This document shows, one piece after another, positions 1-43,417 of a stretch of DNA of 43,417 bases. The notes under the pieces were generated by a model, which was not told the DNA's origin, ran no database searches, and worked only from the letters and a program-made list of their open reading frames with translations. Positions within the stretch are counted from its first letter, which is position 1, and each line of letters opens with the position of its first letter. The stretch spans positions 1-43,417 of the forward strand of contig MTND01000039.1 in NCBI GenBank assembly GCA_002010305.1, in the 5' to 3' direction. The position numbers were made by a program, and so were the translations under genes. This DNA is from Archaeoglobi archaeon JdFR-42. Its GTDB lineage: Archaea; Halobacteriota; Archaeoglobi; Archaeoglobales; JdFR-42.

Positions 1-198
1 ATGGGAAAAGCCATGGGAGAATTCAAGAAAGCCCAGAAAGAAACCGAAGTAGAGTTACAATCCATAACCCAGCCCCAGCTAACCAAGGTCCAGCAGATGG
101 CCAAGGATCTGGGCATAGACATCACGGGTAAGTCCGATGAAGAACTCCTAGATGAGATCAACACCCTTCTACCCAAAAAGGAAAGCACTGAGCCATGA
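1..198 (+). CDS. tatA: Twin-arginine translocase TatA/TatB family protein, C-terminal part
   Basis: The window opens inside this gene; the frame is open from base 1 to a TGA at 196-198. The visible 65 residues begin with GKAMGEFKKAQKE, the glycine and phenylalanine segment that starts the amphipathic helix of TatA/TatB proteins. A charged, low-complexity tail follows. In this family the part just upstream is a single membrane helix and a short hinge with FG(P), which would lie outside the window, so the first ATG here is an internal Met and not the start. TatA oligomerises to form the pore that exports folded proteins carrying a twin-arginine signal. TatA and TatB cannot be told apart from this piece. 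Confidence 0.8.
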   Translation: MGKAMGEFKKAQKETEVELQSITQPQLTKVQQMAKDLGIDITGKSDEELLDEINTLLPKKESTEP

Positions 199-266
199 TG
201 CACACTCTCTTATTGAAGAACTCTCTTCTAAATGGGTAGTATCATCTGTTCAGTAACCTGCTCTGG

Positions 267-276
267 TTTATATAAA
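267..276. promoter_or_regulatory. Strong palindromic TATA-like box with no clear gene
   Basis: TTTATATAAA is a perfect palindrome and a near-ideal archaeal box A. It lies 120 bp before tRNA-Glu and no gene starts about 26 bp away on either strand. It could be a distal promoter for the tRNA, the promoter of an unseen small RNA, or an antisense promoter running back into tatA. Functional status is inferred. Confidence 0.35.
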
Positions 277-348
277 TTTTGACACCAAATGCAGATAATA
301 CGGAATCAGACAGGCCATTCTGTAGAATTTCTGTGGAATACCATAACC

Positions 349-358
349 CTTAAATATA
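349..358 (+). promoter_or_regulatory. Probable box A of the tRNA-Glu gene
   Basis: CTTAAATATA lies with its centre about 33 bp before the first base of tRNA-Glu. This would put the transcription start a few bases upstream of the mature 5' end, as is common for archaeal tRNA genes that are trimmed by RNase P. Confidence 0.5.
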
Positions 359-386
359 CTAAGTGCTGGCAATTTATGAAACCTCT

Positions 387-461
387 GCTCCGGTGGTGTA
401 GCTCGGCCAATCATTTCGGCCTTTCGAGCCGACGACCCGGGTTCAAATCCCGGCCGGAGCA
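387..461 (+). tRNA. tRNA-Glu (anticodon UUC)
   Basis: A complete cloverleaf can be drawn. The acceptor stem is GCTCCGG (387-393) with CCGGAGC (454-460), and the discriminator A is at 461. The anticodon stem is TCGGC/GCCGA around the loop CTTTCGA, so the anticodon is TTC at 423-425. The T stem is CCGGG/CCCGG around TTCAAAT (442-448), and the variable region has four bases. There is no intron. The sequence after the discriminator is TGC, so CCA is not encoded and must be added by the CCA-adding enzyme. Confidence 0.96.
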
Positions 462-676
462 TGCTCTTTTCTCTAGACTACTATGCGATTGGGAGGTTTT
501 ATTGGTGATATTGGTGAAGAAAAATTTGTGTTTTTGAAGTTAGGTCTCATATGGCTCATAAACAGGAAAAATATTCGAGACTTGTTGCATCCATGTTTCA
601 GGATTTTTAAGATCAGAAACAGTATGCATCTCTCTTTCCATAATCCTCATATACGTTTCCAAGGTCATTCATCCAC

Positions 677-1357
677 ATGAGGCTGGTTATTGATAGAACT
701 GTTGCTGAGAAATTTCCGGGACTCCATCTGGCAGGTAAAGTAATCAGAGGGTTGGAGGTATCATATGAGAAGATTGATACTCTACTTCGTCTGAAGGAGG
801 AAATATATGGTGGGGTGAGGGAAAAATACACCTTGGAATCCCTTAAAGATCAATCGCTTTTCAGAGCATATAGAGATTTCTTCTGGAAGCTTGGAATCGA
901 CCCAACCAAGATTCGTCCTGCGTCAGAGGCTCTTGTTCGGCGAATTTTACAGGGTAAAGAGATTCCTTCAATTAATCCCATCGTTGACACGTACAATCTA
1001 GCATCTATTCGTTCAGGGATTCCCATGGCTGCTTTTGACCTTGATAAGATGCAGGGGACGCCAGTAATGAAATTTGCCACAAAAGGAGAAGAGTTTTTTG
1101 GAATCGGAATGACTGTACCTCTAGTGCTTAAAGGTCATGAGGTAGTAATATCTGATGAGAAGGGCTTGATAGCGATATATCCTTACAGGGACTCTGACAG
1201 AACCAAGATCACAGAGAACACTGAGAATATACTCCTCCTTGTCTGTGGTGTTCCTGGAGTGGAAAGAAACATTCTGGAAAAAGCAGAAAGAATAGCAACT
1301 GAATATATCGAAGGGATATGTGGGGGTAGAAGGGAAGAGCTTATTATTGCTGAGTAG
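677..1357 (+). CDS. B3/B4 tRNA-binding domain protein (COG3382-like)
   Basis: This 226-residue protein resembles the free-standing B3/4 domain proteins, related to the B3-B4 editing/tRNA-binding module of the phenylalanyl-tRNA synthetase beta chain. Typical pieces are visible: FRAYRDFFWKLGIDPTKIRPASEAL in shortened form (about residues 63-87), VDTYNLASI, and the later GEEFFGIG and VCGVPGV segments. Stand-alone members may act on mischarged tRNA or bind amino acids, but no reaction is firmly assigned. The start fits a leaderless transcript: a CATATAC box sits about 26 bp before the ATG and no Shine-Dalgarno (SD) sequence is seen. The gene follows tRNA-Glu but has its own promoter. Family call is fairly sure, function is not. 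Confidence 0.82.
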   Translation: MRLVIDRTVAEKFPGLHLAGKVIRGLEVSYEKIDTLLRLKEEIYGGVREKYTLESLKDQSLFRAYRDFFWKLGIDPTKIRPASEALVRRILQGKEIPSINPIVDTYNLASIRSGIPMAAFDLDKMQGTPVMKFATKGEEFFGIGMTVPLVLKGHEVVISDEKGLIAIYPYRDSDRTKITENTENILLLVCGVPGVERNILEKAERIATEYIEGICGGRREELIIAE

Positions 1358-1416
1358 ATTCCTGCAGCTCATAAGTAACTAAACCAATAAATAGGAAAAA
1401 AGGATATGGTTGTTAG

Positions 1417-2031
1417 ATGTCTGTCAATCTATTGAGTCTGGAAGAGGGTATTAAGGCGGTTAAACTCGCAAGAAAAGCCATTGAGGTCTTTCTTAAAGAT
1501 GGTATCACCATTAATGATCAGTATGGGGGGAAATTCGCTGAAAAAAGGGGAGTTTTCACCACCCTGAATAAGAATCATATGTTAAGAGGTTGCATAGGTC
1601 TCCCCTATCCAGTCAAGAGGCTGGATGAGGCAATAGTGGATTCTGCCATCAGCGCTGCCGTAAGAGATCCTCGCTTTCCCCCTGTTGTACTGAAGGAAAT
1701 GGACGAAATTGTTGTAGAAGTAACAATCCTCACTCCACCTGAGAAAATAGAGGTGAAACCACTGGAGCGACATAAGTTTGTGAAAGTAGGTCGAGACGGT
1801 CTTATTGTTAAAAGTGGATATTATTCAGGTCTTTTACTTCCCCAGGTAGCAGTAGAACATGGATTTGATGCTGAAGAGTTTCTTAGCCAGACTTGTTTGA
1901 AAGCTGGTCTCATGCCCGATTGCTGGTTGGATGAAGAAACCGAAGTATTCACGTTTCAGGGACAGATTTTTGAAGAAGTCGAACCAAGAGGAGAAATAGT
2001 GGAAAAAGATATTGGAAGCTGTGAAAGATAG
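1417..2031 (+). CDS. AMMECR1 domain protein
   Basis: The 204-residue protein matches the AMMECR1 family (TIGR00296), found in nearly all archaea and in eukaryotes. It carries the hallmark LRGCIG motif (about residues 52-57) after FTTLNKNH, followed by [13 protein letters not shown] and the [10 protein letters not shown] segment that are conserved in the family. No enzymatic activity has been established. Archaeal relatives are often near radical SAM or MEMO genes, but neither is next to it here. An AAAAAAGGAT stretch about 12 bp before the ATG may help initiation. It sits 59 bp after the B3/4 gene, so co-transcription is possible. Length is normal for the family. Confidence 0.9.
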
Positions 2032-2245
2032 ATAATTGGCGTATTGAATCGGTGATGACATCTATACCCTTTTTCCGAGTTTCAATTGTTGTGAAGACTT
2101 TCAAGTTATTTCGTCTCTTGGGAATTTTCTCAAAACTTAATCTCTAACTAGAGAATACATCTAATAGAGATTGTAGTATAAATCCCAGAGACTTTCGGGA
2201 TAACGAATATATATTCTTCAGTCAGGATTTCTATGGAGGATATCA

Positions 2246-2944
2246 GTGAAAAAGAGGAATCAGGATGGAATTGTGAGTCAGGAGAGATATTTGAGACTTG
2301 TGGAAAAGACTAGGCTATTTGGGACAAGTCAGGGAGATGTGTATGAGATCAAGATATGCAGAAACTCATGTCCTATGATTCTATCCGATTTATCCAGATT
2401 TCAGGACAGGATTCTAGATATTCTAGAAAAACATGATTTCGAGTCATGGGTTCGGAGGAATGTGAAGAACTATTTTCTTGCCCATAATCGTTTTAAAATT
2501 TCAATAGCAGGATGTCCCAATGCATGTACCGAACCACAGATCAAGGACATCGGGGTCATATTGAGAGCGAAACCCTTCTATAATGGAGATTGTAATCAGT
2601 GTAGACTATGTGAAAAAACCTGTCGGGAAAACGCGATAGTTATATCAGATTATCCTGAATTTGATTATGGTCGCTGTGTTGCATGTGGAGCGTGTGAACG
2701 GGTATGCAAGCAGAATGCCATAACTACAGAGAAATATTTCGATGTGTACATTGGAGGAAAACTTGGAAGACATCCTCAATTTGCTCTCTATGTAGAATCT
2801 TTTAAAGATGAGAGAGAAGTTCTCAGAATCATAGAAGCAATTGTAGGGCTGGTCAAGGAATACAACAAAACCAGAATTGGTGAATTTGTTAACGAGGAAA
2901 ATATTGGCAAAATCAGGAACTGTATTCTTAACGAAGTGAAATAA
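2246..2944 (+). CDS. Small sulfite-reductase-like protein with two [4Fe-4S] ferredoxin clusters
   Basis: The 232-residue protein has three parts. An N-terminal segment carries C38 and C42 (CRNSC). The middle ends in the nitrite/sulfite reductase-type motif GCPNACTEP (C90, C94). The C-terminal part is a double ferredoxin with C116, C119, C122, C126 and C144, C147, C150, C154. This layout resembles the small dissimilatory sulfite reductase-like proteins (Dsr-LP) of methanogens and relatives, which are thought to bind sirohaem and an adjacent cluster. The first cysteine pair is spaced CX3C, whereas sulfite reductases usually have CX5C, so sirohaem ligation may differ. The start is GTG, chosen because GGAGG lies 6 bp before it. 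argJ begins 21 bp downstream, so the two are probably co-transcribed. The substrate is unknown. Confidence 0.75.
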   Translation: MKKRNQDGIVSQERYLRLVEKTRLFGTSQGDVYEIKICRNSCPMILSDLSRFQDRILDILEKHDFESWVRRNVKNYFLAHNRFKISIAGCPNACTEPQIKDIGVILRAKPFYNGDCNQCRLCEKTCRENAIVISDYPEFDYGRCVACGACERVCKQNAITTEKYFDVYIGGKLGRHPQFALYVESFKDEREVLRIIEAIVGLVKEYNKTRIGEFVNEENIGKIRNCILNEVK

Positions 2945-2965
2945 GAAAGGATTATAAACAGAGAA

Positions 2966-4159
2966 ATGGACTCTCTTTTTATGGTTGAACTGACAGTTCA
3001 TCATGATAACATTCCAGAGATAGAGGCTCTTGTTGCAGGCGGAGCAAAATCTGGAAAGTATGGACTGGCTGTATTCAAAATCTCAGGTAGTGCAGCAGCA
3101 GTATACACTACAAATAAGGTGAAAGCTGCTCCCCTTATAGTCACAAAAAAGAATCTCAAAGAGGGAAAGATCGAAGGTATAATCGCTAACAGTGGAAACG
3201 CCAATGCCTTTACAGGTAAAAAGGGGTTGCAGGATGCAAAAGAGATGGCAGGATTGTTGGCCGATAGACTTGGAATTAATCCGGGAAGAGTAGCTGTAGC
3301 GTCTACAGGAGTGATAGGCAGGTATCTTGATATGGACAGGATAACCTCACTGGTTGATAATGTCTGTGGTAATCTGAAAAGAGGTAATGCTGGGCTTGTT
3401 GATGCAGCAAAGGCCATTATGACCACCGACACTTTTCCCAAAGTGATTGGTATCTCTGGTAGGGATCTGAGAGTTGTGGGGGTTGCCAAGGGAGCAGGTA
3501 TGATCGCACCTAGTATGGCAACTATGCTTGGGTTCATCTTTACCAATGCAACATTTAAACCTTCAGAGCTAAGGGCTATGTTGAGAAAGAGTGTAGATAA
3601 GAGCTTTAATATGGTTGTGGTAGATGGAGATACCAGTACTAATGATATGGTGATTCTTACAGCATCAAACGAGGTTGAAATTGATAAAAGGATATTTCAA
3701 AGGGCTTTAGATGCAGCATGCATAGAACTTGCGAAAATGATCGCCAGGGATGGAGAAGGTTCGACTAAATGTATTGAGGTAAGAGTAGCAGGAGCACGAA
3801 GTTTCAATGACGCCAGGAGAGTTGCAAAAGCCATAGTATCTTCAAATCTGGTGAAATCTGCTATATATGGGGCGGATCCGAACTGGGGCAGAGTGGTTGC
3901 AGCCATAGGATATGCAAGAGCTAGATTCGATCTGGAAAGGCTGTCAGTTACCTTCGGTTTTGATGACAACGAAGTTACTATGGTAATGAATGGAGAGATC
4001 GCTGGAGAAGAACAGTTAAAAAGGGCAAGTGAGCTGATGAAAGAGAATAAGAAAGTTACCATTATAGTAAATCTTGGGGTTGGAAACAGATCAGCAGTGG
4101 CATGGGGATGTGATTTAACTCCAGAATATGTGCGAATAAATTCTGAATATACTACCTGA
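2966..4159 (+). CDS. argJ: Glutamate N-acetyltransferase / ornithine acetyltransferase ArgJ
   Basis: ArgJ moves the acetyl group from N-acetylornithine to glutamate in the cyclic arginine pathway; bifunctional members also use acetyl-CoA. The 397-residue protein shows the self-cleavage site in KGAGMIAPSMATML: the precursor is cut between A185 and T186, and T186 becomes the nucleophile at the new N terminus of the beta chain. Other family segments are NSGNANAFTG (about 75-84), STGVIG, MTTDTFPK, DGDTSTND and YGADPNWGR. ATG 2966 is used; an in-frame ATG at 2981 is an alternative because the N terminus is variable. A hairpin lies just past the stop. No other arginine gene is adjacent. Confidence 0.95.
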   Translation: MDSLFMVELTVHHDNIPEIEALVAGGAKSGKYGLAVFKISGSAAAVYTTNKVKAAPLIVTKKNLKEGKIEGIIANSGNANAFTGKKGLQDAKEMAGLLADRLGINPGRVAVASTGVIGRYLDMDRITSLVDNVCGNLKRGNAGLVDAAKAIMTTDTFPKVIGISGRDLRVVGVAKGAGMIAPSMATMLGFIFTNATFKPSELRAMLRKSVDKSFNMVVVDGDTSTNDMVILTASNEVEIDKRIFQRALDAACIELAKMIARDGEGSTKCIEVRVAGARSFNDARRVAKAIVSSNLVKSAIYGADPNWGRVVAAIGYARARFDLERLSVTFGFDDNEVTMVMNGEIAGEEQLKRASELMKENKKVTIIVNLGVGNRSAVAWGCDLTPEYVRINSEYTT

Positions 4160-4177
4160 TGAAGTTATGGATTGCTA

Positions 4178-4194
4178 CCACAATATTATTGTGG
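4178..4194 (+). terminator. Hairpin after argJ
   Basis: CCACAAT-ATT-ATTGTGG is a perfect 7-bp stem with a 3-base loop, 18 bp past the argJ stop. No long T tract follows directly, so it may be a transcript-end stabiliser instead of a true intrinsic terminator. Confidence 0.4.
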
Positions 4195-4214
4195 ATAGGT
4201 ATCTCTCCAAGTTA

Positions 4215-4368
4215 TCAGATTTTTTCAATGGTCCACAGTATCTCATCTTTTGCCTCTTTCAGCAACTTTATGTAGTACTCATAGTCCAGAGAATCACTTA
4301 AAATTGCCACTCTTTTTTTAGCATAACTCTAAGACAAAAGATACAATCTCCCCTTTGTTGATGCTCAT
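4215..4368 (-). pseudogene. Possible frameshifted small gene downstream of the Mo oxidoreductase
   Basis: On the minus strand an ATG at 4368 opens a 16-codon frame (MSINKGEIVSFVLELC) ending at TAA 4318. The next frame continues with protein-like sequence (KKRVAILSDSLDYEYYIKLL, then KEAKDEILWTIEKI) to TGA at 4215. The switch falls at a run of seven A residues, and the total of 154 bases is one more than a multiple of three. Together the two pieces would make a protein of about 50 residues rich in charged helix. I do not recognise the family. It could be a decayed gene, a sequencing indel in the homopolymer, or chance. The rest of the 4160-4491 gap shows only the argJ hairpin. Confidence 0.3.
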
Positions 4369-4491
4369 CTGGCCCAAAGGAGAATAGGGTTGAGACCGTG
4401 CCTCATCCTTACTTTAAAGATTGAAGACAGGATGAAAGTAATTAATGGGTTGATCTCAGGAAAGACTGATGCAGCAGTCATCCCGCTTTGT

Positions 4492-6552
4492 TCATATTTT
4501 CTTAACTCTGCATGGGATACCTCTGTACATGGGAGCTCCGGTGAGAGGCTCAAACCGCATATCATCGGTAATGAGATTAGCATTGCATTCTACCCATCCG
4601 TGAGGTATTGATACAGTAAATGGATGCATGTCCTGCTTGATAGTAGCTTTCATCTCGATACTTCCTGTATGGGTTTCTATTGTGATGGTATCTCTATCTG
4701 AAAGCCTGATATGGCGAGCTATCCCCCCTCCAACCTCTGCAACGGGATCAGGATTCAATCTCCTCAATCTCTCTATATTCCTGAACTGAGAATGGTAATA
4801 TGCCTGAGTCCTAGCTCCAGTAATCAGAAGGTAGGGATAATCATCAGATTCGGCTGGATGACTAACTGGTTCTGGTATATCCATCCCATAGGATTTCAGG
4901 ATGGAAGAAACCAGCTCTATTCTGCCAGAAGGGGTGTTGAACCCTCTATCCCTGAAGTATCCTGGGTGTATCTCTTCCACCAGTACGCCTTTTTCCAGTT
5001 CTTCAAGGGAATACCTTTCGACCTCACTTCCTCTGAGCAATTCCATCAGTATCTCATCTTCTGACTGAAAGTTGAAGTACTCTTCATATCCCATCCTCGC
5101 TCCGAGCATGCTCATGAATTCTGCCTCTGATTTAGAGTCCTGAAGAGGTTCAACAATTCTCCTTCTAACCCTTATCCATCTCAGTTTTTTCAGAGGAACC
5201 GCATCGATTTCAGCCTTCTCGTAAAAGGTACTTGCCGGCAGCACTAGATCAGCAAAATTGCATGTTTCCGTCAGAAATATATCATGCACAGCTATAAATT
5301 CCAGCTTTTTCATAGCTTTTACGAATTTATGAGTGTTTGGGAGAGTTAATACAGGATTGGATTTGAACACTATCATGGCCTTTATCGGATATGGTTTTTC
5401 TGAAAGTATGACTTCAGACAGATATCCACTGCAATCCAAGGCAAGGGGGAATTTCTCTCCCCAGAATGGCTTTTTACCATCTGGCAGCATTTCCCTCAAA
5501 GTGATGTCTTTCAGTGTTATGGATGGATTGAAGATTAGACCACCTTTAACGTCTACATTGCCAGTCAGAGCCATCAGGATAGCGATAGCTCTGGCAGTCT
5601 GTAGTCCGTTGACACTGTGAAGGATCCCTTCACGCCTGTCTATGGATGCTGGTCTGGATTCTACAAACAGTTCTGTAACTTCTCTGATCAAACTGGCAGG
5701 TATGTCTGTCCTTTTTTCAACCCTGTCAAGATCGTATCCATTGATCCTGCTAGCCAGCTCCTCAAATCCTGTTGTATATCTTTCCACAAAATCATGGTCA
5801 TACAGATCGTTCTCGATGATATACTGTATCATTCCCAAGGCCAGATATATGTCTGAATTGGGTCTGATTTTTAGATGATAGTCTGCAACTCTTGCTGTTT
5901 CAGATTTTCTTGGATCTACAACAACAACAGGTGCACCTCTCTTCTTTGCAGTCATTATGTCCTCAACTACACCATGATATCTATGGATCTTAGATACAGC
6001 AGGGTTGGTACCCCAGAGCATGATGAAGTTAGCATTGACAAAATCACATGTTGGATAGAGAGGCGTTCCGAAAGTGGCCATGTAACCTAGAACTTTAGGG
6101 CCGACACAATAAGACCAGCTACCAGTAACGTTAGGAGTACCATACAAATTGGCAAATCTCTTCACCATGCTTCTGTCGACGATTCTCCCCGTAGGACCGT
6201 GGAGAAACACAAGAGACTCTGGCCCATATTTTTCTCTTAATTCTTTCAGGTTTCTTTTTATTATCTCAAGGGCTCTATCCCAGTCTATCTTTTCCCATTC
6301 AGGTGCACCTCTCTCTCCGACATTCAGGAGGGGTGTTGTAAGCCTGTCTTTATGATACAGGATTTCTAGGGAATTCTTGCCTTTAACACATAACTTTCCC
6401 CTGTTATTGGGGTTCTCTTTATCTCCTTCCACCCTCACAATTTTTCCGTTCTCTATATAGGCTATGATGCCACAATCACATTTACAGATCTGACACATGG
6501 TTCTTCTTATTTTCACACTCTCTTTTGATTCTACTTCCAATTCCCTTTTCAA
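4492..6552 (-). CDS. Molybdopterin (Mo/W-bisPGD) oxidoreductase family protein
   Basis: This 686-residue protein belongs to the complex iron-sulfur molybdoenzyme catalytic subunits. An N-terminal [4Fe-4S] site is formed by C20, C23, C27 and C55 (CVKG), with one extra Cys at 25. Three bisPGD domains follow: the LYGTPNVTGSWSYC region puts C149 at the expected metal-ligand position; NFIMLWGTNPA and VVVDPRKSETA are cofactor-binding loops; LPASTFYEKA and the C-terminal PSGRIELVS and HGWVECNANLI segments complete the fold. It lacks a Tat signal and is probably cytosolic. No electron-transfer subunit is next to it. It starts with TTG, 6 bp after a perfect GGAGGT, and is 1 bp from the stop of the upstream methyltransferase gene, so the two form an operon. 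The substrate cannot be read; the thiosulfate reductase/acetylene hydratase-like branch is a guess. Confidence 0.88.
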   Translation of the reverse strand: MKRELEVESKESVKIRRTMCQICKCDCGIIAYIENGKIVRVEGDKENPNNRGKLCVKGKNSLEILYHKDRLTTPLLNVGERGAPEWEKIDWDRALEIIKRNLKELREKYGPESLVFLHGPTGRIVDRSMVKRFANLYGTPNVTGSWSYCVGPKVLGYMATFGTPLYPTCDFVNANFIMLWGTNPAVSKIHRYHGVVEDIMTAKKRGAPVVVVDPRKSETARVADYHLKIRPNSDIYLALGMIQYIIENDLYDHDFVERYTTGFEELASRINGYDLDRVEKRTDIPASLIREVTELFVESRPASIDRREGILHSVNGLQTARAIAILMALTGNVDVKGGLIFNPSITLKDITLREMLPDGKKPFWGEKFPLALDCSGYLSEVILSEKPYPIKAMIVFKSNPVLTLPNTHKFVKAMKKLEFIAVHDIFLTETCNFADLVLPASTFYEKAEIDAVPLKKLRWIRVRRRIVEPLQDSKSEAEFMSMLGARMGYEEYFNFQSEDEILMELLRGSEVERYSLEELEKGVLVEEIHPGYFRDRGFNTPSGRIELVSSILKSYGMDIPEPVSHPAESDDYPYLLITGARTQAYYHSQFRNIERLRRLNPDPVAEVGGGIARHIRLSDRDTITIETHTGSIEMKATIKQDMHPFTVSIPHGWVECNANLITDDMRFEPLTGAPMYRGIPCRVKKI

Positions 6553-6553
6553 T

Positions 6554-7540
6554 TCACAACCTCCAGGATTTCGCTACTGCCACCATGACCTTCAGGTTCT
6601 CCACAGGTGACTCTGGTGGAACACCACATCCGGGCATCAGTATAAAATTATCTGGCCCTCCATCCTGAATCGCCTGTATCGATTCCTCTTTTACCTTTTC
6701 TGGAGAACCAAACATCAGAGTATCGATCGGATTTATATTTCCACCTATGGTGACTTCTTTCATTACGGATCTGGCCTCTCTCAGACTAATCTTCTGATCG
6801 AGACTGTATGCGCTTCCCATGAGATCAGGCATGTATCTCCAGATTTTTCTGGTATCTCCACACATGTGGATAATCACAGGGATATGTTTTCTGGTGTGCT
6901 GAACGAGTTTTCTAAGATAAGGGAAAGAGAAGTGTTTAGCATGCTGGGGAGAGATCATATCTGGAGTGGAAGAAGGGTCAGGGATATACAGCAAATCAGC
7001 TCCACTTTCCACAACTCTGTCTGTGAAGTTAATAAGAGCTCGAAGGATCATTTTAAGGGCTTTTTTAATCGTATCAGGATCACGATACATGGCCACGAGA
7101 AGAGCTTCTGCATCGAAAATCCTGGTAGCAGTAGTAAAAGGACCCTCAAAGAGCGCCATCACAGGTTTACTAGATTGTTCTGATGCATACTGTATGGCAT
7201 CCAGTATCACTTTGACACTTTCAGTTTCATTGAAATCAGGAAGGGAAAGCTTATCATTTATGGAGAGGGTTTTCTGTATTACCGGTCCAAAACGGGTGAA
7301 TTTAATCTGACATCCAAAAGCCTCAGGGATGTAATTGGCATCATAGTATACTGAAACTGCATCAGCATCAATCTTCTTTTGAAAGTTTATTTGGGCACTG
7401 GCCAGTTTCTTGCCATCTGATCTGATATTCTGAGGTGACTCTCCAGAATACTTAATGGCTATGGATCCTGTGGGGATAAGTACAGGGACCCTGTCTGGTG
7501 GTTCTTTTTCCAAGACCTGTAGGAGAGGGTTTATTCGCAT
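6554..7540 (-). CDS. MtaA/CmuA-like (UroD-fold) methyltransferase
   Basis: The 328-residue protein is of the uroporphyrinogen decarboxylase superfamily, in the branch of methylcobamide:coenzyme M methyltransferases. The zinc-binding pattern is visible: HMCGD (His and Cys two apart, about residues 225-227) and a later Cys in LMPGCGVPPESP (about 304). These match the His-X-Cys...Cys set of MtaA/MtbA, and true decarboxylases lack them. The family moves a methyl group between a corrinoid and a thiol. The start is taken at ATG 7540; a TTG three bases upstream is less likely. It is the first gene of an operon with the Mo/W oxidoreductase. No corrinoid protein gene is adjacent. A palindromic TATA box lies about 45 bp upstream. 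Confidence 0.85.
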   Translation of the reverse strand: MRINPLLQVLEKEPPDRVPVLIPTGSIAIKYSGESPQNIRSDGKKLASAQINFQKKIDADAVSVYYDANYIPEAFGCQIKFTRFGPVIQKTLSINDKLSLPDFNETESVKVILDAIQYASEQSSKPVMALFEGPFTTATRIFDAEALLVAMYRDPDTIKKALKMILRALINFTDRVVESGADLLYIPDPSSTPDMISPQHAKHFSFPYLRKLVQHTRKHIPVIIHMCGDTRKIWRYMPDLMGSAYSLDQKISLREARSVMKEVTIGGNINPIDTLMFGSPEKVKEESIQAIQDGGPDNFILMPGCGVPPESPVENLKVMVAVAKSWRL

Positions 7541-7578
7541 CAATTATCACAACTTTCAGATTAATCTCTCACAGACAT

Positions 7579-7592
7579 TTATTTATAAATAA
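7579..7592 (-). promoter_or_regulatory. Palindromic box A before the methyltransferase/Mo-enzyme operon
   Basis: TTATTTATAAATAA is a perfect 14-bp palindrome centred 45 bp before ATG 7540. In the minus direction this would give a leader of about 18 bases. It is far from the plus-strand gene at 7798, which has its own candidate box. Confidence 0.5.
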
Positions 7593-7767
7593 TCCCATTC
7601 TTTTTAACATTTCTGGATTTCTGACTGCTATACTTCTACTTTTCTATGTTTTACTTGGTGTTAGGAATGCATAATTACATTCTTTACGTGGTATATCCTT
7701 GACAGTTTATTAGAGGGAATCCAGTTGGTAGCAGAAACAAATTGATCTCTATATAATATTCAAAAAG

Positions 7768-7775
7768 TTTTAATA
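7768..7775 (+). promoter_or_regulatory. Candidate box A for the zinc-ribbon gene
   Basis: TTTTAATA is centred about 26 bp before ATG 7798, and no SD sequence is seen between. This suggests a leaderless message. Confidence 0.4.
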
Positions 7776-7797
7776 GTGGGATAAAAGAAGACGAATT

Positions 7798-7992
7798 ATG
7801 GTAAAGGTGCTCCCCCACAAACACTGTGTTGTATGCGGTAAAGCTGTAGAGCCTGACAAATCCTATTGTTCTGATAAATGTGAGGATCAGCTAAAGAAGG
7901 ATCAGAGGAGGCAGAGGATGTTTTTCCTGATGTTGTTTGGTATTTTGATTATAATGATACTGTTTTCACTGCTCTCAGCACCGAAAGGTTAA
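7798..7992 (+). CDS. Small zinc-ribbon membrane protein (DUF2116-like)
   Basis: This is a 64-residue protein with an N-terminal zinc ribbon: CVVC at residues 10-13 and CSDKC at about 23-27. A basic linker (KKDQRRQRR-like) follows, then one membrane helix (about residues 41-60: FFLMLFGILIIMILFSLLSA). This is the build of DUF2116 proteins, common in euryarchaea and of unknown function. The zinc ribbon should face the cytoplasm by the positive-inside rule. The next gene, for an exported protein, starts about 35 bp downstream and is likely in the same transcript. The function of the pair is not known. Confidence 0.8.
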   Translation: MVKVLPHKHCVVCGKAVEPDKSYCSDKCEDQLKKDQRRQRMFFLMLFGILIIMILFSLLSAPKG

Positions 7993-8028
7993 AGTGCGAT
8001 AAAAAATATGTAACGGTGGATGAAACTC

Positions 8029-8463
8029 ATGATGAGACCACCATATCTTATCCTTATTGTTGTAATCTTATATGCATCTATACCGGTAGTTGCAGCCGGT
8101 GATCTCAGTATAGATGAGATGGTAGTCACGTATGACACTACCGGTATTACTTTGAAAATAACCTATGGGCTGAGTGGCCTTGATAAATTTTACATGATAT
8201 TTATTGGTGCGGATTCCGTAAAAGAGAAACTTCAGAACCTGTTCAGCGGGTTTGATGATATAGAGTTCATAGCCATCAACGACTCAGTGGCTGTAATCCG
8301 CCTGAATAACTGCATATCCGTAATCAACTCGTCATATGTTTTTACAGGTTATAATCTTGAAGAAAATGTTGGGAACATAACTCTTAAGTTCCCCAATGGC
8401 CTTTCTATAGATTACACAGATACAGACAGGATCCCTCCTGCTACATTCAGACTTGGTTACTGA
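8029..8463 (+). CDS. Small exported protein of unknown function
   Basis: The protein is 144 residues long from ATG 8029. This start was chosen because GGTGG at 8015-8019 directly abuts the earlier ATG 8020 but is 9 bp from this one. The N terminus is a clear signal peptide: MMRPPYLILIVVILYASIPVVAAG, with likely cleavage after VAA. The mature part is beta-rich with several N-x-S/T sequons (NDS, NSS, NIT) and no cysteine pair or known domain. I do not recognise the family. Its stop lies 17 bp inside the end of the oppositely oriented cDPG synthetase gene. It probably shares a transcript with the zinc-ribbon membrane protein. Confidence 0.7.
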   Translation: MMRPPYLILIVVILYASIPVVAAGDLSIDEMVVTYDTTGITLKITYGLSGLDKFYMIFIGADSVKEKLQNLFSGFDDIEFIAINDSVAVIRLNNCISVINSSYVFTGYNLEENVGNITLKFPNGLSIDYTDTDRIPPATFRLGY

Positions 8464-9787
8464 ATCTTTTCTCGGCTAGGTTTATTACATGTTTTATTGC
8501 TGATGTGAGGTCTGAAAAGTCCCCTTCAACCAGTTCTGGCTGATTGTCCATATATACCACTCTCTTATTGTGGGATAAGGCATACTCGGTAACCACATCT
8601 ACTGCAGCTCCTTTTAACTCAGTAATCACTGTGGTCGCTTTTTCTACATCTCTTCTGAGATCTTTCAGTAATAGTGGTCTGTTGGACAGATGTTCACTGG
8701 CACCAACTACTTGGCAGTCCCACTGACTCTCAAGGTGGGGGATTATGATTTCATCTAGTATATTCTGGCTTGCTGTAGATGCAACAAAGATTCTTTCTCC
8801 ATCGATGGATTCTACAGGTTTGGGTCTGAATACCGTGTAAACCTTAGGCACATCGGTAATCTCATTGAGAAGGCTTTTGATGACCTCTCTTTCCTCCTCC
8901 GGTATTAGGGAGTATTCCCACATGGTCACAAAAATAAGATCTGCCATCTTCAATCGGAAAGGACCGAAATACCTGTCAAAATACCATGTGGGCGAAAGAC
9001 CTCCGACGACTGTGATATATGAATCAGCTCTGACAGGTGGAATTGCTGCTCCGCTGCCTTCCACAAGAACATGGCTACAATCTAGGTTATTCACCACTTC
9101 AGCTCCTGCCAGAACATTGGAATATCCAACTTTTCCAGCCAGTCCCCCTCCACATCTCCGGCAACCCACTGTGGTAATCCTGGAAACCAGTGCATCTTCC
9201 CAGTGATCTGAAGCGGCATGTTTACCGCTGTGAGCTTCTTCCAGCAATTTCTGAGGGGTAAGATTGATATCTGTTATGACCTCAGGTTCAGGAGGCCCTC
9301 CACGACCCATAGTCAAGACAACTGGTTCAAGCCCTATCTCTTTTATTCTCCTTGCAATAAATGCTGATGCAGCCGTTTTCCCCACTCTTTTTCCTGTACC
9401 TATGATTCCCACAGAAGGTTTTCTCAAAATCTTGACGAGGTTAAGGGGTTTAAAATGGAAATCAGATCCAAGGTATTCTATATCCCGAGATATGAGCTCG
9501 CATGCCAGTCGAAAACGTATCTCGTAATCTACTACAGGTTCATCGCTGAGGTCGATGGCTACATCGGGTCCAAATCTGTCGAGGGCTTCATGGATGTTTT
9601 TCTCTTTATCTCCAAATACTACAGGAAGGTTAAGAACCCTTTCAACATCTTCTATCTGTCCTATTTTTTCTGTACCGCCCAGAAAATATACGCCAGATAT
9701 GTTGTATTTTTCAGAAAGAGCTTCTATGGCAGCTTTAGTAACTGGGAGGTAGTGTTCACCATCCACCAGAACGAGAGCTCTCTTCAT
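8447..9787 (-). CDS. cpgS: Cyclic 2,3-diphosphoglycerate synthetase
   Basis: The enzyme closes 2,3-diphosphoglycerate into cyclic 2,3-diphosphoglycerate (cDPG) using ATP; cDPG is an archaeal solute and phosphate store in methanogens. The 446-residue protein begins MKRALVLVDGEHYLPVT, as known cDPG synthetases do. It has a P-loop GTGKRVGKT at about 131-139, then MGRGGPPEPEV (about 160-170) and the cysteine-bearing TTVGCRRCGGG segment. Length fits the family. It diverges from 2-phosphoglycerate kinase, the preceding enzyme of the path, across about 90 bp. GGTGAGGAG sits directly before the ATG. This is a confident call. Confidence 0.93.
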   Translation of the reverse strand: MKRALVLVDGEHYLPVTKAAIEALSEKYNISGVYFLGGTEKIGQIEDVERVLNLPVVFGDKEKNIHEALDRFGPDVAIDLSDEPVVDYEIRFRLACELISRDIEYLGSDFHFKPLNLVKILRKPSVGIIGTGKRVGKTAASAFIARRIKEIGLEPVVLTMGRGGPPEPEVITDINLTPQKLLEEAHSGKHAASDHWEDALVSRITTVGCRRCGGGLAGKVGYSNVLAGAEVVNNLDCSHVLVEGSGAAIPPVRADSYITVVGGLSPTWYFDRYFGPFRLKMADLIFVTMWEYSLIPEEEREVIKSLLNEITDVPKVYTVFRPKPVESIDGERIFVASTASQNILDEIIIPHLESQWDCQVVGASEHLSNRPLLLKDLRRDVEKATTVITELKGAAVDVVTEYALSHNKRVVYMDNQPELVEGDFSDLTSAIKHVINLAEKRFSNQV

Positions 9788-9850
9788 CTCCTCACCCTAA
9801 AGGTTTTATTTTATGGAAAGGATTTACAGATGGGCAAAATTAAGAAGCAA

Positions 9851-9860
9851 TTAATATAAA
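9851..9860 (+). promoter_or_regulatory. Candidate box A for 2-phosphoglycerate kinase
   Basis: TTAATATAAA is centred about 24 bp before ATG 9879 and only 14 bp before the alternative GTG 9870. It favours 9879 as the start of a leaderless message. Confidence 0.45.
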
Positions 9861-9878
9861 ACCTTGCTGGTGTTGGAC

Positions 9879-10790
9879 ATGGAGAGAGATATTCTCGTGG
9901 AAAAGGAAGAATATACCATGCCGTATTCCAGGGGAATCCTTGCCAATTCTCTGACAAGAGCTGGAATGGATCATGATGAAGCATACAGATTAGCCCAATC
10001 CATTAAAAATCAGTTAATAGATGAAAAGAAGTATGTTATTCATGCTGATGAGCTCAAAGAAATAGTCTATTCCAGAATTAAAAAATTTGATGAAAATGTC
10101 GCCAAAAGATATTTTTTCTGGGAATTTACTTATCGACGGAGACATCCAATAATAATCCTTATCGGTGGAGCTTCAGGAGTTGGCAGTTCGACTCTTGCCT
10201 TTACGGTAGCTCAATGGTTAGGAATCAGCAATGTCATAGGAACCGACATCTTAAGGGAAGTATTGCGGAAAGTGATATCCAAAGAACTCATTCCTGCAAT
10301 TCATAAATCAAGCTTTAATGCATGGCAGGCCATGAAGGTAGCACCGAGAGAATATGACAGGGTCATTTACGGATTTGTCAATCAAGTGTCTCACATATCA
10401 GTGGCCATTGAAGCAGTTCTCGATAGGGCAGTCAGGGAAGGTATAAATGTGGTTGTAGAGGGCACCCATATAGTTCCGGGCTACATAGATGAGAAATATC
10501 TGAAAAATAACTTCACTCACTGCTTTATCCTGAAACTGGAAGACGAGGAGATTCATAAGCAGAGATTCTTTGCACGGGCAAACGAAACTCAAACGAGACG
10601 ATCTGCAGAATACTACATCAGGCATTTTACCGCTATACGGAAAATTCATGATTTTATTGTGGATAATGCCATCAAGAATGAAATCCCGGTGTTTGAGAAC
10701 TTTAATTTCGAGAATACAGCAAGGTGTATAATGAGATACGTGATAGAGAAACAGTCTAGGTATGTAGAACAGGAGATGGAAGATAAATGA
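9879..10790 (+). CDS. pgk2: 2-Phosphoglycerate kinase
   Basis: This enzyme phosphorylates 2-phosphoglycerate to 2,3-diphosphoglycerate, the substrate of cDPG synthetase encoded across the divergent promoter. The N-terminal 90 residues resemble an ATP-cone (MPYSRGILANSL, AYRLAQSI, DELKEIVYSRI). The kinase domain follows with P-loop GGASGVGSST (about 96-105) and VIGTDILREV. A VVEGTHIVPGY segment (about 190-200) and an Arg-rich lid (ETQTRRSAEYY) complete the P-loop kinase pattern. ATG 9879 is chosen over TTG 9864 and GTG 9870 from the position of the TATA box. The stop overlaps the next gene by 4 bp. The protein has 303 residues, normal for the family. Confidence 0.92.
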   Translation: MERDILVEKEEYTMPYSRGILANSLTRAGMDHDEAYRLAQSIKNQLIDEKKYVIHADELKEIVYSRIKKFDENVAKRYFFWEFTYRRRHPIIILIGGASGVGSSTLAFTVAQWLGISNVIGTDILREVLRKVISKELIPAIHKSSFNAWQAMKVAPREYDRVIYGFVNQVSHISVAIEAVLDRAVREGINVVVEGTHIVPGYIDEKYLKNNFTHCFILKLEDEEIHKQRFFARANETQTRRSAEYYIRHFTAIRKIHDFIVDNAIKNEIPVFENFNFENTARCIMRYVIEKQSRYVEQEMEDK

Positions 10791-11533
10791 GGATAGTCCA
10801 CATATCAGATACCCACGTAGGAGCACCTGAATTCAGGAGTGAACTATTTACTGAATGCATAAAAGAAGTTAATGAGCTCTCGCCAGATTTTGTGGTTCAT
10901 ACAGGCGATTTGACCAATGATGGATACAGATATCAATTTGAGGATGCATATGATTTTCTTGACAAAATAGAAACTGAGATCTTTATAGTCCCGGGAAACC
11001 ATGATGCTAGGAATGTAGGATATCTGCATTTTGAAGAGATTTTTGGAGCGAGATATACGGTATTCAAAGATCGAGACCTGCTCCTCGTTGGTGTTGATAC
11101 CAGTGAACCAGATTTAGAAGATGGCCATCTTGGAAGGGAGAGGCAAATATGGTTGGAAAATGTTTTTAAAGGCTTTGATGGCTTTAAAATATTCCTCCTC
11201 CATCACCATCTTGTTTCAGTTCCGTTTTCTGGTAGAGAAAGGGGAGTTCTGTATGACGCTGGTGAAGTTCTCAAAATATTAACTGACTGCAATGTGGATT
11301 TGGTGTTATCGGGACATAAGCATGTCCCAAATGCCTGGAGACTGGAAAATATGTTCATTATAAATGCAGGTACTGCATCTTCACTGCGTCTCAGAGGGCT
11401 TATAACTCCCTGCTACAATATTATCGATATAGAGGAAGGAGAGATAAAAGCAACTCTGAAATTTGTTGGAGGAGCTCTCAGAGATCTGCTGGGTGATAGA
11501 GCCAGGATACGGGGTCTGGGACTTCAATATTGA
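10787..11533 (+). CDS. Calcineurin-like metallophosphoesterase
   Basis: The 248-residue protein carries all metal-binding motifs of the superfamily: DTH at residues 8-10, GDLTND (about 41-46), GNHD (about 71-74), LLHHH (about 143-147) and GHKH (about 176-179). It lacks a signal peptide, so it is cytosolic. Its ATG overlaps the stop of the 2-phosphoglycerate kinase gene (ATGA), which implies translational coupling. Given that context, hydrolysis of cDPG, 2,3-DPG or another phosphate ester is a reasonable guess, but family members also act on cyclic nucleotides and DNA. The substrate is not shown by the sequence. Confidence 0.88.
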   Translation: MRIVHISDTHVGAPEFRSELFTECIKEVNELSPDFVVHTGDLTNDGYRYQFEDAYDFLDKIETEIFIVPGNHDARNVGYLHFEEIFGARYTVFKDRDLLLVGVDTSEPDLEDGHLGRERQIWLENVFKGFDGFKIFLLHHHLVSVPFSGRERGVLYDAGEVLKILTDCNVDLVLSGHKHVPNAWRLENMFIINAGTASSLRLRGLITPCYNIIDIEEGEIKATLKFVGGALRDLLGDRARIRGLGLQY

Positions 11534-11643
11534 GAGTGCATGAGTGGTTGATATGTATAGGGCTATGTGAATCAGAACAGACCCGTTCTTTTCAGCATAA
11601 TGATATCTGTTAACTGATGAGATAGCTGGAAAAAACGCTTAGG

Positions 11644-11651
11644 TTTTATAC
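11644..11651 (+). promoter_or_regulatory. Box A of the purSLQ operon
   Basis: TTTTATAC is centred 28 bp before ATG 11676 but only 7 bp before the in-frame ATG 11655. It therefore supports the downstream codon as the start of a leaderless purS message. Confidence 0.5.
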
Positions 11652-11675
11652 AAAATGTCCTTATTGAATCATGAT

Positions 11676-11915
11676 ATGATAGCTCATGTGTATATCGAAC
11701 TGAAAAAGGGTGTTGCTGATCCAGAAGGAGAGAACACCAAGAAAGCGCTCCAGTTGCTGGGTTTTGATGGTGTAAGGGACGTCAGAACCATAAAGGTGTT
11801 CAGAATAGAGCTTGATGAACTGGATGAAGATCAGGGGAAGAGAAAGGTGGAAGAGATGTGTGAGAAACTCCTTGCTAACCCTGTGATACATAATTACAGA
11901 ATCGAGATAGGGTGA
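11676..11915 (+). CDS. purS: Phosphoribosylformylglycinamidine synthase subunit PurS
   Basis: PurS is the small subunit that bridges PurL and PurQ and helps ammonia channelling in step 4 of purine synthesis. The 79-residue protein starts [18 protein letters not shown] and has the family segments [10 protein letters not shown] and [12 protein letters not shown]. The start at 11676 is chosen instead of 11655 because the TATA box position fits it and because known PurS proteins begin at this point. The stop TGA overlaps the PurL start codon by one base. The order purS-purL-purQ is the classic small-PurL arrangement. Confidence 0.93.
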
Positions 11916-14266
11916 TGGAGTTGGATCCATCCGTTTATATCTCCAGAAATTTACCTTTTGAACTGTATGAAGTTGATATCCTCAATGCTTCTGATGAGCA
12001 ACTGGCTGTTATCAGCGATGAAATGGGTCTGGCCCTGAGTGTAGATGAGATGAGACGCATTAAGGAATATTTCAGGCAAAAGGGCAGAAATCCAACTGAC
12101 ATCGAGTTACAGGCCCTTGGTCAGGCGTGGAGTGAGCATTGCTGCTATAAAAGCTCCAAATATTTCCTGAAAAAATATCTTTTTGGGATTGAAGCCCCTC
12201 AGAATATCTTCGTTATTGAAGAGGATGCTGGCGTGGTAGAGTTTGATGAAGAACATGCTTATGTTGTGGCTTTAGAGTCCCATAACCATCCTTCAGCCAT
12301 AGAGCCATATGGAGGAGCTGCGACAGGTATTGGGGGTATCCTGAGAGATGTTGTGTGTATGGGTGCTCAGCCTGTAGCCCTTGTAGACCCCCTTTTCTTT
12401 GGACACCTTGACACACCATACGAGGCTTTACCCTCTGGTGTTAAACACCCTTTGTATCTGATGAATGGTGTTGTAGCCGGTATAAGAGATTATGGCAACC
12501 GTGTTGGCATCCCGACTGTTGCAGGAATGATCTTTTTCGACGAGGGATATACGGGAAACTGTTTAGTGAACGTGGGGTGTGTGGGGATAGCCAAAAAGAA
12601 TCACCTCATTCGTAGCAGAGTAGGCGGAGTAGGAGATGTATTCGTCCTTGTGGGTGGTAAAACTGGAAGAGATGGGATACATGGAGTTACTTTTGCTTCA
12701 ACTGAGTTGGATGAGAAATCAGAAGAGGAGTCCAGGGGGGCTGTTCAGCTTGGAAATCCAATTGTAAAGGAACCACTAATTCATGCCTGTCTTGAAGCCA
12801 ACGAAAAGGGTCTGCTAACTGGAATGAAGGATCTAGGGGGTGGAGGTCTTTCGTGTGTCATTGGAGAGATGGCCCTTGCAGGCGGGTTTGGAGCAGAAGT
12901 CCATTTAGAGAGAGTACCTCTGAAGGAGAAGGAAATAAAACCCTGGGAGATCTGGGTTTCAGAATCTCAGGAACGAATGATGCTCTCTGTTAGACCGGAA
13001 AACGTGGATGAAGTACTGTATATATTTGATAAATGGGACGTGGATGCAACGGTGATTGGAAAGGTAATTGATGAAAAAATTCTGAGAGTGTTTTATCAGG
13101 GCTACAAGATTTATGAGATGGATATCGAGTTCGTTACATCTGGTCCGGAATACTGTCGCCCGTACACAGTGGAGAAGAGAGAGATACAGACCAGTGTATT
13201 TGATGTTCCCGAGCCTGAGGATTATGAGGATATTTTCAGATCTATTCTAGCGCATCCAAATGTTGCCTCCAAAGAATTTGCCATACGCCAGTATGATCAT
13301 GAAGTGAGAGCCTCCACAGTCCTGAAGCCCTTGAACGGAATAGCTGGGTGGGAAAGCCATGGTGATGCGGCGGTGATAAAGCCACTGGAAGACTCATGGA
13401 AGGGATTGGCCATTACATCTGATGTGAATCCAGCCTACACAAAAATAGATCCCTTCTGGGGAACTGCTGTAGCCTTCGATGAGATGTGCAGAAACCTAGT
13501 GGCGGTCAATTCTGTTCCACACAGTTTTGCAGACTGTCTGAATTTTGGAAATCCAGAAAAGCCATTGAGGCTGGGAGATTTTCATGAGAGTGTCAGGGCC
13601 CTCGGATGGATGGCTAGAAATCTTGGCATTCCATGTGTATCTGGAAATGTGAGTTTTTACAATGAGACTCCTTATTCCTTTGTTCCTCCAACCCCTACGT
13701 TGATGGGAGTTGGAATGGTAGAAGATGTGAGAAAAGTCATTTCCATGGATTTGAAAAGACGAGGAACCGCATTGATTCTGATTAATGAAACTAGACCAGA
13801 GTTTGGAGGCAGCGTATACTCTTCAGTGAGAGGATTTGAAGATTCTAATGTTCCAAAATCTAGTCCAGAACATCTCAGGAAGAGTATTGAGACCATGCTA
13901 TCTCTGTTTAGCAATTTTAGAATCTTATCCTGCCATGATGTTGCCGAGGGTGGAGTGGCTGTAGCCCTTGGAGAGATGTGTATAGGTGGCCATATGGGCT
14001 GTGAGGTTGAAATTCGTGCTGAAAGAGCTGATATTGCCCTGTTCTCCGAATCAGCAACACGATGGATCGTTGAAGTGAAAGAAGAGGATTACACGGATGT
14101 GGTGGAATTTCTCAGGAAATCAGGACTTAAAGCTGGAGTTCTTGGTTTTACTGGTGGTAAGGATATGATACTCAGAGGAGCAAAGACTACAAAACCTCTG
14201 ATATATATGAACATCGATGAGGTGGATACAACTTGGCGAAATGGACTGTCGAGGTATATGGGGTGA
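11915..14266 (+). CDS. purL: Phosphoribosylformylglycinamidine synthase subunit PurL
   Basis: PurL is the ATP-dependent synthetase subunit converting FGAR to FGAM with ammonia from PurQ. The 783-residue protein has [15 protein letters not shown] near residues 67-81, then [20 protein letters not shown] (about 121-140) with the substrate and Mg contacts. DLGGGGLS (about 306) and the second-half repeats ([33 protein letters not shown]) follow. It is somewhat longer than the usual small PurL, mostly from an N-terminal extension and inserts. ATG 11915 is used; GTG 11912 directly before it is in frame. It overlaps purS by one base and is followed closely by purQ. Confidence 0.95.
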
Positions 14267-14270
14267 TGAT

Positions 14271-15092
14271 ATGGAGCGGGAGGATATTCGGGTGGCAGTT
14301 GTACGAATTGAAGGGACAAACTGTGAGAGAGAAACTGCTCTTGCCTTTAAAAGGCTCGAAGTTTTTGCAGAAGAAGTACACCTGAAACAGTTTTACTCGG
14401 ATATGATCCGGGATGAGGATAAGCGCTCCCTTCATGACTATCATGCGGTGGTGTTTCCGGGTGGTTTCTCTGCAGGAGACTATATCAGGGCAGGGGCAAT
14501 TTTTTCAGCAAGGGTGAGAAGTGTTCTCAGAAAAGATCTCAAAAAGTTTATAGGAGAAGGGTGGCCGGTCCTTGGAATATGCAATGGATTTCAGGTTTTG
14601 GTGGAGCTTGGAGCTTTACCTGCTTTTGATGGTATATCAGAAAAACCTGAAATGGCTCTTGGTATTAATGATTCCAGTAGGTTCGAATGTAGACCTACCT
14701 TCTTGAAAGTTGAAAATCAGAAAATCCTTTTCACAAGGAATTTAGGAAAGAATGTGGTAATGTTCCCATCTGCTCATGCCGAAGGTAAGGTCATTTTTCC
14801 ATCTGGCAGGGAGGAGGAATATATAGAACGGTTAAAAGAAAACAACCAGATAGTCTTCAGATATGTGGACAGAAATGGTGATTATGCAGGATATCCGTGG
14901 AACCCAAATGGAAGTATTTACAATATTGCCGGAATATGCAATCCTGAGGGTAATGTTCTTGGCCTCATGCCTCATCCTGAACGAGCGTTCCATCCCGTAT
15001 CCCATCCTGAATGGACTCGAAACCAGCAAAAAGATGGAGACGGAAAAGGTTTTTTTGAAGGAATTGTAAGTTATCTTGAAAAAAAGGTTTGA
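14271..15092 (+). CDS. purQ: Phosphoribosylformylglycinamidine synthase subunit PurQ (glutaminase)
   Basis: PurQ releases ammonia from glutamine for PurL. The class I glutamine amidotransferase motifs are clear: FPGGFSAGDYIRAG (about residues 62-75), LGICNGFQVLVELG with the nucleophile Cys (about 102), and the His-Glu pair in MPHPERAFHP. The protein is 273 residues, in the longer range for the family. The start is set at ATG 14271, which lies 4 bp after the PurL stop and gives MEREDIRVAVVRIEGTNCE; an upstream in-frame Met at 14217 would lie deep inside purL. Confidence 0.95.
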   Translation: MEREDIRVAVVRIEGTNCERETALAFKRLEVFAEEVHLKQFYSDMIRDEDKRSLHDYHAVVFPGGFSAGDYIRAGAIFSARVRSVLRKDLKKFIGEGWPVLGICNGFQVLVELGALPAFDGISEKPEMALGINDSSRFECRPTFLKVENQKILFTRNLGKNVVMFPSAHAEGKVIFPSGREEEYIERLKENNQIVFRYVDRNGDYAGYPWNPNGSIYNIAGICNPEGNVLGLMPHPERAFHPVSHPEWTRNQQKDGDGKGFFEGIVSYLEKKV

Positions 15093-15102
15093 GGTCAGAA
15101 TG

Positions 15103-15357
15103 ATGAACAGGGAATTCAGAGATGAGTTACTCAGGGATTTGACTGAGTTGATGGAGGATTTAACACGAATAGAGTCTCTGCTCAAGACGTTCGAGAAGAA
15201 ATACGGCATGTCCAGTGAAGAATTTGCCGAAAAATTTGATAAAATGGAACTCAAACCAGAGCGGGATTTTATTAGCTGGCATGCTCATTACCTGGGATAT
15301 AAAGGCCTGTTGAAACGTAGAGATGAGTTATTTGAAAAGCTGGGGTTGAAATTTTGA
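15103..15357 (+). CDS. Small helical protein of unknown function
   Basis: The protein is 84 residues long, with the start set 7 bp after GAGGT (15091-15095); ATG 15100 is an alternative. It looks fully helical: a long acidic and leucine-rich first helix (RDELLRDLTELMEDLTRIES), then EKKYGMSSEEFAEKFDKMEL, and a C-terminal DFISWHAHYLGYKGLL. The KYGMSSEEF-type segment resembles small archaeal proteins found beside toxin-like genes, but no toxin partner is evident here. The gene starts 10 bp after purQ and may be read from the purSLQ promoter. It is followed directly by a strong hairpin and operator-like repeats. Confidence 0.6.
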   Translation: MNREFRDELLRDLTELMEDLTRIESLLKTFEKKYGMSSEEFAEKFDKMELKPERDFISWHAHYLGYKGLLKRRDELFEKLGLKF

Positions 15358-15359
15358 GT

Positions 15360-15412
15360 ATTGTAAAGCAAGGCTTTACAATTTGCGAGTCTGTGATTTA
15401 CAATATTGTGTA
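15360..15412. repeat. Hairpin and TTTACAAT half-site cluster before the DUF429 gene
   Basis: ATTGTAAAGC (15360-15369) and GCTTTACAAT (15373-15382) form a perfect 10-bp stem with loop AAG. TTTACAAT recurs at 15397-15404, followed head to head by the near match ATTGTGTA (15405-15412). Thus four half-sites lie in 53 bp between the small helical gene and ATG 15428. They could be a repressor operator or a transcript end for the purine operon. Confidence 0.5.
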
Positions 15413-15427
15413 TATTCTTTCGGAGAT

Positions 15428-15952
15428 ATGCTATTCTGCGGTATAGATGTTGGAAAACGATGTTATGGAGCAATATTGGGAAAAAATCTTCTTTATACTG
15501 GTGAACTTGAAAGAGCATTAGGATATGATTTCCAGATGGCAGGCATTGATGCACCCCTTACCATTTCTAAAAAATTCAGGGACTGTGATAGAGAACTGCT
15601 TAACATGGGAATAAAGCTACTGCCACCTGGATGGAAAGGAATGAGAGAGATCTCAGAAATGGGGATCAGAATAGCAGAAGATTTGAGGAAAAAAGGAGTT
15701 GAGGTATATGAGGTATATCCTTATGCCACAAGGAAGATTCTGTCAATCGCACCAAATGCCAGCAAGACAACAGAAGAAGGGAAAAGAGCGATTGAAGAAG
15801 ACCTGAAAAGATTTGTTGACATGCCTGATGGGTTAACACACCATGAACTGGATGCAGTGATTGCTGCTCTGACCATCAAACTCCTGAAGGAAGGAAAAGC
15901 AAGGCTTGTCGGAAAGAGATGTTCAATTGTGATTCCTGTTTCACCTCCCTGA
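15428..15952 (+). CDS. DUF429 family protein (predicted RNase H-fold nuclease)
   Basis: The 174-residue protein starts MLFCGIDVGKRC, where the early Asp in a GIDVG strand is typical of RNase H-like folds. It continues with AGIDAPLTI (about 41-49), PPGWKGMREIS, YEVYPYATRKIL and a late HHELDAVIAALT segment with the last acidic residues. This is the pattern of DUF429, predicted nucleases of unproven activity. ATG 15428 is chosen because it begins the conserved strand and has CGGAGA 4 bp upstream; an earlier in-frame TTG at 15383 lies in the hairpin region. It faces aroC tail to tail across a 170-bp gap. Confidence 0.8.
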   Translation: MLFCGIDVGKRCYGAILGKNLLYTGELERALGYDFQMAGIDAPLTISKKFRDCDRELLNMGIKLLPPGWKGMREISEMGIRIAEDLRKKGVEVYEVYPYATRKILSIAPNASKTTEEGKRAIEEDLKRFVDMPDGLTHHELDAVIAALTIKLLKEGKARLVGKRCSIVIPVSPP

Positions 15953-16122
15953 AGGATGCCATCAACAGATTTTTTATGTTGCAGGTTAGTGACATAGGAT
16001 GTGTGACCAAAAAAGTGTGTAAAACCCCGGTTATTTTGTCAAAAGGATATCTGGACGTCTCATAAAAATTCGTAGGTTTAGTCAGAACTTCAAAACTTAT
16101 GGGAGGGTTTGTGAAATAACCA

Positions 16123-17214
16123 TTATTTGTCTATAAAACTTCTGGGTATCAATCCCTGCATCATCATACTATCCACCATTACCATGGCAGCCATTGCCTC
16201 CAGCACCGGAATTATTCTCGGAACTATACAGGGATCATGTCTCCCTTGTACAATGATCTCCTCATCCTCGCCTGTTTTTATATTGATTGTTCGCTGAGGC
16301 TTTGATACAGAAGGAGTAGGCTTTATAGCAACTCTGATTACTATATCCTGTCCTGTTGAGATGCCCCCCAGAATACCTCCAGCATTATTGCTTACAAAAG
16401 TTGGTCTCTCATTCTCCATTTTAATGGGATCATTTGCCTCACTGCCCTTCATTCGGGATATATGAAATCCTGCACCAAACTCAACAGCTTTCACCGCGCC
16501 AACACTCATAATGGCCTGGGATAGATAAGCATCCAGTTTAAGGAATACAGGCTCTCCCAGTCCAGCAGGGGGATTATGGATGATGATTTCAGCTATTCCT
16601 CCAACACTATCTCCTTCTTCCTTGACTTCAAGAATTTTTTCAACCATGGCTGCTGAAGCTTTTATATCTGCACATAATACCGGATTCTTATCTCTGTTCT
16701 CCTTTATCCTTTCAAGAGGCACCTCCTCAGCTTTAATACCCGCTACTTCAATGGTGTGCCCAATCACCTCAACACCAAATTTCCTAAGAATTTTCTTTGC
16801 TATGGCCCCTGCAGCAACTCTTGCAGCAGTCTCTCTGGCTGAACTTCTTCCTCCCCCCCTCCAGTCCCGTATCTTGAATTTTTCCCAGTATGTGAGGTCT
16901 GCATGACCTGGCCTTACGAGATGCCGTATCGCCCCATAAGGTGTAGAATTAACATCTCTGTTCCATATCAGCATGCTGATAGGTGTCCCCAGAGTAATGT
17001 CATCCAGCACCCCAGAAAGAATTTGAACTTCATCTTTTTCTTTTCTCTTAGTGGACACTTCACTGAATCCAGGTCTTCGTCTGTTCAATTCCTTCTGTAT
17101 GTCCTCTTCCTTGAGTTCCAGTCCTGCCGGACATCCATCTACCACTGAGCCAATTGCTTTTCCATGGCTCTCTCCCCATGTTGTCATCCGAAACAACCTT
17201 CCAAAGGTGTTCAA
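16123..17214 (-). CDS. aroC: Chorismate synthase
   Basis: The enzyme makes chorismate from 5-enolpyruvylshikimate 3-phosphate using reduced FMN, the last step of the shikimate path. The start is TTG 17214, giving MNTFGRLFRMTTWGESHGKA, which is how the family begins. GGAGGT lies 6 bp before it, and the TTG overlaps the aroA stop as TTGA. Signatures include TWGESHG, the RPGHAD motif, GGGRSSARETAARVAAGA (about residues 121-138), and a C-terminal GRHDPCIVPRIIPVLEAM. The protein has 363 residues, normal for the family. A longer reading from ATG 17286 would sit inside aroA and is rejected. Confidence 0.96.
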   Translation of the reverse strand: MNTFGRLFRMTTWGESHGKAIGSVVDGCPAGLELKEEDIQKELNRRRPGFSEVSTKRKEKDEVQILSGVLDDITLGTPISMLIWNRDVNSTPYGAIRHLVRPGHADLTYWEKFKIRDWRGGGRSSARETAARVAAGAIAKKILRKFGVEVIGHTIEVAGIKAEEVPLERIKENRDKNPVLCADIKASAAMVEKILEVKEEGDSVGGIAEIIIHNPPAGLGEPVFLKLDAYLSQAIMSVGAVKAVEFGAGFHISRMKGSEANDPIKMENERPTFVSNNAGGILGGISTGQDIVIRVAIKPTPSVSKPQRTINIKTGEDEEIIVQGRHDPCIVPRIIPVLEAMAAMVMVDSMMMQGLIPRSFIDK

Positions 17215-18464
17215 ACCAGAACCTCCATTGCTGTATGTAAGGAACGAAGGTGTTGATAAAAATTGGGGTAAGAGATGTCTACACATTCAGCATCTCTGAC
17301 CAGTATTCCTTTTCTGGATATCAGTCCTAGGATAGAGAGTGCCATGGCAATTCTGTGATCCCCAAAGCTATTTATCTCTCCACCCCTGATTTCAGAGTGC
17401 TTTATTATCAATCCATCTCGTTTTTCTTCTACATCTACTCCAACAGACTTCAAATTAGTGAAAAGGGCTTTCAATCTGTCACTCTCTTTATGCCTCAGAT
17501 GCTCGGCATTGAAAATTATGGTCTCTCCCGCTGCATAAGCTCCAAGAATGGCTATCACCGGAACCAGATCAGGTATATCTCTGCAATCCACTGCTATACC
17601 TTCCAGATCAGATTGCTTCACTTTGATCCTTCCAGCAGGAATATCCCATCGTATTGTTCCACCCATTTCCTCTACAATATCCACGATTCTCGCATCTCCC
17701 TGTTTTGATTCCACCATACCATGGAGTGTAACTTCTCCTGCCATCACTCCAGCAGCGATCATAAAGGATGCGGAAGAAAAGTCCGCAGGTATAACCATCT
17801 CATGTAGACCGTATGTCTGTCCCCCTTCTATTTCGTACCTGTTATTGTTAGTAGTTACCTCAATGCCAGCCTTTTCCAGAACATCGAAAGTTATGTCGAC
17901 ATAGGGTCTTGATCTCAAAGAAGTCACTGTTATTGTAGTGGGTTTTTCACATAAAGGCGTGCTGAAGAGGAGAGAAGTGAGATATTGAGAACTCTGAGCA
18001 TTGAGGGATATATCCCCTCCCTTCATAATTCCTCTAACGGTAATGGGGGGACATCCATTATTGCTGGATATTCTGCCACCAAGCTGTTGGATGGCTGCTA
18101 TCAGTTCTCTGCTACCTCGTTTTCTGAGAGAGTCATCCCCATCCAAGGTAACTTTTTTTTCTGAGAGAGCAAGCAAGGACATGAAAATTCTAAGGGTGGT
18201 CCCAGAATTGCCCACATTTAGATACTCTCCAGATGGCTGTATCTTCTCTACTCCTTGAATGAGTAGTGGATCCTTCTCAAAGACTTCAGCCCCGATGAAT
18301 TTCACTGCTTGAATGGTAGATTCTACATCTTTTGAAAAGAGAGGGCTGTATATTGTTGTTTTCTCACTGAGAGCCCCAGCTATGATCCCTCTGTGGGTAT
18401 AACTTTTAGAGGGGGGAGGTGTAACATCTCCAGAGATTTCACTTTTTGAGATTCTGACTAGCAT
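17211..18464 (-). CDS. aroA: 3-Phosphoshikimate 1-carboxyvinyltransferase (EPSP synthase)
   Basis: The enzyme joins shikimate 3-phosphate and phosphoenolpyruvate. The 417-residue protein has PPPSKSYTHRG (about residues 16-26) for substrate binding, GNSGTTLR (about 84-91) for the PEP site, SSQYLTSLL, PADFSSASF, and the late DHRIAMALS motif. The internal duplication of the two-domain fold is intact. ATG 18464 is used, which overlaps the end of the DUF1152 gene by 26 bp; ATG 18509 would extend further into it. aroC follows with a 4-base overlap, so DUF1152-aroA-aroC is one transcript. Confidence 0.95.
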   Translation of the reverse strand: MLVRISKSEISGDVTPPPSKSYTHRGIIAGALSEKTTIYSPLFSKDVESTIQAVKFIGAEVFEKDPLLIQGVEKIQPSGEYLNVGNSGTTLRIFMSLLALSEKKVTLDGDDSLRKRGSRELIAAIQQLGGRISSNNGCPPITVRGIMKGGDISLNAQSSQYLTSLLFSTPLCEKPTTITVTSLRSRPYVDITFDVLEKAGIEVTTNNNRYEIEGGQTYGLHEMVIPADFSSASFMIAAGVMAGEVTLHGMVESKQGDARIVDIVEEMGGTIRWDIPAGRIKVKQSDLEGIAVDCRDIPDLVPVIAILGAYAAGETIIFNAEHLRHKESDRLKALFTNLKSVGVDVEEKRDGLIIKHSEIRGGEINSFGDHRIAMALSILGLISRKGILVRDAECVDISYPNFYQHLRSLHTAMEVLV

Positions 18465-19365
18465 ACAACTCACGTTCGAGATCGAGTTCTGTTTTGATTC
18501 CCATTTCATTTATAATTCTACTGGCCTCGTTAATGTTCTTTGCGTCAGCAATAGCCTCTGCTATAGGATTAATTTTTAAAGCCACTGAGGGCTGGAAATA
18601 GAAACTGATAGATGAGAGAATGGAAACATGAATTGGTATGCCTCCTCTGATCACGTATTCGCCGTAAAATCCTTCTGCACCAAGTAGAGGTATTCTGGAT
18701 GCTTCGGTGTCAATTTTTTCTACAAGCTCTCTCAACTCTCGTATCGCGTTTTCAGGTATGGAGTGACATCCTATGAATCCGCCCTCTCTTGCCAGCAGGC
18801 TCATATTTCTTTCCATTTCTTCCTTTGTTAGTTCTCCATCGCTTCCCATCCCGATGACGCATAACCACGATGTGTGCCTCACCATAGCAAGAGTAGCAAC
18901 CATAATCGAGTCAGCAAGAGGACTCCTCAATCCATTTTCCTGACCCACCGTAATGGAGTCCCCACCCGCATCCACTCCTATCAAAATATCCATATCCAGG
19001 GAAGTCATAATTTCATCGATTTGTCTCGCCAAGTCTCTTGGGCCTGTATTGATATCGACAAGGAGAACTTTTTCATCATAAAAATGGGCTATTTCTGAAG
19101 GGATTATTTTCAAACCAGTTTGAGCAATCTTGGTGTCTTTGAAACCAAAGCCCAGATTTGGTGTCAGGGGCTCTATAGGGCTCAGATCCATGAGATGCCT
19201 TGGCCCCGGAAATGGATCACGGTGGAATCGTTCCCAGACGACACTCCCAAGAATGACCTTTATGCCATATTCCTCCAAAAAATGCTTTGTGGGTATGGTG
19301 CTAACTATGTCTCCTCCTCCACCGATACCTAAGACCAGGGCTTTTTTGACATTTGGAGCAATCAT
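18439..19365 (-). CDS. DUF1152 family protein
   Basis: The 308-residue protein fits DUF1152: an N-terminal glycine loop LGIGGGGDIVST (about residues 12-23), GSVVWERFHRDPFPGPRHL (about 40-58), VDAGGDSITVGQENGLRSPL (about 130-150), and GMGSDGELT. These loops look like nucleotide or sugar-phosphate binding sites, but no reaction is established. It is the first gene of an operon with aroA and aroC, so a link to aromatic amino acid synthesis or sugar precursor supply is possible. TTATAT lies about 26 bp before the ATG with no SD sequence, suggesting a leaderless message. Confidence 0.8.
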   Translation of the reverse strand: MIAPNVKKALVLGIGGGGDIVSTIPTKHFLEEYGIKVILGSVVWERFHRDPFPGPRHLMDLSPIEPLTPNLGFGFKDTKIAQTGLKIIPSEIAHFYDEKVLLVDINTGPRDLARQIDEIMTSLDMDILIGVDAGGDSITVGQENGLRSPLADSIMVATLAMVRHTSWLCVIGMGSDGELTKEEMERNMSLLAREGGFIGCHSIPENAIRELRELVEKIDTEASRIPLLGAEGFYGEYVIRGGIPIHVSILSSISFYFQPSVALKINPIAEAIADAKNINEASRIINEMGIKTELDLERELYASQNLKK

Positions 19366-19387
19366 CGAATGTGTTTTAGGAAAAGGA

Positions 19388-19395
19388 GGATATAA
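19388..19395 (-). promoter_or_regulatory. Box A of the DUF1152-aroA-aroC operon
   Basis: On the minus strand TTATATCC is centred about 26 bp before ATG 19365, the standard distance from box A to a transcription start. The message would be leaderless. Confidence 0.45.
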
Positions 19396-19592
19396 CCTTT
19401 GTCAGTTAATGTTTCTTCAGAGGACATATCAAGTTATATCAGCAGAGTATGGTTTAGCATTCGGTAAGCTCGGGAGAAATCGATGTTCTAGATCAGGTGA
19501 GGTAAAATAGTACGATTTTATCGTTTTCTGAGATGAGAGAGGAATGGAAGAGAAATCTCGATTTAGCCTATGAGGGTGGATATCCATGATCA

Positions 19593-21830
19593 CTAATTCA
19601 GTTCAATTTTTTTCAGCATAAGTGCGTTAGATACAACGATGATAGAGCTTGCGGCCATTATGAGGGCTGCATATTCTGGCTTCAGTGTCACTCCGTAGGG
19701 AAAAAGAATGCCAGCCGCTACAGGGATGGCTATGGTGTTATAGCCAGTTGCCCAGCCTAAATTTTGCTTCATTTTATTCATAGCACCTTTACTTAACTGG
19801 ATGAGGCGGGATATATCTCTGGGATCATTTTTTACCAGAACAATATCAGCGGATTCTACAGCCACATCCGTACCAGCACCAATGGCTATTCCTACATCAG
19901 CTTGGACTAGTGCGGGAGCATCATTTACACCATCACCAACCATTGCAACTCGATATCCTTTTTCCTGTAATTGTTGCACCTTACTTGATTTTTCTTCAGG
20001 TAGAACTTCTGCAAAATACGTATCAAGTCCGAGTTTTTCAGCAACATATTTTGCAGTCGTTGCATTATCACCTGTAAGCATGGCAACCTTTATCCCCATG
20101 CTTTTCAACATGTTGACAGACTCATAGGACTCTTCCCGAATGATATCGGATAGAGCTATTAGACCTTTGACCTCTTTCTCTGTTGCTACATACACAACAG
20201 TTTTCCCTTCCATGGATAGCTTTTCCAATTGTTTTCTGAATGCTGTTGTATCAAGTTTTAGGAATCTCATTAGTGCTTCATTGCCAACATATACCTCTTC
20301 ATTTTCAATAATTGCTGTTGCTCCTTTTCCAGGGATGGCGTTAAATCTTTCTGCCTTTGGAAGAGAAATCCCTTCTTCTTTGGCTTTTGTAACAATTCCT
20401 CTGGCAATGACGTGTTCAGAATTAACTTCTAATGCTGCTGCCCTTCTTAAAATCTCGTTTTCCTCCCAATTGCTCAAAGAAATAATGTCTGATACTCCGA
20501 ACTCTCCTCTAGTAAGAGTACCGGTTTTATCAAAAACTACGTAATCAAGATTCTTTGCAATCTCCATCGCTTTCATGTCCTTTATAAGCATGCCATTTTT
20601 TGCAGCCAGCGTTGTTGATATAGAAGTGACTGTTGGTATAGCCAGTCCAAGAGCATGGGGACAGGCTATAACGAAGACTGTGATGGTTAATGTCAGGGCA
20701 AATACCATTTCGGCTTGTGCAATTCCAGACCAGTATGTAAATGTGAGTACACCAACGATAATGGCTGTGAGTGTAAGATAATGGGCCGCTCTATCAGCTA
20801 ATTTTTGAGTTTTTGGTTTAGATGCCTGTGCACTTTTCACCAGGTTAATTATCTGAGATAGAGCTGTATCCTCTCCTGTCTTCTCAACTTTAATTTTAAT
20901 TGATCCTGATTCGTTGATTGTCCCTCCAATGACCTCATCTCCCACTTTCTTAGACACGGGCTTTGACTCTCCGGTTATCATCGACTCATTTACACTCGTC
21001 TCTCCTTCTATTACTCTCCCATCTATGGGGATCTTCTCGCCAGGACGGATAAGAAGAATGTCTCCAACTGTTATATCTACAGTGTTTATTTCGACAACAT
21101 CGTCTCCCTTAACAAGATTGGCTTTAAGAGGGATGAGTTTAACCAGCTCATTTAATGCTCCAGAAGCACCTACAACAGCACGCATCTCCATCCAGTGTCC
21201 AAAAACCAGGAAAAGTACAAGAGTAGATATCTCCCAATAAAAATCACTGGCCTCGAATAGAAAGGTAGCGCCCAGACTGTACAGATATCCCGAGCCCACT
21301 GCAAGGCTTACCAGAACATTCATATCCAGTATTCTGCTTTTCAACGATCTGAAGGCCCCTTTATAAAATGGAGACGCTCCATAGATCACAATGATGGATG
21401 AGAAAATTACCAGAAGTGCGGTATTGAATCCAAAATTGGGGACGCTCAAACCCATCCATCTCTGTACTGTAGGAGACAGAATGAGCACCGGTATGGTGAA
21501 AATCAAAGAGACAATTGTTTTTCTTTTAAACTCTTTCACCATCATCTCGTGATGATTTTCGTGCCTCATTTTTGTGTGAACATCCTCTTCAGAAATGGAA
21601 CAGTCATATCCACATTTTTTCATCCACTTGATTATTTCATCTGCTGAAGTCACACCTTCATGAAAAGTAACTTTCATGATGTTATCCAAGGGGTTGATAC
21701 TTACTTCGACAACATTGGGATTCTGTTTCTTCAGCTTGTCTTCAAGATTGCAATGGCATCCAGGAGGCATGTAGTCTTTTATGTAGATCTCTATAGTTTT
21801 CAGAGGATGTTTTAATGTATTTTCCATCAT
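19593..21830 (-). CDS. copB: CopB-type heavy-metal P-type ATPase
   Basis: This is a P1B-type ATPase that exports copper (or silver). The membrane motif reads CPH ([13 protein letters not shown]), the mark of the P1B-3 or CopB group, not the CPC of Cop[10 protein letters not shown] carries the phosphorylated Asp, TGES is in the actuator domain, and [10 protein letters not shown] is in the hinge. The N-terminal domain of about 70 residues has the ferredoxin-like layout of a metal-binding domain but shows PPGCHC in place of the usual CxxC. A short His-rich stretch (HENHHEMM) precedes the first helix. The start is uncertain: ATG 21830 is chosen, while in-frame GTG 21866 and ATG 21860 are possible. 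The protein is about 745 residues. Confidence 0.92.
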
Positions 21831-21871
21831 TGTGACTCTTCTTTCATTATTTAAAAACATTGTCACATAAT

Positions 21872-21912
21872 TTTTGGAGAATCAATGCATTCTAAAAGGT
21901 TTTGGAGAGTCA
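21872..21912. promoter_or_regulatory. Direct repeats upstream of the metal ATPase gene
   Basis: TTTTGGAGAATCA (21872-21884) and TTTTGGAGAGTCA (21900-21912) match at 12 of 13 bases and are 28 bp apart, about three helical turns. They lie 42-82 bp upstream of the chosen copB start. Binding by a metal-responsive regulator is inferred. Confidence 0.4.
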
Positions 21913-22059
21913 GAATATGCAGAATACAAATATGTAATATATACTCCCAATATTATGGAGCAGCATAAGGACTGAAGACCATTTTTGATTTTTCATCATA
22001 TAATTTCAACACCATATCCCTACAATTAGATATTCCAACAGATGCAATTTACAAAATCC

Positions 22060-22067
22060 TTTAATAT
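22060..22067 (+). promoter_or_regulatory. Box A of the trkA-trkH operon
   Basis: TTTAATAT is centred 26 bp before ATG 22090. No SD sequence lies between, so a leaderless transcript is likely; the box also overlaps the upstream in-frame ATG region and argues against a start at 22042. Confidence 0.45.
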
Positions 22068-22089
22068 CTCTTCCATCCACTTTCCTCCG

Positions 22090-23412
22090 ATGCGCATCGT
22101 GATAGGTGGGGCTGGTGAAGTTGGATACAACCTCGCCAAAACCTTATGCAGGGATAATGAAGTGGTAGTCATCGAGCAGAAATTAGGAAGGAGACCTATT
22201 CTGGAAGAACTGGATGTGAAGCTCATACTTGGAAATGCAGCCAATACATCGGTATTAAAAAATGCTGAAGTCGGAAAAGCAGATATTTTTGTGGGTGTCA
22301 CAGGAGATGATGAGGTTAACTTACTGGCATGTTATGCAGCCCATAGAATGGGAGCGAAAAAAACCATTGCAAGGGTCAGCAACCCTGAATATGTAGATCA
22401 ACCGGTTATTTTCAATCATCCTCTAGGGATAGATGTCCTGGTATGTCCTGAGCTGGTTCTGGCCAGTGAAATAGCAAGCCTGGTGAGGCTACCTGGTGCA
22501 ATAGACATCGAACTGTTTGCAGAAGGGGCAGTGGAGATGATGGAAGGAGTAATCGAGGATAATTCACCGTTATGCGGTAAGAGGGTCTCAGAACTTGAAC
22601 TGCCTGAAGGATGTCTGATTCTTGGGATTATCAGGAATGGAAATCTGATCATACCAAGGGGAGAAACACAGTTGAGTTCTGGAGATAGGGTTATACTCCT
22701 CGGAGTACCGGATAGTATTGTAGAGCTTCAAAGCTCTCTTAAAGAATCCACTGAAGTTGAGAGAATTGCAATTATTGGAGGGGGGACTGTGGGAGCATAT
22801 ATCGCTAGAATGCTGGAAGATACCAGACTCCATGTTAAAATTTTGGAAAGCAATCCAGAGAGGTGTGAAGAGCTATCTAAAATGTTATCCAGAACTAGGA
22901 TTATCCATGGGGATGGTACCGATATAGACCTTCTTCTTGAAGAAGAGATTCAGGAGTCAGATGTAGTGATTGCCACCACTGATAGTGATGAGAAAAATCT
23001 TCTGTGTTCTTTGCTTTCAAAAAGTCTTGGTGCAAAAAAAGCCATATCAAGAGTTGAGAAGGAAGAATATATTCGTCTGTTTCAGACCATTGGAGTTGAT
23101 ATTGCTCTATCTCCCAGAACAGCTACTTATATTCAGGTACTGAGACAGATGAGGAAAATGAAAGTCCATACCATGGTGGAGATAGAGTATGGTATGGCAG
23201 ATCTGCTGGAAATTGAAGTTGCCAGAAACTCAAAGGTAGCTGGAAAAAGTGTGGGGAAATTGAAACTACCACGGAATGCTATAATAGGCATGATCATTCG
23301 GGAAGGAGAACCAATAATCCCTAAGGGCACTACAGTCCTGAAAGAAGGCGATAAAGTCCTAGTGCTGTTTAAACCAGAGGTCCTTAAAAAGTTGGAAAAG
23401 ATGTTTGCATAG
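22090..23412 (+). CDS. trkA: Trk potassium uptake regulator TrkA
   Basis: TrkA is the cytosolic NAD-binding ring that gates the TrkH channel. The 440-residue protein has two RCK units. The first starts at residue 1 with the Rossmann loop GGAGEVGYNLA and ends in a TrkA-C domain (SELELPEGCLILGI). The second starts near 232 with GGGTVGAYIARML and closes with a second TrkA-C domain (GKLKLPRNAIIGMIIREG). This is the double-RCK build of long TrkA proteins. ATG 22090 gives MRIVIGGAGEVG as in homologues. trkH follows 8 bp later. Confidence 0.95.
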   Translation: MRIVIGGAGEVGYNLAKTLCRDNEVVVIEQKLGRRPILEELDVKLILGNAANTSVLKNAEVGKADIFVGVTGDDEVNLLACYAAHRMGAKKTIARVSNPEYVDQPVIFNHPLGIDVLVCPELVLASEIASLVRLPGAIDIELFAEGAVEMMEGVIEDNSPLCGKRVSELELPEGCLILGIIRNGNLIIPRGETQLSSGDRVILLGVPDSIVELQSSLKESTEVERIAIIGGGTVGAYIARMLEDTRLHVKILESNPERCEELSKMLSRTRIIHGDGTDIDLLLEEEIQESDVVIATTDSDEKNLLCSLLSKSLGAKKAISRVEKEEYIRLFQTIGVDIALSPRTATYIQVLRQMRKMKVHTMVEIEYGMADLLEIEVARNSKVAGKSVGKLKLPRNAIIGMIIREGEPIIPKGTTVLKEGDKVLVLFKPEVLKKLEKMFA

Positions 23413-23420
23413 GTGGAAGG

Positions 23421-24854
23421 GTGAATCGCAATCTCGTCTTTACAAGCCTTGGAAAAATTTTGAAATACTACTCCTTCCTGTTTTTCTTTCCGTTAGCGGT
23501 TGCGTTTATATACAAGGAGGATATTATTCCATTTTTTGTTTCTTTTTCTATCACAATTCTAACTGGCCTTTTCATTGAGTATATGTTCAGACCTGTAACA
23601 GATTTGATGGGTAAAAAGGAAGGGTACGCTATAGTTGGCCTTGGATGGATAACAGTGTCTGCATTCGGTGCGATACCTTATCTTTTTTATGGCCTTTCCG
23701 GGGTGGATGCCTTTTTTGAAAGTATGTCCGGTTTTACTACAACAGGTTCAACCATCCTCACCTCTATAGAGTCTTATCCGAGATCCCTTCTTTTCTGGAG
23801 AAGTATGACTCAATGGGTTGGTGGAATGGGTATTATTGTGTTATTCGTGGCTATATTCCCTACTTTTTCTGTAAAAGGAGGAAAATTAATTCATGCAGAA
23901 GCTCCAGGCCCTACTCTTAGCAGAATTAAACCCAGAATAAGGGATACGGCAATCTCTCTGTGGAGTACATATATGATCCTCACCTTGGCTGAAATCGCAA
24001 TCCTCATGGCCCTTGGAGTGGGAGGATTTGATGCAATAAATCACGCATTTACGACCATGGCAACGGGTGGTTTCTCAACTCATTCAGAGAGCATAGCTTA
24101 TTTCTCTCCAGCAGTTCAGTGGGTTATAATCCTCTTCATGATCCTTGCTGGTTCTAATTTTGCCCTGCATTATTACTGGATGAGAGGAAATTTCAAGATT
24201 TTTCGTAATCCAGAGTTCAGGGCGTATCTTACTCTGATTTTTGTGTTTTCTGCGTTGCTGGTTATTATTAATAACTCGTTTTTCTCTCTCTCTATAGAGA
24301 ATTTACGTCATTCTGCGTTTCAAGTAACGTCTATTATGACCACAACAGGCTACACTACTGTGGATTATGAGTTATGGGGAGCTCCAGCTTTAATGCTCCT
24401 TCTTACCCTCATGTTTGTGGGGGGATGTTCCGGGTCAACAGCAGGAAGTATCAAGGTGGCGAGAATTTATCTTCTTGCAAAATACGCCATCAATGAGTTA
24501 TTCAAGACGATCGATCCAAGAGCCATCAAGGTGTTAAAATATGGAGAAAAATACGTGCCAGATGAGGTGATCAATGGCATTCTGGCATTTTTTGTTTTTT
24601 ACGTCTTTGTATTTGTCGTATCTTCAATTGCAATGGCTTTACTTGGGCTGGATATGATATCAGCTATTTCAAGCGTAGCAACAACTCTTGGTAATGTGGG
24701 TCCCGGACTTGGGGTTGTAGGCCCATCCCATACCTTTGCCTCCCTCCCTCCAATTGGAAAGATTATTCTTACCTTCGATATGTGGGTTGGCCGGCTGGAA
24801 ATTTTTGCCGTGCTCTCGCTGTTTGTCCCTGATCTATGGAGGAAGCAATGGTAA
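23421..24854 (+). CDS. trkH: Trk potassium uptake channel protein TrkH
   Basis: This is the membrane subunit of a Trk/Ktr system. The 477-residue protein is strongly hydrophobic with about ten membrane segments and two outer helices. The four selectivity-filter loops are visible: SGFTTTGST, ATGGFSTHS, TTGYTTVD and TLGNVGPG. GGMGI and GCSGSTAGSIK are also typical. It begins with GTG 23421, preceded by GGTGGAAGG, directly after trkA. Its last codons overlap the start of the DUF123 gene by 7 bp, so three genes appear to be one operon. Confidence 0.95.
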   Translation: MNRNLVFTSLGKILKYYSFLFFFPLAVAFIYKEDIIPFFVSFSITILTGLFIEYMFRPVTDLMGKKEGYAIVGLGWITVSAFGAIPYLFYGLSGVDAFFESMSGFTTTGSTILTSIESYPRSLLFWRSMTQWVGGMGIIVLFVAIFPTFSVKGGKLIHAEAPGPTLSRIKPRIRDTAISLWSTYMILTLAEIAILMALGVGGFDAINHAFTTMATGGFSTHSESIAYFSPAVQWVIILFMILAGSNFALHYYWMRGNFKIFRNPEFRAYLTLIFVFSALLVIINNSFFSLSIENLRHSAFQVTSIMTTTGYTTVDYELWGAPALMLLLTLMFVGGCSGSTAGSIKVARIYLLAKYAINELFKTIDPRAIKVLKYGEKYVPDEVINGILAFFVFYVFVFVVSSIAMALLGLDMISAISSVATTLGNVGPGLGVVGPSHTFASLPPIGKIILTFDMWVGRLEIFAVLSLFVPDLWRKQW

Positions 24855-25264
24855 AAGGATCTTACGTTCTTATAATTGAGGTGGAAGAGCGTTCCATGGT
24901 GAATGTGGGTAAACTTGGGGAAATACTGTTCAATAAGGGTTTTTACTGTTATGTAGGGTCTGCTCTGAAAGGATTGGAAGCAAGATTGAACAGACACATC
25001 AAGAGAGATAAAAAGAAACACTGGCACATAGATTATCTCCTTGAAAGAAGCATATTAAAGGAGGTATATTACATTGAATCTCATAAGAAACTTGAATGTG
25101 AAATAGCCCGCCAGATACATCTGGATAGTATTCCTGGATTTGGAAGCTCTGACTGTAAATGTGAATCTCATCTGTTCTTCTCTGATTCACTGGACACCTT
25201 GAAAGATGTGGTGGAGAAGGCATTGAAAATGGTTGGAAGTGTGATCCATCATGTTTCTCTGTAA
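24848..25264 (+). CDS. DUF123 (GIY-YIG-like) protein
   Basis: The 138-residue protein matches DUF123, a GIY-YIG nuclease-related family found in archaea and sometimes fused to endonuclease III. Landmarks are GSYVLIIEV at the N terminus, FYCYVGSALKGLEARLNRH (about residues 32-50), HWHIDYLL (about 58-65), and the cysteines in GFGSSDCKCESHLF. ATG 24848 is chosen because GGAGG (24838-24842) lies 5 bp before it. A role in DNA repair is suspected for the family but unproven. The link to the potassium genes is likely only positional. Confidence 0.85.
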   Translation: MVKGSYVLIIEVEERSMVNVGKLGEILFNKGFYCYVGSALKGLEARLNRHIKRDKKKHWHIDYLLERSILKEVYYIESHKKLECEIARQIHLDSIPGFGSSDCKCESHLFFSDSLDTLKDVVEKALKMVGSVIHHVSL

Positions 25265-25363
25265 TGCAATTGTTATTGTTATTCATTGTATTGATAATCA
25301 AATATGATATGTAGTGTTTATCGGTTTTTCAAATTAAGTCATGTATAGTCGTATAACCAACAA

Positions 25364-25372
25364 CTTTTTAAA
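25364..25372 (+). promoter_or_regulatory. Box A of the pyrimidine degradation operon
   Basis: CTTTTTAAA lies about 48 bp before ATG 25416, giving a leader of roughly 20 bases that contains a GAGGTG SD site at 25405-25410. Confidence 0.4.
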
Positions 25373-25415
25373 GGATTTATGTGACAGAATGGTAGTAACA
25401 CTTTGAGGTGATTGG

Positions 25416-26540
25416 ATGGTAGACCTAACGATCGAGTTTGCAGGTGTAGAATTTCCAAATCCTGTCTGGCTTGGTTCAGGAATGCCAGGCAGAAACGACG
25501 TACGATTGATTGATTTTGCGAAAGGTGGTGCAGGAGGTATTGTCACAAAAACCATCGTGCCTGATGGAACACCGTCTCCTAAACCGAGAATAGCTATGAC
25601 GGATTGTGGGATGCAGAACATTGAACTCTTTACCGGCCTCCCTCCTGATGTATGGTTTGGAAAATACCTGCCTGCATATAAAAAGGAAACCAATGTACCC
25701 CTCGTGGTAAGTGTTGCAGGCTCAAATACCGAAGAATTCGTTCTGATGGCTGAAAGGGCTGAGGAATTTGCTGATCTGATTGAGCTGAATTTTTCCTGTC
25801 CCCATTTTAAAGGAAGAGGGAGTGACATAGGACAGGTTCCTGAGCTGACTGAAGAGATAACTCGGGAGGTAAAGAAAGCGGTATCTGTGCCGGTTATGCC
25901 GAAACTCACACCCAACATAACCGATCCAAAAGTGATCGCTCAGGCAGCTCTGAAAGGGGGAGCAAACGCTCTTTCTGCTATCAACACCATAAAATGTATT
26001 ATTGGTATCGATATATATGAGGAAAAACCTATTCTTCCCGCCATCGGGGGCTATTCTGGAAAAGCTGTTAAGCCAATTGCTCTGAGGCATGTATATGAAA
26101 TAACCAATGCTGTGGATCTACCAGTATGTGGGATAGGTGGAATAGAAAGGTGGCAGGACGTAGTTGAGTTCTTCATGGTAGGGGCTCTCTCAACTCAGAT
26201 TTGTACTGGAGCTATGGTTCATGGGCCAAAGCTGTTCTCCAGAATAACGAAAGGTCTGGAAGGGTTTATGGATGAGAAGGGTTACGATACCATTAAGGAG
26301 ATGGTGGGAGTTGCCAAGAAGCATTTCTATGAATCCGCAAGTCTCATGCCAACTGAACCCACAGCTCAGCCTGTGATAACAGATAAATGTAACCTGTGTA
26401 AGAAATGTATTAGGGCGTGCTCCTACTATGCCATCTATGAGGGTGATAATCAGGCAATAGTGGATTATGAGAAATGTCATAGATGCGGTCTCTGCTATTA
26501 TGTATGCCCCATAGATGCAATAGAGTTGGAGAAGGTGTGA
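25416..26540 (+). CDS. preA: Dihydropyrimidine dehydrogenase PreA-type subunit
   Basis: The enzyme reduces uracil or thymine to the dihydro form. The 374-residue protein has an FMN-binding TIM barrel of the dihydroorotate dehydrogenase class, from PNPVWLGSGMPG (about 14-25) to GIGGIERWQD. The catalytic Cys is C128 in NFSCPH, as in mammalian DPD and bacterial PreA and unlike the Ser of many DHODs. A C-terminal double ferredoxin follows (CNLCKKCIRAC and CHRCGLCYYVC, about 325-367). No PreT-like NAD(P)H subunit is next to it, so ferredoxin or a distant partner must donate electrons. It is the first gene of a three-gene path operon; the next starts 3 bp after its stop. Confidence 0.9.
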   Translation: MVDLTIEFAGVEFPNPVWLGSGMPGRNDVRLIDFAKGGAGGIVTKTIVPDGTPSPKPRIAMTDCGMQNIELFTGLPPDVWFGKYLPAYKKETNVPLVVSVAGSNTEEFVLMAERAEEFADLIELNFSCPHFKGRGSDIGQVPELTEEITREVKKAVSVPVMPKLTPNITDPKVIAQAALKGGANALSAINTIKCIIGIDIYEEKPILPAIGGYSGKAVKPIALRHVYEITNAVDLPVCGIGGIERWQDVVEFFMVGALSTQICTGAMVHGPKLFSRITKGLEGFMDEKGYDTIKEMVGVAKKHFYESASLMPTEPTAQPVITDKCNLCKKCIRACSYYAIYEGDNQAIVDYEKCHRCGLCYYVCPIDAIELEKV

Positions 26541-26543
26541 GAG

Positions 26544-27902
26544 ATGGATCTTGTAGTAAATAATGGGAAGGTTGTAACTCCCCAGGGTGTTTTTCAGGCC
26601 AATATCGGTATAGAGGGAGAAAAGATTGCAACCATTTCTAAGTCTCCGCTGAAAGGAGATGAGGTAATAGACGTCAGTGGGAAACTGGTAATGCCTGGGG
26701 TTATTGATCCCCATGTCCACATGGAACTCCCTTTCGGTGGGACAGTTTCAGCCGATGATTTCAAAACAGGAACTATAGCAGGGGCTTTTGGTGGTGTGAC
26801 GACCATAATAGACTTTGCAATCCAACCTAAAGGAGAGAGTCCTTTTTCTGCTATTGAAGCCAGAAAGAAAGCAGCAGAAGGAAAGGTTGTGGTGGATTTT
26901 GCTCTCCACGCCTCTCTGACGGATATGGAGAAAGTGGAGGATGGAGATATCAGGAAGATTATAGAGATGGGCCTCCCCTCTTTTAAACTGTTCATGACTT
27001 ATCGAAAGGAAGGTCTGATGGTGGACGATGGAACTCTTTTCGCTCTTCTTCAGGAGACAGCCAGTTTGAAAGGTCTTGTGGGAGTGCATGCAGAAAATGC
27101 GGCTGTTCTGGAATATCTGATTGCAAAATTCCTCAGAGAGGGGAAAACTGAACCTAAATATCACGCTCTGAGCAGACCGAATTTTGTGGAAGGAGAATGT
27201 ATAAACAGAGCAATCACCCTTACCGAGGAGGCAAATTCCAGTCTGTATATATTTCATATGTCAACGAAAGAAGGACTGGAGGCAGTTAAGTCTGCAAAGA
27301 CGCGTGGAGTAAAGGTTTTGGCTGAAACCTGCCCTCATTATTTGATGCTCACGGATGAGAAATATGAAGAAAATGGGCAGCTATATGTCATGAGCCCTCC
27401 ACTCAGAAAACGGGAAGACAATGAGGCTCTGTGGCAGGGTGTTGTCAATGGTTGGATCGATGTGGTGAGCACTGATCACTGTCCCTTTCGAACAGACCAG
27501 AAGGCTATGGGAGACACTTTTGACAAGATACCCAATGGTGTACCTGGAATTGAAACCCTGTTGCCAGTGATGTTTTCTGAGGGATTAAAGAGAGGTATGC
27601 CCCTTGAACGTCTGGTAGAAGTGTTGAGCTACAATCCTGCAAGGATTTTTGGTCTTGAAAATAAAGGGGCCATTGAAGTCGGAAAAGACGCTGACCTCGT
27701 TATACTAGATCCCAGAGAAGAACGGACTCTTTCGTATGAGACTCTGCACATGAACTTGGACTACAGTATTTTTGAAGGTCTGAAGGTGAAAGGATATCCG
27801 GTTACCACCATCTCCAGAGGAGAGGTGATAGTAGATAACAATGAGTTCTATGGAAAGGAGGGTCGAGGTCGGTTTATTGAAAGAGTTTCGGGTGGATGGT
27901 AA
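26544..27902 (+). CDS. hydA: Dihydropyrimidinase (D-hydantoinase family)
   Basis: The enzyme opens the ring of 5,6-dihydrouracil to N-carbamoyl-beta-alanine. The 452-residue amidohydrolase has all metal ligands: H57 and H59 (DPHVH), the lysine to be carboxylated K148 (LPSFKLFMTY), H182 (GVHAEN), H238 (FHMSTKEG) and D311 (VSTDHCPF). The FKLFMTY and STDHCPF forms are characteristic of dihydropyrimidinases as opposed to dihydroorotases. It sits between the dehydrogenase and the amidase of the same path. Other cyclic imides or hydantoins are possible substrates. Confidence 0.92.
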   Translation: MDLVVNNGKVVTPQGVFQANIGIEGEKIATISKSPLKGDEVIDVSGKLVMPGVIDPHVHMELPFGGTVSADDFKTGTIAGAFGGVTTIIDFAIQPKGESPFSAIEARKKAAEGKVVVDFALHASLTDMEKVEDGDIRKIIEMGLPSFKLFMTYRKEGLMVDDGTLFALLQETASLKGLVGVHAENAAVLEYLIAKFLREGKTEPKYHALSRPNFVEGECINRAITLTEEANSSLYIFHMSTKEGLEAVKSAKTRGVKVLAETCPHYLMLTDEKYEENGQLYVMSPPLRKREDNEALWQGVVNGWIDVVSTDHCPFRTDQKAMGDTFDKIPNGVPGIETLLPVMFSEGLKRGMPLERLVEVLSYNPARIFGLENKGAIEVGKDADLVILDPREERTLSYETLHMNLDYSIFEGLKVKGYPVTTISRGEVIVDNNEFYGKEGRGRFIERVSGGW

Positions 27903-27929
27903 AGAAATGTAACAGGAGGAGGTATAGAA

Positions 27930-28772
27930 ATGGTTAAAATTGGACTTGTACAGATGAAGTGTGTTGAAGATAAACAGGCAAATGTGGACAAGGCTATTGA
28001 AAAAATAGGTGAAGCTGTGGATCAGGGAGCAAAGATTGTATGTCTACAGGAGCTGTTCAATGGGATATATTTCCCTCAGTATCTGGATAACAAGTTTTTC
28101 AGTCTGTATCCTGAACCTGTACCAGGTGGAGAAAGTATTGTAAAGATGCAGGAAGTGGCTGAAGAAAACAACATCGTACTGGTTGTTCCTGTTTGGGAAG
28201 AGGCAGAGAAAGGCGTGTATTACAATACTGCTGCCGTGATAGATGCCAATGGTGAGTACTTGGGTAAATACAGGAAAACCCATATCCCCCATCTGGCACA
28301 GTATCAGGAGAAGTATTATTTCACACCTGGGGATCTTGGATATCCAGTTTTTGAGACAAAATACGGGCGTGTTGGTATAGCTATCTGCTATGACAGGCAC
28401 TTCCCTGAGTGTTTCAGATCCCTAGCCCTTGGAGGAGCGGAAATCGTCTTTGTTCCAACTGCAACAGCAGGATGGACACGATACCTCTGGGATCTTGAAA
28501 TAAGAGGGCATGCTGTCGCAAACATGTTCTTTGTTGCAGGGTTGAACAGAGTAGGCCAAGAGGGTGACATGGAGTTTTATGGTTCAAGTTACATAGCCGA
28601 TCCTAAAGGTCAGTACGTGGAGGATAAACAAGCTAGCGATACCGAGGAAGAAGTGCTGGTAGTGGACTGTGACTTCGATCAGATTGCAGAAGTCAGAAAA
28701 ATGTGGCATTTCTTCAGAGATAGAAGACCAAGCATGTACAAGAAGATTTGCTCCTACCCAGCCCTTCCATAA
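27930..28772 (+). CDS. N-carbamoyl-beta-alanine amidohydrolase-like nitrilase
   Basis: The protein of 280 residues belongs to the nitrilase superfamily, with the full triad: E41 (LQELFNG), K116 (GKYRKTHIPH) and C153 (AICYDRHFPE). The GKYRKTHIPH and CYDRHFPE forms match the beta-ureidopropionase/N-carbamoylputrescine amidase group. In this operon the expected reaction is N-carbamoyl-beta-alanine to beta-alanine, CO2 and ammonia, which completes reductive pyrimidine breakdown. A strong SD site (AGGAGGAGG) lies upstream. Putrescine synthesis from carbamoylputrescine is the main alternative, but the two preceding genes favour the pyrimidine role. Confidence 0.9.
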   Translation: MVKIGLVQMKCVEDKQANVDKAIEKIGEAVDQGAKIVCLQELFNGIYFPQYLDNKFFSLYPEPVPGGESIVKMQEVAEENNIVLVVPVWEEAEKGVYYNTAAVIDANGEYLGKYRKTHIPHLAQYQEKYYFTPGDLGYPVFETKYGRVGIAICYDRHFPECFRSLALGGAEIVFVPTATAGWTRYLWDLEIRGHAVANMFFVAGLNRVGQEGDMEFYGSSYIADPKGQYVEDKQASDTEEEVLVVDCDFDQIAEVRKMWHFFRDRRPSMYKKICSYPALP

Positions 28773-28787
28773 ATTCTATAAGTTCCG

Positions 28788-28830
28788 TAGGGTTACATCC
28801 CTATTTTATTTTTTCAGGGTTCACCCTTTT
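28788..28830 (+). terminator. Tandem hairpins with T tracts ending the pyrimidine operon
   Basis: TAGGG-TTACAT-CCCTA (28788-28803) is followed by TTTTATTTTTT. A second stem, AGGGT-TC-ACCCT (28816-28827), is followed by TTT. Both read as terminators on the plus strand after the nitrilase gene and protect the convergent gene from read-through. Confidence 0.55.
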
Positions 28831-28858
28831 GTCTGTTGTTTCTTCTCACTTTTGAGTT

Positions 28859-29911
28859 CTATTTTAGCGATTCTACTGGAGCGTCATGAGCAGCCTGAGT
28901 GAAAGCTTTTATGTTTTCGTAAGGGACGGTTGCCGGGATATCGCAGCCTGGCATCAGAACGTAAGCCCCCCCTTCAAAGTACTGTTTTCCAGCGGTTTCA
29001 ATGGCTTTTTTAGCCTGATCATACACGGATTCTGGAGTTGCATCATGGAGTACCGTAACTGGATCCAGGTTCCCTCCCATGCATATTTTTCCCTTAAGTT
29101 TTTCTACTGCAAAAGCCAGATCTACTCTGTGATCTAGGCTAAACAGGTCGGCTCCACTCTCTGGCATGATTTCTAGTCTATCGGATGTATCTCCACAAAT
29201 ATGGAGAATGGTTTTTACACCCAGTTTGGAATAAGTTTCTGTCAAATTCTTAAGGTATGGTAGAGCAAATTCTTTAAAGTGTTTTGGAGAAACAAGATCT
29301 CCCGCTGCTGTGGGATCAGCGATACTCACACATTCCAGAATCCCCTCTTCGATCAACGGTTTATAAAATCTTTTTATGGCTTGGAGAGCAAATTCAATTA
29401 CTTTTCTTGCAAAATCCGGTTGTTTATACAGATCTATCAGTAATCTTTCCGCCCCCCTGAACTGACCGGCAAGAGTAAAGGGACCCCATTGAGTTGTGGC
29501 TACCAGATATGTGTCTCCTATTTTTTCGGCAACCATTCGGGTTGTTTTTCGTATCGAGTCGATAACTGGATATTCATCAATTTTATCAAGTTCGAGCAGA
29601 TCCAGGTCTTCTGGAGATGTTACGATGGGTCTGGCAAGTTCTGGAGCTGAATTCTTGGGATACTTCATCTCCCCTCCAAGAGCAGCGCCGGGATAGTTGT
29701 TGTAACCAGATCCAGGGTATACCACATCACTCCTCAACTTTTCGGCTATTTTTACCATAACGGCAGCATATTCTTCTGGATCCGTCTCGAAAGTCTGAAA
29801 GGTATTATTCGTGTTAAAAATGGTCCACATTCCTCCCCCAAAAAAGGCAACTGGAATCCTATCAGGGATATTGAGATCCATAGCCGCTAAAATAACGTCT
29901 TTTGGATTCAT
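28859..29911 (-). CDS. MtaA/CmuA-like (UroD-fold) methyltransferase, second copy
   Basis: The 350-residue protein is a second UroD-superfamily member with the methyltransferase zinc pattern: HICGD (about residues 239-243) and LMPGCDIPATVPYEN (Cys about 322). It shares the layout of the copy at 6554-7540 but differs in most residues. It keeps SLDHRVDL and GGNLDPV, where the other has SLDQKISL and GGNINPI. Methyl transfer between a corrinoid protein and a thiol is the family role. No corrinoid protein is nearby. An 8-bp inverted repeat covers its start codon. The transglutaminase-like gene lies 122 bp upstream on the same strand. The substrate is unknown. Confidence 0.85.
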   Translation of the reverse strand: MNPKDVILAAMDLNIPDRIPVAFFGGGMWTIFNTNNTFQTFETDPEEYAAVMVKIAEKLRSDVVYPGSGYNNYPGAALGGEMKYPKNSAPELARPIVTSPEDLDLLELDKIDEYPVIDSIRKTTRMVAEKIGDTYLVATTQWGPFTLAGQFRGAERLLIDLYKQPDFARKVIEFALQAIKRFYKPLIEEGILECVSIADPTAAGDLVSPKHFKEFALPYLKNLTETYSKLGVKTILHICGDTSDRLEIMPESGADLFSLDHRVDLAFAVEKLKGKICMGGNLDPVTVLHDATPESVYDQAKKAIETAGKQYFEGGAYVLMPGCDIPATVPYENIKAFTQAAHDAPVESLK

Positions 29912-29926
29912 GATATCTTCATGAAT
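29906..29926. repeat. Inverted repeat over the start codon of the second methyltransferase gene
   Basis: ATTCATGA and TCATGAAT form an 8-bp inverted repeat around a 5-base spacer. The start codon (complement of 29909-29911) lies in one arm. It could hide the start in an mRNA hairpin or bind a repressor. Confidence 0.4.
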
Positions 29927-30033
29927 ATTGTGGTGATTTAAGGCTTGCGATGGTTTAACTTCAAAAGTAGAACCATTTTACGGATATATATGAGTCAAAA
30001 AAATAAGCAAGTGAAAAAGAGAAAATGATGGTC

Positions 30034-30951
30034 TTACAGTTTCCACCGCCCTTCTTCTATCACATACTGCTGGATGTCCTTGTAATATCTGGATTTAGTA
30101 TCTTCGATCTCGTCCTCGATCAACCATCTTGAAGGTTCTCCCTTTCTCGGATCTGGAACATCATCAGGTACTTTCCAAAAAGGGTACGGGCATGATTTGA
30201 GGTATGTGTGTCTGGCGAAGTTCTCCAGGTAGGGTTTACCCCATATCTTCTCTAGATGCTCCCATTTCTCTTCCTTGGACATCTCCCTAACTTGGTTGGT
30301 ATAGGGATCAATGTTTTTCTGGCAGAATGCCTTAGTAACACCGATCTCTTTGAATTGCTTCAGCAGGGTATCTTTGAGGATGTTGGGAGTGTGTCCAAGA
30401 TTAGCATATACGTGGTCTGGCACTACCATATTGAAGCTATCATATGCGTACCACTGGTAGTCAAAAGGAAGCATGGGTCTGTCGAAGAAGGGATCAGCCT
30501 CGATCCACCTCCCGCCAATGTACACCTCAATGGTGTTGTGGATGAATGCATTCACAGGCAGTTGGTCTACCAACTCAGGAGGTACAAAGATTTTGGGATA
30601 ATCACGATAGCACAGTGTGTATGTGAATCTTGCTGGTATCTTATTTAAACGGTACAGTGTTACCTGCAGGTTTGTTCTATTAAAGCAATTTCCCTCTCCC
30701 TCTTCTATGGTATCCCTGGCACTTTTGGGGGGTTCATAACATAATTTGAGGTTCTCGACTACCCAGTTCCATATATTTACAGCAAGTTCTCGAGGAGTTT
30801 CAACTCCTTCAGCAAGTTTGGCAGCGAGATCTCTAACAACTTCGTCTTTTGCATCTTCATAAGGCGTATCCACAAAATATCTATCAAAATCTGGTTCCTG
30901 TGGCGGTTCCCATGGTACAGGACTGTCAAAATCCTCATACGGTTTTTTCAT
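30034..30951 (-). CDS. Transglutaminase-like cysteine protease superfamily protein
   Basis: The 305-residue protein has the transglutaminase-core triad: C89 in GEGNCFNRTNLQ, H138 in AFIHNTIEVY, and D153 in WIEADPFFD. The Cys segment is followed by IPARF, usual in the fold. There is no signal peptide or membrane helix, so it should be cytosolic, unlike many exported members. The C-terminal 140 residues are rich in Trp, Lys and Pro and are not recognised. The start is supported by GAGGGG 6 bp upstream and an AT-rich box (ATTATATATTAATT) about 45 bp upstream. The substrate could be a peptide or amide; the family includes peptidases and deamidases. Confidence 0.8.
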   Translation of the reverse strand: MKKPYEDFDSPVPWEPPQEPDFDRYFVDTPYEDAKDEVVRDLAAKLAEGVETPRELAVNIWNWVVENLKLCYEPPKSARDTIEEGEGNCFNRTNLQVTLYRLNKIPARFTYTLCYRDYPKIFVPPELVDQLPVNAFIHNTIEVYIGGRWIEADPFFDRPMLPFDYQWYAYDSFNMVVPDHVYANLGHTPNILKDTLLKQFKEIGVTKAFCQKNIDPYTNQVREMSKEEKWEHLEKIWGKPYLENFARHTYLKSCPYPFWKVPDDVPDPRKGEPSRWLIEDEIEDTKSRYYKDIQQYVIEEGRWKL

Positions 30952-31545
30952 ACATGTCCCCTCTTTTTTTATTTTACACGTAGTTTAATTAATATATAAT
31001 CATTACGCTTCAAGTTTCGTTAATTTATTATTGGTGGTATGAAAAAATAAAAAATATCGGGTTAATTTAATCGAACAAATTAGCAGATTTTATTTAACGT
31101 CTTTACCAGCTACATGCATGTATGTTGAATTGTTCTCAAGCTTTTATGCCTTAGTAATTGCTGAATTCATCTTATGCCCGCTCCCGCTTTTAGTAAATGT
31201 GTGACAAAGCTACATCTTAAAGTATGTAGAGTTACTTTCTTTTCTATTTCCACTTTTTTGGCGGTTATAAAACTCTACTTTAACCTTCCAATTGAGGTGT
31301 TGTGGGAATAATAGCTGCGTAAAATACGCGTTATATGACATTCAACCCCTTTGCTGCTGGAAAGAAGATTTTATAAAAATAAAAATGTTAATGGTGTTAT
31401 AGTGGAAGGAAAAAAGATATTTTAACTAATGGAAGAATGGATCAAATCAAAAAAATAAATGGATTGGGAGATTGAGAGTGGCTATGAGTTTTCCAAATAT
31501 AAGACTGAAGGAAAAATTACTCGGGATATATAGAAGGGGAAAATT
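30952..31545. other. A+T-rich gap before the radical SAM gene
   Basis: No convincing gene is seen in these 594 bases. The left end holds the promoter and SD site of the transglutaminase-like gene. A short stem GCGTA-AAA-TACGC lies near 31317-31329. Near the right end an ATG at 31459 opens 24 codons (MDWEIESGYEFSKYKTEGKI, then TRDI) ending at TAG 31531-31533. A second 24-codon frame at 31478-31552 overlaps the radical SAM start. Both could be leader peptides, remnants or chance. The region is visibly richer in A and T than the genes on either side. Confidence 0.5.
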
Positions 31546-32433
31546 ATGGTAAATGAAATCCAAGTAAAATCAGTTTTAAACAAACATAAAAGGAGAGATG
31601 ATTGGTTTTTGGATGATTATTCGGTAAATCCTTATGAGAGTTGCTCTTTTAATTGTATTTATTGTTACATCAGGGGAAGTAAATATGGAGAGAATATGGC
31701 AAAGACTCTATCAGCAAAAATAAATGCCCCGGAAATACTGAGAAAGCAATTAAAAAGAAGATCAAAAAAAGAAGAGCACGGTATTATCGCCTTATCAACT
31801 TCAACAGAGCCTTATATGGAAATTGAGGAAACTCTGAAGTTGACAAGGAGATTACTTGAAGTCATTCTAAGATATAAGTTTCCAGTTCATATTTTGACAA
31901 AATCGACCTTGGTTTTAAGAGATCTGGATTTGCTAAACGAAATTGATAAAAATGCAATTTTACCGAAGGATTTAAGGGGTAAATTAAATCGTGGCGTAAT
32001 AATTTCATTTTCCATTTCAACTTTGGATGAGAAACTGGCAAAAATTCTTGAGCGTAGGGCACCTAAACCAATAGAACGATTAGAGACAATGCAAAAATGT
32101 AAAGAAGAAGGCTTTTTAACAGGGATTTGTTTCATTCCCGTTTTGCCTTATCTTTCAGATTCTGAAGAACAACTTGATGAAATGATAAAAACAGCAAGAG
32201 ATTATGGAGCAGATTTTGTTTTGGTGGGAGCATTAACTTTATTTGGAAATAAACCTGCAGATTGCAAAACACTTTACTATAAATTCTTGGAAAAGTGTTA
32301 CCCAGAAATTGTACCAAAATATAAGAGTTTATTCAGAATTTTCTTTCAACCATCAAAAGAATATCAGAAAGAACTTGAAGAAAAATCAAAGAGATTGTGT
32401 GAGAAATATGGAATTAAAAATAGTATTGTCTAA
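31546..32433 (+). CDS. Radical SAM protein, SPL/photolyase-like (COG1533-like)
   Basis: The 295-residue protein has the radical SAM cluster motif CX3CX2C at C33, C37, C40 (ESCSFNCIYCY), preceded by VNPYESC as in the spore photoproduct lyase-like group. STSTEPYMEIE (about residues 84-94), ILTKS, ISFSIST and ERRAPKPIERL follow the family pattern of the SAM-binding barrel. AAGGGG lies 5 bp before the ATG. The function is unknown; relatives are named DNA repair photolyases without much proof. Codons are strongly A/T-biased (many AAA, AGA, TTA, ATT), and wide gaps lie on both sides, which suggests acquisition from another lineage. Confidence 0.85.
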   Translation: MVNEIQVKSVLNKHKRRDDWFLDDYSVNPYESCSFNCIYCYIRGSKYGENMAKTLSAKINAPEILRKQLKRRSKKEEHGIIALSTSTEPYMEIEETLKLTRRLLEVILRYKFPVHILTKSTLVLRDLDLLNEIDKNAILPKDLRGKLNRGVIISFSISTLDEKLAKILERRAPKPIERLETMQKCKEEGFLTGICFIPVLPYLSDSEEQLDEMIKTARDYGADFVLVGALTLFGNKPADCKTLYYKFLEKCYPEIVPKYKSLFRIFFQPSKEYQKELEEKSKRLCEKYGIKNSIV

Positions 32434-32869
32434 TAGTGACTTTAGATGGAACGCTTCGTCGAGTCATATAATACAGGCTATACGGTTCACTTCGTTTACC
32501 CCAAATTTGTTCTATCGGGTAGCTTTACATATATATTCAACGATTACTATGATATGTTAACAGATTCAGCCTCCGCAAGGTTATAAGTGTGGCATATCTA
32601 TTAAGGGTTATTACTAAGGAAAATAAAATTTGAAAGATATACCTCTTTATGATCATAATTGAGACTGAATTTTTCCTCTTGCAGGTATTATACCGTCTTG
32701 GGGATGTTTATACTTAATTGCTGATATGGAGTATACAGGAGATAAGGCCAATTGATGTTAAAAGTTTTATGAGAATAGAGAGGGCGTGTAGCTCTCTGTA
32801 ATATGATGCATTCAAGTATAAAGATTATAACATTGAGAGGTCAATATATTCTAACAGGAGTTGTATCTA
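32434..32869. other. Gap between the radical SAM and DUF2769 genes
   Basis: No firm feature is seen. An ATG at 32446 opens 46 codons (MERFVESYNTGYTVHFVYPK...) to TAA at 32586, directly after an in-frame stop and with no SD sequence. It is not recognisable and may be a remnant. AGGAG at 32856-32860 is the SD site of the next gene, and TATAAAG near 32815 may be its promoter. Confidence 0.4.
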
Positions 32870-33175
32870 ATGTCTGAAACCTTTGAGGAGAAAATAAAAG
32901 CGATGAAAACCATTTCTCCAGAGGAAATGGATAAAAGGGTTAAAGAGATTAAAAATGTCTGCAAATCCTTCTGTGGAGACTGTCCCACTTATACTGGAGC
33001 AGGAGAAACACAGCTTGGATTCTGTGCGGTTGGAAAAAGCAACCTCATTAAAGAGAAAAAAGGATGTTTATGTGTTAATTGTCCCATTACAAAAGCTATG
33101 TCTCTCAGATGGGACTATTACTGTACATGGAAGTGGAAAAGAACTGTCAGGGATCTAAAAGTAGATATGGGATAG
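32870..33175 (+). CDS. DUF2769 family cysteine-rich protein
   Basis: The 101-residue protein has eight cysteines: C31, C35, C38 (CKSFCGDCPTY), C52, then C66, C68, C71 (GCLCVNCP), and C85. The CX3CX2CPTY motif is typical of DUF2769, found mostly in methanogens and related archaea. The cysteines could bind zinc or an iron-sulfur cluster. ATG 32870 is chosen, 9 bp after AGGAG; an in-frame TTG at 32861 directly abuts that site and is rejected. The function is unknown. A T-rich stretch (CTTTTTTATGG) soon after the stop may end the transcript. Confidence 0.8.
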   Translation: MSETFEEKIKAMKTISPEEMDKRVKEIKNVCKSFCGDCPTYTGAGETQLGFCAVGKSNLIKEKKGCLCVNCPITKAMSLRWDYYCTWKWKRTVRDLKVDMG

Positions 33176-33264
33176 ATCGGAGAGCACTCAATCTTTTTTA
33201 TGGTTCTGAGAATAAGCAGGTCATTATCCCTTAACATGAAATTCCGATTTAGCTTTTAATGTGG

Positions 33265-33335
33265 TTAACTTAATTTAAAAACCGGAGAATTTTTTCTTTG
33301 AGAGTTGAACTCTCTGATTATTTTATTAACTTAAT
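33265..33335. promoter_or_regulatory. Inverted repeat flanked by direct repeats upstream of pyrB
   Basis: GAGAGTT-G-AACTCTC (33300-33314) is a perfect 7-bp inverted repeat. TTAACTTAAT occurs on both sides (33265-33274 and 33326-33335), 61 bp apart. The set ends about 30 bp before the pyrB box A. A regulator site for pyrimidine synthesis is inferred. Confidence 0.4.
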
Positions 33336-33337
33336 GA

Positions 33338-34781
<1,444 letters not shown>

Positions 34782-34853
34782 CCTGGAAGGGAAATCAGCG
34801 ATAAAGAACATTAGGTAGGTAATTGACGAGAATTAGAATTGGAGGGAGGACCC

Positions 34854-35402
34854 ATGGAGATGATAGAGATTAGACCAGGAGATTTCTATAAGCTACTTGC
34901 CAGACCTGTGGTAGTCGTTTCAACGATCTCTCCAGAAGGAGTTCCAAATGCAGCACCTTTCAGCTTCTGCACACCCATCAGTTTCGATCCACCCATCTTT
35001 GGAATTTCCTGTCAACCCCGGCATGATACTTGGAAAAATATTCAGCGAAATGGTGAGTTTGTAATCAATCTCATCGGTGAAGAAATGAGTTCCACACTGA
35101 AGATACTGGGGAAAAAATTTCCATACGGAGTAAATGAGATTGAAAAGGCTGGGCTAACGGAAGTTAAGGCTAAGGCAATTAAACCACCCCGGATTGGTGA
35201 GGCATATGGATGGCTTGAATGTAAACTGGTGGATAGCAGTGTTATAGGAGATCACGTGGTAATTGCAGGAGAGGTGGTGGTGGCAGAAGCAAGAGAAGGG
35301 ATGATGGAAGAAGTCGTCTCCCTTGAGAAAGCCAGGCCACTCTGTCATCTGGCTAAAGAATTCTTTACCATCCCTGAAAAAGTTATAAAAATTCCCCGGT
35401 AG
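34854..35402 (+). CDS. Flavoredoxin-like flavin reductase domain protein
   Basis: The 182-residue protein is of the flavin reductase-like, FMN-binding split-barrel family. Its signatures are VVVSTISPEGVPNAAPFSF (about residues 18-36), PPIFGISCQPRHDTWKNI (about 44-62), EFVINLIGEEM, and a late HLAKEFF. ATG 34854 is chosen because GGAGG in GGAGGGAGG lies 4-8 bp upstream. Related archaeal proteins bind FMN and pass electrons, but the partner is not known. It follows pyrI by 72 bp and may have its own promoter. No catalytic cysteine is conserved. Confidence 0.85.
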   Translation: MEMIEIRPGDFYKLLARPVVVVSTISPEGVPNAAPFSFCTPISFDPPIFGISCQPRHDTWKNIQRNGEFVINLIGEEMSSTLKILGKKFPYGVNEIEKAGLTEVKAKAIKPPRIGEAYGWLECKLVDSSVIGDHVVIAGEVVVAEAREGMMEEVVSLEKARPLCHLAKEFFTIPEKVIKIPR

Positions 35403-35439
35403 ATTAAACGAGCCATATTGTAACATCTTCGATTTGCAA

Positions 35440-35461
35440 ATTGTTAACGTACGTTAACAAT
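35440..35461. promoter_or_regulatory. Perfect 22-bp palindrome upstream of the MFS gene
   Basis: ATTGTTAACGT followed by its exact reverse complement gives a 22-bp palindrome with no spacer. It lies 38 bp after the flavoredoxin stop and 84 bp before the MFS start, upstream of a TATA-like AGATATATAT. The dyad shape suggests a dimeric repressor or activator site. A transcript-end hairpin is the alternative. Confidence 0.55.
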
Positions 35462-35544
35462 ACCAGCGAAAGTCCACGTATCATAGAACATCATAAGTTT
35501 ACATATTTACAACATATTTATAATAAGATATATATCCATTGAGA

Positions 35545-36816
35545 ATGGTGGTGTCAGGCGTGAGATATACATATAGGTATCGGTGGGCGATATTTGTTGT
35601 TCTTGCCGGTATATACTTTTTTGTATATTTCCACAGAATGTCCTCGGCTGTTATTGCGAGAGAACTGATGGATGAGTTTGCGGTATCTGCTGTGGCTATT
35701 GGAGTAATGTCATCAGCTTATTTTTATCCCTATGCTGCTCTTCAGATTCCCGTGGGGATGCTCTCGGATACAGTTGGCTCAAGAAAAACTGCTACAGTCT
35801 TCACATTCATGGCATTCATAGGAGCAACTTTGTTTGGTCTCTCTTCTACATTCTCCATGGCTGTTGGTGCAAGAGTTCTTATGGGTATTGGGGTATCTGG
35901 GGTGTATATACCGACCCTTAAGATCCTATCTCAGTGGTTCAGAAAACAGGAATTTGCCAGTCTTACTGGTGTTCTCCTGGCTGTGGGTAATTTTGGAGCG
36001 TTATCAGCCTCATACCCCCTTGCCATGATGGTCATCTTTTTTGGATGGCGCACATCTTTTTTTATAATCGGGCTTATAACACTAATTCTTGCCATACTCT
36101 GCTGGGTTGTTGTTCGAGACTCTCCTAAAAATGTTGGAGTTGACCCAGTGGTTGTCGAGGAGGAACATAAAGAAGAGAAGATACCACCCCTTAAAGGAGT
36201 TAAATCTGTTTTAACAAACAAATATTTCTGGCCCCTTGCCATCTGGTTTTTCTTTGAGTACGGAGTTATTGCAGGATTTCAGGGGTTATGGGGAGGTCCG
36301 TTTTTCTTGGATGTGTATGGTATGAGCAAGGCCCAAACAGGTGTCATGCTGATGATGGTGGGGTTTGGAATGATAATTGGAGCACCTTTGATCGGTGTTT
36401 TATCAGACAGGGTTTTCAGGACAAGAAAGTGGATGCTGGTTGGGTGCACTATCGGAATGCTGGTAGTCTGGTTCCCCTTTGCCTTTTTAACGGAGAAAAT
36501 GAGCATCCCACATCTGTATATTCTGAATTTCGCCATGGGAGTGTTTGGTAGTGCCCTTATATTGATATTCACTTCTACGAAAGAGCTGTTCCCCCTCCAG
36601 ATTACTGGAATTGCCACCAGTATGGTCAATATTTTCCCATTTATCGGAGGAGCGATTTTCCAGACGGTGATGGGATACCTGATGGATACAATTGGGAAGG
36701 TTGGAAGAGCATATCCGAGTTCAGCTTACGCTCTTGCTTTCAAGTTTACCTTTGTGGCAATAATAGTGGCCTTAGTGGTTTCCATATTTGTAAAGGAAAC
36801 CATGGATATGGCATGA
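35545..36816 (+). CDS. MFS transporter
   Basis: The 423-residue protein is a major facilitator with about 12 membrane helices. The first loop has the family motif in GMLSDTVGSRKTA (about residues 72-84), matched in the second half by GVLSDRVFRTRKWM (about 290-303). VYFHRMSSAVIARELMDEF after helix 1 resembles transporters of small organic anions and sugar phosphates. The substrate cannot be predicted. The start is uncertain: ATG 35545 is used, and GTG 35560 and TTG 35539 are possible. A perfect 22-bp palindrome lies upstream, so it may be substrate-regulated. It ends 12 bp from the convergent nfi gene. Confidence 0.9.
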   Translation: MVVSGVRYTYRYRWAIFVVLAGIYFFVYFHRMSSAVIARELMDEFAVSAVAIGVMSSAYFYPYAALQIPVGMLSDTVGSRKTATVFTFMAFIGATLFGLSSTFSMAVGARVLMGIGVSGVYIPTLKILSQWFRKQEFASLTGVLLAVGNFGALSASYPLAMMVIFFGWRTSFFIIGLITLILAILCWVVVRDSPKNVGVDPVVVEEEHKEEKIPPLKGVKSVLTNKYFWPLAIWFFFEYGVIAGFQGLWGGPFFLDVYGMSKAQTGVMLMMVGFGMIIGAPLIGVLSDRVFRTRKWMLVGCTIGMLVVWFPFAFLTEKMSIPHLYILNFAMGVFGSALILIFTSTKELFPLQITGIATSMVNIFPFIGGAIFQTVMGYLMDTIGKVGRAYPSSAYALAFKFTFVAIIVALVVSIFVKETMDMA

Positions 36817-36828
36817 AAATGACCGCTT

Positions 36829-37482
36829 TCATAAAATCTTTTTTAATTTACTAACAGATTCGTGGGCCAGACGGATCGGTTCCGGGAGTTTTCTATCACG
36901 GATACATGATTTTGTGAGATGTATTGCTGTGTCAAGGGAAATCATGTGCCCAACTGAAACCAGGATCTCTCTGCACCGTTTACAGGTTTTAATTGCTCTG
37001 CCAACCTCCTTCCCCTGATACATTATGGGTTCCCATTGGAATACTTTATCTGGATGGGTATAATCGCCCACTAGACGAGTTTTCGTGATACCTATGGTTG
37101 GAGTATTGAGGGCAAGACCCACATAGCACGCCAGACCAAAGTACCGGGGATGGCATATACCACTACCATCCACAAATATTATAGTATTCTTTCTCAGGAG
37201 ATCTTTCAGGGTTCGAACAGCAGGCTTACCTTCTCTGAACATAAGGTAAGTTGGGATATATGGAAAATCAACTCTCTCGATGGTGTGGTTGCTATCCACT
37301 ATTCTTAATTCTGGAAATTTAAGGAGTACTGCTGAAGAAATTATTTCGTCACCACGAAATGCCTGGTCTATTCCAGCTACATACTCTATCTCTTTAAGAT
37401 TAAAACAGTCTTTTTCAATGATTTTTCTGGCAAGCTTGTACTGCATTCGTGAATATTTGTTAAGGTTGTATCTATCTTTCAT
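36829..37482 (-). CDS. nfi: Endonuclease V
   Basis: The enzyme cuts DNA (or RNA) one base 3' of inosine and is used against deaminated adenine. The 217-residue protein has the catalytic acids D39 (AGIDQAF), E84 (MFREGKPA) and D105 (FVDGSGICHPRYFGLA), and the conserved GITKTRLVGDY and VGHMISLDTA segments. It is the last gene of a tight operon with taw1, translin and sepS: its start lies 2 bp after the sepS stop. Some members cleave inosine in tRNA, which would fit the tRNA-centred neighbourhood, but this is inference. Confidence 0.93.
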   Translation of the reverse strand: MKDRYNLNKYSRMQYKLARKIIEKDCFNLKEIEYVAGIDQAFRGDEIISSAVLLKFPELRIVDSNHTIERVDFPYIPTYLMFREGKPAVRTLKDLLRKNTIIFVDGSGICHPRYFGLACYVGLALNTPTIGITKTRLVGDYTHPDKVFQWEPIMYQGKEVGRAIKTCKRCREILVSVGHMISLDTAIHLTKSCIRDRKLPEPIRLAHESVSKLKKIL

Positions 37483-37484
37483 TG

Positions 37485-39098
37485 TTAAGAGATCGAAGCC
37501 CGGACTGTAATAAATAGAGGTCCACGCACGTCTATTTTTTTACCTGTGCTGGTAATATAATTCAGGGCTGCTCTATCTATAGAGACATTGATGTCTCCTA
37601 GGCTTTCCACCATCCTTACCCGGATCTCTATTTCTTCTTTTCCTTCTGCAACAGCCCTTTCGATCTCTGCTGCAGCTCGATAGGCAAATCCACTCATATA
37701 TTGTATGGATGTAGGGACTCCTTCTTCAAAATAACGGCTCCACTTCTCTGATTTGGGAATACCTAGGATGTTACCATCATGTATCACTACTTCGTTAAGA
37801 TATGCTGGACCGCATAGCTTTGTATTCTCTTCAGGTTCTACAACTTCCACAGCGATACTCTTTCCATATATTTCTCCCTCAAAGGCCACGAAACTGCATG
37901 GACTCTTCTCTTCTCCATATGTTTCACAGGTTTTTACGATGGATGTTGCTATTTCCAGTCCAGTAGGAGTTTGCGGCAATTTATCTACTCGTATCATTTT
38001 TGCAAGTTCCAAATCTGTGAATTCCACTTGTCGGAAAAGCTGAGGATAAGCAAGTTCTCTTATATCATTTTCTTTGAAAAGAACCATGGCAAGTCTTTCT
38101 ACTCCAAGTCCAAGATTCATAACGGGTGTATCGATATCATAACTGGCCAGTGAGGCAGGAGAGTATATTCCAAAAGTGGCCAACTCGATCCAGCCATCTT
38201 GGTATTTGGTGTTTGAACCTACCAGCTCTGGATGAAATGCAAAAACTTCGGTTTGAGTTCCGGGAATGTAATATTTGCTCCTCTTTTCATCAGGTCTGAA
38301 TCTGAATTGCTCAAAGCCGAATTGCCTCAGTAATCCCTCTGCCAACGCTTTTCCATCCTCTACCGTTACATCTTCGTGGACAATCACACAGGAAGCAGAG
38401 AAATAGGTATACAATCGGGTGGCATCTTCACCCTGCTCTCGTCTGAAACATCGGTCTATCGAAAAGAGCTTTATGGGGTGGGGAAGTCGGTCATGAAGCT
38501 TTTCCAGTGTTATGAACCATCCAGCAGTCATGTGGCTTCTCAGAGTTAATGTGGTGGTATCGGGTTTTAATTCTTTAAATTCTGGAAATACCTTCTCGAG
38601 GATTTCTATAGCAAGGGTATCTTCGATGTTAAGAGCTTTTGAGATCTCATAAACGATATCATCTCCATCCATATTGCCTTTTTTATACTGGTGCAGGATC
38701 TCTCTGGTTTTTTCAACATCTTTTTCTGTAAGCCTCCTCTCGATGATGGATTCTATGCTGCCGATTCGTTGGCTGGATATTCCGATGTTTGGCCTGGGAA
38801 GTCCTGCCAGGTAAAAGCATCGATCAAGTACAGCCATGGCCTCTCTACCGAACTGCCGGTAAACATGGCTCTCATCTACAATCAATGGGTTTATGATTTC
38901 ATCGAATCCCAATCTTATGTATGCCTCTCTAAGCCTGTGGATGGTCTGGAAAATGGGATGCTCTTTTCCAGAAGTTATGGTATTGTACGGATAGGCTCTA
39001 TCTGGTGTAACAGGTGTAAGAATTTCTGATCCCATCAGCCATGCTCTCTCAAAATCAGCTTTAGCTCTTTTTTTAAACTCATTCGGGTCGAATTTCAT
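37485..39098 (-). CDS. sepS: O-phosphoseryl-tRNA(Cys) synthetase (SepRS)
   Basis: SepRS charges tRNA-Cys with O-phosphoserine, later turned into Cys-tRNA by SepCysS. The 537-residue protein is a class II synthetase related to PheRS alpha: KFDPNEFKKRAKADFERAW at the N terminus, HPIFQTIHRLREAYIRLGF, the motif 2 region IDRCFRREQGEDATRLYTYF (about residues 224-243), and motif 3 NLGLGVERLAMVLF. A C-terminal domain of about 180 residues binds the anticodon. The length matches known SepRS. Its presence restricts the organism to methanogens, Archaeoglobi and related groups. The ATG overlaps the stop of the translin gene (ATGA). Confidence 0.95.
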   Translation of the reverse strand: MKFDPNEFKKRAKADFERAWLMGSEILTPVTPDRAYPYNTITSGKEHPIFQTIHRLREAYIRLGFDEIINPLIVDESHVYRQFGREAMAVLDRCFYLAGLPRPNIGISSQRIGSIESIIERRLTEKDVEKTREILHQYKKGNMDGDDIVYEISKALNIEDTLAIEILEKVFPEFKELKPDTTTLTLRSHMTAGWFITLEKLHDRLPHPIKLFSIDRCFRREQGEDATRLYTYFSASCVIVHEDVTVEDGKALAEGLLRQFGFEQFRFRPDEKRSKYYIPGTQTEVFAFHPELVGSNTKYQDGWIELATFGIYSPASLASYDIDTPVMNLGLGVERLAMVLFKENDIRELAYPQLFRQVEFTDLELAKMIRVDKLPQTPTGLEIATSIVKTCETYGEEKSPCSFVAFEGEIYGKSIAVEVVEPEENTKLCGPAYLNEVVIHDGNILGIPKSEKWSRYFEEGVPTSIQYMSGFAYRAAAEIERAVAEGKEEIEIRVRMVESLGDINVSIDRAALNYITSTGKKIDVRGPLFITVRASIS

Positions 39099-39712
39099 TT
39101 ATCTCTCCCCTTTTCTGGATTTAATGCTTCCATCAGATGTCGTATTTCAGAAGTAATTAACATATGAGTTTTTACTCTATCTAGCATAGTTCTAACTCCA
39201 TCCATTTTTTTCCTTAACCCTGGGATCATTTTTTCAGGAAAATCGAACATCATGAGTTCGTCAAAAATACTGTCCAAGATATCGAGATATTGTTCTGCCT
39301 TATTTAAGTCTCCTTCTTTGAGAAGGTGGATTACGTAGCGTTTCAGTTCTCCTGCCATATCTGCCAGCCCCGTCAAGTATGGTTCTACCTCCACATGAAG
39401 GGTGTTGTAATCTGGAAGCCTCCTTTCAGTTACAATTGACAGAAAGGATGCAGCCTCGGTATATTCCTGCTGACCTATGAAGGTAATGGGAAAATAAATC
39501 TCCGGAATTTCATCTTTGAATTCAGTTATTTTTAAGTTCAGATCCGTTGCCTCCTCGATAAGTTCCTTTGCCCTCTCTATATCTCCCTGATGGATCTTTT
39601 TTACACATCTGGCAGATATGCGGATTAGTTCTCTCGTGTAGGCCAGTAGCCTCTCTCTTTTTTCTTCTTTTATCTGAAGCTTGTGGTATAAACTCTGTAA
39701 ATCGATCTCCAT
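39095..39712 (-). CDS. Translin family protein
   Basis: This 205-residue, almost wholly helical protein resembles archaeal translin (COG2178). Features are RLLAYTRELIRISARCVKKI (about residues 21-40), the acidic FKDEIPEIYFPITFIGQQEY stretch (about 65-84), TGLADMAGELKRYVI and FDELMMFDFPEKMIPGLRKK. Translin and TRAX form ring-shaped RNA-binding or RNase complexes; archaeal members can bind or trim tRNA precursors. The gene lies 4 bp after taw1 and overlaps sepS by 4 bp, which supports a role in tRNA processing. Confidence 0.88.
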   Translation of the reverse strand: MEIDLQSLYHKLQIKEEKRERLLAYTRELIRISARCVKKIHQGDIERAKELIEEATDLNLKITEFKDEIPEIYFPITFIGQQEYTEAASFLSIVTERRLPDYNTLHVEVEPYLTGLADMAGELKRYVIHLLKEGDLNKAEQYLDILDSIFDELMMFDFPEKMIPGLRKKMDGVRTMLDRVKTHMLITSEIRHLMEALNPEKGRDK

Positions 39713-39716
39713 ACTA

Positions 39717-40592
39717 TCACTCCGCCAACAGAACTACCCTGCTGATTTCTGACTGATCTACGATATCATATTGTGTATGTTTGGCGATATCTGTGGAAAA
39801 CTGAAGTATCTCTTCATGAGATGGCATGGATTCTCTTGAGAGTCTCTTTCTTGAGTACCCAAGGTGCATATAAGCTTTCACCTCAATAAAATCAGGACGG
39901 GCAATGTTTATGAGGTGGGCATATTTTTCAGGGTAATGCATGTTTGTATTCTTTGCCAGAGTGAGTCGTATCACCGTTCTAGTATCTTTACTGGAAAGGA
40001 TCTTGAGAGATTTGAGGATATAATCCCAGAAGTCACCATAAGGGCGGTTGATTTTTTTGTACATCTCTTTCGTGCAGGAAGAAAGAGAGATATATAGCTG
40101 AGTTGGCTCGACCACCTCTATCATCTCTGGAATAGTTCCGTTGGATACTAAAAACGTAGTTAACCCTTTTCTAGTGAACTCCTTTATCAGGTCGGGAAGA
40201 TAAGGATAGAGGGTGGGTTCACCAACAAGGGATATAGCGACATGTTTTGGATTTTCAGCCTCTCTGAATTTCTTCATATTCGTTTTTGAAGAGCCTTTAA
40301 ATCCTGAAATAAGCTTTATCTGGGCTTTAATGGCCTCTTCAGCCATATATGCTGGGTCATCCCATTCATTATGATTTTTAAAGAATTCAGCAGGCCTCCA
40401 GCAATAAACACAGAACTGGTTACACGAAAGAACAGGAGACATCTGAACACATCGGTGGGAAGTAATACCATAGAATTTTGATTTGTAGCAGGCACCCTCA
40501 TCTCTCAAAGAGCGTTTTAGCCACAGACAGGTCTTCACAGCTCCATGGGCGCCTATTTTCCGATATCCCTTGAATTCTTCAAGTTCATACAT
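39717..40592 (-). CDS. taw1: 4-Demethylwyosine synthase (TYW1/Taw1)
   Basis: This radical SAM enzyme condenses N1-methylguanosine-37 of tRNA-Phe with pyruvate, starting the wyosine path. The 291-residue protein has CX3CX2C at C57, C61, C64 (CNQFCVYCW), and cysteines at about 22, 35 and 48 that serve the second cluster. It also has SLVGEPTLYPYLP (about residues 119-131), FLVSNGTIPE and LYISLSSCTKEMYKKINRP. Length fits archaeal members. It heads a four-gene minus-strand operon with translin, sepS and nfi. A symmetric TATA box is shared with the divergent agl23 gene. Confidence 0.94.
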   Translation of the reverse strand: MYELEEFKGYRKIGAHGAVKTCLWLKRSLRDEGACYKSKFYGITSHRCVQMSPVLSCNQFCVYCWRPAEFFKNHNEWDDPAYMAEEAIKAQIKLISGFKGSSKTNMKKFREAENPKHVAISLVGEPTLYPYLPDLIKEFTRKGLTTFLVSNGTIPEMIEVVEPTQLYISLSSCTKEMYKKINRPYGDFWDYILKSLKILSSKDTRTVIRLTLAKNTNMHYPEKYAHLINIARPDFIEVKAYMHLGYSRKRLSRESMPSHEEILQFSTDIAKHTQYDIVDQSEISRVVLLAE

Positions 40593-40617
40593 GTCAGGGG
40601 ACTTTGGTGCTCAAACA

Positions 40618-40631
40618 AATAAATATTTATT
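40618..40631. promoter_or_regulatory. Symmetric TATA box shared by taw1 and agl23
   Basis: AATAAATATTTATT is a perfect 14-bp palindrome in the 61-bp gap between the divergent genes. Its centre is about 32 bp from the taw1 start and 30 bp from the agl23 start, so one box could direct transcription both ways with very short leaders. Confidence 0.5.
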
Positions 40632-40653
40632 GTCCATTTTTCTATCCAGAGGT

Positions 40654-42084
40654 ATGCCTCTCCGAATACATGATAAGTTATCTTCTTTCAGAGATGAAAG
40701 GTATCTATTCATGGCAATTATTGTCATTGGGATATTCCTCAGGCTGTTTAATTTAACGGAGAGGCCCATGCATCACGATGAGAGTGTTCATGGTTATCTC
40801 GCCTACTGGATTTACAAATACTTTGCTTATACTTATGATCCGGCGTTTCATGGCCCTTTCATCTATTATATCACTGCCTTTGCCTTTTATCTTTTTAATG
40901 ATTCGATTCTGGTAGCGAGACTTGTACCTGTGACATTCGGAGTAGTCCTCATAATCTTGCCCTATTTCCTGAAAAGATGGCTCGGTAACTCTTATCTTTT
41001 TCTATCCCTGTTGCTTGGAATCTCTCCAACTTTTCTTTATTTTACAAGGTTTTTGAGGAATGATATATTTATCCTTGTATTTTTCTTTATTACTTTTATT
41101 GCATATATGTGGTTCAGGGAGACTGGAGAGGAGAAATATATAGTAATCGGGCTAATAGCTGCTGCATTTGGATTTATAACCAAGGAAAATGCCATCATCT
41201 ATGCCTTTATCTTCATATCCTTCATGTTCTTCAATGGATTAAGAGAACATAGAGCGGGATACATAAGGCTATGTTTAAACTACTGGAGAGGATATCTCGT
41301 TGGCCTGGCTGTGTTTGCTATCATATTCTCTGTATTTTATTCATCTTTTTTCCTGAATCCAGAAGGGCTGAAAACCGCTGTGATAGGCTCAGTGGAACAC
41401 TGGTTAAAAATGCATGAGATAAAGGATCATTACAAGCCCCCATATTATTATTTTGGTATTTTTTTCCGGTATGAATTTCTGATATTCCTGATGGGATTGG
41501 TAGGAGTGTTACAGATTCTACAGAAAAAAGAGAAGAATGTCTTCCCTCTCTTTGTGGGTTACTGGGCCATTATGAGTCTTCTTATATATGGATATTTATC
41601 CCATAAGGTACCATGGTTGAGCATTCATATGCTTCTACCCTTTGCAGTTGGTGGAGCATATCTCTTGAAAGAGTTACGTCTAGACAGGAAAGATGTCAGG
41701 GTGGCCATGGCTGTGGCAGTGGCAGCAACTCTGGTAGTAGCTATCCATGTAAATTATATAAACTATGCCAATGATGATGAAATGCTTGTGTATGTTCAGA
41801 CTAAACCTGAGTTCGTTCAGCTTGTGGGTATTCTTAAAAAGAAACTCGAGATGGGAGAGGGGGTCTGGGTGATAGAACCTGAAAACGATTACTGGCCCCT
41901 TCCCTGGTATTTGAGGAATTATGAGGTGAGTTTCTCCAGATATCCACCAGACCAGATAAATACTACTGTGGTTACATCCTATTCTTACGAAGAGGAGATC
42001 CTCAACAGGATAAATTATGAGCCAGTTAAGGTATATTATGAGCTCAGACCAGGGTATTATATGGTACTGATTCAAAAACGGTGA
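40654..42084 (+). CDS. Agl23-like membrane protein (TIGR03663 family)
   Basis: The 476-residue protein has about 10-12 membrane helices and begins with the GT-C glycosyltransferase pattern. The first loop has LTERPMHHDESVHGYLAYW (about residues 38-56), with the acidic pair expected for metal and sugar-phosphate binding. It resembles the TIGR03663/Agl23 family linked to flippase activity in archaeal N-glycosylation. A smaller C-terminal part of about 100 residues lies outside the membrane. ATG 40654 is chosen from the TATA position; earlier in-frame ATG codons would overlap taw1. It precedes the M20 deacylase by 4 bp. Confidence 0.82.
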   Translation: MPLRIHDKLSSFRDERYLFMAIIVIGIFLRLFNLTERPMHHDESVHGYLAYWIYKYFAYTYDPAFHGPFIYYITAFAFYLFNDSILVARLVPVTFGVVLIILPYFLKRWLGNSYLFLSLLLGISPTFLYFTRFLRNDIFILVFFFITFIAYMWFRETGEEKYIVIGLIAAAFGFITKENAIIYAFIFISFMFFNGLREHRAGYIRLCLNYWRGYLVGLAVFAIIFSVFYSSFFLNPEGLKTAVIGSVEHWLKMHEIKDHYKPPYYYFGIFFRYEFLIFLMGLVGVLQILQKKEKNVFPLFVGYWAIMSLLIYGYLSHKVPWLSIHMLLPFAVGGAYLLKELRLDRKDVRVAMAVAVAATLVVAIHVNYINYANDDEMLVYVQTKPEFVQLVGILKKKLEMGEGVWVIEPENDYWPLPWYLRNYEVSFSRYPPDQINTTVVTSYSYEEEILNRINYEPVKVYYELRPGYYMVLIQKR

Positions 42085-42088
42085 AAAA

Positions 42089-43228
42089 ATGGAAACGGAT
42101 GTGCTTATCAGGAATATAGAGAAAAGAAAGCGAGAAATACTTGACTTAACTTTGAAGCTGATATCTATTGATACATCTGAGGGAAAAGAGGGTGAAGCTG
42201 CTCTGTTTCTATCCGAATATTTTGAAGAATACGGTTTTGAAACAAGACTTGAGGGAGAAGAAGGTCGTGAAAACCTGATTCTTGGCAGTTTTAATGCTAG
42301 TATGATCTTTAATGGTCATCTTGATGTTGTCCCACCCGGTCGACCAGAAGGCTGGAGAAATCCACCTTTTAAGCCATATGTGAAAGATGGGGCTGTGTAT
42401 GGGAGAGGAGCCTGTGATATGAAGGGAGCGGTAGCCTCTATGGCTGTGGCGTACATAACTTTAGCTGAGGCCTTCAAAATGGATGACATTCTTCTGATGT
42501 TTACAGCGGATGAAGAAAGTGGAGGATTTGCTGGATTAGGAATGTTTGCCAATAAAATTGATGCAACAATGGGTGTGATAGGCGAGCCTACTGATATGAA
42601 TATAGTCTCCTCCCATAAAGGCAGCATTGGAGTCCGCATTCGAGTGAAAGGCATTCCTGCACATGGGAGTAAGCCAGAGCTTGGAATCAACGCCATATAC
42701 TATGCATCGAAAATGATACAGGACCTGACAGAAATGGAATTTGTAAAGGAGGATCCAGTTCTGGGAAAACCCACTCTGATGGTTTCGTTAATCTGGGGAG
42801 GAGAGAAGCTTAACATGGTTCCTGATACCTGTGAGTTTCTTATAGATCGGCGAATGATTCCGGGAGAATCTGGTGATATGGCCCTGAAAGAGATCCGTGA
42901 TGTGGTAGAGAAGTATACAGAATACGGAATTGATGTAGATGTAGAAAAGATGTTCGAAATGTCTCCTGTGAAGGTTGATGAAGGAGAACGGGTCATTGAG
43001 CTGGCACGGAATGCACTGGAAAAAGTTGGGATTAAGCCATCCATCGAAGGCATGTCTGGATGTTCAGATGCCAGATTTCTTGTTGAAAGAGGAATTCCGA
43101 CTATTTTACTTGGGCCGGGAAAAACAGAGCTGGCCCATGGGTATGATGAACATATTGACATTGAATCTCTGGAACAGGCTGCCATGGTGTATGGACTTAT
43201 GATGTATGAGTGTATGGTGATGGGATAA
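42089..43228 (+). CDS. M20 family deacylase/peptidase (ArgE/DapE-like)
   Basis: The 379-residue protein is a zinc-dependent M20 enzyme. Metal and catalytic residues are in NGHLDVVP (about 71-78), GRGACDMKGA (about 107-116), ADEESGGFAG (about 136-145) and GEPTDMN (about 161-167), and the last His in ELAHGYDEH (about 354-362). The dimerisation insert starts near GSIGVRIRVKG. Family members remove acyl groups from acetylornithine, succinyl-diaminopimelate, LysW-linked lysine or peptides. ArgJ elsewhere in the window makes an acetylornithine deacetylase less necessary, so the substrate stays open. It is probably read with the upstream agl23 gene. Confidence 0.88.
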   Translation: METDVLIRNIEKRKREILDLTLKLISIDTSEGKEGEAALFLSEYFEEYGFETRLEGEEGRENLILGSFNASMIFNGHLDVVPPGRPEGWRNPPFKPYVKDGAVYGRGACDMKGAVASMAVAYITLAEAFKMDDILLMFTADEESGGFAGLGMFANKIDATMGVIGEPTDMNIVSSHKGSIGVRIRVKGIPAHGSKPELGINAIYYASKMIQDLTEMEFVKEDPVLGKPTLMVSLIWGGEKLNMVPDTCEFLIDRRMIPGESGDMALKEIRDVVEKYTEYGIDVDVEKMFEMSPVKVDEGERVIELARNALEKVGIKPSIEGMSGCSDARFLVERGIPTILLGPGKTELAHGYDEHIDIESLEQAAMVYGLMMYECMVMG

Positions 43229-43249
43229 CGGTATCATTTCCTGTATTTA

Positions 43250-43417
43250 TTATCCGTACTCTTTCTTCAGATGTATGTTTAGGAATCCCTCTGTATGGCA
43301 GTTTATGCAGTAAATCCCCCTCGATAGATGTATGTCTACCAAGTTCCCATAGCTTGGTTCAAGGGGATTCGGATACCCATGACAGTTTTCACAGACCACA
43401 TGACCCTCTTCAGCCTT
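43250..43417 (-). CDS. Multihaem c-type cytochrome, C-terminal part
   Basis: On the minus strand an open frame runs in from the right edge for 55 codons to TAA at 43250-43252. It holds two CxxCH haem-binding motifs, VCENCHG and YCINCHT, 27 residues apart. His residues between and after them (VDIHLS, LNIHLK) could be distal ligands. The rest of the gene, presumably with a signal peptide and more motifs, lies outside the window. Such proteins carry electrons outside the cytoplasmic membrane. The number of haems and the subfamily cannot be read. It faces the M20 gene tail to tail with 21 bp between. Confidence 0.85.
   Translation of the reverse strand, partial: KAEEGHVVCENCHGYPNPLEPSYGNLVDIHLSRGIYCINCHTEGFLNIHLKKEYG

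Follow-up and report, generated by a model that had tools for sequence, protein, structure and literature searches.

A divergent MtaA-like methyltransferase gene adjoining the gene of a lone molybdenum/tungsten enzyme in an Archaeoglobales archaeon

The question raised by this locus is whether an MtaA-like methyltransferase and a lone molybdenum/tungsten (Mo/W) enzyme, whose genes lie side by side, act in the same pathway. The earlier note on this DNA had suggested that the pair may link methyl-group or C1 oxidation to a cytosolic Mo/W enzyme and knew of no described pathway that uses just these two proteins; we found none either. ORF inspection of the window, i.e. the whole analysed stretch of 43,417 nucleotides, confirmed both ORFs of the pair at their reported positions, with the following features in and around them.

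Ends at 4159, plus strand: argJ, neighbour of the pair
4492-6552, minus strand: MopB, a lone bis-PGD Mo/W enzyme with an N-terminal [4Fe-4S] site, 686 aa, TTG start (Pfam)
6554-7540, minus strand: divergent UroD-fold methyltransferase of the MtaA/CmuA branch, 328 aa, ATG start (Pfam, NCBIfam, AF2/Foldseek)
6554-7543, minus strand: longer ORF version of the methyltransferase, 329 aa, TTG start one codon before the ATG
6559-6564, minus strand: GGAGGT, ribosome-binding site of the MopB gene, within the 3' end of the methyltransferase gene (sequence)
7581-7589, minus strand: TTTATAAAT, candidate archaeal TATA box, 41 nt ahead of the ATG of the methyltransferase gene (sequence scan)
8020-8463, plus strand: small neighbouring ORF with no Pfam match
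8447-9787, minus strand: next minus-strand gene, 0.9 kb from the pair, no Pfam match

On the minus strand the methyltransferase gene lies upstream and the MopB gene downstream, and A6553 is the only base between them, which bears out the 1-bp gap described before and supports a tight operon. The GGAGGT motif stands 6 nt ahead of the MopB TTG start. The methyltransferase start at the ATG (7540) is better supported than that at the TTG (7543) because the paralogue of the protein also begins there. The sequence TTTATAAAT was found at one site only in the window, and its core is palindromic and hence reported on both strands; because about one occurrence per window is expected by chance, its designation as a TATA box rests mainly on its position. 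The product of 8447-9787 is one that we take to resemble cyclic-2,3-diphosphoglycerate synthetase. Further away, a small protein of 232 aa, encoded at 2246-2944 (plus strand), combines two ferredoxin motifs with a nitrite/sulfite reductase 4Fe-4S domain. The two genes of the pair stand as a unit by themselves, and the candidate TATA box together with the internal GGAGGT suggests that this unit is a two-gene operon, whose genes would be co-transcribed and are likely to be co-expressed in this lineage.

The Pfam matches of the two proteins, URO-D for the methyltransferase (E 1.8e-69) and the bis-PGD family for MopB (E 1.8e-38), exclude chance. The AF2 model of the methyltransferase (pLDDT 93) matched MtaA 4ay7 best among PDB structures (Foldseek TM 0.92, E 1.7e-24), and the zinc ligands that had been recognised from its sequence, His225-Met-Cys227 and Cys305 (ATG numbering), aligned with the His-x-Cys...Cys pattern of MtaA 4ay7 and were invariant in 13 family members. 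The curated NCBIfam MtaA/CmuA models were also matched, but below every cut-off (NF004889, 213.8 bits vs 244; TIGR01463, 180.8 vs 235.4; NF040654, 178.4 vs 400), and in a small tree the protein had a 65% paralogue (C2:129795) as its one companion and fell outside an MtaA clade with 97/97 support. This paralogue from the same genome was the sole close relative found: no member of the subfamily was detected at E <= 1e-75 in other genomes among the 394 sampled in the phylum, and single- or two-sequence scans of genome contigs with the methyltransferase gave at best 25-29% identity and no close relatives. The gene at 6554-7540 thus encodes a divergent MtaA-like zinc methyltransferase, which is predicted to methylate a thiol.

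MopB contains all three domains of the bis-PGD family (Pfam Molybdop_Fe4S4, Molybdopterin and Molydop_binding), and its [4Fe-4S] ligands Cys20, Cys23, Cys27 and Cys55 were invariant in the alignment. Cys149 aligned with Sec140 of formate dehydrogenase H (FDH-H) and with the W ligand Cys141 of acetylene hydratase, in agreement with its proposed role as the likely metal ligand. The N terminus of MopB showed no Tat-like signal, and neither a corrinoid-protein gene nor an electron-transfer subunit gene was found beside the pair, in agreement with the earlier note, and its reading as a lone cytosolic enzyme is supported; the claim that no corrinoid protein is present was nevertheless true only locally, since such proteins are encoded elsewhere in the genome (twice on contig C2 and once each on C4 and C7). 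In a maximum likelihood tree, MopB and its orthologues from three other Archaeoglobales genomes formed a clade of their own (100/100), separate from formate dehydrogenases (FDHs), polysulfide reductase and the group containing acetylene hydratase; a fourth orthologue (G033), interrupted by stops, was left out. The clade has specific invariant motifs (QxCKCDCG, GSW[SA]YCVG and I-D-x-R-E-G) and invariant residues around the active site (Lys24-Cys25-Asp26, Trp146, Val150, Arg191-Tyr192, Asp305, Arg307 and Glu308), which point to a distinct reaction. The clade, with a predicted active site of neither the FDH nor the acetylene hydratase type, is the most solid new point of this analysis.

These data bear directly on the known enzymes that MopB might be. 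A formate dehydrogenase supplying or draining electrons for methyl metabolism would agree with TIGR01591 being the best NCBIfam match (372.6 bits) and with the presence of FdhD, the FDH sulfurtransferase, beside a same-family orthologue, but the score is far below the cut-off of 666.25 while the FDH of the same genome, at C16, reaches 699.4. Moreover, the catalytic His, present in the C16 control, is replaced by Val150, the Arg of the FDH-H segment NPVRGQNN is missing from the aligned FNPSITLKD, and the FDHs fall in a separate 100/100 clade, so the expectation that MopB would not cluster with them was borne out. His and Arg both have a role in the FDH active site (PMC10385643), and because both are missing and the cut-off is passed by the C16 enzyme and not by MopB, we excluded an FDH identity and consider this reading very improbable. 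That MopB is a lyase or hydratase of the acetylene hydratase kind, with no net redox change in its reaction, is hardly more probable. The closest PDB structure to MopB, by sequence (E 1.8e-85) and by fold (Foldseek TM 0.88), was indeed acetylene hydratase 2e7z, likewise a single-subunit enzyme lacking an export signal, whose Met-Cys-Ile-Gly segment is similar to Tyr-Cys-Val-Gly of MopB and whose W-ligating Cys141 corresponds to Cys149 of MopB. However, Asp13 of its FeS motif, which is essential and subfamily-specific (PMC12096430), is Lys24 in all four full-length members of the MopB clade, which excludes an acetylene hydratase identity, and the tree does not place MopB with that enzyme. A polysulfide or thiosulfate reductase was also rejected, given the lack of a Tat-like N terminus and of adjoining B/C subunit genes, a score of 331.4 against a cut-off of 694, and a different clade.

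Conservation of the adjacency had been set beforehand as a test of the link between the two proteins, and in the genomes covered it failed. Orthologues of MopB were present in four other genomes among the 394 of the phylum, and in all four the neighbours differ, so that the pair was found in one genome only. The closest orthologue, in a genome of the same family (G001), adjoins FdhD, that of G036 a radical SAM gene, and that of G044 a MazE-like gene followed by an SBF-family transporter; nothing is common to these neighbourhoods. An arsenic link through that transporter, which we assume could be ACR3, was dropped, as the MazE-like gene intervenes and the other orthologues have no transporter. 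In G033 (G033:C11:14001-34000, 9913-11947, minus strand) stops split the ORF into 402 and 274 aa, so this copy is either a pseudogene or an assembly error. Across 57 genomes of the order, the MtaA-like loci examined (part of the matches, each with only about 1.5 kb of flanking sequence) were never accompanied by MopB; what stood beside them was a corrinoid gene, MtmB or nothing telling. The methoxydotrophy (mto) genes of A. fulgidus include no MtaA-like/MopB pair (PMC8359953). As the pair was detected in this genome alone, there is no support for a conserved coupling to C1 oxidation; the evidence for coupling so far is one operon in one genome, and a dedicated link of methyl or C1 oxidation to the Mo/W enzyme is possible.

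The genome itself (2.15 Mb, 99.6% completeness) carries two McrA-type genes, at least four MtrH-type genes (two Pfam-confirmed and two recognised from sequence), 12 aldehyde ferredoxin oxidoreductase (AOR) genes, with the AOR of contig C5 confirmed among them, about 8 MopB genes, 2 dehalogenase-family genes and ten genes for URO-D-family proteins. None of these ten proteins resembles true HemE, the hemE scores seen being at most about 99 bits against a cut-off of 303. Several other URO-D genes adjoin corrinoid-protein, MtrH or MtmB genes, which implies that corrinoid partners exist in trans. For three of the ten, the immediate neighbour is a MopB gene, an AOR gene or one of the reductive-dehalogenase family, and a fourth belongs to the same operon as an AOR gene; apart from the pair, the loci concerned are these.

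G000:C2:119795-139794, 8720-10984, plus strand: reductive-dehalogenase-family gene and the 65% methyltransferase paralogue
G000:C35, 754-6028, plus strand: operon of MtrH, MtaA-like, tungsten-type AOR and DUF2193 genes
G000:C5, 3882-10008, minus strand: operon of MtaA-like, arginase-family, 4Fe-4S protein and AOR genes and an ORF with a MoaD-like start

A crude binomial P of about 1e-3 for three direct neighbours is only suggestive, because the test was chosen post hoc, once the data had been seen. On C2 the paralogue follows 3 nt behind the dehalogenase-family gene, whose product (426 aa, no Tat-like start) passes the TIGR02486 cut-off (209.8 bits vs 160.35) and has 74% orthologues in two other Archaeoglobales genomes, where they stand without a methyltransferase and adjoin fatty-acid (3-hydroxyacyl-CoA dehydrogenase) genes. 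An MtrH gene converges on the C2 pair, and about 2-4 kb upstream of it come paired genes for a corrinoid protein and a UroD protein; the C35 operon is followed by a luciferase-like ORF, and a second MtaA-like gene occurs there at 8117-9205. Within the window, a further MtaA/CmuA-like protein that has the zinc motif is encoded at 28862-29911 (minus strand), in convergent orientation to what look like pyrimidine-degradation genes (25416-28769); its 53-56% homologues in several Archaeoglobales genomes are often near another MtaA-like gene. Since both the MopB and the dehalogenase-like orthologues lack the methyltransferase elsewhere, the methyltransferase line seems to have become associated, within this lineage, with two distinct oxidoreductase genes of greater age.

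The explanation that we tentatively favour, at a little short of an even chance, is that the locus is a two-gene operon of an alkane- or methyl-metabolising Archaeoglobales archaeon whose products act on the same methylated or thioether substrate. The first protein would be a zinc-thiolate methyltransferase working like MtaA: its zinc would activate coenzyme M or a different small thiol for methyl transfer, in either direction, between this thiol and a corrinoid protein whose gene lies at another locus of the genome. The second would be a soluble single-subunit W/Mo enzyme, with the metal held by two pterins and Cys149 and with one [4Fe-4S] cluster, that acts on a small organic substrate in a low-potential redox reaction (or a hydration) and exchanges electrons with ferredoxin or a similar carrier. 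MopB would be the older Archaeoglobales enzyme, acting without the methyltransferase in other species; placing a duplicated methyltransferase gene ahead of it in this lineage would have led to co-expression, most likely for the catabolism of that shared substrate. The 1-nt gap, the internal GGAGGT, the TATA-like box, the zinc ligands and MtaA fold, Cys149, the FeS ligands and the clade motifs are in favour of this explanation, as are the corrinoid proteins, the MtrH copies and two mcrA genes (PMC6474303) and the UroD-family genes next to oxidoreductase genes or, in one case, within an AOR operon. Against it, the pair is confined to one genome, the closest same-family MopB orthologue adjoins FdhD, and neither protein passes a curated functional cut-off; a pathway shared by the two is therefore stated here as possible.

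It is also quite conceivable that the genes are neighbours by chance or convenience, the methyltransferase gene having been inserted upstream of MopB so that unrelated reactions share a transcript. The adjacency is not conserved, the paralogue likewise sits behind a gene whose orthologues do without it, and both partners look older than their pairing, but chance accounts less readily for the near-zero spacing in both pairs, the good ribosome site at MopB, and three of ten UroD-family genes directly adjoining rare redox genes. A role of MopB in place of a Ram-type activase, as the electron donor that reduces the Co(II) of a corrinoid protein again so that the methyltransferase can use it, would fit the pairing of the paralogue with another FeS-containing redox protein of the TIGR02486 family; this is improbable, however, as Ram activases are FeS/ATP enzymes and not bis-PGD enzymes, MopB orthologues persist without the methyltransferase, and no corrinoid gene is near the pair. 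The repeated methyltransferase-oxidoreductase pairing in one genome is the most intriguing lead, albeit only suggestive. At its boldest, and we judge this unlikely, the archaeon would repeatedly pair zinc methyltransferases of the UroD type with oxidoreductases of the Mo/W or FeS kind (MopB, the C2 dehalogenase-family protein, and the tungsten-type AORs of C35 and C5) in an undescribed arrangement in which thiol alkyl transfer and low-potential redox chemistry on the same substrate form one unit, the MopB clade being of a new catalytic type.

If confirmed, the novelty would be twofold: a clade of soluble W/Mo enzymes with an active site matching none of the characterised types compared, and an operon linking such an enzyme to methanogen-type methyl transfer in an archaeon with divergent methyl/alkyl-CoM reductases. 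The pair offers a testable candidate for the route by which such archaea bring unusual methylated substrates into their metabolism.

The McrA and MtrH content of the genome agrees with what has been published on Ca. Polytropus marinifundus, a member of the Archaeoglobi that has five copies of mtrH and two McrAs of divergent type (PMC6474303). The methyltransferase shares with MtaA of Methanosarcina mazei (4ay7) the UroD barrel, the zinc ligands, its length and 27% identity, and differs in its scores below the NCBIfam cut-offs and its position outside the MtaA clade. Unlike MtaA and the MtaA-like proteins (Mlps; PMC10418091), it adjoins a bis-PGD enzyme and not a corrinoid protein or a Ram gene, its neighbourhood holding one Mlp only and zero corrinoid genes. 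MopB resembles FDH alpha subunits (FDH-H 1aa6 and archaeal FDH 7bkb) in domain plan, Cys at the Sec position, FeS ligands and Lys57, and is linked to them by the FdhD gene beside one orthologue, but besides its residues, score and clade it differs in having no FdhB. PsrA/PhsA (2vpw) was its second-best PDB sequence match and also has a Cys ligand, although MopB has neither the Tat signal nor the B/C subunits, and differs again in score and clade. The best fold match, acetylene hydratase of Pelobacter acetylenicus (2e7z, 29% identity), has the same single-subunit, non-exported plan with a [4Fe-4S] cluster and a Cys metal ligand, whereas MopB stands in a separate clade with Lys24 for Asp13 and with conserved Trp146, Asp305, Arg307 and Glu308 that acetylene hydratase does not have.

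Follow-up and report, generated by a model that had tools for sequence, protein, structure and literature searches.

Three adjacent genes in the genome of Archaeoglobi archaeon JdFR-42 very probably form a reductive pyrimidine (Pyd) operon whose first enzyme, PydA, would be fed by ferredoxin. Judged by profile matches and site residues, the predicted operon is complete for the whole path from uracil or thymine to beta-alanine or beta-aminoisobutyrate, as the original prediction had it. PydA, an FMN-binding enzyme of the DHOD fold annotated here as a dihydropyrimidine dehydrogenase, would reduce uracil (or thymine) on FMN to the dihydropyrimidine, PydB would open the ring to 3-ureidopropionate, and PydC, a nitrilase-superfamily beta-ureidopropionase, would convert 3-ureidopropionate to beta-alanine, CO2 and ammonia. 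We infer the substrates, the direction and the electron donor of this pathway, and the likely role of the operon would be the conversion of pyrimidines to beta-alanine and ammonia.

The route from uracil to beta-alanine is known in bacteria and eukaryotes. Ferredoxin-dependent uracil reduction and pyd clusters without PreT, the usual NAD(P)H subunit, have been published for strictly anaerobic Clostridiales, and archaea are among the holders of the pathway (PMC7332683). In Haloferax volcanii, a gene set leading from uracil to beta-alanine has been predicted (PMC6801745). The Pyd pathway itself is thus known, including bacteria that lack PreT, and the earlier remark that it is rarely described in strictly anaerobic archaea has to be tempered by these reports. 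Where the origin of beta-alanine has been studied in archaea, a PLP-dependent aspartate decarboxylase of the MfnA/GAD type has been named as its source (PMC6650551, PMC7142369).

Gene arrangement and electron supply

The window, that is the whole stretch of 43,417 nucleotides that was analysed, corresponds to contig C21 of a 2.15-Mb genome which comprises 42 contigs and is 99.6% complete. All three genes are located on the forward strand, with pydA at 25416-26540 (374 aa), pydB at 26544-27902 (452 aa) and pydC at 27930-28772 (280 aa), and the intergenic gaps of 3 and 27 bp are exactly those described before. Genes for a reductase, a dihydropyrimidinase and a ureidopropionase therefore adjoin one another, the arrangement by which a Pyd cluster is recognised. 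Chance matches are ruled out by the E-values of the profiles, namely 2.7e-94 for PydA with NCBIfam PreA (in addition to Pfam DHO_dh and Fer4), 1.1e-150 for PydB with TIGR02033 and 1.7e-60 for PydC with CN_hydrolase. Strong Shine-Dalgarno sites had been proposed for the operon; good motifs on the same strand precede pydA (GAGGTGA, 25405-25411) and pydC (AGGAGGAGG, 27915-27923), but the one of pydB is weak. Regarding the terminators proposed after the last gene, a pattern scan detected one hairpin (28787-28804) with a T-rich tail on the forward strand 3' of pydC (28787-28814 in total), but this is weak evidence, such hairpins being hardly above chance in the region (5 observed versus 3.3 expected from shuffled sequence). 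Among the window ORFs adjoining the operon, none encodes a transporter or an enzyme acting after beta-alanine. The pyrB-pyrI genes start at 33395, 4.6 kb downstream, close to the distance of about 5 kb given originally. Other genes in the window encode SepRS, TYW1 and Agl23. A PSTK-SelB fusion and SepSecS are encoded elsewhere in the genome, and a similar arrangement has been published for one Archaeoglobi species (PMC8762117, PMC9499178).

The absence of PreT, which had also been predicted, holds for the operon and, at the search sensitivity used, for the whole genome, where the best match (37.5 bits) is a thioredoxin-reductase-like protein. NCBIfam and Pfam profiles revealed no FAD/NAD(P)H module in PydA. 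The protein carries a single C-terminal 2x[4Fe-4S] ferredoxin domain with eight Cys (residues 325-364), and through these two clusters it would take up low-potential electrons. As an FAD/NAD(P)H subunit is missing, reduced ferredoxin would be the most likely donor; the earlier suggestion of such a donor is plausible and has a precedent in Clostridium (PMC7332683).

Compared by its published description, the reductase PydAc of Clostridium chromiireducens also belongs to an anaerobe cluster without the FAD/NAD(P)H module and is a single-subunit enzyme with FMN and Fe-S clusters, its donor being reduced ferredoxin or methyl viologen (PMC7332683). PydAc differs in having two ferredoxin domains, or the second one as a separate ORF in C. 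pasteurianum, whereas a second ferredoxin was found neither as a domain of PydA nor as an ORF adjoining pydA. In E. coli PreTA and in a Cytobacillus cluster, the pyrimidine site residues are like those of PydA, but both include a PreT-type subunit. The Cytobacillus cluster resembles the operon of JdFR-42 in that PydB and a nitrilase with the motif CYDRHFPE adjoin preA.

Relatives and possible roles of the operon

The genomes used for comparison include one of the host's family, and most of the others belong to its order. Of the related archaea, in which a search for the three-gene order had been proposed as a check, G010, a genome of the same order, encodes the same three enzymes in a cluster consisting of upp, an NCS1 permease gene, pydC, pydB, an Fe-ADH gene, a canonical preA and genes for a class III aminotransferase and an Lrp-like regulator. 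Both clusters are devoid of PreT. Since the identities between the two genomes are 54% for PydB and 57% for PydC but 41.6% for PydA/PreA, the hydrolases are close and the first enzymes are of different lineage. The G010 island differs furthermore in gene order, in its permease, salvage and downstream genes, and in that MfnA is kept in the genome. A decayed copy of the pyd genes occurs in G012. In other families of the phylum, orphan PreA-like genes have a PydC-like neighbour in no case, and a distant amidohydrolase lies near one of them only.

The label “degradation” used in the original prediction may place the emphasis wrongly, as no gene of the operon leads beyond beta-alanine and genome searches for MfnA and PanD found neither. 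We regard it as evenly poised whether the operon serves solely to recover nitrogen (and carbon) from pyrimidines, with the beta-alanine for coenzyme A coming from an unfound decarboxylase or from the medium. The permease, upp, aminotransferase and alcohol dehydrogenase give the G010 cluster a catabolic look, and C. chromiireducens, which has such genes, grows with uracil as its only source of nitrogen (PMC7332683); the lack of a transporter and of downstream genes in JdFR-42, together with the missing MfnA and PanD, argues against a purely catabolic function.

It is possible, if rather less likely, that the host obtains the beta-alanine for its phosphopantothenate and coenzyme A from uracil, which would be taken up or released by nucleotide turnover, a reading that refines the main explanation on role and not on chemistry. 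The MfnA profile scores above its cut-off in 57 of the 60 related genomes, and the genome of JdFR-42 (99.6% complete, 42 contigs) contains no real match, three weak ones being two cysteine desulfurases and SepSecS. The block adjoining MfnA in the relative G001 is intact and contig-interior in JdFR-42 and holds neither MfnA nor a remnant, although this empty site rests on one comparison because the position of MfnA varies among relatives. PanD was likewise not found in the genome search, and phosphopantothenate synthetase, which needs beta-alanine, is present, so the operon may feed coenzyme A. In addition, the host operon ends at beta-alanine, whereas G010 has the aminotransferase and keeps MfnA. 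A precedent is Rhizobium etli, which lacks aspartate decarboxylase and in which the reductive pyrimidine route has been proposed to feed pantothenate (PMC7142369). This organism is a bacterium with an M20-type beta-alanine synthase, whereas archaeal coenzyme A synthesis employs pantoate kinase and phosphopantothenate synthetase. Against an anabolic role stands the single genome in 42 contigs, which is not closed, as does the one comparison behind the empty MfnA site. Moreover, MfnB is kept in JdFR-42, so the host is expected to make methanofuran and, for the tyramine, to possess some tyrosine decarboxylase, which might also take aspartate. Finally, pyd genes and MfnA coexist in G010.

The dehydrogenase and the hydrolases

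An alignment of PydA with pig DPD revealed that all pyrimidine-contacting residues are kept (N68, E70, N125, S127, C128, N190 and T191), which we take to be the equivalents of N609, E611, N668, S670, C671, N736 and T737 of the pig enzyme. The original prediction had described a PreA-type dehydrogenase with the catalytic Cys, C128. This residue is present but common to DHODs, so it does not discriminate between the two; the discriminating residue is E70, the equivalent of Glu-611 of DPD, at whose position the residue of DHODs is hydrophobic and precedes the Gly of their carboxylate loop. This loop (N-A-x-G-L) is absent from PydA and is replaced by N-I-E-L-F, the form in DPD being N-I-E-L. Of the 34 columns conserved in PreA alone, PydA matches 21, and the majority of these matches lie within the C-terminal ferredoxin region, which is missing from DHODs; of the 23 columns conserved in DHODs alone, it matches 5. 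The loop that follows C128 is as long as in DHODs, and PydA scores just under both NCBIfam cut-offs (316 of 335 bits for PreA, 263.8 of 270 for DHOD). Among plasmids, the best matches of PydA are annotated as PreA, and a search of the genome-contig collection yielded distant bacterial relatives only. The AlphaFold model has a mean pLDDT of 71.7 and is weak at the active-site loops (51-71 and 129-136) and in the ferredoxin domain. The genome encodes another PreA-like paralogue, in which the NIE motif is missing.

In the best tree, calculated from a sample without Clostridial PydAc, PydA does not fall within the sampled PreA/DPD clade but branches from the stem on its DHOD side (support 97/94 for the full length, 94/93 for the domain only); its branch is long, and the AU test does not reject a grouping with PreA (p-AU 0.139). 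A grouping of the dehydrogenase with DHODs of other function had been named as part of the evidence that would refute the prediction; the tree goes halfway in this direction, but the active site is DPD-like and the placement with PreA is compatible with the data at the p-AU value given. On sequence grounds, PydA is best described as a putative lineage of its own, deep-branching and with a DPD-like site, a description based on this site in combination with sub-cut-off scores, DHOD-length loop, DHOD-side placement and long branch. We consider it improbable that PydA belongs to the DHOD lineage and has another substrate, the operon then acting on dihydroorotate-like compounds or a related cyclic ureide. 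The tree placement, the long branch and a phmmer search of the PDB, in which DHODs are top-ranked, would fit such an enzyme, but the carboxylate loop has given way to the DPD form and both hydrolases have the specificity that the two following steps require. Moreover, the host has its own PyrD-PyrK pair on contig C19, separate from pydA, which serves biosynthesis, and no pyrK lies beside pydA. Fungal dihydrouracil oxidases, which belong to the DHOD family outside DPD, act on dihydrouracil, so the tree placement of PydA alone is not decisive; these enzymes are Class I-A-like and oxygen-dependent and work in the opposite direction (PMC9585004).

For PydB, the assignment as dihydropyrimidinase with all metal ligands was confirmed. 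The protein passes the dihydropyrimidinase equivalog TIGR02033 with 502 bits (cut-off 393), its metal ligands are complete (H57, H59, K148, H182, H238 and D311), and the substrate residues Y153, S284 and N331 are present. A paralogue encoded on contig C22 has kept the metal ligands but not the counterparts of Y153, S284 and N331.

PydC possesses the expected Glu-Lys-Cys triad (E41, K116 and C153, read off motif positions), with Arg-His after the Cys. Its motif CYDRHFPE is also found in the Pyd-cluster nitrilases of G010, Cytobacillus and Streptomyces, the motif of human and Drosophila beta-ureidopropionase being CYGRHHP. By analogy with D-carbamoylases, the Arg of CYDRHFPE would serve to bind the carboxylate group of the substrate, a group absent from carbamoylputrescine. 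The best NCBIfam and PDB matches of PydC are AguB-type proteins, those of methanogens being up to 50% identical, and the nitrilases nearest to PydC in 394 genomes of the phylum, after JdFR-42 itself and G010, are of AguB type wherever the motif was readable in the fetched loci. It is nevertheless scarcely credible that PydC is an N-carbamoylputrescine amidase or a D-carbamoylase of the hydantoin pathway, because it reaches 281 of the 410 bits required by NCBIfam AguB, contains LWxLE and neither the AguB motif C[YW]DQWFPE nor the D-carbamoylase motif CNDRRWPE, has no aguA adjoining its gene, and groups with the Pyd-cluster nitrilases (82/72) and apart from AguB (87/83) at moderate support in a tree that excludes an AguA half and two distant rows. 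AguB, D-carbamoylase, hydantoinase and DHOD identities were all weighed and set aside for the reasons given.

Implications

Within the open-licence PubMed Central literature, three elements are new, namely that the pathway occurs in this archaeal order, that its reductase is divergent and has one ferredoxin domain only, and that its role may be anabolic; no prior report was found in this literature, which is not proof that none exists. More far-reaching, and quite doubtful, is the idea that this archaeon swapped aspartate decarboxylation for a uracil-reductive beta-alanine route to coenzyme A, run on ferredoxin by a single-domain reductase that would have come from or beside DHOD, apart from PreA/DPD.

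PydA may represent a minimal, NAD(P)H-free uracil reductase showing how the DPD site relates to DHOD. Default profiles leave archaeal pyd genes under the cut-off or near AguB, and the signature of NIE in PydA and CYDRHFPE in PydC is usable for their annotation. A supply of beta-alanine is essential for the synthesis of coenzyme A, and a genome apparently without MfnA but with a complete predicted operon from uracil to beta-alanine makes an alternative archaeal route directly testable.

PreA-like proteins outside the pyd operon

Orphan PreA-like genes with a DPD-type motif were detected in other families of the phylum (loci L075-L082 and L084-L086), and genes for PreT, the FAD/NAD(P)H partner of PreA, or for ureidopropionase were not found within about 8 kb of them. 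The source genome (G000) and a related archaeal genome (G001) harbor a second PreA-like Fe-S protein, which lacks the NIE motif, the pyrimidine-site signature (L021:496-2453 on G000:C24 and L023:822-1973 on G001:C26); in G000, this paralogue is preceded by an ORF resembling an isochorismatase-family hydrolase. In Clostridia genomes (L066-L070), a PreA-like paralogue with NIR replacing NIE is located upstream of a PreT-PreA pair and perhaps acts on a different substrate.

A decayed copy of the pyd island of G010, a genome of the same order, is present in G012 (L024:5714-10283, G012:C3). Its PreA is intact, the aminotransferase and alcohol dehydrogenase genes are broken, and transposase/resolvase-like ORFs adjoin it.

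Methanofuran and methyltransferase-like genes

Tyramine for methanofuran is made by the tyrosine decarboxylase MfnA. G000 retains MfnB of methanofuran synthesis (G000:C13:56909-57589), with no MfnA found in the genome. Two MtaA/CmuA-family methyltransferase-like proteins, both under family cut-offs, are encoded in the window at 6554-7543 (-) and 28859-29911 (-), the former adjoining a gene for a formate-dehydrogenase-like protein (4492-6552).

Selenocysteine machinery

On contig C2 of G000 (about 29129-32624, L148:5130-8625), the selenocysteine elongation factor SelB and a PSTK-like kinase are joined in a single ORF, followed by SepSecS. G000 thereby carries selenocysteine machinery, which has likewise been reported for one Archaeoglobi species (PMC8762117). 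Across the 13 kb of sequence examined, tRNA-Sec was not detected.
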